Below are positions 1-64,000 of a stretch of DNA of 64,000 nt, in pieces (position 1 is the first letter of the stretch; every line of letters begins with the position of its first letter). The translations under genes were made by a program, and so were the position numbers. Origin of the DNA: Allostella vacuolata (GTDB lineage: Bacteria; Pseudomonadota; Alphaproteobacteria; ATCC43930; Allostellaceae); NCBI GenBank assembly GCA_006739055.1, contig AP019702.1:2073001-2137000 (forward strand). The letters are read 5' to 3'. The notes below the pieces were generated by a model. That model was given only the letters and a program-made list of their open reading frames with translations. It was not told where the DNA came from and made no database searches.

Positions 1-842
1 TGCAGCAGCTCTTTCCCGTCGATCGCGCCCGGCGCCGCGAGGACCAGATCGCCTCCTGGTCCTGGGAGGCGTTCCTCGTCCATGCCGGGCGGCTGAAGCA
101 GGCCGGCCGGCCCTTCGCGGCGGCCATCGGCACCGGCACCGACGCGCAGAACTGGCTGGCGCCGCTCCTGCTGGCCTTCGGCGCGGTGCTGATCAATGCC
201 CGGGGCGAGATCGTCGTCGAGTCGGACGAGACCCGGAACGCACTCGAATACGTCGTCCGCCTGGCCGAGCAGATGCCGGACGGGGTGCATGCGTGGGACG
301 ATTCGGACAACAACCGGTGGTTGGCCGAGGACCGCGCGGGCGTCATCGTCAACCCGCCCAGCGCCTGGGTGACGGCCGCCCTGGGCAAGCCGGCGGTCGG
401 CCAGCAGATCTGGCACCACGACCTGCCGGCCGGCCCCAACGGCCGCTATCGGGCCGTGCAGCCCCACTTCTTCGGTATCTGGGATTTCGCCCGCAACAAG
501 CCCGCCGCCCGCGCCCTGATCCGCCACCTGGCGGATCGCGACGTGGTGCGCCGGCTGGTCGTCGCCTCGCGCGGCTACGACCTGCCGATGGTGCGCGCTC
601 TGCGCGATTTTCCGATCTGGGACGAGGCCGGACCGCCCGTGGGCACGATCGCCAACTATCCCGTGCGCGGCAACGAGACGGCGGTCGTCGCGGGCTATCC
701 GGCCCCGCCCCGCATTGCCGCCCTCATCCACAACCAGGGGACGGTGGGGGCCCTGGCGGCGCGGGTGACGCAGGGCGGCGAGTCGATCGAGAAGGCCATC
801 GCCTGGGCGAAGCGCGAACTCGAGACCTACCTCCGGGGTTGA
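1..842 (+). CDS. ABC sugar-importer solute-binding protein, C-terminal part (5' end outside window)
   Basis: The reading frame is open from base 3 and ends at the TGA at 840-842, so about 279 C-terminal residues are present and the start lies to the left. It matches the C-terminal half of the binding protein encoded next to it almost block for block: the AWDDSDNN, NPPSAW, LPAGPNGRY, SRGYDLP and IEKAIAWAKRELE stretches all have counterparts. Family-1 (MalE/UgpB-like) binding proteins capture sugars or polyols in the periplasm and hand them to MalF/MalG-type permeases. Two paralogues in tandem before one permease pair suggests duplication, with two ligands or affinities served by one transporter (inference). 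The signal peptide cannot be seen. Confidence 0.85.
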   Translation, partial: QQLFPVDRARRREDQIASWSWEAFLVHAGRLKQAGRPFAAAIGTGTDAQNWLAPLLLAFGAVLINARGEIVVESDETRNALEYVVRLAEQMPDGVHAWDDSDNNRWLAEDRAGVIVNPPSAWVTAALGKPAVGQQIWHHDLPAGPNGRYRAVQPHFFGIWDFARNKPAARALIRHLADRDVVRRLVVASRGYDLPMVRALRDFPIWDEAGPPVGTIANYPVRGNETAVVAGYPAPPRIAALIHNQGTVGALAARVTQGGESIEKAIAWAKRELETYLRG

Positions 843-934
843 GCGGACAGCGTCGCGAAAGCCCTTGAGCAGGGACGGGGAAAAGGTCAGACTGCCGCTC
901 ACAAAAAAGAGTCATTCGCCACCTTACGGTGCGC

Positions 935-960
935 GGAAAGACCACAACGTGGCCAACGTT
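935..960 (+). promoter_or_regulatory. Possible EcfG-like promoter before the second binding-protein gene
   Basis: GGAAA at 935-939 is followed by exactly 17 bases and then CGTT at 957-960. The alphaproteobacterial general-stress sigma factor EcfG recognises GGAAC-N16/17-CGTT, so this is one base off. The start codon at 997 is a reasonable distance downstream. The -10 half lies inside the palindrome at 952-963, so the CGTT may simply belong to an operator. Confidence 0.25.
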
Positions 961-963
961 GGC
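952..963 (+). promoter_or_regulatory. 12-bp perfect palindrome, candidate operator
   Basis: GCCAACGTTGGC is a perfect inverted repeat centred on CG, lying 33 bases before the start of the second binding-protein gene in the 154-base gap between the two paralogues. LacI-family regulators of sugar importers commonly bind CG-centred palindromes. No regulator gene is visible in the window, so the binding protein is unknown. Confidence 0.35.
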
Positions 964-996
964 GATCAGCGGAATGGCCTACAGCGGAGGATGACG

Positions 997-2337
997 ATGA
1001 CCCGAGCACGCGTTTCCCGTCGTGGAGTGCTGAAAGGGGCGGCCGCGATTTCCGCGGTCGGACTGAGCGCTCCCTTTGTCCGCGGTGCCTATGCCGCCGG
1101 CAAGCTGTCCTGCGGCTTCTGGGACCATTGGGTTCCCGGCGCCAACAGCGCGCTGACCCAGCTCTGCCAGGAGTGGGCGGCCAAGGAAAAAGTCGACATC
1201 ACCCTCGACTTCATCACCTCGCAGGGTAACAAGAACCTGCTGACGATCGCCGCCGAATCCCAGGCGCGGTCGGGCCACGACATCCTGGCCTTCCCGACCT
1301 GGCAGCCCGCCGACCAGGCGCGGAACCTGGAGCCGGTCGACGACATCATGACCGAGCTGATCAAGCAGAACGGCAAGGTCAACGGCACGGTCGAGTATCT
1401 CGGCCGCTCCGGCGGCAAGTGGATCGCGGTCCCGGCGACTGCGGGCAGCCAGATCAAGGGTCCGTGCAGCCGCATCGACCTGCTGAAGCAGCATGCCGGC
1501 ATCGACATCCGGGCCATGTACCCGGCGGGCAGCGCGCCCAAGGCCGACGCCTGGAACATGGACAGCTTCATCGCCGCGGCGGAGAAGTGCCACAAGGCCG
1601 GCGTCCCCTTCGGCATCGGCCTTGGGCAGACGTCGGATTCAGTCGACACCGCTGGCGCCATCTTCCAGTCTTTCGGCGCGACGCTGATCGACGAGAAGGG
1701 CAACATCACCGTCAAGTCCGACGCGACGCGCCAGGTGCTGGACTACTGCAAGCGGCTGGTCTCGTTCCTGCCGGGCGACGTGTCGGCCTGGGACGACGCC
1801 TCCAACAACAAGTGGCTGGTTTCCGGCCGCGGTGCCCTGATCATGAACCCGCCCAGCGCCTGGGCCGTCGCCAAGCGCGATGCGCCGCAGATCGCCGAGC
1901 AGCTGTGGACCCACGGCATGCCGGCCGGCGCCAAGGGCCGCTATTCGCCGTTCCTGCCGTACTTCTGGGGCACCTGGAACTTCTCCAAGAACAAGTCGGC
2001 GGCCAAGAGCCTGCTGATGCACATCTCGCAGCCGGCCGCGGCCGAGAAGATGGTCATCGCCTCGGGCGGCTACGACCTGCCGGCCTTCGAGAAGCTGACC
2101 ACCTTCAAGACCTGGGCCGAGGAAGGGCCGCCCAAGGGCACGCTCTACCACTACCCGAACCCGCACAACCACCAGACCCTGTCGATCGCCGCGGCCCCGG
2201 CGCCGCCGAAGATCGCCGCGCAGATCTACACCCAGGCGACGATGACCAAGATGGTCGTCCGTCACGCCCAGGGCGAGGCGATGGAGAAGACCATCGCCTG
2301 GGCCGAGAGCGAGCTCGAGGGCTTCTCCCGCAGCTGA
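997..2337 (+). CDS. ABC sugar-importer solute-binding protein with Tat signal
   Basis: Family-1 extracellular solute-binding protein of 446 residues, expected in the periplasm, delivering a sugar-like ligand to the permeases encoded next. The N-terminus carries a twin-arginine motif (SRRGVLKG) followed by a hydrophobic stretch ending near AYA, so export is probably by the Tat pathway in folded form. The ATG at 997 is preferred over the in-frame ATG at 991 because GGAGG at 986-990 then sits 6 bases upstream. The frame stays open further upstream to 865 but that part has no signal-peptide character. The protein is paralogous to the gene on its left. A strong stem-loop follows the stop codon. 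The ligand cannot be told from sequence. Confidence 0.88.
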   Translation: MTRARVSRRGVLKGAAAISAVGLSAPFVRGAYAAGKLSCGFWDHWVPGANSALTQLCQEWAAKEKVDITLDFITSQGNKNLLTIAAESQARSGHDILAFPTWQPADQARNLEPVDDIMTELIKQNGKVNGTVEYLGRSGGKWIAVPATAGSQIKGPCSRIDLLKQHAGIDIRAMYPAGSAPKADAWNMDSFIAAAEKCHKAGVPFGIGLGQTSDSVDTAGAIFQSFGATLIDEKGNITVKSDATRQVLDYCKRLVSFLPGDVSAWDDASNNKWLVSGRGALIMNPPSAWAVAKRDAPQIAEQLWTHGMPAGAKGRYSPFLPYFWGTWNFSKNKSAAKSLLMHISQPAAAEKMVIASGGYDLPAFEKLTTFKTWAEEGPPKGTLYHYPNPHNHQTLSIAAAPAPPKIAAQIYTQATMTKMVVRHAQGEAMEKTIAWAESELEGFSRS

Positions 2338-2361
2338 CATCAGCCGCGGGATGCCGGTACC

Positions 2362-2395
2362 GGCGCTGCCGCCCCCCGACCGGGGTGGCGGCGCC
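2362..2395 (+). promoter_or_regulatory. Intercistronic stem-loop between binding-protein and permease genes
   Basis: Arms 2362-2375 and 2382-2395 pair along 14 positions (12 Watson-Crick and two G-U) around a 6-base loop, starting 24 bases after the binding-protein stop. There is no run of T after it, so it is not a classical terminator. Hairpins in this position in binding-protein operons such as malE-malF protect the upstream message and lower permease expression. The same role is inferred here. Confidence 0.55.
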
Positions 2396-2437
2396 GCTGC
2401 CGCAACGGGTTAGTGTCGTTTCCGAGGTCGAGGGGTA

Positions 2438-3373
2438 ATGCCGATGGTCGATGCGGCAACCGAAACAGTGGGCATCCGCGCAGCCCGGCACGCGCGGCCG
2501 AAGCCAAGCATATTCAAGCGGAAATCGACCATCGCCTTCCTGATGGCGCTGCCGCTGATCGTGATCATCTTGCTGCTGGTCCTGTACCCGGCTCTCTATT
2601 CCGTGCATCTCGCGACCCTGAACAAGTCCATGGAGCGCTTCGTCGGCTTCGGGAACTTCGAGTTCCTGTTCAAGCGCGAGACGTTCTGGATGGTCGTGAA
2701 GCAATCCTGCATCTTCGCGGTCACCGCCGTCCTCTTCAAGGCGCTGATCGGCTTCTTCGTCGCCCACTTCGTCCACGCCATCCCCGACAAGGGCCAGCGC
2801 AAGTGGCGCGGCATGCTGCTGGTGCCGTGGGTCATCCCGCCGGCCATGTCGACGCTGGCCTGGTTCTGGCTGTTCGACCCGTCCTACAGCGCCTTCAACT
2901 GGCTGTTCGCCCTGGTCGGCATCGATCCCGTGCCGTGGCTGGGCGATCCCTACTGGGCGCGTTTCTCGGTCATCCTGGTCAACGTGTGGTACGGCGCGCC
3001 GTTCTTCATGATCATGTACCTGGCGGCGCTGAAGTCGGTGCCGGAGCAGCTCTACGAGGCGGCGTCGATCGACGGCGCCAACTGGTGGCAGCGCCTGTGG
3101 TACGTGACCCTGCCGATGATGCGGAACATCATCTCGATCACCGTCCTCTTCTCGCTGATCGTCACCTTCGCCAACTTCGACATCGTCCGCGTGCTCACCG
3201 CGGGCGGCCCGATCGACCAGACGCACGTCTTCGCCACCTGGGCCTTCAAGCTCGGCATCGAGGGCGGCGACATTCCGCTGGGCGCGTCGGTGTCGCTCTT
3301 CATGGTGCCGATCCTGGGCGTGGCGGCGATCTTCATCCTGCGGGACATCACCAAGCGGGGGAACGAAGCCTGA
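2438..3373 (+). CDS. ABC sugar-importer permease, MalF/UgpA type
   Basis: Inner-membrane permease of 311 residues. A hydrophobic segment near residues 28-52 is followed by at least five more, and the conserved cytoplasmic EAA-type loop that docks the ATPase is visible at about residues 205-225 (LYEAASIDGANWWQRLWYVT). GAGGGG lies 6 bases before the ATG. The stop codon overlaps the start of the next permease by one base (TGATG), so the two are translationally coupled. It forms a heterodimeric channel with the MalG-type partner and works with the binding proteins and ATPase of this operon. Confidence 0.93.
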   Translation: MPMVDAATETVGIRAARHARPKPSIFKRKSTIAFLMALPLIVIILLLVLYPALYSVHLATLNKSMERFVGFGNFEFLFKRETFWMVVKQSCIFAVTAVLFKALIGFFVAHFVHAIPDKGQRKWRGMLLVPWVIPPAMSTLAWFWLFDPSYSAFNWLFALVGIDPVPWLGDPYWARFSVILVNVWYGAPFFMIMYLAALKSVPEQLYEAASIDGANWWQRLWYVTLPMMRNIISITVLFSLIVTFANFDIVRVLTAGGPIDQTHVFATWAFKLGIEGGDIPLGASVSLFMVPILGVAAIFILRDITKRGNEA

Positions 3374-4287
3374 TGGCCGCCGCAATCGCAGAAACGAAGG
3401 GCGGGCCGTCCCGCCCTTCGACCTATGGCAGCATCAGCCGCTCGCGCAAGCGGGCGCTGGTCTGGTCCTATTTCTTCCTCGTGCTGTTCGCGATCTTCTT
3501 CCTGATGCCGCCCATCTACATGTTCATCACCTCGCTGAAGACCTCGCAGGAGATCTCGGCGGCGACGAATCCGTGGTGGGTCTTCAACCCGACCCTGTCG
3601 AACTACGTCGAGCTGCTCACCTCCAACCAGTACCTGACCTTCTTCAAGAACTCCGCGATCATCTCGATCGTCGTCGTCACCATCACCATGCTGGTCAGCG
3701 TGCCGGCGGCCTTCGCGCTGGCGCGGATGAAGTTCTGGGGCTCGGCGACGCTGGCGACCGGCGTCTTCCTCACCTACCTGATCCCGGAAACCCTCCTCTT
3801 CATCCCGCTCTTCAAGACGTTCGCCTTCGTCTACGAGTACACGGGCATCCAGCTCATCAACAACTGGTGGGTGCTGCTGGTCATCTATCCGACGCTGACG
3901 GTGCCTTTCTGCACCTGGATCATGATCGGCTATTTCGCCTCCATCCCCAAGGAACTGGACGAGGCGGCGATCATCGACGGCGCCTCCTACTTCCAGACGC
4001 TGACCAAGATCTTCATCCCGGTGGCGCTGCCCGGCATCATCGCGGCGATGATCTTCGCCTTCACGGTGTCGTGGGCGCAGTTCCTCTATCCGCTCGCCTT
4101 CACGACCTCGACCGACCAGCTCGTGCTGCCGGTCGGCATCATCACGACGCTGATCAAGGGCGACGTCTTCAACTGGGGCCAGATCATGACCGGCGCGCTG
4201 CTCGGGGCCGCTCCGCCCTTGATCATCTATGCGTTCCTCATGGACTATTACATCGCCGGCCTGACGGCGGGCGCCACCAAGGGCTGA
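3373..4287 (+). CDS. ABC sugar-importer permease, MalG/UgpE type
   Basis: Second inner-membrane permease, 304 residues. A long hydrophilic N-terminus is followed by a membrane helix (about 33-55), and the EAA-type loop is visible at roughly residues 195-215 (ELDEAAIIDGASYFQTLTKI). The ATG at 3373 overlaps the TGA of the preceding permease. The frame is open much further upstream, but that stretch is antisense-like shadow. It pairs with the MalF-type subunit to form the translocation pore. Confidence 0.93.
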   Translation: MAAAIAETKGGPSRPSTYGSISRSRKRALVWSYFFLVLFAIFFLMPPIYMFITSLKTSQEISAATNPWWVFNPTLSNYVELLTSNQYLTFFKNSAIISIVVVTITMLVSVPAAFALARMKFWGSATLATGVFLTYLIPETLLFIPLFKTFAFVYEYTGIQLINNWWVLLVIYPTLTVPFCTWIMIGYFASIPKELDEAAIIDGASYFQTLTKIFIPVALPGIIAAMIFAFTVSWAQFLYPLAFTTSTDQLVLPVGIITTLIKGDVFNWGQIMTGALLGAAPPLIIYAFLMDYYIAGLTAGATKG

Positions 4288-4319
4288 TTTCCGGCCAAGG
4301 GACAAGGGGGAGAGGCCGT

Positions 4320-5414
4320 ATGGCCCAGGTTACGTTGCGCAAGGTGGTGAAGAAGTACGATGACACGCTGGCGGTGCGTGGCATCGACCTCGACATCGCG
4401 GACAAGGAGTTCGTCGTCCTGGTCGGCCCGTCGGGCTGCGGCAAGTCGACCACGCTCCGGATGATCGCCGGGCTGGAGGAGATCAGCGACGGCGACATCG
4501 CGATCGGCGGCACGGTCGTCAACGACGTGCCGCCCAAGGACCGGGACATCGCCATGGTGTTCCAGAACTACGCGCTCTACCCGCACATGACCGTCTACGA
4601 GAACATGTCCTTCGGCCTCCGCCTGAAGAAGGTGGCCAAGGACGAGATCAAGCGGCGGGTCGAGAACGCGGCGCGCATCCTCGACATCACCGAGCTGCTG
4701 GCGCGCAAGCCCAAGCAGCTCTCGGGCGGGCAGCGGCAGCGCGTCGCCATGGGCCGGGCCATCGTCCGCGACCCCAAGGTGTTCCTGTTCGACGAGCCCC
4801 TGTCGAACCTCGACGCCAAGCTGCGCGTGCAGATGCGCACCGAGATCAAGAAGGTGCACCAGAAGGTCCGCACCACGACCGTGTACGTCACCCACGACCA
4901 GGTGGAGGCGATGACGCTGGCCGACCGGGTGGTGGTGATGAACCACGGCCTGATCGAGCAGGTGGGGGCGCCGAACGACCTCTACCACGCGCCCAAGACG
5001 AAGTTCGTCGCCGGCTTCATCGGCTCGCCCGCGATGAACTTCATCCCCTGCCGGCTGGAGGAGAACTCGGGCGCGCTCACCGCACGCATGGGCGAGGTGT
5101 CCCTGCCGCTGCCGGCCAGCCGGACCGAGCGCTACAAGGCCCATGTCGGGCGCGACATGCTGTTCGGGCTGCGGCCCGAGCACATGACCGAGCGGCGGCC
5201 CTATGCCAACGGCCAGGCGCAGGACTTCGCGGTCACGGTCGACGTGGTCGAGCCGATGGGGATGGAGACGCTGCTCTACTTCCGCATCAACGGCGAAGAG
5301 GTCTCCGCCCGGGTCGAGCCGACCTCGGCGGTGGCGGCGGGCGAGGTGATGCCGCTTGCGGCCGACCTCGCGCACATGCATCTGATCGACCCGAAGACGG
5401 ACAAGGTCGTCTGA
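4320..5414 (+). CDS. ABC sugar-importer ATPase, MalK/UgpC/MsmK type
   Basis: ATP-hydrolysing subunit of 364 residues, expected on the cytoplasmic face of the membrane. Walker A (GPSGCGKST) is near residue 37, the signature LSGGQRQR near 135, Walker B (FLFDEPLSNLD) just after it, and the H-loop THDQVEA near 193. The last ~120 residues form the OB-fold regulatory domain of MalK-like proteins, which is why it is placed with sugar rather than amino-acid transporters. The ATG at 4320 follows a purine-rich GGGGGAGAGG stretch. It closes the operon, 32 bases after the MalG-type permease. Confidence 0.93.
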   Translation: MAQVTLRKVVKKYDDTLAVRGIDLDIADKEFVVLVGPSGCGKSTTLRMIAGLEEISDGDIAIGGTVVNDVPPKDRDIAMVFQNYALYPHMTVYENMSFGLRLKKVAKDEIKRRVENAARILDITELLARKPKQLSGGQRQRVAMGRAIVRDPKVFLFDEPLSNLDAKLRVQMRTEIKKVHQKVRTTTVYVTHDQVEAMTLADRVVVMNHGLIEQVGAPNDLYHAPKTKFVAGFIGSPAMNFIPCRLEENSGALTARMGEVSLPLPASRTERYKAHVGRDMLFGLRPEHMTERRPYANGQAQDFAVTVDVVEPMGMETLLYFRINGEEVSARVEPTSAVAAGEVMPLAADLAHMHLIDPKTDKVV

Positions 5415-5466
5415 CCCGGGGATCCCCTCCGGGCAGCGCGGCGCCATGGCGATCCGTCGCTGACCG

Positions 5467-6402
5467 GTGAACGATCCCCAACCCTTCGGGCAAACCATCT
5501 ACGTTCCGGCCGACGGCTTCCTCCCCCAGCTCCTGACCGAGCTGGGGGAGGGGACGTCGATGCTGGGCGATCTCGTCGCCGCGCCGGGCCCGCCCCGGCC
5601 GGCCGCCTGGGCGCGCAACGTCTGGCACGACCCGGTCGTCCACCCGATCGCCTCGATCGGCGATGCGGCGCGGCGCCTGCGGGCGGTCCAGCGCAACTGG
5701 CACCTGCATCCGATCGGGCACTTCCGCCGGGCGGAGCTGATTCGCGAGAAGCTGCCGCCGGTATCGGCCCGGCCGATCCGCTTCCCCGAGCGCCCGCCCA
5801 CTTCGCCGCTCGGCAGCTGGACGCTGCTCGAGCCGGGCACGATGCTGGCCGCCGCCGCCTGCTCCAGCCCGGTGCCGGACGGCGAATGGCAGTTCGTCGA
5901 GGACCGCGACGTGCCGCCCAACCGCGCCTACCTGAAGCTGTGGGAGGCGCTGACCCGCCTCGGCGCCTATCCCGGGCCGGGCGAGCGCTGCATCGACCTG
6001 GGCGCCAGCCCCGGCGGCTGGACCTGGGTCATCCAGGGCCTGGGCGCGCATGTGATCGCCGTCGACAAGGCGCCGCTGGCGCCGGCCATCGCCGCCCTGC
6101 CGGGGGTCGAATGGATCGGCGCCAGCGCCTTCGGTCTCGATCCCGCCGCCCAGCCGCCGGTCGACTGGCTCTTCTCCGACGTGATCTGTTATCCGGCGCG
6201 CCTGCTTGCCCTGGTGCGGCGCTGGCTGGCCGCCGGCCGGGCCCGCAATTTCGTCTGCACCCTGAAGTTCCAGGGCGAGACGGACCATGCGACGGCGGCG
6301 GCCTTCGCCGCCATCCCCGGCTCGCGGCTGATGCACCTCACCAACAACAAGCACGAGCTCACCTGGGCCCTGCTGGGGGCGCCGGCCGGGCCGGCGGCCT
6401 GA
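5467..6402 (+). CDS. RlmM-like SAM-dependent RNA 2'-O-methyltransferase
   Basis: A 311-residue protein whose C-terminal half is an FtsJ/RrmJ-type Rossmann methyltransferase. It shows the SAM loop DLGASPGGWT (about residue 178) and what look like all four catalytic residues of the K-D-K-E tetrad: Lys in AYLKLWEAL, Asp in FSDVI, Lys in TLKFQGE and Glu in NKHELTW. This arrangement and the long N-terminal region match the RlmM family (COG2933), which methylates a cytidine of 23S rRNA. The identical target here is inferred, not shown. The chosen start is a GTG with a poor ribosome binding site, so the N-terminus is uncertain. recO follows after 6 bases. Confidence 0.75.
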   Translation: MNDPQPFGQTIYVPADGFLPQLLTELGEGTSMLGDLVAAPGPPRPAAWARNVWHDPVVHPIASIGDAARRLRAVQRNWHLHPIGHFRRAELIREKLPPVSARPIRFPERPPTSPLGSWTLLEPGTMLAAAACSSPVPDGEWQFVEDRDVPPNRAYLKLWEALTRLGAYPGPGERCIDLGASPGGWTWVIQGLGAHVIAVDKAPLAPAIAALPGVEWIGASAFGLDPAAQPPVDWLFSDVICYPARLLALVRRWLAAGRARNFVCTLKFQGETDHATAAAFAAIPGSRLMHLTNNKHELTWALLGAPAGPAA

Positions 6403-6408
6403 CGGCCG

Positions 6409-7185
6409 ATGGAATGGGCCGAGGATGCCTATGTGCTGGTGGTGCGCCGCCACGGCGAGTCGGACGCCATCGTCTCGGTCCTGACCCGGGGGCAGGGACG
6501 CTTCTCGGGCCTGGTCCGGGGCGGCGCCGGCCGGCGGGCGGGGCCGGTCTACCAGCCCGGCAACCGCATCGCCGCCCGCTGGCGGGCCCGGCTCGACGAC
6601 CAGCTGGGGGCCCTCAACGCCGAGCTGGTACACGGCCATGCCGCGCGCCTGATGGACGACCCCGACCGGCTGGCGGCCCTGGTGGCCGCCGCCGCCGTGG
6701 CCGACGCCGCCTTGCCGGAGCGCGAGCCGCACCCGCGGGCCTTCGACGGCATGGCCGACCTGCTGGTCCGGCTCGACGCCGAGGACGGCTGGCCGGCCGC
6801 CTATGTCCGCTGGGAGATCGAGCTGCTGGCCGAGCTCGGATTCGGCCTCGATCTGAGCGAGTGCGCCGTGACCGGCGCCACCGAGGGCCTGTGCTGGGTG
6901 TCCCCGCGCACCGGCCGGGCGGTGTCCGCGGCGGCCGGCGCACCCTATGCGGACCGCCTGCTGGCCCTGCCGGCGTTCCTGCTCGGCGACCACCCGGCTA
7001 CCATGGCCGACGTCGTGGACGGTCTGCGGCTGACCGGCCATTTCCTGGAAACCCACGTCTTCTCGGCCCTCGGCCGCGGCCTGCCGCCGGCGGCGCGTGG
7101 CCGGCTCGTTGACCGGATCGCCCGTCTGGCTACTATGGGCGGAGGCGAGAGCCGATCCATACCACCAGATATACGGGATTCATGA
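6409..7185 (+). CDS. recO: DNA repair protein RecO
   Basis: RecO of 258 residues. The N-terminal OB-fold starts [19 protein letters not shown], and the helical C-terminal part contains the family stretch [15 protein letters not shown]. RecO works with RecF and RecR to load RecA on SSB-coated single-stranded DNA. The four-cysteine zinc site found in some RecO proteins is absent, as is common in proteobacteria. It overlaps parC by four bases (ATGA at 7182-7185). Confidence 0.93.
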
Positions 7186-9395
7186 CCGACACCTCGGAGA
7201 TCCGCGACGTCGCGCTGGCCGACGCCCTTGGGGAGCGCTACCTCTCCTATGCGCTGTCGACGATCATGGCGCGCTCGCTGCCGGATGTGCGCGACGGGCT
7301 GAAGCCGGTGCATCGCCGGCTGCTGTTCGCCATGCGCCAGCTCCGCCTCGACCCCAACACCAGCCCGAAGAAGTCGGCCCGCGTGGTCGGCGACGTGATC
7401 GGCAAGTTCCATCCGCACGGCGACCAGTCGGTCTACGACGCGCTGGTCCGCCTGGCGCAGGACTTCGCCGCCCGCTATCCGCTGGTCGACGGGCAGGGCA
7501 ATTTCGGCAATGTCGACGGCGATGGCGCGGCGGCCATGCGCTACACCGAGGCCCGCCTGACCGAGGTGGCCCAGGCCCTGCTGGTCGGCATCGACGAGGA
7601 CGCGGTCGATTTCCGCGCCACCTATGACGGCGAGGGCGAGGAGCCGGTGGTCCTGCCGGCGCGCTTCCCGAACCTGCTGGCGAACGGCTCGGCCGGCATC
7701 GCCGTCGGCATGGCCACCAGCATCCCGCCGCACAATGTCGGCGAGCTGTGCGGCGCCCTGCTGCTGCTGATCGAGGAGCCGAAGGCCGCATCGGAGGCCC
7801 TGCTGCAGCATGTGAAGGGCCCGGACTTCCCGACCGGCGGCGTACTGGTCGAGGGGCCGGACGCCATCCGCCAGGCCTATGCGACCGGCCGCGGCAGCTT
7901 TCGCGTCCGCGCCCGCTGGGAGGCGGAGAAGCTGTCGCACGGCCTCTACCAGGTGGTCGTCACCCAGATCCCCTACCAGGTCGCCAAGTCGCGCCTGGTG
8001 GAGCGCATCGCCAACCTGCTGTCCGAGAAGAAGCTGCCGCTGCTGGCCGACGTGCGCGACGAATCGACCGAGGACATCCGGCTGGTCCTGGAGCCGAAGA
8101 ACCGCACGGTCGATCCCCAGGTGCTGATGGAATCGCTGTTCCGCTCGACCGAGCTGGAGGCGCGCATCGGCCTCAACATGAACGTGCTCGACGCCCAGGG
8201 CGTGCCGCGCGTGATGAGCCTGAAGGAGGCGCTACAGGCCTTCCTCGACCATCGCCACGAGGTGCTGCAGCGCCGCAGCCGCCACCGCATGGCGGAGGTC
8301 GCGCGCCGGCTGGAGGTGCTGGAGGGCTACCTCGTCGCCTTCCTCAACATCGACGAGGTGATCCGCATCATCCGCGAGGAGGACGATCCCAAGGCGGTGA
8401 TGATCAGGCGCTGGTCGCTGACCGACGTGCAGGTCGAGGCGATCCTGAACCTGCGGCTGCGCGCGCTGCGCCGGCTGGAGGAGATCGAGATCCGCCGCGA
8501 GCGCGACAAGCTCAGCGCCGAGCAGGCCGGGCTGCAGAGCCTGCTCGAGAGCGAGCGCAAGCGCTGGCGGGCCATCGCCAAGGAGATCAAGGAGATCGAC
8601 CAGGCGTTCGGCGAGACGACCCTGCTTGGTCGCCGCCGCACCACCATCGAGGGCGCGCCCCTCGTGGCCGAGGTGCCGATGGAGGCGATGGTCGAGCGCG
8701 AGCCGATCACCATCCTCTTGTCCGAGAAGGGCTGGATCCGCGCCACCCGCGGCCATGTCGAGGCCGATGCCGACCTGCGCTTCAAGGATGGCGACCGCGG
8801 CCGTTTCCTGGTCCATGCGGAGACCACCGACCGGTTGCTGCTGTTCGCGACCAACGGGCGCTTCTACACGCTGGCGGCCGACAAGCTGCCGCGCGGGCGC
8901 GGCTTCGGCGAGCCGATCCGCCTGATGATCGACCTTGCCAACGACCATGAGGTCGTGACGCTCTTCCCCCACCGTCCCGGCCGCACCCTGCTGGTCGCGG
9001 CCAGCGACGGGCGCGGCTTCCTGGTGGCGGAGGACGAGACGCTGGCCCAGACCCGGACCGGCCGTCAGGTGCTGAACGTCTCGGGCGCGGTGGAGGCCAA
9101 GGTCTGCGTGCCGGCGCTGGGCGACCATGTCGCCACCGTCGGCGACAACCGGCGCCTGCTCGTCTTCAAGCTCGACGAGGTGCCGACGCTGGCGCGGGGC
9201 CGCGGCGTCATCCTGCAACGGTTCAAGGATGGCGGGCTGGCGGATGCCAAGGTTTTCGCCAAGGCCGACGGCCTGACCTGGAAGATCGGCGAGCGCACCC
9301 GGACCGAAACCGACCTGGAGCCGTGGCTGGCGCCGCGGGCGACCGCCGGCCGCCTGCCGCCCAACGGCTTCCCCAAGAACCAGCGGTTCGGGTGA
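7182..9395 (+). CDS. parC: DNA topoisomerase IV subunit A
   Basis: Type II topoisomerase DNA-cleavage subunit, 737 residues, which decatenates daughter chromosomes together with ParE (not in the window). The winged-helix/tower core is N-terminal, with catalytic Tyr121 in [12 protein letters not shown]. The beta-propeller C-terminal region is short and degenerate, which separates ParC from GyrA. In the quinolone-pocket segment [12 protein letters not shown], Gln82 and Asp86 stand where E. coli ParC has Ser80 and Glu84. The start overlaps the recO stop. Confidence 0.93.
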
Positions 9396-9472
9396 GTTCC
9401 CACCGGTTGGCACGACCCGCCGGGGATGAAACCGGAGGGGGCCGCCAAGAGGCGAATTGGCCATCCGTCAAA

Positions 9473-9571
9473 GCGTCCCTCGACTGGGCTCGGGATGAGG
9501 AATTTCTCTTTTTGCCACAAGCATTTGTGCAGAGGGAGATGCCCCTCATCCGGAGCCCGGTCGAGGGACGC
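9473..9571. repeat. REP-like imperfect palindromic element, about 100 bp
   Basis: Arms 9473-9500 and 9544-9571 (28 bases each) are complementary except for about two positions. The central part is also self-complementary: CACAA and TTGTG flank a GCAT loop, with flanking CTC/GAG-rich pairing. The arm contains the pattern CCCTCGACTGGGCTCGGGATGAGG in imperfect form. It resembles the short dispersed palindromes (consensus roughly CTTCGACAGGCTCAGGATGAGG) frequent between genes of many alphaproteobacteria. Copy number in this genome cannot be judged from one window. Confidence 0.65.
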
Positions 9572-9671
9572 TGCGACCGAGGGGCAATGCCCGGTTTCTA
9601 TCTCGTGGGGTCGTGACCGGCCCGGGCAGAAGGGAGGCAGGCCCGAGGGGCGAGGCGCCCGGCGGAGTTTG

Positions 9672-9697
9672 GGAACATGCCTTCATGCCCGGGCGTT
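9672..9697 (+). promoter_or_regulatory. EcfG-type (general stress response) promoter
   Basis: GGAAC at 9672-9676, 17 intervening bases, and CGTT at 9694-9697 match the alphaproteobacterial EcfG consensus GGAAC-N16/17-CGTT at every defined position. Expected transcription start is near 9703-9706, giving a leader of roughly 26-30 bases before the ATG at 9732. If real, the downstream OmpA-domain protein belongs to the PhyR/NepR/EcfG general stress regulon. Confidence 0.6.
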
Positions 9698-9698
9698 G

Positions 9699-9721
9699 GA
9701 TCATCAGCGTCTCTGATGATC
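9699..9721 (+). promoter_or_regulatory. Perfect 9-bp stem-loop in the leader of the OmpA-domain gene
   Basis: GATCATCAG (9699-9707) and CTGATGATC (9713-9721) are exact complements around a 5-base loop. The stem ends directly against the weak ribosome-binding region GGAAA (9722-9726) and 10 bases before the ATG. It could act in RNA as a translation-modulating hairpin or in DNA as an operator overlapping the transcription start. Confidence 0.45.
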
Positions 9722-9731
9722 GGAAACCGGC

Positions 9732-11246
9732 ATGAAGTTCAAATCCGCGCTGCTCGCGACCACGGTCGGCCCGCTCCTGGCCTTCACCGCCCTGCCGTCC
9801 GTCGCCCAGAAGCCGGATCTGACCGTCGCCCAGGCGCAGACCGAGCCTTCTGAGCAGAACCGGCGGCGCGAGGACCGCTCGCCGCCGCAGGCGACGCCCG
9901 ACCGTTCGCAACGCCCGGATTCGCGCGAGCAGGGTGAGCGTCCGGCCTCGCCGCCGCCGCGGGCGGCCGATGCGCCCCGTTCCGCCGATCAGCCCCGCCC
10001 GGTGCAGCCGCCGCGCGCTTCCGACCGGCCGGCGGCGCCGGACCGTCCGCCCGAGCCCCGCCGTGCCACGGAAACCCCTCGCACCACCGGCCCCGGGCGC
10101 GCCGATGGCCCGCCCGCGGCCGCGCCGCCGGACGCCAAGCCCCCGGTGCCGCCCGCGGCCGAGCGTCGCCCGGACCGCCCGGCGCCGGCCCGGGGCGAAG
10201 CCCGTCCGGTGGTTCCGCCGCGACCGGCCGAGCCGCCCCGCGCCGCCGAGCGGCCGTCGCCGGTCAAGCCGCCGGAGCCGCCGGCCCAGGCCGACCGCGA
10301 CCGGCCCTCCGTCGTCCCGGCGATCCGGCCGCCCGCCATCGTCGATCAGGCGCGGGCGCGGCGGCTCGAGGACCTGCAGGGCAGCCGGACGGAATCGCGC
10401 GAGGAAGGCCGCACCACGATCCGTGAGGGCAACCGCACCATCACCCGGGAGGGCGGCCGCGGCATCATCCGCCATGACGACCTCGACCGCTTCCGCGGCG
10501 GCGGCCGCGAGGTGTCGGTGCAGCAGCGCGGGCGCGAGGTGGTGACGACGGTCGCCCGCCCGGACCGCACCCGGGTCGTCACCGTGGTCGACGCGGACGG
10601 CCGCCTGATGCGCCGCAGCCGCCTGGATGCCCGCGGCCGCGAGACCGTCATCATCGACAACCGCCGCGCCCGCGGCCAGGGCAGCCGGCCCTTCGTCGAC
10701 CTGCCGCCGCCGGCGGTGCGCATCCCGCTCGATCGCTATGTCGTCGCGGCCGGCGCGGTGAGTGCGGCCGTGCTCTACGAGACCCTGCGGGCGCCGCCGG
10801 TCGACCGGCTCGAGCGCGCCTACGCGCTCGACGAGATCCGCTACAGTTCCAGCCTGCGCGACCGCATGCGGCGGATCGACATCGACACGCTGACGTTCGA
10901 CACCGGGTCCTGGGAGGTGAAGCCCGACCAGGCCGCCCAGCTCGAGCAGATTGCCGATGCCATGCGCCGGGCGGTCAAGGCCAACCCGGCCGAGCTGTTC
11001 CTGATCGAGGGCCACACCGACGCGGTCGGCTCCGACATCGACAACCTGTCCCTGTCGGACCGCCGCGCCGAGGCCGTCGCGGCCACCTTGTCGGAGCGCT
11101 TCGCCGTGCCGCCGGAGAACCTGGTGACCCAGGGCTATGGCGAGGAGTTCCCGAAGATCGCGACCGACGGGCCGGAACGGCAGAACCGCCGCGTCGCCGT
11201 CCGCCGCATCACCCCGCTGATGACCGGCAAGCCCGCCCGCTCCTGA
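9732..11246 (+). CDS. OmpA-domain envelope protein with long Pro/Arg-rich linker
   Basis: Exported protein of 504 residues. A signal peptide (about 1-25, ending near VAQ) is followed by about 180 residues dominated by Pro, Arg, Ala and Asp, a short Arg/Gly-rich segment, a predicted membrane or hydrophobic stretch near 335-350, and a C-terminal OmpA/MotB peptidoglycan-binding domain (about 385-495). That domain shows FDTGSWEVKPDQ, EGHTDAVGSD and NRRVAVR motifs. OmpA domains grip the peptidoglycan diaminopimelate, and the linker could span the periplasm. No OmpA beta-barrel is present. The base composition of the linker is extreme even for this window. Confidence 0.8.
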   Translation: MKFKSALLATTVGPLLAFTALPSVAQKPDLTVAQAQTEPSEQNRRREDRSPPQATPDRSQRPDSREQGERPASPPPRAADAPRSADQPRPVQPPRASDRPAAPDRPPEPRRATETPRTTGPGRADGPPAAAPPDAKPPVPPAAERRPDRPAPARGEARPVVPPRPAEPPRAAERPSPVKPPEPPAQADRDRPSVVPAIRPPAIVDQARARRLEDLQGSRTESREEGRTTIREGNRTITREGGRGIIRHDDLDRFRGGGREVSVQQRGREVVTTVARPDRTRVVTVVDADGRLMRRSRLDARGRETVIIDNRRARGQGSRPFVDLPPPAVRIPLDRYVVAAGAVSAAVLYETLRAPPVDRLERAYALDEIRYSSSLRDRMRRIDIDTLTFDTGSWEVKPDQAAQLEQIADAMRRAVKANPAELFLIEGHTDAVGSDIDNLSLSDRRAEAVAATLSERFAVPPENLVTQGYGEEFPKIATDGPERQNRRVAVRRITPLMTGKPARS

Positions 11247-11262
11247 GGCCGCCGCACCGATC

Positions 11263-12036
11263 CTAGTCGGCGACGTCCGTGTGCAGCAGCAACTCGTCGG
11301 GTATGGCGGCGGCGGCCGGCGCCATCGTCGCCCAGCCCGACGGGCCGAGCGCCTCCAGCGGCTGGAAGCGGACCTTGTAGGCCATCTTGCGGCTGTCGGC
11401 GATCCAGTAGCCCAGATAGACATAGGGCAGGGATTGGACGACCGCCTGTTCCACCAGCCGCAGGACCAGCATGGTGCCGAGGCTGCGCCGCGCCTGGTCG
11501 GGATCGAAGAAGCTGTAGACGGCGGAATAGCCGTCGTCCAGGCGATCGGCCAGGCACGCCGCGAACAGCTGGCCCGCCGCATCGCGCAGGGTCAGCAGCC
11601 GGGTCTCGATCGGGCTGTCCTCGACCATCGCGCGATAGTCGCCATAGGTCATGGTCGCCATGTCGCTCTCGGCATGGCGGGAGCGCTGGTAGCGGGTGAA
11701 CAGGCGGTATTGCTCGCCGGTCGCCCGGGCCGGCTCCTCGGCCGTCGCCAGTTCGTCGCTGAGCCGCGCCAGCCGGCGCAGGTTGCGGCTCGGCACGAAG
11801 CGGTCGACCGCGACGCGCACCGGGACACAGGCGTTGCAGCCGGCGCAGGCCGGGCGATAGGCTAGGTGGTGGCTGCGGCGGAAGCCGGCCCGCGACAGGC
11901 CGTTGTAGAGGCTGGCTGCCGTCGGTCCCGCGATCTCCGTCAGGACCTTCCGCTCCATCTTGCCGTCCAGATAGGGGCAGGGCAGGGCGGCGGTCCGGTA
12001 GAAATGCTGCAGCGGCTGCGGCGCAAGGCGGTTCAT
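11263..12036 (-). CDS. bpt: Aspartate/glutamate leucyltransferase (N-end rule)
   Basis: Bpt/Ate-family aminoacyl-tRNA-protein transferase, 257 residues, which adds leucine from leucyl-tRNA to proteins with N-terminal Asp or Glu and marks them for ClpS-ClpAP. The N-terminal cysteine cluster is at residues 64, 67 and 70 (RPACAGCNAC). The GNAT-like half includes the motif YLGYWI near residue 205. The ATG at 12036 (MNRLAPQPLQHFYRT) is chosen because the 28 residues upstream of it are unlike the family. It is divergent from the flavin reductase gene, with 122 bases between them, and converges on the OmpA-domain gene. Confidence 0.88.
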   Translation of the reverse strand: MNRLAPQPLQHFYRTAALPCPYLDGKMERKVLTEIAGPTAASLYNGLSRAGFRRSHHLAYRPACAGCNACVPVRVAVDRFVPSRNLRRLARLSDELATAEEPARATGEQYRLFTRYQRSRHAESDMATMTYGDYRAMVEDSPIETRLLTLRDAAGQLFAACLADRLDDGYSAVYSFFDPDQARRSLGTMLVLRLVEQAVVQSLPYVYLGYWIADSRKMAYKVRFQPLEALGPSGWATMAPAAAAIPDELLLHTDVAD

Positions 12037-12158
12037 CGCCGTATTGTCACCAGCCGGCGCCTTGACGTCCAGCGAATGACGCGGAAATTCGGCGCTTCCG
12101 AGTTGGCGTGGCCGCAACATTGCTTTAGATCAGGTCGCCTTGCCACGAAACAGGCGCC

Positions 12159-12644
12159 ATGCCGTTCGATCATCGCCAATTCCGCGACGTGATGGGCAGC
12201 TTCGCCACGGGGGTCGCCGTGGCGACGACCCGGGATGCGGCCGGCCGGCCGGTCGGCGTCACGGTCAGCTCGTTCACGTCGCTGTCGCTCGATCCGCCCC
12301 TGATCCTGTTCTGCCTCGAATGGGTGGCGGAGAGCTGGGCCGCGTTCCGCGACGGCGAGTTCTTCGCGATCAACATCCTGGGCGAGGACCAGGCGGCGCT
12401 GTCCTCGCGCTTCGCGTCGGTCCGGGCAGACCGCTGGGCCGGGATCGAGGCCATGGACGGGCTGCATGGCTGCCCGCTGCTGCCGGGCACGGTCGGCTGG
12501 GTCTCCTGCCGCAAGGAAACGGTCCATGAGGGCGGCGACCACGCCATCATCGTCGGCCGGGTCGAGGCGCTGGAGCGCGACCCGGCGCGTTCGCCGCTCC
12601 TGCACTTCCGCGGCGCCTATGGCCGCTTCGAGCGGGCGGGATAG
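12159..12644 (+). CDS. Flavin reductase-like FMN-binding protein
   Basis: A 161-residue member of the flavin reductase domain family. The conserved start FRDVMGSFATGVAVATT, the FMN-phosphate loop VSSFTSLSLDPPL and the C-terminal HFRGAYGRF are all visible. Such proteins reduce FMN or FAD with NAD(P)H and often supply a separate monooxygenase. No monooxygenase is adjacent, so the partner is unknown. No clear Shine-Dalgarno sequence is present. It lies 75 bases upstream of the ThDP-enzyme operon in the same direction and might be co-transcribed. Confidence 0.85.
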   Translation: MPFDHRQFRDVMGSFATGVAVATTRDAAGRPVGVTVSSFTSLSLDPPLILFCLEWVAESWAAFRDGEFFAINILGEDQAALSSRFASVRADRWAGIEAMDGLHGCPLLPGTVGWVSCRKETVHEGGDHAIIVGRVEALERDPARSPLLHFRGAYGRFERAG

Positions 12645-12719
12645 GCGGCTTGTCTCGGACCGGCCGGTTCGGTAGCGTCCTTTCCCCCGAAATCAGCTTC
12701 ACGAAACCACGGTAGCAAC

Positions 12720-14363
12720 ATGGCACGGATGTCGGGCGGCGATGCCCTCGTCGCGACGCTGGTCGAGCATGGCGTGACCGTGGGCTTCACCGTCCCCGGC
12801 GAAAGCTTCCTGGCGGTGCTGGAAGGGCTGCGGCGCGCCCGCAACCGCCTGCGCCTGGTCAACGCCCGGCACGAGGGGGCGGCGGCCTTCGCGGCCGAGG
12901 CCTTCGGCAAGATCGCCGGCCGGCCGGCGGCCGTCTTCGTCAGCCGCGGGCCCGGCGCGACCAACGCCTCGATCGGCATCCACACCGCGATGCAGGATTC
13001 GACCCCGCTGCTGCTCTTCGTCGGCGACGTGCCGCGCCGCGTGCAGGACCGCGAGGCCTTCCAGGGGGTCGACTACCGGCGCTTCTTCGGCGCCATCGCC
13101 AAGGCGGTGATCCAGCCCTTCGGCCCCGAGGACGTGGCTGAGGCGACGGCGCGCGCCTGGCGCACCGCCACCAGCGGCCGCCCCGGCCCGGTCGTGGTCG
13201 TGCTGCCGGAGGACGTGACCGAGGCGGAGTTCGACGGCGGCGTGATCCCCCGCCCGCCGCGGCGGATCGCGGCCGCGCCTGCTGCCGACGCGCTGGCCGA
13301 CGCGGTGGCGGCGATCGCCGGCGCGCGGATGCCGGTCATCGTCTGCGGCGAGATGGTGGCGCTGCACCAGGCGCACGACGCGCTGGTCCGCTTTGCCGAC
13401 CGCTCCGGGGCGCCGGTGCTGGCCGCCTTCCGGCGGCAGGACTGCTTCCCCAACGGCCACCCGGCCTATGCCGGCCATCTCGGCCTGACGCGCGAGCCCT
13501 ATATCCGCGCGCTGTGGGCGGCGGCCGACGTGGTGGTCGCGGTCGGGACCCGGCTCGACGACATGACGACGGAGGAGTTCACCTTCGTCCGGCCGGACCA
13601 GACGGTGATCCAGCTCCACCCCGACCCGGCGGTGGCGGCGGCCTCCGGCGCGGCGATCGCGCTCGCCGCCGACCTGGTCCTGTCGCTCGATGCCATGACC
13701 GCGGCCCTGCCCGAGGCGCCCGGGGCGCGGCTGGCGGAACGCGACCGCGTCCATGCGCTGGAAGCCGCCCATGCCGGCTTCGCCCAGCGCCCGGCGATCG
13801 GGGCGGTCGACATGGTCAAGCTGGTGGAAGCCGTTGCCGCCGCGGTGCCGGCGGATGCGATGATCGCAACCGATGCCGGCACCTTCGGCAGCTGGGTCTA
13901 CCGTCATTATCCGTGGCGCCTGCCGTTCACCCAGGTCGCGCCGGAAGTGGGGGCGATGGGCGCGGGCGTGCCGGGCGCGATCGGCGCCTCGCTCGCCCGG
14001 CCAGATGCGACCATCGTCGCCTTCGTCGGCGACGGCGGCTTCCTGATGACCGGGTCGGAGCTGGCGACCGCCGTCGAGGAGGGCATCCCGGTCAAGGTGG
14101 TGCTGTGCGACAACGCCGCCTATGCCTCGATCCTGATCCACCAGCATCGCCGCTATGGCGGCGACGCCTATCACGGGGTGACGGTGAAGAGCCCCGACTT
14201 CGCCATGCTGGCGCGGGGCTATGGTGCCGCGGCCTGGACGGTGCGCGAGACGGCGGAGTTCGGGCCTGCGTTCCAGGCCGCCCTCGCCCATGACGGGCCG
14301 GCGCTCGTGCATGTCCTGACCGACGTGCGCGACGGCTCGGCCAGCGGTCCCCTGCAGCGATGA
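12720..14363 (+). CDS. Thiamine-diphosphate-dependent enzyme, acetolactate synthase-like
   Basis: A 547-residue ThDP enzyme of the acetolactate synthase/benzoylformate decarboxylase superfamily. The N-terminal pyrimidine-binding domain carries the catalytic Glu in NARHEGAAAFAAE (about residue 47). A middle Rossmann-like domain follows, and the C-terminal pyrophosphate-binding domain shows VGDGGFLMTGSELATA with the metal ligand Asn further on (CDNAAY). These enzymes decarboxylate a 2-oxoacid or oxalyl-like substrate or carboligate it. It lacks features tying it to IlvB, and no small regulatory subunit is adjacent, so a catabolic role is more likely. It overlaps the CoA-transferase gene by four bases (ATGA). 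Confidence 0.85.
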   Translation: MARMSGGDALVATLVEHGVTVGFTVPGESFLAVLEGLRRARNRLRLVNARHEGAAAFAAEAFGKIAGRPAAVFVSRGPGATNASIGIHTAMQDSTPLLLFVGDVPRRVQDREAFQGVDYRRFFGAIAKAVIQPFGPEDVAEATARAWRTATSGRPGPVVVVLPEDVTEAEFDGGVIPRPPRRIAAAPAADALADAVAAIAGARMPVIVCGEMVALHQAHDALVRFADRSGAPVLAAFRRQDCFPNGHPAYAGHLGLTREPYIRALWAAADVVVAVGTRLDDMTTEEFTFVRPDQTVIQLHPDPAVAAASGAAIALAADLVLSLDAMTAALPEAPGARLAERDRVHALEAAHAGFAQRPAIGAVDMVKLVEAVAAAVPADAMIATDAGTFGSWVYRHYPWRLPFTQVAPEVGAMGAGVPGAIGASLARPDATIVAFVGDGGFLMTGSELATAVEEGIPVKVVLCDNAAYASILIHQHRRYGGDAYHGVTVKSPDFAMLARGYGAAAWTVRETAEFGPAFQAALAHDGPALVHVLTDVRDGSASGPLQR

Positions 14364-15574
14364 GCGACCCGGCGCCGGGGCCGCTCGCCGGGGTCCGCGT
14401 CATCGACCTGACCGCCGTTTTCCTCGGCCCGGTCGCGTCGCAGACGCTGGGCGACCTCGGTGCCGACGTGATCAAGGTGGAGACGCCGGCCGGCGACATC
14501 ACCCGTTCGATCACGCCCGCGCGCAACCCCGGCATGGGAACCGGCTTCCTGGCGGTGAACCGCAACAAGCGCTCGCTCGTGCTGGACCTGAAGCGGCCGG
14601 ACGCCCGGGAGGCGCTGGGCCGGCTGGTGGCCGGTGCCGACGTGCTGATGCACTCCATGCGCCCGCAGGCGATGGACCGGCTGGGGCTCGGCCCCGTCGC
14701 CGCCCGGGCGATCAACCCGCGCCTCATCCACTGCGCGGCCTACGGCTACCGGCGCGAGGGGCCGCATGGCTGGCGGCCGGCCTATGACGACGTCATCCAG
14801 GCCGTATCGGGCCTGGCCGCGCTGCAGGCGAGCTTCGCTGGCGAGCCGCGCTACGTCCCCAACTCGATGGTCGACAAGCTGGTCGGGCTGACCGTCGCCT
14901 CGGCGATCAACGCCGCCCTCTTCCACCGCGAGCGCACCGGCGAGGGCCAGGCGATCGAGGTGCCGATGTACGAGACCATGGTCGCCTTCCTGCTGCCCGA
15001 GCACATGGCCGGCCGCGGCTTCGCCCCGCCGGAGGGGCCGGCCGGCTACGGCCGGGTGCTGGCGCCGCACCGCCGGCCCTACCGCACCGCCGACGGCCAT
15101 ATCGGCGTGCTGCCCTATACGGTGGAGCAGTGGCAGCGCCTGTTCACCCTGATCGGCCGGCCGGAGATGGCCGGCGACCCGCGGGTGACCGACGGCCCGA
15201 CCCGCAACCGCCATGTCGGCGACCTCTACGAGATGGTCGCCGACGCCATGCCGGCCCGCTCGACCGCCGACTGGCATGCCGAGTTCGACGCCGCCGACAT
15301 TCCGGCCATGCCGGTGCAGGACCTGGACCAGGTGCTGGGCTGCCCGCACCTGGCCGAGGTCGGCTTCTTCGAGACGCACCGCCACGAGACCGAGGGCGAT
15401 CTCGTCTTCCTCGGCCATCCGGTGCGCTACGAGCGCACGCCGGCCGCCATCCGCCGCCTGCCGCCGCGCCTCGGCCAGCACACGCGCGAGGTGCTGGGCG
15501 AAGCCGGCTACGACCCTGCCGCCATCGACCGGCTGCTCGCGAACGGTGCCGCCGTCGCCGAGCAGCGACCCTAG
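14360..15574 (+). CDS. Type III CoA-transferase (CaiB/BaiF family)
   Basis: A 404-residue family III CoA-transferase, which moves CoA between carboxylic acids through an Asp-acyl intermediate. The start PLAGVRVIDLTAVFLGP with GADVIKVETPAGD is the hallmark N-terminal domain, and the probable catalytic Asp lies in PAYDDVIQAVSGL (about residue 140). Coupling to a ThDP enzyme recalls the formyl-CoA:oxalate transferase / oxalyl-CoA decarboxylase pair, but neither protein has the specific features that would let me name it so. The start overlaps the previous stop, and the RraA-like gene follows after 36 bases. Confidence 0.88.
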   Translation: MSDPAPGPLAGVRVIDLTAVFLGPVASQTLGDLGADVIKVETPAGDITRSITPARNPGMGTGFLAVNRNKRSLVLDLKRPDAREALGRLVAGADVLMHSMRPQAMDRLGLGPVAARAINPRLIHCAAYGYRREGPHGWRPAYDDVIQAVSGLAALQASFAGEPRYVPNSMVDKLVGLTVASAINAALFHRERTGEGQAIEVPMYETMVAFLLPEHMAGRGFAPPEGPAGYGRVLAPHRRPYRTADGHIGVLPYTVEQWQRLFTLIGRPEMAGDPRVTDGPTRNRHVGDLYEMVADAMPARSTADWHAEFDAADIPAMPVQDLDQVLGCPHLAEVGFFETHRHETEGDLVFLGHPVRYERTPAAIRRLPPRLGQHTREVLGEAGYDPAAIDRLLANGAAVAEQRP

Positions 15575-15610
15575 GACCGACCCAGCGGCCAACAGAGGAG
15601 GAAACCCGCC

Positions 15611-16315
15611 ATGACCAACCTGACCCAAGCCGATCTCGACGCGCTCACCGCCTGGGACACGCCGACCATCTGCAACGCGCTCGAGCTGACCTCGCCGGAG
15701 CGGCGCGCGACCGGCTTCACCGTTCGCCACCTGCACTGCCCCTTCCCGGGCCTGAAGCCGATCATCGGCTATGCCCGCACGGCGACGATCCGCTCCAAGC
15801 ACGTGCCGACGCGCGACAAGGCGGCGATGCGCCAGCAGCGCACGGCCTACTACGAGTATGTCGCCGCCGGCCCGCGGCCGACCGTTTCCATCATCCAGGA
15901 CCTGGACGGCCCGGACATGGGCTTCGGCGCCTTCTGGGGCGAGGTGCAGACCAACATCCACAAGGGCCTGGGCTGCCTGGGGCTCGTCACCGACGGCTGC
16001 ATCCGCGACCTCGACATGGTGGCCGAGGGCTTCCAGATGCTCGCCGCCAGCTATGCGCCGTCGCATGCCCATGTCCATCTCGTCGATTTCGGCGGGCAGG
16101 TGCAGGTGGCGGGCATGATCGTCAGCTCGAACGACCTGGTGCATGCCGACCGGCACGGCGCGGTGGTGGTGCCGGCCGACGTCGTGAAGAAGATCCCGGC
16201 CGCCATCGACCTGCTGACCCGCCGCGAGAAGGTCATCCTCGACGCCGCCAAGGCCCCCGACTTCGACATCGAGAAGCTGAAGAAGGCGATGGGCGAGGCG
16301 GACGAGATCCACTGA
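15611..16315 (+). CDS. RraA-like protein, probable 4-hydroxy-2-oxoacid aldolase/decarboxylase
   Basis: A 234-residue RraA/HMG-aldolase-fold protein. The signature GLVTDGCIRDLDMV (about 124-137) supplies the Arg-Asp pair that binds substrate and metal in 4-hydroxy-4-methyl-2-oxoglutarate aldolases, so a retro-aldol or oxaloacetate-decarboxylase-type reaction giving pyruvate is more likely than regulation of RNase E. It has a strong ribosome binding site, GAGGAGG, about 9 bases before the ATG. It sits in the operon between the CoA-transferase and the aminotransferase, which supports a catabolic role. Confidence 0.82.
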   Translation: MTNLTQADLDALTAWDTPTICNALELTSPERRATGFTVRHLHCPFPGLKPIIGYARTATIRSKHVPTRDKAAMRQQRTAYYEYVAAGPRPTVSIIQDLDGPDMGFGAFWGEVQTNIHKGLGCLGLVTDGCIRDLDMVAEGFQMLAASYAPSHAHVHLVDFGGQVQVAGMIVSSNDLVHADRHGAVVVPADVVKKIPAAIDLLTRREKVILDAAKAPDFDIEKLKKAMGEADEIH

Positions 16316-16340
16316 CCCAGCAAGCCCGGAGTTCCGTTCG

Positions 16341-17501
16341 GTGAAGCCCGCGAACCGCATCCTGTCCGGCTACGGCACGACCGTCTTCGAGGTCATGTCG
16401 CAGCTCGCCCGTGCCCACGACGCCGTCAATCTCGGCCAGGGCTTCCCCGACGACCGCGGCCCGGAGGATGTCCTCCGGGTCGCGGCCGAGGCGGTCCTCG
16501 AGGGCCCCAACCAGTACCCGCCGATGACCGGCATTCCCGAGCTGCGGCGGGCGGTGGCGGCGCACGGCAAGCGGTTCTACGGCCTCGACGTCGACTGGGA
16601 GCGCGAGGTGCTGGTGACCTCCGGCGCCACGGAGGCGCTGGCATCCTGTCTCTTCGGCCTGATCGAACCGGGCGACGAGGTGGTGCTGTTCGACCCGCTC
16701 TATGACAGCTACCTGCCGATCGTCAGGCGCGCGGGCGGCATCCCCAAGCTGGTGGCCCTCTCGCCTCCGGAATGGGAGCTGCCGATCGACCGGCTGAAGG
16801 CCGCCTTCAGCGACCGGACCAAGCTGGTCCTGCTCAACACGCCGATGAATCCGGCGGCCAAGGTCTTCACCCGCGAGGAGCTGGGCGAGATCGCCGCCCT
16901 GCTGGAGAAACACGACGCCTATGCGGTGTGCGACGAGGTCTACGAGCACATCGTCTTCGACGGCCGCCGGCACCAGAGCCTGATCACGCTGCCCGGCATG
17001 CGCGAGCGCTGCCTGAAGATCGGCTCGGCCGGCAAGACCTTCTCCCTGACCGGCTGGAAGGTCGGCTACGTCACCGCGACGCCGGCCCTGCTGCAGCCGG
17101 TCATGCGCGCCCACCAGTTCCTGGTCTTCACCACCCCGCCCAACCTGCAGCGCGCGGTCGCCCACGGACTGGAGAAGGACACGGGCTATTTCGACCAGCT
17201 GTCGGGGGGCATGCAGGCCAAGCGGGACCGGCTGTCGACCGGCCTGTCGCGCATCGGCTTCGCGGTACTGCCCTGCGAGGGCACCTATTTCGTCAATGCG
17301 GACTTCCGTCCGCTCGGCTTCAACGGCGACGACGAGGCCTTCTGCAAGCACATCACGGCCGAGGCCAAGGTGGCCGCGATCCCGGTCAGCGCCCTCTATG
17401 CCGAAGGCACGGTGCGCAACTATGCGCGCTTCTGTTTTGCCAAGCGCGACGAGATCCTGGACGAGGCGGTGGACCGGCTGGGTCGGTTCTTCGGGGCCTG
17501 A
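16341..17501 (+). CDS. PLP-dependent class I/II aminotransferase
   Basis: A 386-residue fold-type I aminotransferase starting at GTG 16341. The Schiff-base Lys lies in SAGKTFSLTGWKVGY (about residue 236), with the phosphate-binding Ser/Thr in TSGATEALA and the Asp/Tyr pair in CDEVYEH. NLGQGFPD near the N-terminus resembles the methionine/kynurenine aminotransferase group (YbdL-like). One active-site feature departs from the family: the usual NPHNP turn reads NTPMNPAAK. It ends the operon with the ThDP enzyme, CoA-transferase and RraA-like genes, and could make or remove the 2-oxoacid used by the ThDP enzyme (inference). Confidence 0.87.
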   Translation: MKPANRILSGYGTTVFEVMSQLARAHDAVNLGQGFPDDRGPEDVLRVAAEAVLEGPNQYPPMTGIPELRRAVAAHGKRFYGLDVDWEREVLVTSGATEALASCLFGLIEPGDEVVLFDPLYDSYLPIVRRAGGIPKLVALSPPEWELPIDRLKAAFSDRTKLVLLNTPMNPAAKVFTREELGEIAALLEKHDAYAVCDEVYEHIVFDGRRHQSLITLPGMRERCLKIGSAGKTFSLTGWKVGYVTATPALLQPVMRAHQFLVFTTPPNLQRAVAHGLEKDTGYFDQLSGGMQAKRDRLSTGLSRIGFAVLPCEGTYFVNADFRPLGFNGDDEAFCKHITAEAKVAAIPVSALYAEGTVRNYARFCFAKRDEILDEAVDRLGRFFGA

Positions 17502-17523
17502 GCCCCGGTTCTCCGCCACCGGA

Positions 17524-17557
17524 GCCCGGAGCGTGCCTCAGCCCGGAGCGTGCCTCA
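17524..17557. repeat. Perfect 17-bp tandem duplication at a convergent gene junction
   Basis: GCCCGGAGCGTGCCTCA occurs twice head to tail at 17524-17540 and 17541-17557, in the gap between the aminotransferase stop (17501) and the response-regulator stop (17555). The second copy runs into that stop codon. Confidence 0.8.
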
Positions 17558-17572
17558 GGCGGGCACGCTCCG
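17544..17572. terminator. Bidirectional hairpin between convergent genes
   Basis: CGGAGCGTGCC (17544-17554) and GGCACGCTCCG (17562-17572) form a perfect 11-bp stem with a 7-base loop. The duplicated first copy (17527-17537) could pair with the same right arm, so two alternative stems are possible. There is no T-run, so intrinsic termination is not certain. The right arm lies in the last codons of the response-regulator gene. Confidence 0.45.
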
Positions 17573-17950
17573 GCGCAGGGCCTCCAGCACGGCCTGGATG
17601 TCGGCCAGCATGAAGGGCTTGCGCAACGCCGGGCGGTCGCGCCACTCGGGCTCGATGCCGGAGGTGTCGTAGCCGGTGCTGAACGCGAACGGCACGTTGT
17701 TCGCCTTCAGCATCTCGGCCAGCGGATAGCTCGGATAGCCGGCGACGTTGATGTCCAGGATGGCGCCGTCCATCCCGTCCGGCTCGGCCCGGACATAGTC
17801 CTGGGCCGCCTGCAACTCGCTGAACGGCCCGACCGGCTGGCAGCCGAGGTCGGACAGCATGTCCTCCAGCAGCATCGACACGAGGGCTTCATCCTCGAGG
17901 ACGAGCACCCGCATCCCATCCAGGCGACCGGGTTCGGCCGGCGCGCTCAT
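17555..17950 (-). CDS. Single-domain response regulator, FAT GUY-like
   Basis: CheY-like receiver domain alone, 131 residues. Acidic pocket Glu19-Asp20, phospho-acceptor Asp66 in AILDINVAG, the segment PFAFSTGYD (87-95) and conserved Lys111 in RKPF are all present. The segment matches the PFxFATG(G/Y)Y motif of the FAT GUY family apart from Ala to Ser. Alphaproteobacterial FAT GUY regulators such as SdrG and LovR act in phosphorelays feeding the general stress response. No output domain or partner kinase is adjacent. A near-consensus EcfG promoter lies upstream, which fits that role. Confidence 0.82.
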   Translation of the reverse strand: MSAPAEPGRLDGMRVLVLEDEALVSMLLEDMLSDLGCQPVGPFSELQAAQDYVRAEPDGMDGAILDINVAGYPSYPLAEMLKANNVPFAFSTGYDTSGIEPEWRDRPALRKPFMLADIQAVLEALRRSVPA

Positions 17951-17976
17951 CGACGACCGCGGGACGCGGCAGCGGG

Positions 17977-18002
17977 AATGGGTCTTTCCATGGCGTCGTT
18001 CC
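17977..18002 (-). promoter_or_regulatory. Near-consensus EcfG-type promoter before the response regulator
   Basis: Read on the minus strand, GGAAC (18002-17998) is followed by 17 bases and then CATT (17980-17977). The EcfG consensus is GGAAC-N16/17-CGTT, so one -10 position differs. The start codon at 17950 is about 27 bases further, a plausible short leader. Confidence 0.35.
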
Positions 18003-18089
18003 TTTCCGCCGTCGGCCCCGTCGCTACCCGGATGACGGGTGCCGGACCTCTGGCCTTCAGGGTGGTAAACGCGCCCGGACGCCCATGGT

Positions 18090-18773
18090 TCACTGCCCGG
18101 ACAGCCGGACGATCTCCGCGATGACCTGGTCGGTCGACCGCAGGCGTCCGTAATGGCCGCCCATGGCCTGGGTCGAACGGCGATGATTGGCTTCGGTCTC
18201 GGCGGCGCAGCAATCCTCCACCTGCGTCACCAGGAAGCCCCGGTCGGCCGCATCCCGGATCGCCGATTCGACGCACTGGTCGGTGTAGATTCCGTAGAGG
18301 ATCAGGAACTCGATGCCGAGGTTGCGCAGCACATATTCGATGTTGGTGCTGTTGAAGATTCCGGACGAGGTCTTGGGAATGACGATCTCGTCCCCGACCG
18401 GGCCGACCTCGGCGATCACCTGCGCCTCCCAGCTGCCGCGCGGGTGATGGATGCGGGAGATCTTGTGGTCGAGGCTGCGGTCGCGGCCGTCTGCGGTCAG
18501 GCTCTCGATCGTCGTGTAGATGACCTCGATCCCGGCCTCGCGGGCGGCCGCCTGCAGGCGCTGCTGGTTGGGGATCAGGACGGTCGCGATCCGCTCCATC
18601 AGTTCCAGCTTGTGGGCATGGGGCGCCTCGCCGCGCCGGCCGCGCTCCATCGCCTGGGGGCTCCATTCCGCGTTCTGCATGTCGATCGACAGGAGCGCGG
18701 TCCGGCGCGGGTCGATGGCGCGCTCGCGATAGGCGCCGTTCGCGGCATCGATCGGGGGAAGAGGCTCGTTCAC
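18090..18773 (-). CDS. Isochorismatase-family cysteine hydrolase
   Basis: A 227-residue isochorismatase-like hydrolase. The Asp-Lys-Cys catalytic triad is visible as Asp31 in LLSIDMQN, Lys134 in VIPKTSSGIF and Cys167 in YTDQCVESAIRDA. The cis-peptide region just before the cysteine is also typical. Members hydrolyse amides such as N-carbamoyl compounds, ureidoacrylate, nicotinamide or biuret, and the substrate here is unknown. Start GTG 18773 is chosen because it overlaps the TGA of the amidohydrolase gene upstream (GTGA) and because the open frame beyond it has no family similarity. Two amide hydrolases are therefore translated as a coupled pair. Confidence 0.85.
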   Translation of the reverse strand: MNEPLPPIDAANGAYRERAIDPRRTALLSIDMQNAEWSPQAMERGRRGEAPHAHKLELMERIATVLIPNQQRLQAAAREAGIEVIYTTIESLTADGRDRSLDHKISRIHHPRGSWEAQVIAEVGPVGDEIVIPKTSSGIFNSTNIEYVLRNLGIEFLILYGIYTDQCVESAIRDAADRGFLVTQVEDCCAAETEANHRRSTQAMGGHYGRLRSTDQVIAEIVRLSGQ

Positions 18774-19582
18774 GGTGTGGCTCCGGGCTGCAGCAGGTCG
18801 GGTTCGATGGCGGCGAGGCAGCGGGCGAGCCGCTCGCCCCAGGCGCGGGCATCGGCCGGCGCGGTGATCAGGTCCTGGCGGATCTCGATCAGCACCGACG
18901 GGATGCCGCGGTTCTCGCCATGCACGGGCATGCCATAGTCGCTGTCGCGGCCGACCGAATAGGGTTCGTTGACGCCGACCACGAGCCCCGGCTCCCGCCG
19001 CAGTGCCTGCGCCAGCAGCAGCGCCATCCGCGGGTCCGGCCCATGGCAGGCGCCGACATGCCACGGCCGGTCGAACCCGCGCATGCGGGGCGTGAAGCTG
19101 TGGATGCAGGCGAGGAAGGTCGGACGGCGGGCAGCCAGGCGGCGGTCGAGATCGGCGGCGATCGCACCGTGGTAGGGCTCGAACAGCGCCTGTATCCGGG
19201 CCGCCCGGTCCGTCGCGCCGAGCCCTTCGTTGGCCGGCACGCGCGTGCCGTCGGACACCGTGGGCATTCGGTCCGGCGCCCCCTCCGGGCGGTTGAGGTC
19301 GAGGACGAGACGGGAATAGCCGGCCGCGTAGAGGGTGGCGTCGAGCCGGTCGGAAACGGTCTCGGCCACCACCAGCGCGCCGATGTCCCAGCCGATGTGG
19401 CGCGCCCGGTCGGCATCCGCCACGCCGAGGTCGCCCAGGCGGCGCGGCACCCGCCGGGAGGCGTGGTCGCAGGTCAGGAGGAAGGGCGAGGCGCCGCCCG
19501 CCGCTCGCACCGTGACCGGCGGTGGCTCATCCGGATCGAGCAGGGGGGCGACGCCGCCGTCAGCCTCGGGATTCTCGGACAT
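18770..19582 (-). CDS. N-formylglutamate amidohydrolase-like protein
   Basis: A 270-residue N-formylglutamate amidohydrolase (HutG/FGase) family protein, a zinc hydrolase related to carboxypeptidase folds. The conserved LLTCDHASRRVP (about 35-46), DLNRPEGAP and IHSFTP motifs are visible. The family removes formyl from N-formylglutamate in histidine breakdown, but no hut genes are present, so another N-acyl substrate is possible. It overlaps the isochorismatase-like gene by four bases and is divergent from the glutamine-synthetase-like gene. Together they suggest breakdown of an amide followed by reuse of the nitrogen or carboxylate (inference). Confidence 0.85.
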   Translation of the reverse strand: MSENPEADGGVAPLLDPDEPPPVTVRAAGGASPFLLTCDHASRRVPRRLGDLGVADADRARHIGWDIGALVVAETVSDRLDATLYAAGYSRLVLDLNRPEGAPDRMPTVSDGTRVPANEGLGATDRAARIQALFEPYHGAIAADLDRRLAARRPTFLACIHSFTPRMRGFDRPWHVGACHGPDPRMALLLAQALRREPGLVVGVNEPYSVGRDSDYGMPVHGENRGIPSVLIEIRQDLITAPADARAWGERLARCLAAIEPDLLQPGATP

Positions 19583-19643
19583 GGCTATTCAGTTCCGCGT
19601 GCAACCGGACCATCATCGGCCGTCGAAATGGGAAGGGGACAGC

Positions 19644-20966
19644 ATGGCGGAATCCGGGCCGGGCGAACAGGAGATCGTGTTCGTCGGACAGGTCGATCTG
19701 GGCGGAGTCTTCCGCGGCAAGGGGGTGCTGGGCCATGAATGGCCCTATCGCTGCCGCTGGGGCGTCGGCTGGCCGCCCGCCAACATCATGCAGACCCCCT
19801 TCGGCGTCCTGGCGGACAATGATTTCGGGTCGCGCGGCGACGTCTTCATCGTGCCCGACCCCGCGACCCGGACCAGCATCGCCGCCACGGCCGACGGACC
19901 GGGGGTGCAGGTTGCGTTCGGTCATCTGCGGACCGCCGACGGCGCGCCGTGGGAGTGCTGCCCGCGCGCCTTCCTGGAGACGGCCCTGGCCGAGCTGGAG
20001 CAGGAGGCGGGCCTGCGGCTCAAGGGGGCGTTCGAGCACGAGTTCCTCTATTCCGGCCTGGAGCACCGGCCGGGCGATCCCTTCTCGCTCGGCGCCTTCC
20101 GCCGCATCGCACCGTTCGCCGACCGCCTCGTCGCGGCCCTGGCCCGGGCCGGCGTCGCAGCGGAGACGGTGATCCCCGAATACGCGCCGCAGCAGGTGGA
20201 GGTGCCGATCGTCCCGGCGATCGGGCTCGCCATCGCCGACCAGTCCGCCCTCTTCCGCGAGGTGGTGCGGGCAGTGGCGGAATCCTTCGGCGAGCGTGCC
20301 TCCTTCACGCCGATCGGCGAGGCGGGTGGGGTCGGCAGCGGCGCCCATTTCCATTTCAGCCTGCTCGACCGCGATGGCCGCCCGGCCATGTATGACGGCA
20401 CCAGCGCGACAGGGTTGAGCCGGGTGGCGGCCTCCTTCGTCGCCGGCATCCGCCGGCGGCTGCCGGACTTCGTCGCGATCACCGCGCCCACCGTCCTGTC
20501 CTACGAGCGGCTGCAGCCGCACCGCTGGAGTGCCGCCTACAACACGCTGGCGATTCGCGACCGCGAGGCGGCGCTGCGCATCTGCCCGGTGCGGCCCGAC
20601 ACCGGGCGGCCGGAGGCGGAGCAGTTCAACGTCGAGTTCCGGGCGACGGACGGGTCCGCCAACCCCTACCTGGTTCTGGGGGTGCTGGTCCGGGCCGGGC
20701 TGGAGGGCATCCGCGCCGGGCTTGCGCCCGATACGGCCCTGGAGGTCGATCCGGAGAGCCTGTCGCCTGAGGAACTGCGCCGGCTCGGGGTCGAGCGGTT
20801 GCCGACCACGTTGGCAGCCGCGCTCGACCGGTTCGCGATCGACGGCCGCAACCTGTTGCCGGCGGGGCTGGCGGACGCCTTCCTGACGGTCAAGCGGGCG
20901 GAGGTGGCGAGCCTCGATGGTCTGCCGCCGGCCGCGCTCGCGGCGCGCTACCGCGCGGTCTTCTGA
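19644..20966 (+). CDS. Glutamine-synthetase-family ligase (not GlnA)
   Basis: A 440-residue protein with the glutamine synthetase fold. The N-terminal beta-grasp segment shows FVGQVDLGGVFRGKGV. Catalytic motifs follow in order: FEHEFLYS (metal Glu), EYAPQQVEVPI, GSGAHFHFSLLD, and FRATDGSANPYLVLG near residue 340. Family members outside GlnA join glutamate to amines such as putrescine, ethanolamine or methylamine. The Tyr adenylylation loop of GlnA is not recognisable. The ATG at 19644 has GGAAGGGGA upstream; an in-frame ATG at 19581 is a less likely start. The 3' end overlaps the MATE gene tail to tail by 19 bases. Confidence 0.85.
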   Translation: MAESGPGEQEIVFVGQVDLGGVFRGKGVLGHEWPYRCRWGVGWPPANIMQTPFGVLADNDFGSRGDVFIVPDPATRTSIAATADGPGVQVAFGHLRTADGAPWECCPRAFLETALAELEQEAGLRLKGAFEHEFLYSGLEHRPGDPFSLGAFRRIAPFADRLVAALARAGVAAETVIPEYAPQQVEVPIVPAIGLAIADQSALFREVVRAVAESFGERASFTPIGEAGGVGSGAHFHFSLLDRDGRPAMYDGTSATGLSRVAASFVAGIRRRLPDFVAITAPTVLSYERLQPHRWSAAYNTLAIRDREAALRICPVRPDTGRPEAEQFNVEFRATDGSANPYLVLGVLVRAGLEGIRAGLAPDTALEVDPESLSPEELRRLGVERLPTTLAAALDRFAIDGRNLLPAGLADAFLTVKRAEVASLDGLPPAALAARYRAVF

Positions 20967-22363
20967 GCGGCGGCGGGCGGCACCCCGGTCCAGGCCGGGT
21001 CGAGCAGGCGCAGCAGCCAGGGCAGGGCGTTGACGGCGCCGAAGACGACCAGGGCGACCGCGATCACCGCATAGGTGCCGGCCAGGCCGAGGTCCAGGAC
21101 ATGGGCCGAGAACCAGCCGGCACTGGCCACCACCGCCAGGCGGATGACGCCGGCGGCGAGCGGCCAGCCCATGCGCCCGGTGCCCTGGGCCGCGAAGTAG
21201 AGCGCCATGCCGAGGCCGAAGAAGGCATAGGCCGGGCCGACGATGGCGAAGTACCGGGCGCCGGCCGCGATCACCGCGGCATCGCCGCTGAAGAGCGCCA
21301 GCCATTGCTGCGGGAAGAGGGCGGTGGCGATGCCGATCACCGCGGTGACGGCGGCGACCGCCAGCGATCCGGCCCAGGCGGCGAGCAGGGCGCGGCGCCG
21401 CTTGCCGGCACCGACATTCATGCCGACCATCGCCACCAGGGCGGAGCCGAAGCTGAAGGCGATCGGGATCTGCAGGTATTCCATGCGCGCGCCGAGGCCG
21501 TAGCCCGCGAGCGCCGCCGCGCCGTGCAGGCCGACCAGCCCCGTCGCCGTCGCCACCGCCAGGTTGGAGACGAGCGTGCCGGCCACGCCGAACATGCCGA
21601 CCCGCAGGATCTCGGCGAAGTGGCGCCAGCGCAGCGGGTGGGTCAGCGTCAGCCGGACCAGCCCGTTGCCGCGGATCAGGCTCGCCACCATCACGGCCGA
21701 GCCTGCGCCATGGAAGCAGACCAGGGCCACCGCCGCGCCGGCGATGCCCAGCCCCGGGACGGGACCGAGACCGAACATCAGCAGCGGCGCCAGCAGGATC
21801 ACGCCGACGCCGCCGGTGCCGAGCACCTGGGCCGGCAGCACCATGTTGCCGCTGCCGCGCAGCACGTTGGCCAGGCTGTTGAGCAGCCACAGCAGCGTGG
21901 CGCCCAGGAAGATCGTGTTGGAATAGGCGAGTGCCGCGTCGAGCGTCGCTCCTCCGCCGCCCATGGCGCGATAGAGGGCGGGCCCGCCCAGCAGGGCGGC
22001 AATGGTGAAGGTGCCGCCGAAGACGAGCGCGATGACGACCGCGTGCAGCGCCAGCGCCTCGGCATCCGCCAGCCGGCCGGCGCCGACCGCGCGCGCGACG
22101 GCGGACGCGATGCCGCCGCCCATGCCGCCCGCCGACATCATCTGCATCAGCATGAAGAGCGGGAACACCAGGGCGGCGCCGGCCAGCGCCTCCGTGCCGA
22201 GCAGGCCGACATAGTAGCTCTCGGCGAAGCTGGCGGCGGTCTGGGTGATCATGACCGCGAAGTTGGGGGCAGCCAGCGCCAGCAGGGTCAGCAGGATCGG
22301 CCCTTCCAGCAGCTTGCGCGCGCGCGCCGCGCGATCGGGCTCAGCCACGGCGGCCGCTCCCAT
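20948..22363 (-). CDS. MATE-family multidrug/cation exporter
   Basis: A 471-residue integral membrane protein of the MATE family, expected to have 12 membrane helices in two similar six-helix halves. It typically exports cationic drugs or metabolites in exchange for protons or sodium. The N-terminal AAPNFAVMITQTAASFAESYYVGLLG stretch (shown here only by its key TQTAASFAESYYVG part) and ASAVARAVG are recognisable MATE features. Start ATG 22363 (MGAAAVAEPDRA) is preferred over 22456 because the sequence between carries palindromes and no sensible N-terminus. It is in the same direction as the mrp operon but separated by 139 bases with its own likely control region. Confidence 0.88.
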   Translation of the reverse strand: MGAAAVAEPDRAARARKLLEGPILLTLLALAAPNFAVMITQTAASFAESYYVGLLGTEALAGAALVFPLFMLMQMMSAGGMGGGIASAVARAVGAGRLADAEALALHAVVIALVFGGTFTIAALLGGPALYRAMGGGGATLDAALAYSNTIFLGATLLWLLNSLANVLRGSGNMVLPAQVLGTGGVGVILLAPLLMFGLGPVPGLGIAGAAVALVCFHGAGSAVMVASLIRGNGLVRLTLTHPLRWRHFAEILRVGMFGVAGTLVSNLAVATATGLVGLHGAAALAGYGLGARMEYLQIPIAFSFGSALVAMVGMNVGAGKRRRALLAAWAGSLAVAAVTAVIGIATALFPQQWLALFSGDAAVIAAGARYFAIVGPAYAFFGLGMALYFAAQGTGRMGWPLAAGVIRLAVVASAGWFSAHVLDLGLAGTYAVIAVALVVFGAVNALPWLLRLLDPAWTGVPPAAAQKTAR

Positions 22364-22416
22364 GCGTGCGGGGTCCAATAGAAGGGACAGGTTCCGGAGG
22401 GCGGGCGAAGAGGCTG

Positions 22417-22441
22417 GCGTGCATGCAGCGAGGATGCACGC
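22417..22441 (-). promoter_or_regulatory. Inverted repeat upstream of the MATE gene, candidate operator
   Basis: GCGTGCAT (22417-22424) and ATGCACGC (22434-22441) form an 8-9-8 inverted repeat 54-78 bases before the MATE start codon. A second palindrome, TTGCAT-C-ATGCAA, lies at 22448-22460. Such paired sites usually bind a dimeric repressor of the TetR or MarR type, but no such gene is nearby. Confidence 0.35.
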
Positions 22442-22469
22442 ACGAAGTTGCATCATGCAAGTGACGTTT

Positions 22470-22487
22470 GCGGCGTCCTGCCGCCGC
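22470..22487 (-). terminator. Hairpin after mrpG
   Basis: GCGGCG (22470-22475) and CGCCGC (22482-22487) pair around a 6-base loop, 16 bases after the mrpG stop. It lacks a T-run, so it is only a possible transcription end for the antiporter operon. Confidence 0.3.
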
Positions 22488-22502
22488 GGGGAACCCGCCG
22501 GC

Positions 22503-22862
22503 CTAGGCGGCGTCGGAATCGATCGGGGGCGGAACCTCGTCGCTGCCCTCGGCCCGGTCGCGATGGAGGGCCGCCTGGGCCAGAAGCATGAGCGTGACCG
22601 GGGTGGTGATCGAGACGAAGACGAAGATCAGCACCTCGTGCACTGCCAGCCGGCCGCCGCCGGCCGTGAAGTAGACGGCCGACCCGGCCAGGACCAGCAG
22701 CGCGCCGAAGCTGGTGCCGAGGGTGGGGGCGTGGATGCGCTCGTAGAAGGTCCCGAGCCGGGCGAGGCCGAGACAGCCGGCCGCCGTCAGGGCCGCGCCG
22801 CCCACCACCAGCAGTCCCACCAGGACGGCGACCGCCACCGGCATCTCCGCCATGTCGCTCAT
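22503..22862 (-). CDS. mrpG: Mrp-type cation/proton antiporter subunit G
   Basis: A 119-residue membrane protein with three hydrophobic segments (about 9-30, 45-65, 72-95). It carries the MrpG signature TAAGCLGLARLGTFYERIHAPTLG and a conserved SITTPVTLMLLAQAA stretch. It is the smallest-domain accessory subunit of the multi-protein Mrp complex that exchanges sodium (or potassium) for protons. It overlaps mrpF by four bases and is the last gene of the operon. Confidence 0.93.
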   Translation of the reverse strand: MSDMAEMPVAVAVLVGLLVVGGAALTAAGCLGLARLGTFYERIHAPTLGTSFGALLVLAGSAVYFTAGGGRLAVHEVLIFVFVSITTPVTLMLLAQAALHRDRAEGSDEVPPPIDSDAA

Positions 22863-23140
22863 TCGATCACCTCGCCGCGCATCAGGAACTTCGCCAGCGC
22901 CACGGTGCCGACGAAGCCGAGCAGGCCGATGGCCAGCGCCACCTCGAAATAGAGCGTGGTGCCGGTGCGGATACCGAAGGTGACCAGCAGCAGCATCGCA
23001 TTCACGTAGAAGGCGTCGAGGGCCAGGATGCGGTCCTGGGCGCGGGGGCCGCGGATCATGCGGTAGGCGGTGGCCGCCATCGCCAGTACCAGCATGATCT
23101 GGGCGGCGACCAGCGAGCCGGCGAGGATGGTCGCGCTCAT
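22859..23140 (-). CDS. mrpF: Mrp-type cation/proton antiporter subunit F
   Basis: A 93-residue protein of three predicted membrane helices. The conserved segment YRMIRGPRAQDRILALDAFY and the C-terminal GFVGTVALAKFLMRGEVIE are typical of MrpF/PhaF. Start ATG 23140 overlaps the stop of mrpE (ATGA). The frame is open far upstream but that part is a shadow of mrpE and mrpD. Confidence 0.93.
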   Translation of the reverse strand: MSATILAGSLVAAQIMLVLAMAATAYRMIRGPRAQDRILALDAFYVNAMLLLVTFGIRTGTTLYFEVALAIGLLGFVGTVALAKFLMRGEVIE

Positions 23141-23625
23141 TGGAAGATCTCCAGCAGCAGCGTCTCGTAGCGGTTCGTCAGCGTGTCGATCCATTGCTGC
23201 TCGTCGATCAGGTCGAGGACATGGATCAGCACGCAGCTGCGCGCGGGGCTGTATTCGAGCCACGCGCTGCCCGGGGTTGCGGTGACGATGCAGGCGAGAA
23301 CGGCCAGCCCGTGCCGGTCGGTCAGGCGCAGCGGGACATGGAGGAAGGCCGATGTCTGTTCGCGGCGGCCGCCGGCCAGCACGATGCGCGCGACCGCGAG
23401 GTTCGAGCGGGCGACATCGATCGTGACCAGCGCCACCAGCCGAAGGACGAGCCCCAGCCGGCGGATCCTCGGCTTCTCGGGCCGCAGGGCCGCCATGGCC
23501 AGCGCCGCGAGCACGCCGACGATTGAGCCCAGAAGCATCTGGCCCGGAGCGACCGACTGGTTCAGCAGCAGCCACATGACGAGCAGGGCGGCGGCGAGCG
23601 CCGGGTATGGCAGGATGCGGCTCAT
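23137..23625 (-). CDS. mrpE: Mrp-type cation/proton antiporter subunit E
   Basis: A 162-residue MrpE protein. Two N-terminal membrane helices (LPYPALAAALLVMWLLLNQS onward) precede a hydrophilic domain with the family segments DVARSNLAVARIVL and ITATPGSAWLEY-like TATPGSAWLEYSP. It is needed for assembly and activity of the Mrp complex. It is overlapped at both ends, with mrpD upstream and mrpF downstream, so tight translational coupling is expected. Confidence 0.93.
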   Translation of the reverse strand: MSRILPYPALAAALLVMWLLLNQSVAPGQMLLGSIVGVLAALAMAALRPEKPRIRRLGLVLRLVALVTIDVARSNLAVARIVLAGGRREQTSAFLHVPLRLTDRHGLAVLACIVTATPGSAWLEYSPARSCVLIHVLDLIDEQQWIDTLTNRYETLLLEIFQ

Positions 23626-25241
23626 GGGGTGCTCTCGCCGGATCGCCGCACCGGGGCGGTGGCGAGCACGCTCGCCACATACTGCCCGGGCGCGTGCAGC
23701 GCCCCGGCGGCGGATTCCATGTAGCGCATCGTCGGCCCGGCCAGCACGGTCATCACCATGCATAGCGCCAGCAGGGCCACCACCGGCGCGATCTCGATCA
23801 TCCGGATGGCGACCGCGCCCTCTTCGCGCGAGACCCAGAAGGCGTCGATGCCGCTGCGGGTCATGGCGACGAGCGCCGACAGCCCCGACAGGATCAGCAG
23901 GACCAGGAACCACCACGACGCCCGGCCGATCGGGTCGCCATCCGTCCCCAGGAACAGCGGCGACAGCATCGCGAACTTGGCGACGAACCCCGACAGCGGG
24001 GGCAATCCCGCCAGCAGCAGGCCGCAGACGGCGAAGCTGATGCCGACGGCGGCGAGCGGAGCGGGGAACGACACCCCGCTGCCGAAATCCGCCTCGTCGA
24101 GGGCCTCCTCGTCCTCGCCATAGGCTTCGCGGGTCACCGCGATCAGGTCGGCGCCGGCGACCCGCATGCGCTCGACCAGTTCTATCAGGAGGAAGAAGGC
24201 ACCGATCGTCAGGGTCGAGCTGACGAGATAGAAGAGCGCCCCGGCGGTGACGGCCGCATCGCCGATGGCCGCCGCCGTCAGCAGCGTGCCCGACGATACC
24301 AGCACCGAATAGGCCGCCAGGCGCGGCGCGCTCTGGGCGGCCAGGACGCCGATGGCGCCGAAGGCGATGGTCGCCATGCCGCCCACCATCAGCCAGCTCT
24401 GCCCGAACCCGGCTGACGGGCCGGCCGCGGCGCCGAACAGCAGCGGCGCCAGGCGCAGCACGATATAGGCGCCGACCTTGGTCATGATGGCGAACATCGC
24501 CGCCACCGGCGCGCTCGCGGCCGAGTAGGTGGCGAGCAGCCAGAAGCCGAGCGGCCACATGGCGGCCTTGATCAGGAAGGCGACGGCCAGGACAGCGGCG
24601 CCCGCTTCCAGCAGGCCACGGTCGGCCGCCGGGATCAGGGGAATGCGCTGGGCGAGGTCGGCGATGTTGAGCGTGCCGGCGACGCCGTAGATCAGCGACA
24701 CGCCGACCAGGAAGAAGAACGAGGCGACCAGGTTGACGGCGATGTAGTGCAGCCCGGCCCGCACCCGGATGGATCCCGAGCCGTGCAGGGCGAGGCCATA
24801 GGACGCCGCCAGCAGCACCTCGAAGAACACGAACAGGTTGAACAGGTCGCCCGTCAGGAAGGCGCCGTTCAGGCCCATCAGCAGCAGCTGGAACAGGCTG
24901 TGGAAACTGGGGCCGGCGGCGTGCCAGCGGGCCAGGGCATAGGTGAGGGCGCCGGCGGCGAGCACGGCCGTCAGCAACACCATCAGCGCCGCCACCCGGT
25001 CGGCCACCAGGACGATGGCGAACGGCACCGGCCAGTTGCCGAGCGGATAGGTGGCGACCGGCGTCCCGGCGTCGGCCGCCACCACCAGGGCGATGGCGAC
25101 CACGACCAGCAGCAGGGTGGCGGCGACGTTGATCGCCGCCTTGACGGGCCGGTGCCGGTCGTCGAGCAGCAGCATCGCCGCGCCCGCCACCAGCGGCAGC
25201 AGGATCGGCAGGATGATCAGGTGGTCGAGGGCGGTCATCAT
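23622..25241 (-). CDS. mrpD: Mrp-type cation/proton antiporter subunit D (NuoN/MrpD-like)
   Basis: A 539-residue proton-translocating subunit homologous to respiratory complex I NuoN/NuoM, with about 14 predicted helices. Key charged residues within helices are visible, e.g. the Glu in FEVLLAASYGL and the Lys in VAFLIKAAMWPLGFWL. It provides one of the ion channels of the antiporter. Start is one of two adjacent ATGs at 25241 and 25238. mrpC ends two bases upstream. The open frame beyond 25241 is not part of the gene. Confidence 0.93.
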   Translation of the reverse strand: MMTALDHLIILPILLPLVAGAAMLLLDDRHRPVKAAINVAATLLLVVVAIALVVAADAGTPVATYPLGNWPVPFAIVLVADRVAALMVLLTAVLAAGALTYALARWHAAGPSFHSLFQLLLMGLNGAFLTGDLFNLFVFFEVLLAASYGLALHGSGSIRVRAGLHYIAVNLVASFFFLVGVSLIYGVAGTLNIADLAQRIPLIPAADRGLLEAGAAVLAVAFLIKAAMWPLGFWLLATYSAASAPVAAMFAIMTKVGAYIVLRLAPLLFGAAAGPSAGFGQSWLMVGGMATIAFGAIGVLAAQSAPRLAAYSVLVSSGTLLTAAAIGDAAVTAGALFYLVSSTLTIGAFFLLIELVERMRVAGADLIAVTREAYGEDEEALDEADFGSGVSFPAPLAAVGISFAVCGLLLAGLPPLSGFVAKFAMLSPLFLGTDGDPIGRASWWFLVLLILSGLSALVAMTRSGIDAFWVSREEGAVAIRMIEIAPVVALLALCMVMTVLAGPTMRYMESAAGALHAPGQYVASVLATAPVRRSGESTP

Positions 25242-25242
25242 C

Positions 25243-25578
25243 CTAGCGTTCCCGCCCGTCGACATGGTCGGTGCCGGTGAGGCCGCGCGCGGCCAGCAGC
25301 ACGACCAGGAAGAGCGCGGTCATGGCGAAGCCGATGACGATCGCGGTCAGGACCAGCGCCTGGGGCACGGGGTCGGCATAGCTGGCCGGGTCGGCGGCCG
25401 GGTTGTTCACGACCGGCACCGCGGCGGTGCGCAGCCGGCCCATGCTGAAGATGAAGAGGTTGACCGCATAGGACACCAGCGACAGGCCGATGATGACCTG
25501 GAAGGTGCGCGGGCGCAGCAGCAGCCAGACGCCGGACGCGGTCAGCACGCCGATGGCGGTGGCGACGATCAGTTCCAT
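25243..25578 (-). CDS. mrpC: Mrp-type cation/proton antiporter subunit C (NuoK-like)
   Basis: A 111-residue NuoK-like subunit with three membrane helices. GVLTASGVWLLLRPRTFQVI and SYAVNLFIFSMGRL contain the family features, and the conserved DPVPQALVLTAIVIGFAMTA segment follows. The ATG at 25578 shares a base with the TGA of the preceding mrpAB gene. It is often fused or adjacent to mrpB in other genomes, and here mrpB is fused to mrpA. Confidence 0.93.
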   Translation of the reverse strand: MELIVATAIGVLTASGVWLLLRPRTFQVIIGLSLVSYAVNLFIFSMGRLRTAAVPVVNNPAADPASYADPVPQALVLTAIVIGFAMTALFLVVLLAARGLTGTDHVDGRER

Positions 25579-28505
25579 CAGGACGTCCCCTCGCCGGCGG
25601 GCCGGCGCGCGGCCTTGGGCGCGCGGACCGACTGGTGGGCGAGGGCGATCAGGATCAGCACCGTCGCGCCCACGACCAGTGCGAACACCCCGAGGTCGAA
25701 GAAGAGCGCGCTCGCCATCGGCACCCGGCCGATCCATGGCAGGTCCGCATACTGGAAGGCCGAGGTGAGGAAGGGATAGCCGAACAGCCACGAGGCGGCG
25801 CCGGTCGCAGCCGAGAGCAGGAGGCCGGTGGCGATCCACTTCACCGGCAGGATGCGCAGCCGCTCCTCCACCCAGCGGGTGCCGCCCGCCATGTACTGCA
25901 GGACGAAGGCGATCGACATGGTCACCCCCGCCGCGAAGCCGCCGCCCGGCAGGTCGTGGCCGCGCACGAACAGATAGACCGCCAGGACGATGATGACCGG
26001 GAAGAGCCATTGCATGATGACCGAGGACACCAGCATGTACTCGTCGACCGTGTCGCCGACCTTCCGCTCCGGACGGACCTCGTCATAGGCGTTCTGGATG
26101 CGCTGCTGCTCGGGCTTGTCGATGCTGTCCTCGGCCGGGCGGAAGCGGCGCAGGAGCGCGAAGACCGTCAGGGCGACGATCCCCAGCACGGCGACCTCGC
26201 CCAGCGTGTCGAAGCCGCGGAAATCCACCAGCAGCACGTTGACGACGTTGGTCCCGCCGCCGAGCGCGTAGGCGTTCTCCAGGAAGAAGCGCGAGATGCC
26301 GTCCGGCGCCGGCCGGGTCATGACGGCGTAGGACACGATCGCCATGCCGCTGCCGGCGATGACCGCCAGCAGCAGGTCGCGGTAGCGCCGCAGCAGCGCG
26401 CCGACCGCGCGCCCGCGGTCGGCGGCGTCGACCGGGGCATCCTCGGCGGTGAGCAGCCGCTTGGGCAGCCAGCGCAGGCCGAGCAGGATCAGCACCGTCG
26501 TCACGATCTCGACCAGCAGCTGGGTCAGGGCCAGGTCGGGCGCGGAGAACCAGACGAAGGTGACGCAGGTGACGAGGCCGGTGCCGCCCATCAGCACCAG
26601 CGCCACCAGGCGGTGGAACTTGGCCTGGTGGGCGGTGGCGACGGCGCAGGCGATGCCCACCGCCCACAGCAGCGCGAAGACCGGGTCGACGCCGTCGAGC
26701 CGCAGGTCGAACGGGCCCATGCCCTGGCCGAGCGGCACGGCGGCGGCCAGGCAGGCGGCCGAGACCAGGAGGAAGATCTGCACCTGCAGCCGGCGCGTGC
26801 CGAGCACCGCTTCCAGCGCGCGCGCCCATTTCCAGGACACCGTCACCAGCACCCGCTCGAAGATGCGCTGGCCCTGGAGGTGCCGGATCAGCGGCGGCCC
26901 GTCGATGCCGGCCTCGAGGTGGCGATGCAGCCCGGCATAGAGCACGGCTCCGCCGACCAGCGCGACCGCGCTCATCACCAGCGGCAGGTTGAAGCCGTGC
27001 CAGACGGACAGGTTGTAGTAGGGGATGTCGCGGCCGAGCACGGCGAAGACCGCGGTGTCGAGGAAGGGCGCGATGGTCACCGCCGGCATGATGCCGACCA
27101 CCAGGCAGAGCAGCACCAGGACCTCGATCGGGCGGCGCATCAGCGGCGGCGGCTCGTGCGGCACCCGGTCGAGCCCCTGGGGCGCTGGCCCGAAGAACAC
27201 CCCGAACACGAAGCGCAGCGAGTAGACGACGCTGAACATGCCGGCGATGGTGGCGCCGATCGGCAGGACCAGGTTGACGAACGGGTTGGGGTCCTCGATC
27301 GCCGTCTCGGCGAAGAACATCTCCTTCGACAGGAACCCGTTCAGCAGGGGCACCCCGGCCATGGCGGCGCTGGCGACCATGGCGAGCGTCGCGGTGAAGG
27401 GCATGAAGCGTATGAGCCCGCTGAGGCGGCGCAGGTCGCGGGTCCCGGTCTCATGGTCGATGATGCCGGCGGCCATGAAGAGCGAGGCCTTGAAGGTCGC
27501 GTGGTTGGCGATATGGAAGATTGCCGCGACCGCGGCCAGCCGGCTGCCCATCCCGAGCAGGGTGGTGATCAGCCCGAGATGGCTGATGGTCGAGTAGGCG
27601 AGGAGGCCCTTCATGTCATGCTGGAAGATGGCGGCATAGGCCCCCAGGATCAGCGTCGTCAGCCCCGCGAAGGTGACGATCCAGAACCAGGGCTCGGTCC
27701 CGGCCATCACCGGCCAGAACCGCACCAGCAGGAAGACGCCGGCCTTCACCATGGTCGCGGAATGGAGGTAGGCGGAGACCGGCGTCGGCGCCGCCATGGC
27801 GTGCGGCAGCCAGAACTGGAACGGGAACTGCGCGCTCTTGGTAAGCGCGCCTAGCAGCAGCAGCAGCAGGGCCGGGACATAGAGGGCGTGATCGCGGATC
27901 CGGTTGCCGGACGCCAGCACCACGTCGAGGTCGTAGCTGCCGACGATGTGGCCCAGCAGCAGGACGGAGGCGAACAGGGCCAGTCCGCCCAGGCCGGTCA
28001 CCGTCAGCGCCATCCGCGCACCGTCGCGCGCCTGCGCCTTGTGGGTCCAGTAGGCGATCAGGAGGAACGAGGTGATGCTCGTCAGCTCCCAGAAGATCAC
28101 CATCTGCACCAGGTTGCCGGCCGTGACCAGGCCCAGCATCGATCCCATGAAGGCCAGGAAGAAGGCGAAGAAGCGCGGGACCGGGTCCTTCGGCGACATG
28201 TAGTAGCGCGCATAGAGCACCACCAGGAAGCCGACGCCGGTGATCAGCAGGGCAAAGAGCCAGGCGAAGCCGTCGAGCCGCAGGATGATGTTCAGGCCGA
28301 GCGAGGGCACCCAGGCGATCTCGTGCCGCAGCACCTCGCCGCTGGCGACCTGGGGATAGAACCACAGGGTCGATGCCATGCCGGCGACGGCGACCCCGCC
28401 GGCCAGCCACGCCTCGGCATTGCGGGCGTTGGCCGGCAGCATGGAGGCGATGATGCTGCACACGAAGGGCAGCGCGACGAGGGTGATCAGCAGGAACTGG
28501 GACAT
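25578..28505 (-). CDS. mrpA: Mrp-type antiporter fused A+B subunit
   Basis: A 975-residue membrane protein. Residues 1-~500 are a NuoL/MrpA-type channel with the lateral-helix region (helix residues such as Glu in MVIFWELTSITSFLLI and Lys in ALTKSAQFPFQFWLP). About 600-760 are the MrpA-specific C-terminal (MbhD/E-like) helices. About 830-970 is an MrpB domain (LVSSVIMQWLFPVI, DLPGGGFAAGV). Fusion of A and B matches the PhaA type of rhizobia and relatives. ATG 28505 has AGAGG close upstream, and the open frame further left lacks signal. It heads the operon A/B-C-D-E-F-G. Confidence 0.92.
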   Translation of the reverse strand: MSQFLLITLVALPFVCSIIASMLPANARNAEAWLAGGVAVAGMASTLWFYPQVASGEVLRHEIAWVPSLGLNIILRLDGFAWLFALLITGVGFLVVLYARYYMSPKDPVPRFFAFFLAFMGSMLGLVTAGNLVQMVIFWELTSITSFLLIAYWTHKAQARDGARMALTVTGLGGLALFASVLLLGHIVGSYDLDVVLASGNRIRDHALYVPALLLLLLGALTKSAQFPFQFWLPHAMAAPTPVSAYLHSATMVKAGVFLLVRFWPVMAGTEPWFWIVTFAGLTTLILGAYAAIFQHDMKGLLAYSTISHLGLITTLLGMGSRLAAVAAIFHIANHATFKASLFMAAGIIDHETGTRDLRRLSGLIRFMPFTATLAMVASAAMAGVPLLNGFLSKEMFFAETAIEDPNPFVNLVLPIGATIAGMFSVVYSLRFVFGVFFGPAPQGLDRVPHEPPPLMRRPIEVLVLLCLVVGIMPAVTIAPFLDTAVFAVLGRDIPYYNLSVWHGFNLPLVMSAVALVGGAVLYAGLHRHLEAGIDGPPLIRHLQGQRIFERVLVTVSWKWARALEAVLGTRRLQVQIFLLVSAACLAAAVPLGQGMGPFDLRLDGVDPVFALLWAVGIACAVATAHQAKFHRLVALVLMGGTGLVTCVTFVWFSAPDLALTQLLVEIVTTVLILLGLRWLPKRLLTAEDAPVDAADRGRAVGALLRRYRDLLLAVIAGSGMAIVSYAVMTRPAPDGISRFFLENAYALGGGTNVVNVLLVDFRGFDTLGEVAVLGIVALTVFALLRRFRPAEDSIDKPEQQRIQNAYDEVRPERKVGDTVDEYMLVSSVIMQWLFPVIIVLAVYLFVRGHDLPGGGFAAGVTMSIAFVLQYMAGGTRWVEERLRILPVKWIATGLLLSAATGAASWLFGYPFLTSAFQYADLPWIGRVPMASALFFDLGVFALVVGATVLILIALAHQSVRAPKAARRPAGEGTS

Positions 28506-28576
28506 CGCCTCTGACACGGGGAGGATCGAAAGCCCGTTCGAGCGATCGCAGCGCTGAACAAGCGGACTGGCCGACG

Positions 28577-28606
28577 ATAATTTGGGAAATGTCCCTGTCG
28601 GATCAA
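28577..28606 (-). promoter_or_regulatory. Possible promoter of the mrp operon
   Basis: On the minus strand TTGATC (28606-28601) and AATTAT (28582-28577) are spaced by 18 bases, each matching the housekeeping consensus at four of six positions. It lies in the AT-richer part of the 159-base gap and about 70 bases before the mrpA start. Confidence 0.3.
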
Positions 28607-28623
28607 CCCTCAAGACCGTGCAT

Positions 28624-28641
28624 GCGGCCATTTGCGGCCGC
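28624..28641 (-). terminator. Hairpin after the aldo/keto reductase gene
   Basis: GCGGCC (28624-28629) and GGCCGC (28636-28641) pair around a 6-base loop 23 bases beyond the aldo/keto reductase stop. There is no T-run. It may separate that gene from the mrp promoter region. Confidence 0.3.
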
Positions 28642-28664
28642 TATCGTGCTTCCCGGCGGGGAAT

Positions 28665-29669
28665 CTATCCGACGACCCGCCCGGTCACCGGGTACTTGGG
28701 GTCCGTGTAGCCGTGTGTCGAGGCATGGCCGGGCTTGACCAGGGCGTCGATCGCGGCCTCGTCGCGGGCGTCCAGCGTATGCTCGAGCGCGCCCAGGTAC
28801 TCCTGCCATTGCTCGACCGTCCGCGGGCCGGCGATGACGCTGCTGACCAGCTGGTTGCGCAGGAGCCAGAGGATGGCGAACTGGGTGGGCGAGATGTTGC
28901 GGCTGCGGGCGTGGGCGACCACGTCCTGGGCGATCGAGAGGGATTCCGGCCGGAACTCCGTCTCCATCATCCGCCGGTCCTTGAGGCCGGCCCGGGAGTC
29001 GGCCGGTGCCGTGCCGTCGGTGCCGTACTTCCCGGTCAGGACGCCGCGCGCCACCGGGCTGTAGGGGACGACGCCCAGGCCGTAGAATTCGCAGGCCGGC
29101 AGGTGCTCGGCCTCGACCTGGCGATTGAGGGCGTTGTAGAGCGGCTGGCTCGCGACCGGCGGGGCGAGGCCGAGCCCGGCCGCCACATGGCAGGCTTCGG
29201 CCACCCGCCAGGCGCTGAAGTTGCTGACCCCCCAGTAGCGGACCTTGCCCGCCCGGATGATGTCGGCGATGGCGCCCAGCGTCTCCGCCAGCGGGGTCGC
29301 CAGGTCGTCGACATGCAGGTACCAGACGTCGACATGGTCGGTGCCGAGCCGGGCCAGGCTGTCGTCGATCTCCTGCATCAGCCACTTGCGGCTGTGGTTG
29401 CCCTGGTTGGGGCCCGGGCCCATCGGGTTGCCCACCTTGGTCGCCAGCACCCAGGCGTTGCGGTCGCGGGCGATCAGCTCGCCCAGCATCCGCTCCGAGG
29501 CGCCGCGCGTGTAGACGTCGGCCGTGTCGACGAAGTTGATGCCGGCGTCGCGGGCGATGTCGACGATCCGCCCGGCCTCGGCCAGCTCGGTCCGGGCGCC
29601 GAACATCATCGTGCCGAGGCAGATGGGCGAGACGCGGAGGCCGCTGCGGCCGAGGGGGCGGTACTGCAT
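28665..29669 (-). CDS. Aldo/keto reductase
   Basis: A 334-residue (beta/alpha)8 NADPH-dependent oxidoreductase. The catalytic tetrad can be seen as Asp and Tyr in INFVDTADVYTRG (about 44-56), Lys in VLATKVGN and His in DVWYLHVDD. The cofactor-binding C-terminal loop VIAGPRTVEQWQE is typical. It probably reduces or oxidises a carbonyl product of the neighbouring amidohydrolase/transport cluster, which is read in the same direction and ends 4 bases upstream. The substrate is not predictable. Confidence 0.9.
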   Translation of the reverse strand: MQYRPLGRSGLRVSPICLGTMMFGARTELAEAGRIVDIARDAGINFVDTADVYTRGASERMLGELIARDRNAWVLATKVGNPMGPGPNQGNHSRKWLMQEIDDSLARLGTDHVDVWYLHVDDLATPLAETLGAIADIIRAGKVRYWGVSNFSAWRVAEACHVAAGLGLAPPVASQPLYNALNRQVEAEHLPACEFYGLGVVPYSPVARGVLTGKYGTDGTAPADSRAGLKDRRMMETEFRPESLSIAQDVVAHARSRNISPTQFAILWLLRNQLVSSVIAGPRTVEQWQEYLGALEHTLDARDEAAIDALVKPGHASTHGYTDPKYPVTGRVVG

Positions 29670-29673
29670 GGGT

Positions 29674-30765
29674 TCAGTCCTTCTGGGCAGAGAGGCCGGC
29701 GATGCCCTTGCGGATCAGCTGCCGGGCCCGGACATAGACCAGTTCCTTCCAGTCGTCATAGTCCCGATAGAAGGCATCGCGGATCAGGGCTTTGATCTCC
29801 TTGGCGCGCGCGCTCTTCAGGTCGCCGTGATTGTGCAGCCAGGCGTCCGAGCGCAGCGCCAGGCGGACATATTCGTTGGGGCGGGTGCCGTATTCCAGCG
29901 TCGTCTTGGTGACGATGGCGTTCGGCAGCGCCTCCATCACCCCGTAGCCGATCGTCCCCGACAGCTTGGTCGAGGTCGAGGTGCCCGTCTGGGCCGAGGT
30001 GACGCAGTCGCCGATCCATTCGAACAGACGGTCATAGGCGGCGGTGCCGGGCATGTGGCCGTTGATCGGCTCGGCATAGCCGTAGGGGCCGAGGCCGGTG
30101 TGGAAGTCGTAGAAGAGGACGTGGGTGGCGTCGCCGATCAGCTCCGGCAGGAGGCGGCGCAGGGTCTGGTTCGACCAGGTCGGCTTGTTGCCGCCGTAGA
30201 ACAGCCCGTCGGGAAAGGCGTACTGGCCGCCGCTGACGGCGGTCTGGAAGCCGCGCACGCCCAGCCGCTCGCGCGCCTTGGCCAGCTCGGCATCGGCATG
30301 GGCCAGTTCCTCGCCCTCGAAGTTGCGCGGCACCAGGTACTGGTGGATCGGCGCGTAGTCCGCATTGACCGGCAGCGGCTGCGAGAAGTCGAGGAAGTTG
30401 CGGTTGAGGTCGACATTGTCCTCGTTGACCCGGCGCAGCCACGAGAAGCCATGCGGATTGATCGCGTGGATCAGCAGCATGGCGACGTTCGGCGGCAGCT
30501 CGCGGTCGAGCCGCTCGGTCAGGGTGCCGATCAGCGGGCCCGACCCGCAGAAGCCCTCGACCCCGTGCGTGGAGGTGTTGAGCACCAGGTAGCGGGTGGC
30601 GTCGGACGGGCCGATCCGCACCACGTCGGTCGCCAGGTCCTCGCCGTCCATGCCCTTGAGCGGGTGGTCGTAGGTGACGATCTCGGCGCCGGCGGCGCGG
30701 GCGGCGGCCTGGAACTTGGCGCGGGCGGTGCGATAGTCGGGGCTGAAGAAGGAGGCAGGGTTCAC
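29674..30765 (-). CDS. DUF2817 (M14-like) metallopeptidase
   Basis: A 363-residue protein of the DUF2817 family, related to zinc carboxypeptidases of family M14. The zinc-binding HxxE is visible in [12 protein letters not shown] (about 70-81), the substrate-binding arginine region in [21 protein letters not shown], and a likely third zinc ligand in [12 protein letters not shown] catalytic Glu would lie near TTLEYGT. No signal peptide, so cytoplasmic. Start GTG 30765 overlaps the stop of the OppF-like gene (GTGA). In this operon it may trim an imported amide or peptide-like compound (inference). Confidence 0.82.
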
Positions 30766-31907
30766 GCGGTCGTCTCCTCGGCGGCGGTTCGGCGCCGCTG
30801 CTGCTGGCTTTCGTAGGCGGCGAGGCGCCTGCGGTAGGCATCGGAAATCTGCGTCGCCTGGCGGGCGCGCACGGTATCGGGAATGGCGATCTCTTCGGCG
30901 AAGTGACAGGCCAGCTGGTGGCCGGGGGCGAATTCCCGGAAGGCCGGCTCCTCGATCTTGCACCGTTCGCGGGCATGGGGGCAACGGGTGTGGAAGCGGC
31001 AGCCGGGCGGCGGGTTGAGCGGGCTCGGCACGTCGCCCTGGATGATGCCGCGGCCGTGCGGCACTTCCGGGTCGGCGACCGGGATCGCCGACAGCAGCGC
31101 CTGGGTATAAGGATGGCGCGGGTTGGCGTAGAGCGTGCCCTTGTCGGCCAACTCGACGATCTTGCCGAGATACATGACCGCGACCCGGTCGCTGATGTGC
31201 TTCACCACCGCCAGGTCGTGGGCGATGAAAAGATAGGACAGCCCGTACTTCGCCTGCAGGTCCTGCAGCAGGTTGACGACCTGCGCCTGGATCGACACGT
31301 CGAGCGCCGACACCGGCTCGTCGCAGACGATCAGCTTGGGGTTGACGGCCAGCGCCCGGGCGATGCCGATGCGCTGGCGCTGCCCGCCCGAGAACTCGTG
31401 CGGGTAGCGCTGGGCGTGGTAGGGGGCGAGGCCGACCACCCCCAGCAGCTCCTCGACCCGCGCCTGGATCGCCGCACCGCTGGCCACCCGGTGGACGCGC
31501 AGGGGCTCCGCCAGCACGTCGCCCACGGTCATGCGCGGGTTGAGCGAGGCGTAGGGGTCCTGGAAGATGATCTGCATGTCGCGGCGCTTGCGGCGCAGCG
31601 CCTGGCGGTCGAGGCCGAAGATGTCCTCGCCGTCCACTTCCACCCGGCCGGCGGTGCGCTCCAGCAGGCGCAGCACCAGCCGCCCGGTGGTCGACTTGCC
31701 GCAGCCGGATTCGCCGACCAGGGCCAGCGTCTCGCCGCGCCGCAGCTCGAAGCTGATGTCGTCGACCGCCTTCACCGCACCGACCTGCTTGGACATGATG
31801 ATGCCGCTGGTGACCGGGAAATGCTTGACCAGTCCTTCGACCTTGAGGATCGGCCGGCTCGGGTCCTTGCCGGTGTAGGCGGGGGCGGTAATCGGATCGG
31901 ATGCCAT
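30762..31907 (-). CDS. Dipeptide/oligopeptide-type ABC importer ATPase, OppF/DppF type
   Basis: A 381-residue ATPase. Walker [10 protein letters not shown] (about residue 60), signature [15 protein letters not shown], Walker [13 protein letters not shown] and H-loop IAHDLAVV are present. The C-terminal oligopeptide-type extension has cysteines in [15 protein letters not shown]. The last ~55 residues are an unusual charged Arg/Gln-rich tail. It works with the OppD-like ATPase next to it, whose stop overlaps this ATG at 31907. Confidence 0.93.
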
Positions 31908-32899
31908 CACGCCGCCTCCTCGAGCGGGGCTTTCCAGCAAGCGACCGCGTGTCCGTCGCGCAGGGTGCGCAAGGGCGGCTGCTCGCGCCGGCAGCGATCG
32001 TCGGCGAAGGGGCAGCGCGGGTTGAAGCGGCAGCCCTCCGGCAGGGCGAAGGGGGGCGGCACGGTGCCCTCGATCGAGGCGAGCCGGGTGCGCTGCTCGT
32101 CGAGCTTGGGGATCGAGCCCATCAGGCCGATCGTGTAGGGGTGCTGGGGGTCGGCGAACAGCGCCTTGACCGAGGCGCTCTCGACGATCTTGCCCGCATA
32201 CATCACCACCACCTCGTCGGCCAGCTCGGCGATGACGCCGAGGTCGTGGGTGATGAGGATGATCGAGGTGCCGGTCTCGTCGCGCAGCGTGCGCATCAGG
32301 TCGAGGATCTGCGCCTGGATGGTCACGTCGAGGGCGGTCGTCGGCTCGTCGGCGATCAGCAGCTTCGGCTCGCAGGCGAGCGCCATGGCGATCATCACCC
32401 GCTGGCGCATCCCCCCCGACATCTGGTGCGGGTAGTCGTCGATGCGCCGCTCGGGCGAGGGGATGCGGACCCGCCGCAGCATGGCGATCGCCCGTTCCCG
32501 CGCCGCGGCCGCCCCGAGCGGCAGATGCGCGGTGATCGCCTCGGTGATCTGGTCGCCGACGGTGAAGACCGGGTTGAGGCTGGTCATCGGCTCCTGGAAG
32601 ATCATCGAGATCTCGCCGCCGCGAATCCGCCGCAGCTCGGCCGGGCGCTTCTTCAGCAGGTCCTCGCCCTCGAACAGGATCTCGCCGCCGGCGCGGATGC
32701 CGGGCGGCTGCGGGACCAGGCCCATGATCGACAGCGATGTCACGCTCTTGCCGCAGCCCGATTCGCCGACGATGCCGAGCGTGCGGCCGCGGTGGACCTG
32801 GAAGGAGATGCCGTCGACCGCCCGGAACAGGCCGCCTTCGGTCTTGAAGTGGGTCTTGAGGTCGCGGACGTCGAGCAGCGGTGCGGCGGCTTCGGCCAT
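31907..32899 (-). CDS. Dipeptide/oligopeptide-type ABC importer ATPase, OppD/DppD type
   Basis: A 330-residue ATPase. Walker [10 protein letters not shown] (about 43-51), Q-loop [10 protein letters not shown], signature [15 protein letters not shown], Walker [13 protein letters not shown] and H-loop [10 protein letters not shown] are present. The C-terminal [15 protein letters not shown] cysteine motif is typical of the OppD/OppF class. It pairs with the OppF-like subunit and the DppB/DppC-type permeases encoded upstream. Three bases separate it from the amidohydrolase gene. Confidence 0.93.
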
Positions 32900-32902
32900 C
32901 GG

Positions 32903-34339
32903 TCAGCCCATCCGGGGGAAGACGAAGGGAGTCATCTGGTCGACCGGGCGGCGCGCCCAGTCCAGCGCCGGTGCCCGCTCCAGCGAACGCCGCTGCGCCT
33001 CTTCGAGCTCGGCGCAGGCGGCCGGATAGTCGAAGCCGAGCGGGCGGCCGTCGGCCACGATCTGCCGGCCGTCGCAATAGACGTCGCGGACCGCGCGCTC
33101 GGCGGCGGTGTAGATCAGGCTGCGCAGCGGCTCGCGCATCGGCCGCATCATCGGGTGGCGGATGTCGACCAGGGCCAGGTCCGCCTTCAGCCCGACCTCG
33201 AGCCGGCCGATGTCGTCGCGCAGCAGCGCCCTGGCCCCGCCGATGGTCGCGGCGTCGAAGACGTCGGTCGTCTTGGTCGCGTCGACGTTGCCGGCCGTCA
33301 CCCGGGCGAAGTAGCCGACATGGCGCAGCTCCTCCAGCATGTTGTGCGGGAAGGTGTCGGTACCGATGCCGAGATTGATGCCGGCCGCCTTGTAGGCGCC
33401 GAAATCCTGCAGGGTGATGCCGCGGCGGCAGAAGACGGTCGGGCAATGGGCGACCGAGGTGCCGGTCGCGGCCAGCCGGCCGAGATCGGTGCGGGTCGGC
33501 CAATGGACCCAGTCATGGTGGTCGAGGAAGATGCCGTGGCCGATGATCGTGTTGGGGCCGAGGATCCCCAGCTCGTCCAGCCACTGGATGGGCGTCTTGC
33601 CGTGCCGCCGGGTGATCTCGTGGAACTCCACCACGCTTTGCGCGGCGTGCAGCTGGAAAGGCAGGTTGCGGGCGCGGGCGTGGGCGACCGCGGCCTGCAG
33701 CAGCGCGGGCGCGCAGGTGTCGATCTGCGACGGCGAGACCATGCCCATCAGGCGGCCGGACGGGTGCTGGCGCGCCCGCTCGATCAGGCCGAAGGCGTTC
33801 TCCATCGCCTCCATGCCGGCCGCCTCGTTCCACTCGTACCGGACGACATGGCCGTTGGCGGTCGACCAGGCGGCGGACCGGAACATCGGCGCGATGCAGC
33901 CGCGCAGGCCGCTCTGCGCCAGCAACTCGAGCCAGTTGGGGTGGGCGACCGACAGGTCGGCCAGCGTCGTCACCCCGCTCATCATCAGCTCGCAATAGGC
34001 AACCTTGGCCGCGGCCTCGACCCCGGCCGGGTCGTTGCGGAACAGCGGCATGAACTCGTAGAGCGAGCTCATGTAGAGGGCGGGGCTGCCGAGCTCCTCC
34101 AGCAGGCCCTTGTTCATCGGCTCGGACGACGGGTGGCTGTGGATGTTGACCAGGCCCGGCATGACCATGCGGTCGCGGCCGTCGATCTCCACGTCCGCGG
34201 GGCCGTCCCAGGTGCCGCCGACCTGGACGATGCGATCGTCGGTGAAGGCGAGGTCGGCATCGTTCATGTAGGCGTGGCCGCCGCGGGCGGCGTCCCAGGC
34301 GACGATCCAGGCGGCGTTGCGGATGACGGTGGTGGCCAT
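32903..34339 (-). CDS. Amidohydrolase/deaminase, MTA/SAH deaminase-chlorohydrolase type
   Basis: A 478-residue metal-dependent amidohydrolase. Metal-binding residues are visible as the HSH pair in [11 protein letters not shown] (about 62-72), His in PFQLHAAQ, His in GHGIFL and Asp in IGTDTFPHN, the pattern of the AtzA/TrzA/MtaD subgroup that deaminates or dechlorinates N-heterocycles. A flanking composite beta-sandwich domain uses both termini. Start ATG 34339 (MATTVIRNA) is chosen over an upstream one because the added residues are unlike the family. It lies between the binding-protein gene and the ATPase genes of a peptide-type importer, so its substrate is probably the imported compound. 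Confidence 0.86.
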
Positions 34340-34391
34340 GGGCTCCGGCAGGGGCTGTGAGGGGGCTGGGAAGCGGCTCGGCGCCAAGGGG

Positions 34392-34421
34392 CAGGGGCGG
34401 CCCGCAGCCGGACCGCCCCTG
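34392..34421 (-). promoter_or_regulatory. Stem-loop downstream of the family-5 binding-protein gene
   Basis: CAGGGGCGG (34392-34400) and CCGCCCCTG (34413-34421) form a perfect 9-bp stem with a 12-base loop, 24 bases after the binding-protein stop and before the amidohydrolase gene. There is no T-run. By analogy with the stem-loop at 2362 it could stabilise the binding-protein message. Confidence 0.45.
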
Positions 34422-34444
34422 ACTCGCGCGCCGTCGGCGCCGGC

Positions 34445-36034
34445 CTACTTGAACTTGTAGTCCAGGCCCTTGTAGACGCCGCAGCCGTAGATGCCGTGGG
34501 CGCGGACGCCGTCCAGCCGGTTGGTCGCCGTCAGGTGCAGCTGCTCATGCACGATCGGCAGCCACAGCACCGATTCCTGGATGCGCATCTGCGCCTGGTC
34601 GTAGTACTTGCGGCGCTCGTCGGCGGTGACCGCGGCCGTGCCCTTGGCCAGCAGCTCGTCGGTCAGCGGGTCCTTCCAGTTCATGCGGTTGGGCGTCGGT
34701 GCCGCCGCGGACCGGAAGTAGAGGTTGTAGGCGTCGCCGACGCTGACATAGGGGTAGCTCATGGCGAAGGAGTCGAACTCCTGCGTGCCCAGCTTGCCCC
34801 AGGCGATCGTCGCGTCGAACAGGTTGACCTGCATGTCGATGCCGATCTTGCGCAGGTCGCCCTGCACCGCCTCGGCCATCTGGTTGGTGGGCGAGCCCGA
34901 GATGGCGTAGAAGACCGGGGCCAGCTTCTTGCCGTCCTTGTAGCGGAAATTGTCGGCGCCCATCTTCCAGCCGGCTTCATCCAGCAGCTTCTTCGCCCGC
35001 TCCGGGTCGTACTTGATGACGGCGTCGAGCGTCTTGGTGTTGAAGTCGGGCGTGTCCGGGCTGACCGGGGTGTAGGCCGGGACGGCATGTCCGAACCACA
35101 CGTTCTTGACCAGCGAGGTCTGGTCGACGGCGTAGTTCACCGCCTGGCGCACCCGGATGTCGCTCATGAACTCGCGGTCGACCTTGAAGCCGATGTAGTA
35201 GGTCCAGAGATAGGACTGCGCCTTCTCGACCTTCAGGTTCGGCGCCTTCATCGCCTGGTCGAGGGCGATCTGCGGGATGTACTGGGTCAGGTGGACCTGG
35301 TTGGTCATGATCGAGGCGAGGCGGGTCGAATTCTCCGGGATGATCTTCCACACCACCCGCTCGATATGGGCGGGCCCGCGGTTCTGGTAGAAGTCCGGGC
35401 CCCACTTGTAGTGCGGGTTGCGCTTCATCACGAATTCCTGCCGGGGAACCCAGTTCTCCCAGCAGTAGGGGCCGGTGCCGTTGAAGCCCTTGACGCCGAA
35501 GTCCGCACCCAGCTTCTCGACCGTGTTCTTGTCGACGATCGACGAGAAGAACTGCGTCAGCTGGAACGGCAGCTCGCTGAACGGCTCGTTCAGCTCGTAC
35601 TCGACGGTGTACTTGTCGGTGGCGCGGATGTCCTTGACCTTGCCGGCGCGGCCGCGCACGGGCGACTTCAGCTCGGGGTCGATCCAGCGCTTCAGCGAAT
35701 AGACGACGTCGGCGGAATCCATCGCACGGCCGTCGCAGAACTTCACATCGTCGCGCAACGCGAAGGTGTAGGTCTTGCCGTCCTCGGACACCTTCCACGA
35801 CTTGGCCAGCAGCGGCTTCACCGTCTTCAGGTCGTAGTCGAGCGACAGCAGGGTGTCGGCGATCTGGAACAGGATGTCGCCGGCCGAGCGCGCGGTCGAG
35901 CGCGGCGGGTCGTAGCGGTCGGCGTCGATCACGCGCGAGATGTTCAGCGTGTTGCCCTGCGCCAGCGCGCCGCCGGCACCCAGTGCCAGCGCGCCCGCGG
36001 CCGCCAGTGCCGTCTTCCAGGTCCTTTGTCTCAT
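34445..36034 (-). CDS. Family-5 (peptide/nickel-type) ABC solute-binding protein
   Basis: A 529-residue periplasmic binding protein with a Sec signal peptide (MRQRTWKTALAAAGALALGA, cleavage near ALA-QG at about 26). Family-5 features include ADTLLSLDYDLKTVKPLLAKSW and the internal segment KTYTFALRDDVKFCDGR. A strong ribosome binding site AGGAGG lies about 10 bases before the ATG. The family binds peptides, opines, glutathione, heme or nickel; the linked amidohydrolases suggest a nitrogenous small molecule. dppC-type permease ends 76 bases upstream. Confidence 0.93.
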   Translation of the reverse strand: MRQRTWKTALAAAGALALGAGGALAQGNTLNISRVIDADRYDPPRSTARSAGDILFQIADTLLSLDYDLKTVKPLLAKSWKVSEDGKTYTFALRDDVKFCDGRAMDSADVVYSLKRWIDPELKSPVRGRAGKVKDIRATDKYTVEYELNEPFSELPFQLTQFFSSIVDKNTVEKLGADFGVKGFNGTGPYCWENWVPRQEFVMKRNPHYKWGPDFYQNRGPAHIERVVWKIIPENSTRLASIMTNQVHLTQYIPQIALDQAMKAPNLKVEKAQSYLWTYYIGFKVDREFMSDIRVRQAVNYAVDQTSLVKNVWFGHAVPAYTPVSPDTPDFNTKTLDAVIKYDPERAKKLLDEAGWKMGADNFRYKDGKKLAPVFYAISGSPTNQMAEAVQGDLRKIGIDMQVNLFDATIAWGKLGTQEFDSFAMSYPYVSVGDAYNLYFRSAAAPTPNRMNWKDPLTDELLAKGTAAVTADERRKYYDQAQMRIQESVLWLPIVHEQLHLTATNRLDGVRAHGIYGCGVYKGLDYKFK

Positions 36035-36110
36035 CGTTCTGCCCTCCTGCGGGGGTTCGTCCGATTGGGTCGGATCGTTGGATTGGATGGTCGGGTTGCC
36101 GGGCGCCGGG

Positions 36111-36986
36111 CTAGAGCCGGAGCCGCGGGTCGAGGACGTCGCGCATGGCGTCGCCCAGCACGTTGAAGGCCAGCACGATCGCGAAGATCGTCAGGCTGGG
36201 AATGGTGGCGATGTGCGGCGCGAAGAACAGGAAGTCGCGGCCGTTGGCCGCCATCGTGCCCAGCTCGGCGGTCGGCGGCTGCGCGCCCAGGCCGAGGAAG
36301 CTGAGCGCCGCGCCGATCAGGACGATCTGGCCGAAGCGCAGCGTGCTGAACACGAAGATCGAGGACAGGCAGTTCGGCAGCAGGTAGCGCCAGATGATCG
36401 CGGCATCGACCAGCCCGATCGAGCGCGCGGCATCGATATAGTCCTGCTGCATCACGACCAGCGCGCTCGACCGGGCGATGCGCGCCAGCAGCGGGATGGT
36501 GGCGATGGCCAGCGCGATGATGATCGGGGTCAGGCCGGGGCCGGTCACGGCGGCGATCGCCAGGCCGAAGAGGATCGCCGGGAACGACAGGAGCACGTCC
36601 ATCAGCCGCATCAGCAGCCCGTCGACGCGGCGGAAATAGGCGGCGACGATGCCGACCAGGGTGCCGATCGCGCCGCCGGTCACCAGCGCCACCAGCCCCA
36701 TCAGCAGGGTGAGCCGGGTCCCGTAGAGCAGGCGGCTCAGCATGTCCCGGCCCTGGGCATCGGTGCCGAGCGGGTAGGCCGGGTCCTCGAACGGCGGCCG
36801 CATGCCCTTGGACGGGTCGGTGAAATAGGGGTCGTAGGGCGCGATCCAGGGGGCCAGGATCGCCGACAGGACGACCGCCACCAGGAAGACCGAGGCCAGC
36901 AGGGCGGCCGGGTCGCGCAGCAGGCGGCGGACGACGGAACGGCGGCGCGGCGCGGTGGCGGCGCCGGCGGTGGCGGCGACGCTCAT
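36111..36986 (-). CDS. Peptide-type ABC importer permease, DppC type
   Basis: A 291-residue inner-membrane permease with an N-terminal helix (about 26-50), then a periplasmic loop with DPYFTDPSKGMRPPFEDPAY and five further helices. The EAA-type coupling loop is QQDYIDAARSIGLVDAAIIWR. It overlaps the DppB-type permease by four bases at its start (ATG 36986). It forms the channel with that partner. Confidence 0.93.
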   Translation of the reverse strand: MSVAATAGAATAPRRRSVVRRLLRDPAALLASVFLVAVVLSAILAPWIAPYDPYFTDPSKGMRPPFEDPAYPLGTDAQGRDMLSRLLYGTRLTLLMGLVALVTGGAIGTLVGIVAAYFRRVDGLLMRLMDVLLSFPAILFGLAIAAVTGPGLTPIIIALAIATIPLLARIARSSALVVMQQDYIDAARSIGLVDAAIIWRYLLPNCLSSIFVFSTLRFGQIVLIGAALSFLGLGAQPPTAELGTMAANGRDFLFFAPHIATIPSLTIFAIVLAFNVLGDAMRDVLDPRLRL

Positions 36987-37924
36987 CGCTTCTGCACCCG
37001 GGGATCGAGGAAGGCATAGAGCACGTCGACGGCCAGGTTGATCATCAGGAAGGCCAGCGCCAGCACGATGATCGCCCCCTGGGCGACCGGGAAGTCGCGC
37101 GACAGGATGGCGCCGACCGCCAGCCGCCCGACGCCGGGCCAGCTGAACATGGTTTCCGTCACCACCGCGCCGCCCAGCAGGAAGCCGATCTGCAGGCCGA
37201 TCAGGGTGACGATCGGGATCAGGGCGTTGCGCAGGGCGTGGCGCACCACGACCCGCGGCTCGGTCAGGCCCTTGGCGCGGGCGGTGCGGACATAGTCGGC
37301 GCCCAGCACCTCCAGCACCGTGGTCCGCGTCATGCGGGCGATCGGGCCGACGAAGACCCCGCCCAGGGTCACCGCGGGCAGCACCAGGTGCTGGATGCCC
37401 TCCCAGGTCCAGATCGGCCCGCCACGGCCGGTGAAGGGCAGCCACTGCAGCTTGTAGCCGACGTACCAGATGAGGACGAGGCCGAGGAAGAAGACCGGGA
37501 TCGAGACCCCGGCGACCGAGAAGGCCATGATCACCCGGTCGAGCAGCTTGCCGCGGAAGACGGCGGCGACCGTGCCCATGGCGATGCCGAGCGGAATGGC
37601 CCAGACGAGGCAGGCGACCAGCAGCTCCAGCGTCGGGCCCAGGGTGCGGGCCAGCTCCTCGGCCACGCCCAGGTTGCTGATGATGGACTTGCCGAGGTCG
37701 CCCTGCAGCACGCGGGTGATGTAGAGGCCGAACTGGTACCAGAGCGGCTCGTTGAGGCCGAGATCCTTGCGGATCGCCTCGATGATGTCCTGGGATGCCA
37801 TCGGCCCGGCCAGGACCACGGCGGGGTCCGTCGGCACCACCTGGAGCAGCAGGAAGCCGATCAGCAGGACGCCGAAGAGAACCGGGATGGACAGCAGCAG
37901 GCGTTGGACGATGTGACGGCCCAT
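36983..37924 (-). CDS. Peptide-type ABC importer permease, DppB type
   Basis: A 313-residue inner-membrane permease. The N-terminal segment RHIVQRLLLSIPVLFGVLLI is the typical DppB start, followed by the periplasmic domain and five helices, with the coupling loop GADYVRTARAKGLTEPRVV. It partners DppC. Start ATG 37924 lies 8 bases after the stop of the YtcJ-like amidohydrolase. The open frame further upstream runs through that gene antisense-like and is not used. Confidence 0.93.
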   Translation of the reverse strand: MGRHIVQRLLLSIPVLFGVLLIGFLLLQVVPTDPAVVLAGPMASQDIIEAIRKDLGLNEPLWYQFGLYITRVLQGDLGKSIISNLGVAEELARTLGPTLELLVACLVWAIPLGIAMGTVAAVFRGKLLDRVIMAFSVAGVSIPVFFLGLVLIWYVGYKLQWLPFTGRGGPIWTWEGIQHLVLPAVTLGGVFVGPIARMTRTTVLEVLGADYVRTARAKGLTEPRVVVRHALRNALIPIVTLIGLQIGFLLGGAVVTETMFSWPGVGRLAVGAILSRDFPVAQGAIIVLALAFLMINLAVDVLYAFLDPRVQKR

Positions 37925-37932
37925 GGCGCGGA

Positions 37933-39570
37933 TCAGGCCGCGAGCTGCTGGTGGCGGTCCCAGGACACGACCCCGCCGCGCAGCGTCAGGTCGCAGCGCG
38001 TGTCGTGGCGGATCGCCTCCGGGTCGCAGGTGAAGACGTCGCGCGACAGGACCGCGATGTCGGCCAGCATGCCCGGCTCCAGCGTGCCCTTGTCCTGCTC
38101 GCAGAAGCTGACATAGGCGCCGTTGGCGGTCATGGCGTGCAGCGCCTCGCCCACATTGAGCCGCTCCTGCCCGCCCAGCACCGTCCCGCGGGAGGTCTTG
38201 CGCGTGACGGTGGCGTAGAGGTTGACGAACGGGTCGGCCGAGCAGACCGGGGAATCGGTGCTGGCGGCGGGCCGCACCCCGGCCGAGGTCCAGCGGCGCA
38301 TCGGGTAGCCGACCGCCGACCGCTCCTCGCCCAGGACCGAGATGTAGAGGTCGCCGAAATCGTACATGAAGACCGGCTGGGGTGCGGGCGACATGCCGAG
38401 CCGGGCCATCTGGTCGATCTGGGCGTCGCTCATGAAGCCGCAATGCTCGATGCGGTGGCGGCGGTCGGCGGCCGGCTGGCGGCGCTGGGCGTTCTCGACC
38501 GCGTCGAGGCAGATCTGGATGGCATGGTCGCCGATGCCGTGCAGGGCCATCTGGTAGCCCTTGGAGTGGTAGTCGAGCACCATCTCGCGCACGTCCTCGT
38601 CCTTGTAGACGAGGATGCCGGTGTCGTGCTCGTCGCCGCCGACATAGGGCTCGTACATGGCGGCCGTGCGCCCGCCGGCGCTGCCGTCGGTAAAGACCTT
38701 GACCGGCCCCACCTTCAGCATGTCGTCGCCGGCCTTGGTCACCAGGCCGCGGGCATGGGAGGCCTCGACGATGCCGGCCGGGCCGCCGGCCAGGCACATG
38801 TAGGTGCGCACTGGCAGGCGCCCGAGCCGCCGCGCCGTCTCGTAGGCGGCGATCTCGTCCATGCCGCAGCGCGCGCCGACATTGGCATCCATGACGCTGG
38901 CGATGCCGTAGCCGGCGCACATCTTTCCGGCCCGCTCGATCCCGTCCACCAGCGCCGCCAGCGACGGCTTGGGGATGACGGTCGACACCAGGCGCTGCGC
39001 GGTCTCCATCAAGAGGCCGGTCAGGCGGCCGTTCTGCCGTTCCAGCGCGCCGCCCTGCGGGTTGGGCGATTCCTCGACGACGCCGCCGGCCTGCAGGGCC
39101 AGCGAGTTGGCGACCCCGACATGGCCGCAGGTGCGCTTGATGTAGACCGGGTTGCGCGGCGCCACCTGGTCCAGCTCCTCGCGCAGCGGGTGGCGCTTCA
39201 GGTCGAACTCGAAATGGTCGTAGCCGCGCCCCACCACCCATTCGCCGGGCCGGGCCTGGTCGGCCGCCGCCTTGATGCGCCCGAGCAGCGCCTCCATCGT
39301 CCGCACCTCGGTCGCGCGGATGTCGACCTCGACCATCGACAGGCCGAGCGGCAGGAGGTGCATGTGGTTGTCGTTGAAGGCCGGGATGGCGAGGCGTCCG
39401 GCGAGGTCGAGCCGGCGGGTGGCGGGGCCGACCAGCGCCTCGATCTCGCTCTCCCGCCCGGTCGCCAGGACCCGGCCGCGCCAGACGGCGACGGATTCCA
39501 CGAAGCCCGATTCGAGACCGCACCAGATGCGGCCGTTGCGCAGGACGAGGTCGGCTTTGGGCAGGGGCAT
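37933..39570 (-). CDS. Amidohydrolase-3 (YtcJ-like) hydrolase
   Basis: A 545-residue amidohydrolase of the YtcJ/Amidohydro_3 group. Metal-site features are the FNDNHMHLLPLG loop (about 65-76, with the HxH-type pair), His in MALHGIGDHAIQ, the IEHCGF motif and Asp in STDSPV near residue 455. The family hydrolyses N-acyl or cyclic amides. It is the first gene of the minus-strand importer operon. The divergent DUF4139 gene starts 188 bases away; the intervening region has no clear promoter that I can point to. ATG 39570 (MPLPKADLVLRNG) is chosen because the 25 residues upstream lack similarity. Confidence 0.85.
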   Translation of the reverse strand: MPLPKADLVLRNGRIWCGLESGFVESVAVWRGRVLATGRESEIEALVGPATRRLDLAGRLAIPAFNDNHMHLLPLGLSMVEVDIRATEVRTMEALLGRIKAAADQARPGEWVVGRGYDHFEFDLKRHPLREELDQVAPRNPVYIKRTCGHVGVANSLALQAGGVVEESPNPQGGALERQNGRLTGLLMETAQRLVSTVIPKPSLAALVDGIERAGKMCAGYGIASVMDANVGARCGMDEIAAYETARRLGRLPVRTYMCLAGGPAGIVEASHARGLVTKAGDDMLKVGPVKVFTDGSAGGRTAAMYEPYVGGDEHDTGILVYKDEDVREMVLDYHSKGYQMALHGIGDHAIQICLDAVENAQRRQPAADRRHRIEHCGFMSDAQIDQMARLGMSPAPQPVFMYDFGDLYISVLGEERSAVGYPMRRWTSAGVRPAASTDSPVCSADPFVNLYATVTRKTSRGTVLGGQERLNVGEALHAMTANGAYVSFCEQDKGTLEPGMLADIAVLSRDVFTCDPEAIRHDTRCDLTLRGGVVSWDRHQQLAA

Positions 39571-39758
39571 CGCGGGCTCTCGGCAGGGGGCAGTTGGGCG
39601 GGAAGATGTAAGCAAGATCGTGACCATGCCGCGAGCCCAAGTCAATGTGAGCGCGCTTGCCGTGAAATTGCCGTGGAAACTCGCTACTGCTGCCCAATCC
39701 GCAGGCGACGGTGCGCCCGCTACGGCACGCTCGCCGTCGAAGAAGAAGGGGTTCGCTC

Positions 39759-41801
39759 GTGCTCAAGACCATTCCGGCGATCGGTGCGGTTTTCACCCTC
39801 TCGCTCGCTGCCGCGACGGCCGCGGACGCAGCCGACCTGGCGCTGCGCCGGGTCGTCCTGTCGACCGCGGGCCTCGCCTATTTCGAGCACGAGGCCGAGA
39901 TCGACGGCGAGACCGAGCTGCCGCTCTCGGTCCGCCTCGACCAGGTCGACGACGTGCTGAAGAGCGCCATGGTCTATGACGACCAGGGCAGCGTCGGCAT
40001 CGTCCGCCTGCCGGGCCGCGAGCCGCTCGACGAGGCGTTCCGCACCCTGCCGTTCGGACGCGACGCGCTGACCTCGCCGGTGGCGCTGCTGGACGCGCTG
40101 CGCGGCGCGTCGGTGACCGTCAGCGGCGCGAAGACCATCGAGGGCCGCCTGCTCGGCGTGCAGGCGGAGGAGGAGCGGCTGCCGTCGGGCGGCCTCGTCA
40201 CCCGCCATCGCGTCACCGTCGCCTCGGCCGAGGGTATCCGCCAGGCGATCCTGGAGGATCTCGACGCCGTCCGCTTCACCGAGCCCCGGCTGCAGGCGCA
40301 GATCGAGGCGGCGCTGGCAGCGGTCGCCGCCTACCGCGAGAAGGACACCCGCACGCTCTCGATCGCGCTGTCCGGTGCTGGCCGGCGCAAGGTGCGGGTC
40401 GGCTACGTCGTCGAGGCGCCGATCTGGAAGACCGCCTATCGCCTGTCCGTGTCGGGTGCGGCCGCCGGCCACCTGCAGGGCTGGGCGGTGCTGGAGAACC
40501 TGAGCGGCGGCGACTGGAAGGACGTCGACCTGACCCTGGTGTCCGGCCAGCCGGTCGCCTTCCGCCAGGCGATCTACACCGCTTTCTTCCAGCCGCGGCC
40601 CGAGGTGCCGGTGGAAACCGTGGGCCGCGTGCTGCCGAAGCCGGACGACGGGACACTGGCCAAGCTCGACATGGCGGCCGAGGCAGCGCCGCCGCCGTCG
40701 CCCGCGCCGATGATGGCGCCGCCACCCGCCGGCGGTGCCGCGGAACGGTCCCGGGGCTTCGCGTCGGCGATCGCGATGCCGGCGCCGGCGCGGCCGGCCG
40801 CGGTCGCCGCCCCGGCGGCAGCCGAGGATGCGGTCGCCCAGGTGCTGTTCCGCTACCCCAAGCCGGTTTCGATCGCGGCCGGGGAATCGGCCATGGTGCC
40901 GATCGTCGACCGCATGGTGCCGGTGACCCAGGTGGCGCTCTACCAGCCGGGGGTGGAGGCGAATCACCCGTTCGCCGCGGTCGCCCTGACCAACGACACC
41001 GGGGCCACCCTGCCGCCTGGCATCCTGACGCTCTATGACCGCGGCAGCGCCGCGGGGCCCGCCAGCCATGTCGGCGACGCCCGCCTCGCCACCCTGCCCG
41101 CCGGCGAGAAGCGGATGCTGGCCTTCGCCGTCGACCGCGGCATCGCCATCTCGCGCGAGGAGCAGCGGCGGCAGACGACGACGGCCGCCCGCATCGTCCG
41201 CGGCGTGATGACGGTGACGATCCAGGACCGCCAGACCACGACCTACCGCATCCGCGCGGCCCGCAGCGAGGACCGCGCCCTGATCCTGGAGCATCTGCGC
41301 CCGACCGACTGGAAGCTGGTGACGCCGGCCCTGGACGGGGTCGAGCTGTCGCGCGGCGCCTGGCGGATCCCCGTGCGGATCGGCGTCGACGGCACCGCCA
41401 CCGTGCCGGTGACGACGGAGCGGCCGCGCCAGACGGTGGTCCGGCTCGACACCGCGCGCGACGCGGAGATCGGCGTCTATCTGAGCGCGCCTGAGCTGGA
41501 GCCGGGGCTGCGCGACGCGCTGCAGCGGGTCGTCGACCTGCGGCAGGCGCTGGCCGCCGTGAGCCAGCGGGTGAAGGCGATCGAGGCCGAGCGCGAGGCC
41601 GCGGCGGCCGAGCAGGCGCGTATCCGCGCCAACCTGGAGGCGGTGCCGGCGCGCGACGCCCTGCACACCCGCTACCTCAACGCGCTGAAGACCCAGGAAG
41701 ACCGGCTGGAGCGGCTGGCGGCGGACCTGCAGGCGGCCCGCGAGGCCGAGCGCGCCGCCCGCGACGGCCTGGCGGCCTATGTGGCCGGCCTGGACATGTA
41801 G
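39759..41801 (+). CDS. DUF4139 secreted protein
   Basis: A 680-residue exported protein. GTG 39759 gives a clean signal peptide (VLKTIPAIGAVFTLSLAAAT, cleavage near ADA-AD); the open frame upstream to 39711 would put a run of arginines before it. A DUF4139-type architecture follows: an N-terminal beta region with YVVEAPIWKTAYRLS, a Pro/Ala-rich linker near residues 310-360, a second beta region, and a C-terminal coiled coil (about 595-675, rich in Ala/Arg/Glu). The biochemical function of the family is not known. It is divergent from the importer operon. Confidence 0.8.
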   Translation: MLKTIPAIGAVFTLSLAAATAADAADLALRRVVLSTAGLAYFEHEAEIDGETELPLSVRLDQVDDVLKSAMVYDDQGSVGIVRLPGREPLDEAFRTLPFGRDALTSPVALLDALRGASVTVSGAKTIEGRLLGVQAEEERLPSGGLVTRHRVTVASAEGIRQAILEDLDAVRFTEPRLQAQIEAALAAVAAYREKDTRTLSIALSGAGRRKVRVGYVVEAPIWKTAYRLSVSGAAAGHLQGWAVLENLSGGDWKDVDLTLVSGQPVAFRQAIYTAFFQPRPEVPVETVGRVLPKPDDGTLAKLDMAAEAAPPPSPAPMMAPPPAGGAAERSRGFASAIAMPAPARPAAVAAPAAAEDAVAQVLFRYPKPVSIAAGESAMVPIVDRMVPVTQVALYQPGVEANHPFAAVALTNDTGATLPPGILTLYDRGSAAGPASHVGDARLATLPAGEKRMLAFAVDRGIAISREEQRRQTTTAARIVRGVMTVTIQDRQTTTYRIRAARSEDRALILEHLRPTDWKLVTPALDGVELSRGAWRIPVRIGVDGTATVPVTTERPRQTVVRLDTARDAEIGVYLSAPELEPGLRDALQRVVDLRQALAAVSQRVKAIEAEREAAAAEQARIRANLEAVPARDALHTRYLNALKTQEDRLERLAADLQAAREAERAARDGLAAYVAGLDM

Positions 41802-41834
41802 GCGAAGGGGCAGGTTAACCGAGGAGGCAGGGCG

Positions 41835-42407
41835 ATGACGGAAGCGTTCACGGCCGAGCCGGCCACCCCGGATCGGCTCGGCGACATCGAGAGGGTCCTC
41901 GACGACTGCGCGGACGGCCGGCAGTGCAGCTGCGCCTACTGGCGGCGGTCGCAGGGCGACTACGTGGCCGGCCGTGGCGCGGGCAACCGCGAATGGTTCC
42001 GGCGCCTGGTCGCCGAAGGGCCGCCGCCCGGCATCGTCGGCTATGTCGGCGGCGACCCGGCCGGCTGGTGCGGCGTCGGCCCGCGCGCGGCGTTCGGGCG
42101 GCTGGCGCGTGCCCGTGCCCTGGCCCCGCTCGATGCGCGGCCGGTCTGGTCGGTCAACTGCTTCATCGTCCGCAAGGCCTACCGCCGTCGCGGCGTCGCC
42201 GGCCGCCTGCTGGAGGCGGCGGTGGCGTTCGCGGCAAGCCACGGCGCGGACATGGTCGAGGGCTACCCCGTCGACCGCGCGCTGGCGAGCCCGGGCGTCT
42301 CCCTCTACCCCGGCACCCTGGGCATGTTCCAGGCAGCGGGGTTCTCCGAGTGCATCCGCCGCCTGCCGACCCGCCCGATCGTCCGGCTCGAGGTTTCTTC
42401 CGGCTGA
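41835..42407 (+). CDS. GNAT-family N-acetyltransferase
   Basis: A 190-residue acetyltransferase-fold protein. The acetyl-CoA loop is KAYRRRGVAGRLLEAAVAFA (about 112-131; R-x-x-G-x-A form), followed by the usual YPGTLGMFQAAGFSE segment. GAGGAGG-like purines precede the ATG. The acceptor substrate is unknown. It lies 33 bases after the DUF4139 gene and is convergent with the ROK kinase gene. Confidence 0.88.
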   Translation: MTEAFTAEPATPDRLGDIERVLDDCADGRQCSCAYWRRSQGDYVAGRGAGNREWFRRLVAEGPPPGIVGYVGGDPAGWCGVGPRAAFGRLARARALAPLDARPVWSVNCFIVRKAYRRRGVAGRLLEAAVAFAASHGADMVEGYPVDRALASPGVSLYPGTLGMFQAAGFSECIRRLPTRPIVRLEVSSG

Positions 42408-42423
42408 ACCGGCGCGGCCCGGA

Positions 42424-43353
42424 TCAGGCGGCCGCCGGCTCCTTCGGCCACAGCCACGCGGCGCCGCGCACGCCGCTCGAATCGCCGAAGCGGGCCGGCC
42501 GCAGCGGGGTCGCGACCTGGTCGGAGAAGACGTAGGCACCCCAGCGGGCGGGCACGTCCGAATAGAGGCGGCCGATTCGCGACAGGCCGCCGCCCAGCAC
42601 GATCACGTCCGGGTCAAGCAGGTTGATCACCGTCGCCAGGGAGCGGGCCAGCCGGTCGCAATAGCGGTCGAGGGCGGCGACCGCGTCCGGGTCGCCGGCC
42701 TCGGCCGCGGCGACGATGGCCGGCCCGTCGAGCGGGCGGGGAGCGTGGTTGGCGAAGTCGCGGGCAAGGCCGGGGCCGGACAGGAAGGTCTCGATGCAGC
42801 CATGCCGGCCGCAATAGCAGGCCGGGCCCGGGCGCTCCGAATCGAGCGGCCAGGGCAGGGGGTTGTGGCCCCATTCGCCGGCGACCGCATTGGGCCCGCT
42901 GAGCGGCCGCCCGGCCACCACCAGCCCGCCGCCGACCCCGGTGCCGAGGATGGCGGCGAACACCGTGCCGAAGCCGGCTCCGGCGCCGTCGGTCGCCTCC
43001 GACACGGCCAGGCAGTCGGCATCGTTGGCAACCCGGACCGCGCGGCCCAGGGCAAGCGCGACGTCGCGGTCGAACGGCCGGCCGTTGAGGAAGACGCTGT
43101 TGGCGTTCTTGACCAGCCCGCTCGCGGGCGAGATGGCGCCCGGCATGCCGATGCCGACCGGGGCTGGGCCGGGCAGGGCGAAGTCCTGCTCCAGGCCGGC
43201 CACCAGGCGGACGATGGCGGCGATGGTCGCATCGTAGCCGGCGGGCGGCGTGGCGACGCGCCGGCGGGCCAGTTCGGCCCCGGCCCCGTCGAGCAGGATG
43301 GCCTCGATCTTGGTCCCGCCCAGGTCGATGCCGATGCGGAAGACGTCCATCAT
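42424..43353 (-). CDS. ROK-family sugar kinase (fructokinase/N-acetylglucosamine kinase-like)
   Basis: A 309-residue ROK protein without a DNA-binding domain, so an enzyme rather than a repressor. ATP-binding IGIDLGGTKIEA is at the N-terminus, the catalytic Asp in VANDADCLAVSEA, and the structural zinc site is His in GEWGHNPLPWP plus cysteines in CYCGRHGCIE. It phosphorylates a hexose in the cytoplasm. GEWGHNPLPWP suggests a fructose- or N-acetylhexosamine-type substrate. It ends close to the GNAT gene in convergent orientation. Confidence 0.9.
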   Translation of the reverse strand: MMDVFRIGIDLGGTKIEAILLDGAGAELARRRVATPPAGYDATIAAIVRLVAGLEQDFALPGPAPVGIGMPGAISPASGLVKNANSVFLNGRPFDRDVALALGRAVRVANDADCLAVSEATDGAGAGFGTVFAAILGTGVGGGLVVAGRPLSGPNAVAGEWGHNPLPWPLDSERPGPACYCGRHGCIETFLSGPGLARDFANHAPRPLDGPAIVAAAEAGDPDAVAALDRYCDRLARSLATVINLLDPDVIVLGGGLSRIGRLYSDVPARWGAYVFSDQVATPLRPARFGDSSGVRGAAWLWPKEPAAA

Positions 43354-43410
43354 GATCCGTCCCGCCGCCCGCTTGGCCGTCTTGGAGCCGTTAAGGGCTC
43401 GAAACGCGAA

Positions 43411-43429
43411 GGGCCGCGCGAGGCGGCCC
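43411..43429 (-). terminator. Hairpin after rpmG
   Basis: GGGCCGC (43411-43417) and GCGGCCC (43423-43429) pair around a 5-base loop 27 bases after the rpmG stop. On the minus strand it is followed by TTCGCGTTTC, only weakly T-rich. Confidence 0.4.
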
Positions 43430-43455
43430 TGGAAGCACGCTTGGAAGGGGCGACC

Positions 43456-43623
43456 CTACTTGATCTTGCCTTCCTTGAACTCGACGTGCTTGCGCGCGAC
43501 GGGATCGTACTTCTTCATGCTCAGCTTCTCGGTGCTGGTCTTCGGATTCTTCCGGGTCACGTAGAAATAGCCGGTGTCGGCAGTGCTGTTGAGCCGGATG
43601 AGGATCTGTGCGGCCTTGGCCAT
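43456..43623 (-). CDS. rpmG: 50S ribosomal protein L33
   Basis: A 55-residue ribosomal protein, too short for most gene scans. It begins [20 protein letters not shown] and continues with [20 protein letters not shown], the L33 signature, ending VEFKEGKIK. It is the form without the cysteine pairs. A perfect TTGACA -35 element precedes it and a hairpin follows. It stands apart from the S41 peptidase gene read in the same direction. Confidence 0.95.
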
Positions 43624-43657
43624 GACATTGCGTCCTGAAATGCGGATTTAGCGGCGG

Positions 43658-43685
43658 AACTTAGCGATGGTCGCGGGGCTGTCAA
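43658..43685 (-). promoter_or_regulatory. Probable rpmG promoter
   Basis: On the minus strand TTGACA (43685-43680) is a perfect -35 box, with TAAGTT (43663-43658) after 16 bases as a weak -10. The expected start is about 30 bases before the rpmG ATG. Confidence 0.5.
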
Positions 43686-43705
43686 GCCCGTTGCGGTGCG
43701 AGGGG

Positions 43706-45385
43706 CTACTGGCGCAGCTCGGCGGACCGGCGCCGCTCGGCAACGCTGGGGCCGCCGCGCGACGTGGCGACCGCGGCCTGGGACAGGCGCAGGGCGCGCT
43801 GGAACAGCCCGCCGTCGAGCAGCAGGCGCTCGGCCAGCTTCACGTCCACGTCCTGCTCGCGCGACTGGCCGGTGCACGCCGCCCGCAGGTTCCGCCAGCC
43901 GTCGTCGTCGAGCTGCGAGCGCGGCACGGCGCCGGTGCCGCCCGGGGCCATCGCGCGGGTCTCGCGCTGCAGGCTGAGCCGGAGGCTGGCGATGTCGTCG
44001 CCCAGCCCGTTGGTGCACACGGTCGGGATGACGCCGTGCTCGTGCAGGGAATAGCCGCCGGGCGACAGCAGCCGGGCCCAGGTCAGGGTCAGTTCGCCGT
44101 CGTTGGGCAGGCGCATGACCGTCTGCACGGTGCCCTTGCCGAAGGACGCGCTGCCCACGACGACCGCCCGGCCGCGATCCTGCAGGGCGGCGGCGACGAT
44201 CTCGGCGGCGGATGCGGACCCGCCGTTGATCAGCACCGCGATGGGCATGCCGCGCATCAGGTCGCGGGCGCCGGCCTCGAACGACTGGTTGCTGGCCGGG
44301 TGGCGGCCGCGGGTGGAAATGATCGGCCCCTCGCCGAGGAAGGCATCGGCCACCCGCACCGCCTGGTCGAGCAGGCCGCCCGGGTTGTTGCGCAGGTCGA
44401 GGATGATGCCGCGCAGCTGCCCCGACCGGTCGGCCAGGAGCTGCTCCAGCGACTCGACCAGCCGGCGCCCGGTCTGCTGATTGAAGCTGAGGATGCGGAC
44501 ATGGGCGATCGGGCCCAGATGCTCGACCCGGATGGTCGGCACGACGATCCGCTGGCGCGTGATCGGGATTTCCAGCAGGTCCAGGATATCGGGGCGGGCG
44601 ACCAGCACCCGCACGGTGCTGTCGACCCGGCCGCGCAGCAACTGTACCACCTTCTGCTGGTCGAGGCCGGCGGTGCCGTTGCCGTCGATCGTCAGGATGC
44701 GGTCGTCCACCTGCACGCCGGCCATGGCGGCCGGGCTCTCGGGGATGACCGAGACGATGCGCACGGTGTCGTTCTCGACGCTGATGGTGACGCCGATGCC
44801 GCCGAAGCCGTCGCGTGAGGCCCGCTGCTCGCGGGCGATGTCCGACCCGGCATAGCGGGAGAAGCGGTCGAGTCCGCCGACCAGGGCCGCCAGCACCGCG
44901 TCATAGACGGCTTCGCTGTCGGCCTCGGAGAGCTTCGGCAGCTCGGCGCGCCCGGCCGCGATCGCCCGGGTCATCACCGTGGCCCAGCCGGCGGCATTGC
45001 GCGATGCCGGCGCCGGGAACTCGGCCACCTCGCCGCGCGGGCCCAGGATCCGCACCGATTCGCCCTCGCGCACCGCCTGGAAGCCGGGGTCGACCTTGCG
45101 CAGGCCGTTGAGCCCGGACAGCGCCAGGGTGCCCAGCTCCACCGGGTCGATATAGAGATCGGTCACTTCCTGCAGGCTGGCGAGGAAGACCCGGTCGGGC
45201 CGTTCGTCGGCCAGCTCGGTGCTGGGACCAGGCCCCTGGCTGCAGCCGCCGATCCACAGCGTGGCCGCGAAAATCGCGCCGCCGATGCGCCAGGGAGTCC
45301 GGCCGCGGCCGGCCCGTTGTCCGCCAACGTCGGCTTTGCCGCTTCCCCCCCGTGCCAAAAGCCCCGTCAACCCAGCCCCTGCCAT
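43706..45385 (-). CDS. S41-family C-terminal processing peptidase, probable lipoprotein
   Basis: A 559-residue CtpA-like serine peptidase. The N-terminus has an Arg-rich region, a hydrophobic stretch and a lipobox-like WIGGC (Cys about 48), which suggests lipid attachment at the periplasmic face. The PDZ domain is GFGGIGVTISVEND onward (about 193-275). The catalytic Ser is in NGGSASAAEIVA and the Lys in SASFGKGTVQ, forming a Ser-Lys dyad. The C-terminal ~130 residues are less conserved. The start is uncertain because the n-region is long. A promoter-like sequence lies upstream. Confidence 0.85.
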   Translation of the reverse strand: MAGAGLTGLLARGGSGKADVGGQRAGRGRTPWRIGGAIFAATLWIGGCSQGPGPSTELADERPDRVFLASLQEVTDLYIDPVELGTLALSGLNGLRKVDPGFQAVREGESVRILGPRGEVAEFPAPASRNAAGWATVMTRAIAAGRAELPKLSEADSEAVYDAVLAALVGGLDRFSRYAGSDIAREQRASRDGFGGIGVTISVENDTVRIVSVIPESPAAMAGVQVDDRILTIDGNGTAGLDQQKVVQLLRGRVDSTVRVLVARPDILDLLEIPITRQRIVVPTIRVEHLGPIAHVRILSFNQQTGRRLVESLEQLLADRSGQLRGIILDLRNNPGGLLDQAVRVADAFLGEGPIISTRGRHPASNQSFEAGARDLMRGMPIAVLINGGSASAAEIVAAALQDRGRAVVVGSASFGKGTVQTVMRLPNDGELTLTWARLLSPGGYSLHEHGVIPTVCTNGLGDDIASLRLSLQRETRAMAPGGTGAVPRSQLDDDGWRNLRAACTGQSREQDVDVKLAERLLLDGGLFQRALRLSQAAVATSRGGPSVAERRRSAELRQ

Positions 45386-45440
45386 CGCCCCAGCCCTTGC
45401 GCCTGCCGGAAAAGATCATGCAGGTGCGGAAACACCCTAG

Positions 45441-45468
45441 ACTTTAGGCATGCTCCGCCCCGGGGCAA
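45441..45468 (-). promoter_or_regulatory. Possible promoter of the S41 peptidase gene
   Basis: On the minus strand TTGCCC (45468-45463) and TAAAGT (45446-45441) are spaced by 16 bases, each four of six to consensus. It lies about 55 bases before the chosen start, in the 191-base gap after rnr, which holds nothing else recognisable. Confidence 0.3.
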
Positions 45469-45576
45469 AGGCATTTGCGTGAACGTTTGGCGGGGGAATT
45501 TAATCCCGGCCGGGCGCTGGCATTTTTGCAACGGGATTCACGGGCTCGAGCGCGGTTGGGATGACGGCACCCCGCA

Positions 45577-47832
45577 TCAACGACCCTTTCGCGGCCGCGT
45601 CGGGGGGCGTCGGGGGGCGCGCGGACGGTCCCGGGCCGGAGTCACGCCCGGCGACCAGCGGTCCTCGGGGTCGAGCAGGGCCAGGACCAGGCCGCCGGTC
45701 ATCGGGTCGGCCTCGACGATGCGCACCCGGACCGGCTCGCCCAGCCGGTAGGTGCGTCCCCAGCGCCGGCCGACCAGGGCATGGCTGCGGGTGTCGTGGT
45801 CGTAGAAGTCGGTCGGCAGCGTGCTGATCGGCACCAGCCCGTCGGCGCCGGTCTCGGTCAGGCTGACGAACAGGCCGAAGCGGGTGACCCCGCCGATGCG
45901 GCCCGACACCTCGGTGCCGATCCGCTCCGACAGGTAGGCCGCGGTATAGCGGTCCATCGACTCGCGTTCGGCCACCGCCGCGCGCCGCTCGGTCGTTCCC
46001 AGATGCTCGCCCAGCTCGTCCAGGCCGCCCGTTTCCTGGCGGTTCCCGCCCAGCCCCAGGCGCAGGGCCTCGATCAGGGCGCGGTGCACGACGAGATCGG
46101 CATAGCGCCGGATCGGCGAAGTGAAATGGGCGTAACGGCGCAGCGCCAGGCCGAAATGGCCGATGTTCTCGGGCCGGTACTGGGCCTGGGCCTGGCTGCG
46201 CAGGATCAGGTCGTGGACCATCGGTGCGTGCGGGGTGCCCTCGACCTTGCCGATGATGTCGTTGAAGTGGCGCGGCTTCAGCACCTGGCCGCGCGCCAGC
46301 TTGAGGCCGAGGCTGTCCAGCACCGGGCGCAGGGCCTCGACCTTGGCGGGGTCGGGCGCGTCGTGGATGCGGTAGAGGCAGGGCATCTGCCGGTCGCTGG
46401 CCGACTCGGCCGCCGCGACGTTGGCGGCGATCATCAGCTCCTCGATCAGCCGGTGGCTGTCGTAGCGCCGGCGCGGCACCACCCGGTCGATGCGGCCGTC
46501 GGCGCCGAGCAGCACCTGGCGCTCCGGCAGGTCGAGGTCGAGCGTGCCACGCGCGGCGCGCGCCCGGCTCAACGCCGCGAAGACGCCGTAGAGCGGCCGG
46601 ATCACCGGCTCCAGCAGCGGCCCCGTCGTGTCGTCGGGGCTGCCGTCGATCGCCGTCTGGACCTGCTCGTAGGTCAGCCGGGCGGCGGAGCGCATCAGGC
46701 CGCGGACGAAGCGATGGCTCTTCAGCCGGCCGTCGGCGTCGATGCGCATATGCACGGCGACGCAGGCGCGCGGCTCGTTCGGGCGCAGCGAGCACAGGTC
46801 GTTCGACAGGGCCTCCGGCAGCATCGGCACGACCCGGTCGGGAAAATAGACCGAGTTGCCGCGCCGCCTGGCCTCGCGGTCGAGCCCGGAGCCGGGTCGG
46901 ACATAGTGGGCGACGTCGGCGATGGCGACGACCGCGTGCCAGCCGCCCTCTTCGCCGCGATCGGGCTCGGCCCAGACCGCGTCGTCGAAATCGCGCGCAT
47001 CCGCCCCGTCGATGGTCACCAGGGGCAGGTCGCGCAGATCCTCGCGCCCGTCGATCTCGACCGGCCGCGCCGCCTCCGCCTCCGTGATCGCCTCGGCCGG
47101 GAACTCGGTCGGGATGCCATGGGTGTGGATGGCGACCAGGCTGAAGGTGCGCGGGCTCGCCATGTCGCCCAGCCGCTCGACGATCGCCGCCTGGGGCAGC
47201 CCGAGCCGGCTCTTCGGCAGCACCTCGGCCACCACCAGCTCGCCCGGCTGGACGTCCTTGGCGTCGGCCAGCGCCACGCGGAACTCGGTCTTCTGGCGGC
47301 GGTCGGTCGGCACCACCCGGCCGGCGAAACCGCCGGTGCGGACGCGCTCGTCGGTCAGGAAGACGCCGACCACCCGGCCGGCGCTGCCGTCGATCACCCG
47401 GATCGGCTTGGCCGAATACTCGTCCGGGCCGGTCCGCGACAGGCGGGCGAGCAGCCGTGTGCCGGTGGTGATCAGCGGTCCGCCCTGCCGCTCGGGCGAG
47501 ACGAAGATGCGCACCCCTTCGCCGGCGGCGTGCGCGGCACCGACCGGCTTGGCCAGCAGTTCGCCGTCGGCGTCGGTGCCGGTCACCTCGATCGTGCAGA
47601 CCTCGGGCAGGGCGTCGCGCGGGGCCAGCCGCCGGCCCGGCCCGCGCTCGACCGAACCCGTCTCCTCCAGCTCGCGCAGCAGCGACTTCAGGGCGCCGCG
47701 ATGCTCGATGCCGAGGTCGAAGTGGCGCGCGATCTCCCGCTTCCCGACCGCGACCGGGCTCGTGCGGATGAACGCGATGATCGCGTCCCGGTCGGGGAAC
47801 TGGACGGGCGCGCGATCGCGGCGGCGGGCCAA
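45577..47832 (-). CDS. rnr: Ribonuclease R
   Basis: A 751-residue 3'-5' exoribonuclease that degrades structured RNA. Domains in order: N-terminal winged helix (about 15-60), cold-shock domains, the RNB catalytic domain with the metal-binding aspartates in TIDGADARDFDDAVW (about 274-288), and a C-terminal S1 domain (GTEVSGRIGGVTRFGLFVSL onward), ending in a basic Arg/Pro tail. The start is TTG 47832 with GAAGAGG 11 bases upstream. It begins 6 bases after the topA stop, so the two are probably co-transcribed. Confidence 0.92.
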   Translation of the reverse strand: MARRRDRAPVQFPDRDAIIAFIRTSPVAVGKREIARHFDLGIEHRGALKSLLRELEETGSVERGPGRRLAPRDALPEVCTIEVTGTDADGELLAKPVGAAHAAGEGVRIFVSPERQGGPLITTGTRLLARLSRTGPDEYSAKPIRVIDGSAGRVVGVFLTDERVRTGGFAGRVVPTDRRQKTEFRVALADAKDVQPGELVVAEVLPKSRLGLPQAAIVERLGDMASPRTFSLVAIHTHGIPTEFPAEAITEAEAARPVEIDGREDLRDLPLVTIDGADARDFDDAVWAEPDRGEEGGWHAVVAIADVAHYVRPGSGLDREARRRGNSVYFPDRVVPMLPEALSNDLCSLRPNEPRACVAVHMRIDADGRLKSHRFVRGLMRSAARLTYEQVQTAIDGSPDDTTGPLLEPVIRPLYGVFAALSRARAARGTLDLDLPERQVLLGADGRIDRVVPRRRYDSHRLIEELMIAANVAAAESASDRQMPCLYRIHDAPDPAKVEALRPVLDSLGLKLARGQVLKPRHFNDIIGKVEGTPHAPMVHDLILRSQAQAQYRPENIGHFGLALRRYAHFTSPIRRYADLVVHRALIEALRLGLGGNRQETGGLDELGEHLGTTERRAAVAERESMDRYTAAYLSERIGTEVSGRIGGVTRFGLFVSLTETGADGLVPISTLPTDFYDHDTRSHALVGRRWGRTYRLGEPVRVRIVEADPMTGGLVLALLDPEDRWSPGVTPARDRPRAPRRPPTRPRKGR

Positions 47833-47838
47833 GGGGGG

Positions 47839-50580
47839 CTAGACCTCTTCGGGCGGGGCAGGGGCCTTGGGCTTGGTCCTGCTCTTCGGTGCGGTTGCCT
47901 TCGCGGCGGCAGCCTTGGTCGGTGTGGACTTGGCCTTGCCCTTGGCCGGCGCCTTCGGCTTGGCCGCGGCCTTCTTCGCGGCGGCAGGCTTGGTCTCGGC
48001 GGCCTCGGCCTTCGCCGCGGCCGGCTTCTTGCGCGGGGCGGCGGCCGTGCGCCGGCCGGCGGGCTTGGCCGGCGCCTTGGCGGCACGTTCCGCCAGCAGC
48101 GGCAGGGCGACCGCCACCGTCACGGCCTCGGCCTCCATGCCCTTGGGCAGGGTGGCGCGGATCTCGCCGTGCTGGACATAGGGGCCGTACTTGCCGGCAT
48201 GGACGGTGATCGGCTTGCCGTCCGCCGGATGGTCGCCGACCGGCCGGCCGGGCTGCCGGCCGCGGCCGGGCGCGGAGGCCAGCAGGTCGACGGCGCGGTT
48301 GAGGCCGATCGTCAGCACGTCGTCGCCGGAGCCGATCGACTTGTAGGTCGGCCCGTGCTTCACGTACGCGCCGAATCGGCCGATGCCGGCCAGGATCGGG
48401 TCGCCGGTCTCCGGATGGTTGCCGACGGTGCGCGGCAGGGCCAGCAGGCGCAGCGCCATGTCGAGGGTGACGTCGGCCAGCGGCACGCCCTTGGGAATCG
48501 ACTGCCGCTTGGGCTTGGCATCGCCCTCGGCATCGCCCAGCTGGACATACTGCCCGTAGGGGCCCTTGCGCATCCACACCGGCAGGCCGGTCTCCGGATC
48601 CTCGCCCAGCTTGCGCGGCACGTTGGGGTCGCCCTCGGCGCTGCCGTTGCCCTCGCCGCTCTCGATCGCCAGCGGCCGGGTGTAGCGGCACTCCGGGTAG
48701 TTGGAGCAGCCGATGAAGGCGCCGAACTTGCCGAGCTTGAGGCCGAGCCGGCCGTCGCCGCAGGTCGGGCAGGCCCGCGGGTCGCGGCCGCCTTCGCCGG
48801 TCTCCGGGAAGAAGTGGCGGCCCAGATCCTCGTCCAGCGCGGACACCACGTCCTTGATGGACAGGTCCTTGGTCTGGGCGATCTGGGCGTTGAAGTCCTT
48901 CCAGAAGTCGCGCAGCAGCTGGCGCCAGTCGGTCCGGCCGTCCGAAACCGCATCGAGCCCGGTCTCCAGCTCGGCGGTGAAGTTGTACTGCACCAGCTTC
49001 TCGAAGAAGCCGGTGAGGAACGCCGTCACCAGCCGGCCGCGGTCCTCCGGGATGAAGCGCTTGCGGTCGAGCCGGACATAGCCGCGGTCCTGCAGCACCT
49101 CGATGATCGAGGCGTAGGTGGAGGGGCGGCCGATGCCGAGTTCCTCCAGCCGCTTCACCAGGCTGGCCTCGCTGTAGCGCGGCGGCGGCTGGGTGAAGTG
49201 CTGGTCCGAGGCGACGGCGAGCCGTTCCACGCCGGCCCCGTCGGTCAGCGGCGGCAGGCGGCGGTCGGCCTCGTCCTCTTCGGCGTCGTCGCGGCCCTCT
49301 CGATAGAGCTTGAGGAAGCCCTCGAACAGCAGGGTCGACCCGGTCGCCCGCATCGTCACCTGGCGGTCGCCGCTCAACAGGTCGGCGCCGACCTGCTCCA
49401 GCAGCGCGCTTTCCATCTGGCTGGCCACCGTCCGGCGCCAGATCAGCTCGTAGAGCCGGCGCTCCTCGTCCGACAGCTGCCGGGCCACTTCCTCCGGGGC
49501 GCGGAACATGTCGGTCGGGCGAATGCCCTCATGCGCCTCCTGGGCGTTCTTGGCCTGGGTGCGATAGACCCTGGGCGCGTCCGGCACGAACTTCTCGCCG
49601 TAGCGGCTGTGGATCAGGCGCCGGGCAGCGGCGATCGCCTCGCCGGAGATCTGCACGCCGTCGGTACGCATATAGGTGATGAGGCCGACCGTCTCGCCGC
49701 CGATGTCGACGCCCTCGTAGAGCCGCTGGGCGGTCCGCATGGTCCGCGATGCGGTCATGCCGAGCTGCCGGGAGGCCTCCTGCTGCAGGGTGGAGGTGGT
49801 GAAGGGCGGCGGCGGGTGGCGGCGCACCTGCTTGCGCTCGACCGGGCCGATATGGAAGCTGCGCGCCTCGACCGCGGCGACCGCGGCGGCGGCCGCCGCC
49901 GCCGTGGCGATGTCGAGCTTCTCCAGCTTGCGGCCGGCCAGATGGGTCAGGCGGGCGGTGAACTTGTTGCCTTCCTCGGTCTGGAAGGTCGCCTCGACCG
50001 TCCAGTACTCCTGCGGCTTGAAGGCCTCGATCTCGGCCTCGCGCTCGCAGACCAGGCGCAGCGCCACCGATTGCACGCGGCCGGCCGAGCGGCTGCCGGG
50101 CAGCTTGCGCCACAGGACCGGCGACAGGGTGAAGCCGACCAGGTAGTCGAGCGCGCGCCGGGCGAGATAGGCGTCCACCAACTCTCGGTTGAGGGCGCGG
50201 GGATGCTTGAACGCCTCGATGATGGCCGTCTTGGTGATCTCGTTGAAGACGACGCGCTGGACCTCTACCCCCTTCAGCGCGCGGCGCTGCTCCAGCACCT
50301 CGCGGACATGCCAGGAGATCGCCTCGCCCTCGCGGTCGGGGTCGGTGGCGAGATAGAGATGGGACGCACCCCTGGTCGCCTCGGCGATCGCCCGCAGGTG
50401 CTTCTCCGAACGGCCGTCGACCTCCCACAGCATGGAGAAGTCCTGCTCGGGGTCGACCGAGCCGTCCTTGGCGGGCAGGTCGCGGACATGGCCATAGCTG
50501 GCGAGCACCTGGAAATCCGGTCCAAGGTACTTGTTGATCGTCTTGGCCTTGGCCGGCGATTCGACGACGACGACATTCAT
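47839..50580 (-). CDS. topA: DNA topoisomerase I
   Basis: A 913-residue type IA topoisomerase relaxing negative supercoils. The Toprim domain starts VVVVESPAKAKTINKYLG with acidic metal residues in TDPDREGEAISWH. The catalytic Tyr303 is in GLITYMRTDGVQIS. Near residue 630 a four-Cys zinc-ribbon (CPTCGDG and CSNYPEC) is followed by several Zn-ribbon-like repeats that have lost cysteines. The last ~75 residues are an Ala/Lys/Pro-rich histone-H1-like tail. ATG 50580 is chosen; the frame upstream is not coding. It is followed by rnr and preceded by dprA. Confidence 0.93.
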   Translation of the reverse strand: MNVVVVESPAKAKTINKYLGPDFQVLASYGHVRDLPAKDGSVDPEQDFSMLWEVDGRSEKHLRAIAEATRGASHLYLATDPDREGEAISWHVREVLEQRRALKGVEVQRVVFNEITKTAIIEAFKHPRALNRELVDAYLARRALDYLVGFTLSPVLWRKLPGSRSAGRVQSVALRLVCEREAEIEAFKPQEYWTVEATFQTEEGNKFTARLTHLAGRKLEKLDIATAAAAAAAVAAVEARSFHIGPVERKQVRRHPPPPFTTSTLQQEASRQLGMTASRTMRTAQRLYEGVDIGGETVGLITYMRTDGVQISGEAIAAARRLIHSRYGEKFVPDAPRVYRTQAKNAQEAHEGIRPTDMFRAPEEVARQLSDEERRLYELIWRRTVASQMESALLEQVGADLLSGDRQVTMRATGSTLLFEGFLKLYREGRDDAEEDEADRRLPPLTDGAGVERLAVASDQHFTQPPPRYSEASLVKRLEELGIGRPSTYASIIEVLQDRGYVRLDRKRFIPEDRGRLVTAFLTGFFEKLVQYNFTAELETGLDAVSDGRTDWRQLLRDFWKDFNAQIAQTKDLSIKDVVSALDEDLGRHFFPETGEGGRDPRACPTCGDGRLGLKLGKFGAFIGCSNYPECRYTRPLAIESGEGNGSAEGDPNVPRKLGEDPETGLPVWMRKGPYGQYVQLGDAEGDAKPKRQSIPKGVPLADVTLDMALRLLALPRTVGNHPETGDPILAGIGRFGAYVKHGPTYKSIGSGDDVLTIGLNRAVDLLASAPGRGRQPGRPVGDHPADGKPITVHAGKYGPYVQHGEIRATLPKGMEAEAVTVAVALPLLAERAAKAPAKPAGRRTAAAPRKKPAAAKAEAAETKPAAAKKAAAKPKAPAKGKAKSTPTKAAAAKATAPKSRTKPKAPAPPEEV

Positions 50581-50654
50581 GAGGTGTTTGGCTGGCCTGT
50601 CCCGAGGGGAAACACATCCGGCCCGGCGGCGAAAACTCCGGGGTCCGGAGCGGG

Positions 50655-51746
50655 TCAGCGCAGCGACACCTTCTGTCCAGGATGTCGTTCGATCCGCCCC
50701 GCGAGTTCCAGCTCCAGGAGGACCGCCGCAACGGCCGCCTGGGACAATTGGCACTGGCGCACGAGTTCGTCAACCGACAGCGGTGTCGGGCCCAGCTGCT
50801 CCAGCACCCGGCCGGCCGGGTCGCCGGGGGCGTCCGGCGGTTCGGGAAGGGTGCCCGCCGCGGGTCCGCGGCGGCGCGGCGGCGCGGCCTGGGGCCGCAG
50901 GACCTCGATCACGTCGGCCGCGCTCTCGGTCAGCTGGGCACCGTTTCGGATCAGGCCGTTGGTGCCCTTGCAGCGGGGGTCGAGCGGCGAACCGGGCACC
51001 GCGAAGACCTCGCGGCCCTGCTCGGCGGCGAGCCGCGCGGTGATCAGCGAGCCCGACCGCTCCGCCGCCTCGATCACCACCACGCCCAGCGCCAGCCCGG
51101 CGACGATCCGGTTGCGGCGCGGAAAATTCTCCGCCCGGGGACCCGTGCCGGGCAGGGACTCGGCCAGCAGCAGGCCCTCGCCGCCGACCGCGGCGTGCAG
51201 TTCCCGATTCTCGTTCGGATACGCCACGTCGATGCCGGTCGCCAGCACGCCGGCCGTGCCGGTCGCGAGCGCGCCGCGATGGGCGGCGGCATCGATGCCG
51301 CGCGCCATGCCGGAGACGACGACGAAGCCGGCCGCCCCCAGTTCCGCCGCCACGGTCTCGGCGAAGCGCCGGCCGGCACCGGACGCATTGCGGGCGCCGA
51401 CGATGGCCACGGCCGGGCGGGCGAGAAGCTCGCGCCGGCCCAGGCCGGACAGAACGATCGGCGGGTCGGCGATCGCCGCCAGGGCCGGCGGGTAGTCCGG
51501 GTCGCCCCAGACCATGGCCCAGGCGCCCAATGCCTCCAGGCGCCGGGATTCCGCCGCGACCGTCGCGCCTTCGGCGATCGGCGGGGCCCGGGGATCGTCG
51601 GCCAGGGCCCGGATGGCGGCCTCGGCGGAGCCGTGCCGTTCCACCAGCGCGACCATCGACAAGGGTCCGATGCGCTCGGTGCGGATGAGCCGCCAGCGGG
51701 CGATCCGCTCGGACGGCGACAGGGGGGCGGCGGGCGATGCAACCAT
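50655..51746 (-). CDS. dprA: DNA processing protein DprA/Smf
   Basis: A 363-residue DprA that loads RecA onto incoming single-stranded DNA during transformation. An N-terminal SAM-like helical domain precedes a Rossmann core (GARNASGAGR, GMARGIDAAAHRGAL, FPRRNRIVAGLA), and a C-terminal winged helix (about 300-360) follows. Other competence genes are not visible here, so a role in natural transformation is only suggested. topA follows after 74 bases; plsY lies 71 bases upstream. Confidence 0.93.
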   Translation of the reverse strand: MVASPAAPLSPSERIARWRLIRTERIGPLSMVALVERHGSAEAAIRALADDPRAPPIAEGATVAAESRRLEALGAWAMVWGDPDYPPALAAIADPPIVLSGLGRRELLARPAVAIVGARNASGAGRRFAETVAAELGAAGFVVVSGMARGIDAAAHRGALATGTAGVLATGIDVAYPNENRELHAAVGGEGLLLAESLPGTGPRAENFPRRNRIVAGLALGVVVIEAAERSGSLITARLAAEQGREVFAVPGSPLDPRCKGTNGLIRNGAQLTESAADVIEVLRPQAAPPRRRGPAAGTLPEPPDAPGDPAGRVLEQLGPTPLSVDELVRQCQLSQAAVAAVLLELELAGRIERHPGQKVSLR

Positions 51747-51817
51747 GGAGGGCGACGCCTAGTCCGCGGGCGCGGCCCCTGTCAATGGCGGGCCGTGGGG
51801 GCGGCCCGCCACCAAGC

Positions 51818-52432
51818 CTACTGCGAGCGGCCGATCCGGGGCTCGGTGCCGGCCAGCAGGCGGCGGATGTTCTCGTGATGGCGGACGGCGATCAGCACCG
51901 CGATGACGGCCATCAGCAGCGTCCGCTCGGGATGCGGGGCATAGCCGGGAAAGTCCGCCAGGAGCCAGGACGCGACCGGCGCCAGGACGCAGGCGGTGAG
52001 TGCCGCCAGCGAGGATATGCGGAAGATGACGGCCATGGCGAGCCAGATTCCGGCAAGCGAAAGGGCGAGCGGCCAGGCCATGGCCAGGCAGACGCCGAGC
52101 GAGGTGGCCACGCCCTTGCCCCCGCGGAAGCCGAGCCACGGGGTGAACATATGCCCGACGACCGCGGCCCCGCCGGCCAGCGCCGCCGCCAGCGGGCCAT
52201 GGGGGGCGGCCAGGACGACCGCGAGCGCGCCCTTGCCGGCATCGAGCAGCAGGGTGGCGAACGCCAGGTCCTTGCGGCCGGTGCGCAGCACGTTGGTGGC
52301 GCCGATACTGCCGGAGCCGATGGCACGGACGTCGCCCAGGCCGGCTGCCCGGGTCAGCAGCAGGCCGAAGGGGATGCTGCCCAGGACCAGGCCTCCTGCT
52401 GCCGCCAGGATGGCCACCAACGTCGCCGACAT
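51818..52432 (-). CDS. plsY: Glycerol-3-phosphate acyltransferase PlsY
   Basis: A 204-residue inner-membrane enzyme that uses acyl-phosphate to acylate glycerol 3-phosphate, the first step in phospholipid synthesis. Five or more helices are visible, with the three conserved motifs: GSGSIGATNVLR (about 39-50), GFRGGKGVATSLG (about 101-113) and HHENIRRLLAGTE at the C-terminus. Its partner PlsX is not in the window. The GT41-like gene ends 3 bases upstream. Confidence 0.95.
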   Translation of the reverse strand: MSATLVAILAAAGGLVLGSIPFGLLLTRAAGLGDVRAIGSGSIGATNVLRTGRKDLAFATLLLDAGKGALAVVLAAPHGPLAAALAGGAAVVGHMFTPWLGFRGGKGVATSLGVCLAMAWPLALSLAGIWLAMAVIFRISSLAALTACVLAPVASWLLADFPGYAPHPERTLLMAVIAVLIAVRHHENIRRLLAGTEPRIGRSQ

Positions 52433-52435
52433 GAT

Positions 52436-54277
52436 CTATGCTCCTCGCTCGATACCCAGCAGCCGGTATATCCCGCGCTCGAATGCCTTCGACGATGCCG
52501 GCCCGCCGGCCAGCGGCGAGGCGCGCATGCGTTCCGGGATCGCCGTCCGCATGGCCTTCAGCGCCGCCGGATCGGCCGCCAGCCCGGCCGCCCGGGCAAC
52601 ATAGCCCGCGTCGTCCGCCGTCACCAGATCGGCCAGGCCGACCCAGGACAGGGCGGCGGCGGCGTGCCGGCCGGCATAGCGGTTGCCGGCGATGGTGACG
52701 ATCGGAACCCCCATCGCCAGCGCGTCCATGGTCGCGGCGATGTCCCCGGCGGGGAAGCTGTCGAGCGCCAGGTCGATGTCGCGCCACAGCCCGACCAGCG
52801 CCTCGACGCTCTGGTCCGCCGGCCAGTCGAACTCGACCCGGGGCGCCGGGACGCCCAGTTCCAGGAACTGGATCGCAACGCGTTCCTTGGCGCCGCCGGC
52901 GCGCCAGTCGGCGTGCCGCAGGCGCAGGATGGCGCCGGGCGTCCGCTGCAGGATGGCCGCCCAGGCCCCCACCGTCCTGCGGGTGATGCGCTGGGCCGGC
53001 CCGCACCAGCCGAACGCGAAGGGGCGCTGCCCTGCCGGCTGGGCCCGGCCGAGCCGGTCCGCCGTCGCCAGTGCCGGCCCGCCGCTGATGATGCTGCCGG
53101 GGAAGCCCACGACCCGGTGCCCCGGCGGCACCGTCATGTCCGGGGCCCAGTGGCCGCGGTCGGCGAGCAGGTGGGTCACCGCCGGATGCCCGGTCGGCCA
53201 GCCGCCTTCCAGCCACTCGGCATGCAGGCGGGCCGGCCGTTCGTCGAGCACGTCGAGCATGCCCCCCGGGACATGCTCGGCGAAGCTGACCAGCAGGTCG
53301 ACCTGCTCCTCGCGCATGTGCTGCGCGATCTGCGCGCCGGAGCGCCGGGTGCCGACGGTGACCCGGTCGGGAAGCGCCGCCAGGTCCGACTTCTCGAAGC
53401 GCCGGGTGGCGTCGATGGCATAGAGCAGCGCGGTCCAGCGATCCCGGTCGCGGTGCCGCAGCAGGTCGGTCAGCCAGTAGCCGGCGCCGCGCCGTGCCGG
53501 CGACCAGAGGAAGCCGACGCGCGGCCGCGCCGGCTGAGGCCGGGACGGCGGTCCCGGCGCCATCCGGGGTGCGACCGCAGCGCCGAAGGCACGGGTGGCC
53601 GCGGCCAGTTCGAGCGGGTCGGCCTCGGTCTGGGCCATCGCGTAGAGGCGCGCGGCATAGGCCGGGCCGTCCGCCACCGGGTCCGGCCGGCCGGCCGCGA
53701 AGCTGGCCGCCGCCCGCTCGGCGTCGGAGATGCCGAGGAGGGCGGTTCCCAGCGCGCACCGGGCCAGGCGGTCGCCGGGGGCAAGGTCGACCGCGCGCTC
53801 CTGGGCGGCGGCAGCATCGGTCGGCCGGTTGAGCCGGCTGCAGATGCGGCCGAGCAGCCCGAACATGGCGGCCGTGGGCGCCAAGGTCGCCATGGCCTGT
53901 TCCATGATCCCCCGTGCCGCCTCGGCGTCGCCGTCGGCCAGCAGCCGTTCCGCGCGTTCGGCCGCTGCCTGCGCGAGCCGGCGCTCCAGCGTCCAGGCGC
54001 GATCGAAGGCGTCCCGGCCGGGTCGGGCGGCGGTCAGCGACGGCAGGTCGGGCGGGGGGCGGCCTTCCAGCGGGACGAGGGCAGCCTCGTCCGCGGCAGG
54101 CCAGGACTGTCCGCCGGCATCGAGCAGGGCCAGCGCGAGGCGAAGCCGGGCCCAGCCCGGGTCGTCCCCGGCGCCGGCCGGGATCAGGGCGGCCGCGGCG
54201 GCGAGATCGCCCGCCAGCAGCAGGCGCTCGGCTTCGGTCGGAGCCGGCCCCGCGCCGCCGGCCCGGCCGTCGGTCAC
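52436..54277 (-). CDS. GT41 (O-GlcNAc-transferase/SPINDLY-like) protein
   Basis: A 613-residue protein. The N-terminal ~230 residues are Ala-rich and helical, with TPR-like repeats (for example ATLAPTAAMFGLLGRICSRLN). The C-terminal half is a GT41 catalytic region: RPRVGFLWSPARRGAGYWL begins the first Rossmann-like domain, and DIDLALDSFPAGDIAATMDALAMGVPIVT is the nucleotide-sugar-binding signature (about 530-560, quoted in part). It probably transfers a sugar to Ser/Thr of a protein, and the acceptor and sugar are unknown. It sits between pyrC and plsY, 3 bases from plsY, which is an unusual place for it. Confidence 0.8.
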   Translation of the reverse strand: MTDGRAGGAGPAPTEAERLLLAGDLAAAAALIPAGAGDDPGWARLRLALALLDAGGQSWPAADEAALVPLEGRPPPDLPSLTAARPGRDAFDRAWTLERRLAQAAAERAERLLADGDAEAARGIMEQAMATLAPTAAMFGLLGRICSRLNRPTDAAAAQERAVDLAPGDRLARCALGTALLGISDAERAAASFAAGRPDPVADGPAYAARLYAMAQTEADPLELAAATRAFGAAVAPRMAPGPPSRPQPARPRVGFLWSPARRGAGYWLTDLLRHRDRDRWTALLYAIDATRRFEKSDLAALPDRVTVGTRRSGAQIAQHMREEQVDLLVSFAEHVPGGMLDVLDERPARLHAEWLEGGWPTGHPAVTHLLADRGHWAPDMTVPPGHRVVGFPGSIISGGPALATADRLGRAQPAGQRPFAFGWCGPAQRITRRTVGAWAAILQRTPGAILRLRHADWRAGGAKERVAIQFLELGVPAPRVEFDWPADQSVEALVGLWRDIDLALDSFPAGDIAATMDALAMGVPIVTIAGNRYAGRHAAAALSWVGLADLVTADDAGYVARAAGLAADPAALKAMRTAIPERMRASPLAGGPASSKAFERGIYRLLGIERGA

Positions 54278-54282
54278 CCGCG

Positions 54283-55593
54283 TCAGTCCGGGCCGCGGTG
54301 GACGACCCGCCCACCCAGCACGGTCAGGATCGCCCGGCCCTGCACCGGGCGGCCGTCGAAGGGCGAGTTCTTGGACTTGGAACGGAAGCGGTCGACGGCG
54401 ATGCGCCAGGGCCGGTCGATGTCGACCAGCGTCAGGTCGCCGGGCGCGCCCACCGCCAGGCGCCCGCAGTCGAGGCCGAGGATCCCGGCCGGGGCCGCGG
54501 TGACCGCGGCCAGGGCCCGGCCGAGCGGCACGTCGCCCTGGTGGACCAGTTCGAGCACCAGCGGCAGCAGCGTCTCCAGCCCGACGATGCCGCTGGCGGC
54601 CGAGCTGAAGGGCAGGCGCTTGGAATCCTGGTCGTGCGGGGCGTGGTCGCTGGCGATGGCGTCGATGGTGCCGTCGGCGATGCCGGCGACGATCGCCCGC
54701 CGGTCGCCGTCGCCGCGCAAGGGCGGGGACAGCTTGGCGAAGGTGCGGTAGTCGCCGACCGCGGTCTCGGTCAGGGCGAAGTAGGGCGGGGCGGTGTCGC
54801 AGGTGACCGGCAGGCCGCGCTGCTTGGCGGCCCGGATCGCCTCGACCGCGCCCGCGGTCGAGATGTGGGCGGCGTGGTAGCGCACCCCGGTCAGCTCGAC
54901 CAGGCGCAGGTCGCGCTCCAGCAGGATCACCTCGGCCACCGCCGGGATGCCGGGCAGGCCGAGGCGGGTGGCGATCTCGCCCTCGTTCATGCCGCCCGGA
55001 TGGGACAGGCTCGGCTCCTCGGGATGCTGCACCAGCAGCAGGTCGAAGGTGCGGGCATAGCTCATGGCCCGGCGCAGGATGCCGGCGTTGGCGATGGCCC
55101 GGGTGCCGTCGGTGAAGCCGACCGCGCCCGCCGCCGCCAGCAGGCCCATCTCGGCCAGCTCCTTGCCCTGCAGCCCCTTGGTGGCGGCGGCGTAGGGCAG
55201 GATGTTGGCCAATCCGATCTCGCGCCCGCGGCGGAGCACGAACTCGACCACCGCGGCGCCGTCGATCACCGGGTCGGTGTTGGGCAGGCAGACGATGGTG
55301 GTGATGCCGCCGGCCGCCGCCCCCTGGCTGGCCGTCGTCATGTTCTCCTGGTGCTCGTCGCCCGGCTCGCGCAGCTGGGCGCGCATGTCGACCAGGCCCG
55401 GCATCAGCAGGTGGCCGCGGCAGTCGACCGTCTCGACCCCGTCCGGCACCCCGTCGGCGAACAGCGCGGGGCCGAGGTCGGCGATGCGGCCGTCGGCGAC
55501 CAGCAGGCCGCCCGGCTGGTCGCGGCCGCCGGCCGGGTCGTAGAGGCGGGCGTTGACGAAGGCGACCGCCCGGGCCGGGGAGGGGCTTCTCAT
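54283..55593 (-). CDS. pyrC: Dihydroorotase homologue lacking the HxH metal motif (PyrC/PyrX-like)
   Basis: A 436-residue dihydroorotase-fold protein, overlapping pyrB by four bases (ATGA at 55590-55593). In active enzymes the beta-1 metal motif reads DxHxHxR; here it is [11 protein letters not shown] with Arg71 and Gln73 replacing both histidines. The later residues remain: His in YHAAHISTA and Asp in IASDHAPHD. An inactive dihydroorotase-like partner (PyrX/PyrC') that supports the aspartate transcarbamoylase complex is known in Pseudomonas. This is probably the same kind of protein, in which case another gene elsewhere supplies the activity. Metal-independent activity cannot be excluded. 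Confidence 0.82.
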
Positions 55594-56561
55594 CGCCCGG
55601 CCTCCTCGTTGCGCTGCGACAGGTTGTCGGCCAGCACCTCGAGGCAGGCCATGCGCACGGCCACCCCCATCTCCACCTGCTGGCGGATCAGCGAGCGGTC
55701 GATGTCGTCGGCGACGTCGCTGTCGATCTCCACCCCGCGGTTCATCGGTCCCGGATGCATGATCAGCGCGTCGTCCTTGGCCACCGCCAGCTTGGCGTAG
55801 TCGAGCCCGAAGAAATGGTAGTATTCGCGCAGCGAGGGCACGAAGCTGCCGGCCATGCGCTCGGTCTGCAGGCGCAGCATCATGACGATGTCCGCGTCGG
55901 CCAGCCCGCGCTTCATGTCGTGGAAGACCTCCACCCCGAGCCGGTCGACCGCCGACGGCAGCAGGGTGCGCGGCGCCACCACCCGGACGCGGGCACCCAT
56001 GGTGTTGAGCAGCGCGATGTTGGAGCGCGCCACCCGGCTGTGCAGGATGTCGCCGCAGATCGCCACCACCAGCCCGCGCAGCCGGCCCTTGCGGCGGCGG
56101 ATGGTGAGCGCGTCGAGCAGGGCCTGGGTCGGGTGCTCGTGGGTGCCGTCGCCGGCATTGATGACCGCGCAGTTGACCTTTTCCGACAGCAGCTTGACCG
56201 CCCCGCTTTCCGGATGGCGGACGCAGAGCACGTCCGGATTCATCGCGTTCAGCGTCATCGCCGTGTCGATCAGGGTCTCACCCTTCTTCATCGACGAATA
56301 CTCGACCGACATGTTGATCACGTCGCCGCCCAGCCGCTTGCCGGCCAGCTCGAACGAGGTGCGGGTACGGGTCGAGTTCTCGAAGAAGAGGTTGATGATG
56401 GTGCGGCCGCGCAGCGAGCCGCCCTTCTTGTCGGCACCCTGGTTCTGGGCGACGAACAGCTCGGAGCGGTCGATCAGGTGGGCGATCTCGTCCGCCGAAA
56501 GACCTTCGATTCCCAGCAGATGCCGGTGCGGATAGCTGCGGGGCGCGGCGGGCGAAGACAT
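55590..56561 (-). CDS. pyrB: Aspartate carbamoyltransferase catalytic subunit
   Basis: A 323-residue enzyme condensing carbamoyl phosphate with aspartate, the first committed step of pyrimidine synthesis. The carbamoyl-phosphate motif STRTRTSFE is at 63-71, the aspartate-binding region HPTQALLD at about 144-151, and [13 protein letters not shown] follows. Its TGA overlaps the start of the PyrX-like gene, so the two are translated together as expected for a dodecameric complex. Confidence 0.95.
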
Positions 56562-56639
56562 AAAGCGGTCCTATAGGGTCTGGATGCGAGTCCCGGCAAG
56601 GCCGGGTCCCGGGCGGGCGGGCCCGCCCGGGAGGCGTCG

Positions 56640-57794
56640 CTAGTCGTCGGTGCCGGGGCGGCCAAGGCGGTGCGGCAGCTCGTTCTCGCACGCCATGCGG
56701 AACACGACCTGGCCGACCCAGGTGAGCGCGCCGTCGCGCCGCCGGCTGAACAGCACGCCCGGCGCCACCGACTTGATGGGGGTCTTGCAGTCGGGCGAGA
56801 AGGGGTCGAGCGGGTCGATGATCTCGCAGATCGTCTCGCCGGCCTCGATCGTGGCGCCGCGGTCCTTCAGGTAGACCAGCATGCCGGCCTTGGGGGCGTA
56901 GCCGACATCCATGCCCCAGCCGGGGGTGATCTTGCACTTCGGCTCGGGCAGCGGGCCCGGGTCTCCGCCGACCACGCCGCGGCGCTGCAGGAACTTGAAG
57001 AGGGCGGTGCCGTCGCCCCGGCCCAGCTCGTGGGAGACGTCGCCCTGGCCGCGATACTCGATGGTGACCGAGAAGGTGGTCTTGGGCAGGGCGGCGTCCG
57101 GCAGGGCCTTGGCCAGCTTCAGCCACGGCGCCATGTTGCAGGCGCTGAAGCTCATCACCTGGGGGATGGCGTCCGGCCGGCCGACGGTGGTCGCCTGGCT
57201 GCCGATCTGGGCCGACAGGTCGGCGACCGCGTCGGCATGGCTGGCGCCGGCGAAGAGATGCAGGGCGGCATGGGCGTCGCAATGCAGGTCGAGGACGTAG
57301 TCGGCGTCGATCGACATCGCCATCAGCGTCTTCTTCAGGAACTGCGGCTCGTTCGGCGCCTGGAAGGCATCGACCGCGTCCAGCATCGCCCGACGCACCG
57401 TCGCCACGTTGGCGGCCTCGTCCGCGCCCAGCTGGTCGGCCACCTTGGCCGCCACCTGGTCGCCGATGTCCAGGTAGTTGCGGTTGTAGTTCTCCCGCAG
57501 GTTGAAGTCGTAGCGGCCGAGATGGTTGGCGTAGAGGTGCTGCGACAGGCCGATCGGGTTGGCGGTCGGCACGACGATGACCTCGCCCTTGATCTGGCCC
57601 GCCTGCTCGGCCGCATCCAGCATCGGCAGCAGGTAGTGCAGCGCCATCACGCCCGGCAGCTCGTTGGCGTGGATCGCGGCCTGGAGATAGGCCTTGGGCC
57701 GGGCGCCGGGGGTGCCGAAGCGGTAGACGGTCAGGAAGCGCTCGGTGCCCGGGCTGTTCGACAGCAGGGGCACGCGGGTGGCTTGTCGGGGCAT
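56640..57794 (-). CDS. Succinylglutamate desuccinylase/aspartoacylase-family (AstE-like) protein
   Basis: A 384-residue M14-type zinc deacylase. The HxxE zinc motif is visible in QAAIHANELPGVMALHYLL (about 39-57), with a second ligand in VLDLHCDAHAALH. The C-terminal ~70 residues form a biotinyl-like barrel with GMDVGYAPKAGMLVYLK. The family removes acyl groups from N-acyl amino acids. Start ATG 57794 has GGAAAGG about 10 bases upstream. The gene sits alone between the pyrimidine pair and ruvX; its substrate is unknown. Confidence 0.82.
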   Translation of the reverse strand: MPRQATRVPLLSNSPGTERFLTVYRFGTPGARPKAYLQAAIHANELPGVMALHYLLPMLDAAEQAGQIKGEVIVVPTANPIGLSQHLYANHLGRYDFNLRENYNRNYLDIGDQVAAKVADQLGADEAANVATVRRAMLDAVDAFQAPNEPQFLKKTLMAMSIDADYVLDLHCDAHAALHLFAGASHADAVADLSAQIGSQATTVGRPDAIPQVMSFSACNMAPWLKLAKALPDAALPKTTFSVTIEYRGQGDVSHELGRGDGTALFKFLQRRGVVGGDPGPLPEPKCKITPGWGMDVGYAPKAGMLVYLKDRGATIEAGETICEIIDPLDPFSPDCKTPIKSVAPGVLFSRRRDGALTWVGQVVFRMACENELPHRLGRPGTDD

Positions 57795-57910
57795 GGGACG
57801 ACCTTTCCCGAAGGCGGTTGGCAGGGGAGGCGGCAGGGGCCGGGATCGGCCCCGCGAGGCAAGGCGCGTATTGATCGCGGGAGCGGCGTCCCCGTCAAGA
57901 CTGCGACGGG

Positions 57911-57937
57911 CAAGACCGGGGCAGTCAAGACCGGGGC
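57911..57937. repeat. Short direct repeat at the 3' end of ruvX
   Basis: CAAGACCGGGGC occurs at 57911-57922 and again at 57926-57937, spaced as a 15-bp tandem unit. The ruvX stop codon (57925-57927) lies in the second copy. A third degenerate copy is just to the left. Confidence 0.6.
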
Positions 57938-58407
57938 GGGCCGGCCTCGCGCGCCAGCGCGTCGAGCGCCCCTTGGAGGATGTAGGCGGCGGCCGCCCGG
58001 TCGATCGTCTCGGCCCGGCGCTTGCGGGTCATGTCGGCCTCGATCATCGCCCGCTCGACGGCGGCGGTCGACAGGCGCTCGTCCCAGAAGGCCGCCGGCA
58101 GGTCGATCACCGCCAGCAGGTTGCGCGCGAACGCCCGGACCGACTGGCAGCGCGGCCCCTCGACCCCGTCCATGCCGACCGGCAGGCCGATGACGAAGCC
58201 GCCGACGCCCTGCTTCTGCACGACCTCGACGATCCGGGCGGCGTCGGCCGCGAACCTGGCCCGGCGGATGGTCTCGAACGGGGTGGCGATCACCAGGCGG
58301 GTGTCGGACAGGGCCAGCCCCACCGTCCTGGTGCCCACGTCGAGGCCGAGCAGGCGGTGGTGGCCGGCACGCAGCGCGGCCAGTTCGGGAAGCGGAACGA
58401 CGGGCAT
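57925..58407 (-). CDS. ruvX: Holliday-junction-resolvase-like RuvX/YqgF
   Basis: A 160-residue RNase-H-fold protein, proposed to act in pre-16S rRNA maturation and related to Holliday junction resolvases. [17 protein letters not shown] (about 19-35, catalytic Asp), [22 protein letters not shown] (Asp/Glu) and a C-terminal [14 protein letters not shown] motif are present. Start ATG 58407 (MPVVPLPEL) is favoured; 58419 is possible. It is divergent from msrB, with 109 bases between. Confidence 0.9.
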
Positions 58408-58516
58408 GGCCGGCACCATCGTTCCCGCCGCAGCGGCGTGCAAGGCCGAATCCCGTTGCGGTTGCCGCCGGCGGTGGCCATGTCTGGGGCCGATCGGCAA
58501 GAGCCAGGAGCCAAGC

Positions 58517-58957
58517 ATGTCGCCGTACAAGAAGGACCCCGAGGCCATCGCGAAGCTGTCGCCGGAGCAGTTCCGGGTGACCCAGCAGAGCGGCACCGAG
58601 CGCCCCGGCACTGGCGCCTACCTGCACAACAAGGATGCCGGCATCTATGTCGACATCGTCTCCGGCGAGCCACTGTTCGCATCGACCGACAAGTATGAGT
58701 CGGGCTGCGGCTGGCCCAGCTTCACCCGGCCGATCGAGCCCGCCCATGTCAGCGAGCTGCGCGACACCAGCCACGGCATGGTCCGGGTCGAGGTGCGCTC
58801 GACCCATGGCGACAGCCATCTGGGCCATGTCTTCCCCGACGGGCCGGAGGATCGCGGCGGCCTGCGCTACTGCATCAACTCCGCCTCGCTGCGCTTCGTC
58901 CCGCGCGAGCGCATGGCGGCCGAGGGCTACGGCGCCTATCTCGACCAGGTTGGATAG
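58517..58957 (+). CDS. msrB: Peptide-methionine (R)-S-oxide reductase, non-zinc form
   Basis: A 146-residue MsrB that reduces methionine R-sulfoxide in proteins. Motifs seen: ERPGTGAY (28-35), [12 protein letters not shown] with Cys64, [14 protein letters not shown], and catalytic Cys119 in [11 protein letters not shown]. The two CxxC zinc pairs of most MsrB proteins are gone: Asp46/Ser49 and Ser95/Gly98 are there instead. Start ATG 58517 has AGGAG 6 bases upstream. It is read away from ruvX and precedes the gat operon by 85 bases. Confidence 0.92.
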
Positions 58958-59042
58958 GGGCGGGGCCGGGCCGGGAGCGGCGGTTGCACCGCGGCAGGGC
59001 GGTTGCTAGGTTCCGCCGCCCCTTTCCCAGAACAGTCCGGTC

Positions 59043-59330
59043 ATGGCCATCGATCCCGAAACGGTCGCGCACATCGCGAGACTAGCCCGCATCAAGGTGA
59101 CGGAAGACGAGAAGGCGGCGCTCGCCGGCGAGCTGTCGACCATCCTGCAATGGATCGAGCAGCTGGACGAGGTCGACACGGCCGGGGTCGAGCCGGTGTC
59201 CTCGGTCGTCGACGCGGTGCTGCCGTGGCGCGAGGACCGGGTGACCGACGGCGGCCAGGCCGAGAAGGTTCTGCGGAACGCGCCCGAAGCGGTGCCCGGG
59301 TTCTTTGCCGTCCCGAAGGTGGTGGAATGA
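59043..59330 (+). CDS. gatC: Asp-tRNA(Asn)/Glu-tRNA(Gln) amidotransferase subunit C
   Basis: A 95-residue subunit bridging GatA and GatB. The N-terminal [17 protein letters not shown] and [16 protein letters not shown] are typical of GatC. It overlaps gatA by four bases (ATGA), giving a coupled gatC-gatA-gatB operon. The complex converts misacylated Glu-tRNA(Gln) (and sometimes Asp-tRNA(Asn)) to the amide, so the cell may lack GlnRS or AsnRS. Confidence 0.95.
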
Positions 59331-60817
59331 CGACGCCCTCCGAACTGACCCACCTGACGCTGGCCGGGGCCCGCGACGGGCTGGCGGCACGGCGCTTCTC
59401 GGCGGTCGAGCTGGCCGACGCCCATGTGGCGGCGATCGAGGCCGGCCGGCAGCTCAACGCCTTCATCACCGAGACGCCGGACCAGGCCCGCGCCATGGCG
59501 GCCGAGAGCGACCGGCGCATCGCCGCCGGCGAGGCGCGGCCGCTGGAGGGCATCCCGCTCGCCATCAAGGACCTGTTCTGCACCGAAGGGGTGGCGACCA
59601 CGGCCGGCTCGCACATCCTGGACGGCTTCCGCCCGGCCTATGAATCGACCGTCACCGCCAACCTGTGGCGGGCGGGCGCGGTCATGCTGGGCAAGGCCAA
59701 CCTGGACGAGTTCGCCATGGGCTCGTCCAACATGACGAGCTACCACGGCGCGGTGGAGAACCCGTGGCGGCGCCAGGGCGACAACCGGCCGCTGACCCCG
59801 GGCGGGTCGTCCGGCGGCTCGGCCGCGGCGGTGGCCGCCCGCATGGCGCTGGGGGCGACCGGCACCGACACCGGCGGCTCGATCCGCCAGCCGGCCGCCT
59901 TCTGCGGCATCGTCGGCATCAAGCCGACCTATGGCCGCTGCTCGCGCTGGGGCATCGTCGCCTTCGCCTCCTCGCTCGACCAGGCGGGGCCGATGGCCCG
60001 CACGGTGCGCGACGCCGCCATCCTGCTGGGCCAGATGGCCGGCCACGACCCCAAGGATTCGACCTCGGTGCCGCTGCCCGTGCCGGACTTCGAGAAGGCG
60101 CTGGACGAAGGGGTCCGCGGCCTGCGCATCGGCATCCCGCGGGAGTACCGCATCGAGGGCACCCCGCCCGAGATCGAGGCCCTGTGGCAGCAGGGCATCG
60201 CCTGGCTGAAGGACGCCGGCGCCGAGCCGGTCGAGATCAGCCTGCCGCATGCCCGCTACGCCCTGCCGACCTACTACATCATCGCCCCGGCCGAGGCCTC
60301 GTCCAACCTGGCGCGCTACGACGGGGTGCGCTTCGGCCTGCGGGTGCCGGGCGGCTCGCTCGACGAGATGTACGAGAACACCCGTGCCGCCGGCTTCGGG
60401 GCGGAGGTGAAACGCCGCGTGCTGATCGGCACCTACGTGCTGTCGGCCGGCTACTACGACGCCTACTACCTGAAGGCGCAGCGGGTGCGGGCGCGCATCG
60501 TCGAGGATTTCCGCAACGCCTTCCAGCAGGTCGACGCGATCCTGACCCCGGCCACGCCGTCGGCCGCCTTCGGGCTCGGCGAGAACATGGACGACCCGCT
60601 CGCCATGTACCTGAACGACGTCTTCACGGTGACCGCCAACCTGGCCGGGCTCCCCGGCCTGTCGGTGCCGGGCGGGCTGTCGGCCGAGGGGCTGCCGCTC
60701 GGCCTGCAGGTGCTGGGCCGCGCCTTCGACGAGGCGACGGTGCTGCGGGTGGGCCAGGCGATCGAACGGGCGGCGGGCTTCGACGCGAAGCCGGCGATGG
60801 TGGGAGGTGCGGCATGA
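59327..60817 (+). CDS. gatA: Asp-tRNA(Asn)/Glu-tRNA(Gln) amidotransferase subunit A
   Basis: A 496-residue amidase-signature enzyme that releases ammonia from glutamine for GatB. The Ser-cisSer-Lys triad is Lys81 (LAIKDLFC), the cis-Ser in [10 protein letters not shown] (about 161-163) and nucleophile Ser185 in [10 protein letters not shown]. Overlaps gatC at its start and gatB at its end, both by four bases. Confidence 0.96.
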
Positions 60818-62265
60818 GCCTCATCGAGGGACGGACGGGCGCCTGGGAAGTGGTGATCGGGCTGGAGGTCCATGCCCAGGTCGTCTCCCACTCCAAGCTA
60901 TTCTCGGGCGCGGCGACCGAGTTCGGCGCCGAGCCCAACAGCCAGGTGTCGTTCGTCGATGCCGGCATGCCCGGCATGCTGCCGGTCATCAACGCGGCCT
61001 GCATCCGCCAGGCGGTGCTGACCGGCCTCGGCCTCGAGGCCGAGATCAACCTCGTCTCGGTGTTCGACCGGAAGAATTATTTCTACGCCGACCTGCCGCA
61101 GGGCTACCAGATCTCGCAGTTCACCCGCCCGATCGTCGGCCGGGGGACGATCGTGCTGGATCTTCCGGGTGGGGCCAGCCGCTCGGTCGGCATCACCCGC
61201 CTGCACCTGGAGCAGGACGCGGGCAAGAGCATGCACGACCAGCACCCGACCATGTCCTACATCGACCTCAACCGGTCGGGCGTGGCGCTGATGGAGATCG
61301 TCTCCGAGCCGGACATGCGCACGTCCGAGGAGGCCGGCGCCTACCTCAAGAAGCTGCGCTCGATCCTGCGCTACCTCGGCACCTGCGACGGCAACATGGA
61401 GGAAGGCTCCATGCGCTGCGACTGCAACGTCTCGGTCCGCCGGCCGGGGGACGAGCTCGGCACGCGCTGCGAGATCAAGAACGTCAACTCGATCCGCTTC
61501 GTCATGCAGTCGATCGAGTACGAGGCGCGCCGACAGATCGCCGTCATCGAGGATGGCGGCACCATCCGCCAGGAGACGCGGCTGTTCGATTCCGGCCGCG
61601 GCGAGACCCGCTCGATGCGCTCCAAGGAGCACGCCCACGACTATCGCTACTTCCCCGACCCGGACCTGCTGCCGCTGGTCCTGTCGCCGGAGTTCGTGGC
61701 CGAGATCAAGGCCGGCATGCCGGAGCTGCCGGACGCCAAGAAGGCGCGCTTCGTCTCCGAGTACGGCCTCACCCCCTACGATGCCGGGGTGCTGGTGGGC
61801 GAGCAGGAGAACGCGGCCTTCTTCGAGGCGGTGGCCCGCGGCCGCGACCCCAAGCTCGCCGCCAACTGGGTGACGGGCGACTTCTTCGGCTTCCTCAACA
61901 AGTCCGGCCTGCCGATCGCCGAGAGCCCGGTCTCGGCAGAGGCGCTGGGCGGCCTGATCGACCTGATCCGCGACGGCACCATCTCCGGCCGGCTCGCCAA
62001 GGAGGTGTTCGAGGCGATGTGGGAGACGGGCAAGCCCGCCCCGGCCATCGTCGAGGAGCGCGGGCTGAAGCAGGTCTCCGACACCGGCTCGATCGAGGCC
62101 TCGATCGACGGCGTCATGGCCGCCAACGCCGACAAGGTGGCGGAGTATCGCTCCGGCAAGGACAAGCTGTTCGGCTTCTTCGTCGGGCAGGTGATGAAGG
62201 CGACCCAGGGCAAGGCCAACCCGGCCCTGGTCAACGAGATCCTGAAGCGCAAGCTGGCCGGCTAG
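60814..62265 (+). CDS. gatB: Asp-tRNA(Asn)/Glu-tRNA(Gln) amidotransferase subunit B
   Basis: A 483-residue transamidase that phosphorylates and amidates the misacylated tRNA. The cradle starts [12 protein letters not shown] (about 12-23), with [17 protein letters not shown] and [12 protein letters not shown] further on. The C-terminal Yqey-like tail domain (about 340-483) binds tRNA. GatB shares its first bases with the gatA stop. The gst genes follow after 23 bases and may be read-through. Confidence 0.96.
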
Positions 62266-62288
62266 GGCCAGGGCAAGGAACCCCGACG

Positions 62289-62906
62289 ATGGCGATGACG
62301 CTCCACGGCAGCCCCCTGTCGTTCCCGACCTACAAGGTGGCGCTGATGCTCTCCATGGCCGGGGAGCCCTTCACCTTCCAGTACGTCAACCTGCGCCAGG
62401 GCGAGCACAAGACGCCCGGGTTCCTGGCCATGAACCGCTTCGGCCAGGTGCCGGTCCTGATGGACGGCGACCAGCCGCTCAGCCAGTCGAACGCCATCCT
62501 GCTGCACCTGGCCGGCCGGCTCGGCAAGTTCGGCGGCGGCGACGCCGCCGGCCAGCGCACCACGCTCGAATGGCTGTGCTGGGAGGCCGACCAGCTCCTG
62601 CCCGGGATCGCCCGGCCGCGCTTCTACAAGCGCTTCATGCCCAACCCCGACCCGACCCTGCTCGCCCACTACACCGAGCGCGGGGAGGGGGCGCTGAAGA
62701 CCCTGGAGGCCGGGCTGGCGAAGACCCCGTACCTCGGCGGCGACCAGCCGTCGATCGCCGACATCTCGGTCTATGCGACCGTGGTCCATGCCGCCGAGGG
62801 CGGCTTCGACCTCGACCGCTGGCCGTCGGTCAAGGGCTGGGTCGAGCGCATGGGCGGCCAGCCCGGCGTGCGCCCGGCCGCCGACCTGATGCCGATGCCG
62901 CAATAG
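62289..62906 (+). CDS. Glutathione S-transferase-family protein
   Basis: A 205-residue two-domain GST. The thioredoxin-like N-terminal domain has HGSPLSFPTYKVALML with Ser/Thr near the active site, cis-Pro in GQVPVLMD, and glutathione-binding QSNAILLHLA. The C-terminal helical domain contains GDQPSIADISVYAT. Substrate unknown. It lies 23 bases after gatB and 14 bases before a second GST; the two are only distantly similar. Confidence 0.85.
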   Translation: MAMTLHGSPLSFPTYKVALMLSMAGEPFTFQYVNLRQGEHKTPGFLAMNRFGQVPVLMDGDQPLSQSNAILLHLAGRLGKFGGGDAAGQRTTLEWLCWEADQLLPGIARPRFYKRFMPNPDPTLLAHYTERGEGALKTLEAGLAKTPYLGGDQPSIADISVYATVVHAAEGGFDLDRWPSVKGWVERMGGQPGVRPAADLMPMPQ

Positions 62907-62920
62907 GGAAGGGCAGAGCG

Positions 62921-63541
62921 ATGATCGATCTCTACACCTGGACCACGCCCAACGGCCGCAAGGTCTCCATCATGCTGGAGGAGGTCGGGCTGCCCTACCG
63001 GGTCCACCCGGTCAACATCGGCAAGAACGAGCAGTTCGCGCCCGACTTCCTGAAGATCAGCCCGAACAACCGCATCCCGGCGATCGTCGACCCGGACGGG
63101 CCGGGCGGCAAGTCGATCTCCCTGTTCGAATCCGGCGCGATCCTGATCTACCTCGCCGACAAGACGGGCAAGTTCTACCCGGCCGAGCCGACCGCCCACT
63201 ACATGACCCTGCAGTGGGTGATGTGGCAGATGGGCGGCTTCGGCCCGATGCTGGGCCAGGCCCATCATTTCCGCCGCGCGGCACCCGAGCCGGTGCCCTA
63301 CGCCATCGACCGCTACACCAACGAGGCCAAGCGCCTCTACGGCGTCATCGACAAGCGGCTGGGCGAGGCCGAGTACCTGGGCGGGGACGAGTACACCATC
63401 GCCGACATCATCACCTATCCCTGGGCCGCCCGGCACGAGTGGCACGCCGTCGACCTCGACCAGTTCCCCAACGTCCGGCGCTGGTACGACACGGTCGGCG
63501 CCCGGCCGGCGGTGCAGCGCGGAATGGCCGTCCCCGGCTGA
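62921..63541 (+). CDS. Glutathione S-transferase, Nu-class (YfcG-like)
   Basis: A 206-residue GST. MIDLYTWTTPNGRKVSIMLE carries the Thr-Pro-Asn active-site stretch of YfcG-like disulfide-bond reductases. The cis-Pro is in NNRIPAIVD, glutathione contacts in LFESGAILIYLADK, and YTIADIITYPWAARHEW is typical of this class. These enzymes reduce disulfides with glutathione and also bind glutathione disulfide. GGAAGGG lies close to the ATG. Confidence 0.9.
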   Translation: MIDLYTWTTPNGRKVSIMLEEVGLPYRVHPVNIGKNEQFAPDFLKISPNNRIPAIVDPDGPGGKSISLFESGAILIYLADKTGKFYPAEPTAHYMTLQWVMWQMGGFGPMLGQAHHFRRAAPEPVPYAIDRYTNEAKRLYGVIDKRLGEAEYLGGDEYTIADIITYPWAARHEWHAVDLDQFPNVRRWYDTVGARPAVQRGMAVPG

Positions 63542-63565
63542 TCCGGGGCCGTCCGGTACGAATTC

Positions 63566-63594
63566 GGGGCCCCGGTCGCAGGATTGTGGGCCCC
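63566..63594 (+). terminator. Terminator-like hairpin after the GST genes
   Basis: GGGGCCC (63566-63572) and GGGCCCC (63588-63594) pair around a 15-base loop and are followed by TTTCGTT. Short T-run, so moderate support as an intrinsic terminator before the tRNA gene. Confidence 0.45.
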
Positions 63595-63599
63595 TTTCG

Positions 63600-63629
63600 T
63601 TGACAGCCCCCATATCGGCCGGCTAGAAC
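63600..63629 (+). promoter_or_regulatory. Promoter of the tRNA-Ser gene
   Basis: TTGACA (63600-63605) is a perfect -35 box; TAGAAC (63624-63629) is the -10 after 18 bases. Expected start is about 30 bases before the mature tRNA 5' end. Confidence 0.6.
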
Positions 63630-63666
63630 CCGTCCTGCATACGCCGTGTATGATCCACTCTCGGGT

Positions 63667-63759
63667 GGAGGGGTGGCCGAGTGGCTGAAGGCGGCGGTTT
63701 GCTAAACCGTTATAGGATCTAAAGTCCTATCGTGGGTTCGAATCCCATCCCCTCCGCCA
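63667..63759 (+). tRNA. tRNA-Ser(GCU)
   Basis: A long-variable-arm tRNA. Acceptor stem GGAGGGG (63667-63673) pairs with CCCCTCC (63749-63755), followed by the discriminator G and encoded CCA. The anticodon loop is TTGCTAA, giving GCU, which reads AGC/AGU serine codons. The D-arm carries GCCGAGTGGCTGAAGGC, and the T-arm GTTCGAATCC. It lies directly before a region of different composition, as typical integration-site tRNAs do. Confidence 0.97.
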
Positions 63760-63825
63760 ACTTCTTCCTGCTTGGACGCTGCACAATCAGCAAGACCATC
63801 ATGTTCCGACTGGCCCGAAGCCGGG

Positions 63826-63842
63826 GCCGGCGATGAGCCGGC
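63826..63842 (-). terminator. Hairpin after the restriction-subunit gene
   Basis: GCCGGC (63826-63831) and GCCGGC (63837-63842) pair around GATGA. Lies 9 bases past the minus-strand stop codon at 63852-63854. No T-run. Confidence 0.25.
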
Positions 63843-63851
63843 ATGGGGTCG

Positions 63852-64000
63852 CTAGGGCGCCCTGTCCGCGTACGTCGCGGCAAAGACGGTGTCCGAAAGC
63901 CACTTTTTGAATGACGGGTTGTCGCTGTACTGTCTGAACAGCTCGGTATGGTCAGACAGAAGTGCGGTGACGGCCAGTTCCAGCGCCTTGTCGTGCTCTA
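63852..64000 (-). CDS. Probable type I restriction enzyme subunit R, C-terminal end (partial)
   Basis: A minus-strand frame enters from the right edge and ends at TAG 63854-63852. It encodes 48 visible residues starting EHDKALELAVTALLSDHTEL, then FRQYSDNPSFKKWLSDTVF and ending ATYADRAP. The DNPSFKKWLSDTVF-like ending resembles the C-terminus of HsdR-type restriction subunits from memory of the family; this is not proven by 48 residues. The base composition is less GC-rich than neighbours. The gene continues outside the window. It could instead be an unrelated helicase or hypothetical protein. Confidence 0.5.
   Translation of the reverse strand, partial: EHDKALELAVTALLSDHTELFRQYSDNPSFKKWLSDTVFAATYADRAP

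Follow-up and report, generated by a model that had tools for sequence, protein, structure and literature searches.

The window, i.e., the whole 64-kb stretch of Allostella vacuolata DNA that was analysed (64,000 nucleotides), carries at 9732–11246 on the plus strand a gene for a 504-aa protein, defined by an open reading frame (ORF) call, a Pfam match and a predicted structural model, with the gene for topoisomerase IV subunit A lying upstream on the same strand. Before this gene, positions 9672–9697 of the plus strand hold GGAACATGCCTTCATGCCCGGGCGTT, an exact GGAAC-N17-CGTT composed of the –35 element GGAAC of an EcfG-type promoter (9672–9676), which is kept in the three nearest orthologues, and the –10 element CGTT (9694–9697) after a spacer of 17 bases, within the 16–17 bases that separate the two boxes of EcfG promoters. 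An exact scan revealed that this was the sole match on both strands of the window, bearing out the preliminary description, which had reported a match to all the defined bases of the motif about 35 bases before the start codon: 34 bases separate the motif end at 9697 from the ATG at 9732, and the distance from motif start to ATG is 60 bp, placing the site just upstream of the start codon. The transcription start was estimated in that description at 9703–9706, on the plus strand. Outside the promoter, with some 60 bp between its end and the motif, 9396–9610 is taken up by a copy of a roughly 210-bp repeat whose core is palindromic; this repeat is intergenic and abundant in the A. vacuolata genome (at least 97 match rows on both strands, from the 40 of 116 candidate places that were scored). 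It was rejected as the origin of the promoter, since its matches stop near 9611, before the motif.

The match by itself is not significant, because 0.29 exact occurrences of GGAAC-N17-CGTT are expected per window by chance and at least one was found in 26 of 100 shuffles. One match in 64 kb carries little weight, and the case therefore rests on context and conservation; it is from its position and conservation that the motif at 9672–9697 takes its above-chance status.

The sole Pfam match of the 504-aa protein was OmpA (PF00691) at residues 388–486, with an E value of 6.8e-18 and 65.3 bits against a cut-off of 27.2, and its PDB sequence matches were also OmpA-type domains. The N-terminal part comprises a putative signal peptide at about residues 1–26, recognised by eye, and a linker with 44 Pro and 27 Arg among 160 residues (31–190), so that the OmpA-domain protein with a long Pro/Arg-rich linker announced previously was recovered; a predicted beta-meander at about residues 220–309 then precedes the OmpA-type domain. 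The AlphaFold2 model of residues 197–504, obtained with 35 sequences, presented a pLDDT of 87.3 and a pTM of 0.88, and its top Foldseek rows were the domains of OprF, OmpA, Pal and TagL, as for an OmpA-type fold. In the viral library, the three rows at E 0.001 carried the names of outer membrane or OmpA-domain proteins. All 35 rows share D234 and R248/R249 (numbered along the aligned part), residues whose equivalents in OmpA bind diaminopimelate. None of the best 25 NCBIfam models reached its cut-off, and the lipoprotein models YiaD (65.4/175 bits), YfiB (52.3/128) and Pal (42.2/125.35) were all below theirs. In comparison with the OmpA C-terminal-like, Pal, OprF and YiaD proteins, the C-terminal domain is the same by Pfam, PDB sequence and fold, whereas the 504-aa protein differs by its long Pro/Arg linker and beta-meander. 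Altogether, a periplasmic protein anchored to peptidoglycan may be inferred. When modelled alone, the beta-meander gave a weak model (pLDDT 69.8), and Foldseek with this isolated segment retrieved nothing at E 0.001. A known fold for it was considered and rejected: the best VIA-align matches (Z 6.3) were the GerS/CwlD complex and OspA, with uracil-glycosylase inhibitor, LolA and RseB among the later rows, and these model-based matches are read as a common arrangement only.

A protein search across 61 genomes at E 1e-20 matched four of them, namely the own genome, two of the three congeners and G057, from another family. The strict motif was found before the start in all three other copies, with N17 at 61 bp in the congener G001, N16 at 66 bp in G057 and N16 at 85 bp in the congener G002. 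The gene upstream encodes topoisomerase IB in the two congeners, in contrast to topoisomerase IV subunit A in the window, so that the promoter accompanies the gene even where the neighbouring gene is another. In the G002 copy (L018), the signal peptide and the conserved part are in different frames, due to either a frameshift or a sequencing error. The distribution of the gene is patchy, with no match in the 39 genomes of a sister family of the order and with best named rows from Rhodoplanes, Pseudorhodoplanes and Pseudolabrys at 61–63%, which suggests horizontal transfer.

More distant homologues were gathered by an alignment-based search, which gave at least 80 named loci, mostly from Bradyrhizobium, the others among the matches listed being from Rhodoplanes, Pseudorhodoplanes, Pseudolabrys, Methylobacterium, Microvirga and further genera. 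Fifty of the 80 listed loci were usable, leaving out 26 with less than 150 bp before the ORF, L095, whose ORF lacks a start codon over its first 420 bases, and L061, L079 and L099, the called start of which was unlike the family signal peptide; homologue starts were picked by a hydrophobicity score. Among these matches, GGAAC-N16/17-NGTT was placed 25–300 bp before the start in 12 of the 50 loci (L040–L045, L048, L051, L064, L098, L117 and L118), only at 301–650 bp in 19, and was absent within 650 bp in 19. With the strict CGTT, the same 50 loci were divided into 9 proximal, 16 distal and 25 without the motif. Five controls (backward, opposite strand, permuted and two wrong spacings) yielded 0, 0, 1, 1 and 0 of 50, and in an earlier set of 53 loci nine controls gave 0 or 1 of 53, with 111 of 10,599 random windows of the same loci. 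The shortest motif spacings among the 12 proximal loci were 59 (L118), 60 (L117), 64 (both L041 and L043) and 101 bp; the lineages are fewer than the loci because L041/L043 and L117/L118 are near-duplicates. Four further class-wide loci comprised two with the motif at promoter distance, L124 (–10 GGTT, 60 bp) and L125 (76 bp), and two without it there, L123 and L126. Near-matches were left uncounted, as were one-mismatch sites: the former were GGAAC-N16-CATT at 64–65 bp in L107 and L111 and GGAAC-N18-CGTT at 207 bp in L062, and the latter were at 164–178 bp in L081, L084, L085, L087 and L102. The check on orthologues proposed in the preliminary description thus came out in favour of the promoter for the three nearest copies, the distant loci giving a mixed picture, with 19 of 50 devoid of the motif within 650 bp.

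It was considered whether every locus with a strict motif could be counted as direct support, and this was rejected, as in 16 of the 25 loci with a strict motif it was 301–650 bp from the called start; an earlier count in a –600 to +250 window had given the strict motif in 25 of 53 loci, partly other than the 50. In 14 of the 16 distal strict cases, the longest intervening ORF was Pro-rich and started 16–118 bp after the motif start, the remaining two being L059, with an ORF in another reading, and L094, with an unrelated one. A small Pro-rich ORF, mostly beginning with MPIEPPE, was observed in L049, L066, L067, L073, L077, L080, L092, L108 and others, and in the distal cases it is probably this small ORF that is the direct EcfG target. 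Four Bradyrhizobium loci (L062, L075, L083 and L109) presented the small Pro-rich ORF without the GGAAC-N16/17-NGTT motif. The 24 Bradyrhizobium-labelled loci among the matches listed comprised 14 distal, 1 direct and 9 with none, and the distal EcfG-type site of the 14 was 463–579 bp upstream of the homologue. Such a distal site, mostly before the small Pro-rich ORF, would represent a rewiring in Bradyrhizobium.

In the A. vacuolata genome (G000, a single contig of 5.83 Mb), 99 strict sites were found, with one 25-base site standing twice (2985379 and 3022615), which corresponded to 98 distinct sites after merging those with the same flanks. Gene starts were assigned by a codon-score script trained on the window. 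More than half of the distinct sites (52/98) lay between called genes and had a start on their own strand no more than 350 bp away, compared with 440 of 17,716 random positions (2.5%), a yardstick drawn from the window alone, and 22/98 were located 50–80 bp before a start, against 108 of the 17,716 random window positions (0.6%). Three others fell within a called gene of the same orientation, yet no more than 120 bp from a start, and the remainder consisted of 13 other sense-internal, 23 antisense-internal and 7 intergenic sites without a nearby start. The window gene, with its 60 bp, falls into the modal class of 60–69 bp (11 of the 52 promoter-placed sites), and the 17-base spacer is present in 25 of these 52. 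A backward-read control (99 versus 38) was set aside as a yardstick and position was used instead, because the two patterns differ in dinucleotides.

Several of these sites precede gene types known from the general stress response. Fifteen downstream products were hand-picked out of the 55 sites at promoter distance, which is a selection and not a tally, and by Pfam they included Ku, PRC-barrel, BON, DUF4142, lipocalin, a PhyR paralogue, AI-2E transporter, FGE-sulfatase-like, phospholipase D, Ysc84, SH3, DUF3606 and DUF3309 proteins; L178 had no Pfam match at E 1e-5, and L131 had a match below cut-off only. Sphingomonas melonis Fr1 has Ku, PRC-barrel and topoisomerase IB among its EcfG-dependent genes, as listed in PMC6599016. 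The PhyR paralogue (L153, C1:2241853, minus strand) is itself preceded by an EcfG motif, at 244 bp from its called start. Another locus of this genome (L143) has an EcfG motif inside a gene and, 781 bp further downstream, a small Pro-rich ORF (about 48 aa), whose likeness to the Bradyrhizobium small ORF is one of composition only.

The PhyR-NepR-EcfG partner switch is an established system, and both phyR and nepR are present in this genome, where they share one locus with an EcfG-like sigma gene (L025, C1:3545000–3560000). The phyR gene, on the minus strand, encodes 266 aa with the Pfam domains PhyR_sigma2, receiver and PhyR_sigma-like, and nepR and the sigma gene are on the plus strand, divergent from phyR. 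The sigma gene, coding for 211 aa with sigma regions 2 and 4 and PhyR_sigma2, is followed by an ORF for a Cache-HisKA_2/HWE kinase, an arrangement that is usual for a general stress response locus and is also described in PMC7083833. One NepR match in the genome was over the cut-off (C1:3552529–3552621) and two were below it, and three PhyR_sigma-like matches were over the cut-off. PF22233 alone is weak evidence for PhyR, because it also matched in 4 of 14 specificity controls, including Bacillus subtilis (over the cut-off in two), and the PhyR identification rests on the full-protein Pfam results. Judging from the locus and the PhyR_sigma2 match, the sigma factor linked to nepR is likely to be EcfG. 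Near C1:859680 there is another sigma gene, identical in domain content, after a NepR-like ORF near C1:859552, which scored 22.8 bits, below the Pfam cut-off of 25.7.

The strict motif was not found between phyR and nepR of this locus, the nearest being inside phyR (L025:7012–7037), antisense to it and directed at nepR. Counterparts with diverged spacers are upstream of nepR in two congeners (L028:6792 and L029:6480), and this motif could serve as a long-leader autoregulatory promoter, or could simply reflect protein constraint on phyR. About 1.1–1.2 kb before the phyR-internal motif there is another strict one (L025:5854, L028:5654 and L029:5299), which in L025 is 61 bp before the 51-aa DUF3309 gene mentioned above.

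The EcfG motif has been given as GGAAC-N16-CGTT in passages on Rhizobium etli (PMC3892343) and Sphingopyxis granuli (PMC7083833), and as GGAAC-N17-20-GTT in those on S. melonis (PMC6599016). The 17-base spacer described here is one base above the N16 form and inside the S. melonis range, and the resemblance to the promoters in these passages extends to the exactness of both boxes, the short distance to the start codon and the phyR, nepR and sigma genes in the genome. Envelope and uncharacterised genes occur in the S. melonis Fr1 EcfG list (PMC6599016), for example #1281 ('Predicted outer membrane protein') and #1478 (PRC-barrel), and they share with the window gene the placing of an EcfG motif some tens of bases ahead of the coding region. 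The string 'ompa' is absent from the main text of that article, and no EcfG-dependent OmpA-domain protein is named among the listed titles and abstract openings, or in the passages, of open-licence PMC articles. Many EcfG targets lack an assigned function, the share in S. melonis being about 40% (PMC6599016).

The motif, its position and conservation, the phyR, nepR and sigma genes and the OmpA domain can all be read from the sequence, and taken together they make it very probable that 9672–9697 is a working EcfG promoter for a 504-aa stress protein, itself presumably exported and anchored to peptidoglycan. Under stress, PhyR would bind NepR and free EcfG, and RNA polymerase carrying EcfG would recognise GGAAC/CGTT at 9672–9697 and start transcription at about 9703–9706, giving a short-leader mRNA. 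The 504-aa protein would then be exported by its signal peptide, bind peptidoglycan through the C-terminal OmpA-type domain, keep the beta-meander and the long flexible Pro/Arg linker in the periplasm and probably reinforce or tether the envelope. The assignment to the PhyR-NepR-EcfG regulon made in the preliminary description is thereby supported at the sequence level, by the presence of the machinery, the genome-wide promoter placement of the motif and its retention in the nearest orthologues. As an addition to a known stress regulon, the gene has good support but is of a fairly ordinary kind; it links to the general stress response an envelope protein family that has no specific NCBIfam name and occurs in several alphaproteobacterial groups, and suggests peptidoglycan anchoring as part of this response.

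A chance motif, with transcription of the gene coming from a different promoter or reading through from the topoisomerase IV subunit A gene, would agree with the chance expectation for the window and with the orientation of that upstream gene, but is highly unlikely in view of the strict motif in the three nearest orthologues, two of them with topoisomerase IB upstream, of the promoter placement of the motif across the genome and of the lack of any sigma-70-like site in 9390–9800. The promoter might also be real but depend chiefly on the second EcfG-like sigma factor, rather than on the phyR-adjacent one. The 225-aa ORF near C1:859680, with regions 2 and 4 and PhyR_sigma2 (Pfam on its first 207 aa), and the NepR-like ORF before it speak for this possibility, which is somewhat unlikely but deserves consideration; its probability overlaps with that of the EcfG promoter reading because it is a variant of the same explanation.

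Control by a sigma factor of another group, or by a second regulator acting on a palindrome at 9699–9721, is very improbable as well. The palindrome has perfect 9-base arms (9699–9707 and 9713–9721) over the predicted transcription start, which would suit a regulator, but the genome has no second copy of it with 2 or fewer mismatches, and it was not visible by eye in the congener leaders, and the promoter agrees with the GGAAC-N16-CGTT and GGAAC-N17-20-GTT forms in the published passages cited above. As an operator, it was rejected for this single copy. It forms the inner part of nested inverted repeats at 9681–9737 (plus strand), whose outer arms are 9681–9689 and 9729–9737; the start codon falls within the 3′ one of these, and hence in the outer stem. 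This arrangement was likewise not seen by eye in the congener leaders. The fold of 9672–9760 stood out for its stability (z –3.5; none of 200 shuffles equalled it), in comparison with that of 9704–9792, beginning at the predicted start (z +0.96; 162 of 200 shuffles as stable), two segments that also differ at their 3′ ends. Besides serving EcfG, the promoter could conceivably double as a translation filter by which only stress-initiated transcripts are translated well, although this is improbable. If so, a read-through mRNA would carry both outer arms and have its start codon locked in a strong stem, whereas the EcfG-started mRNA from about 9704 would be devoid of the 5′ arm and its fold would be unremarkable.
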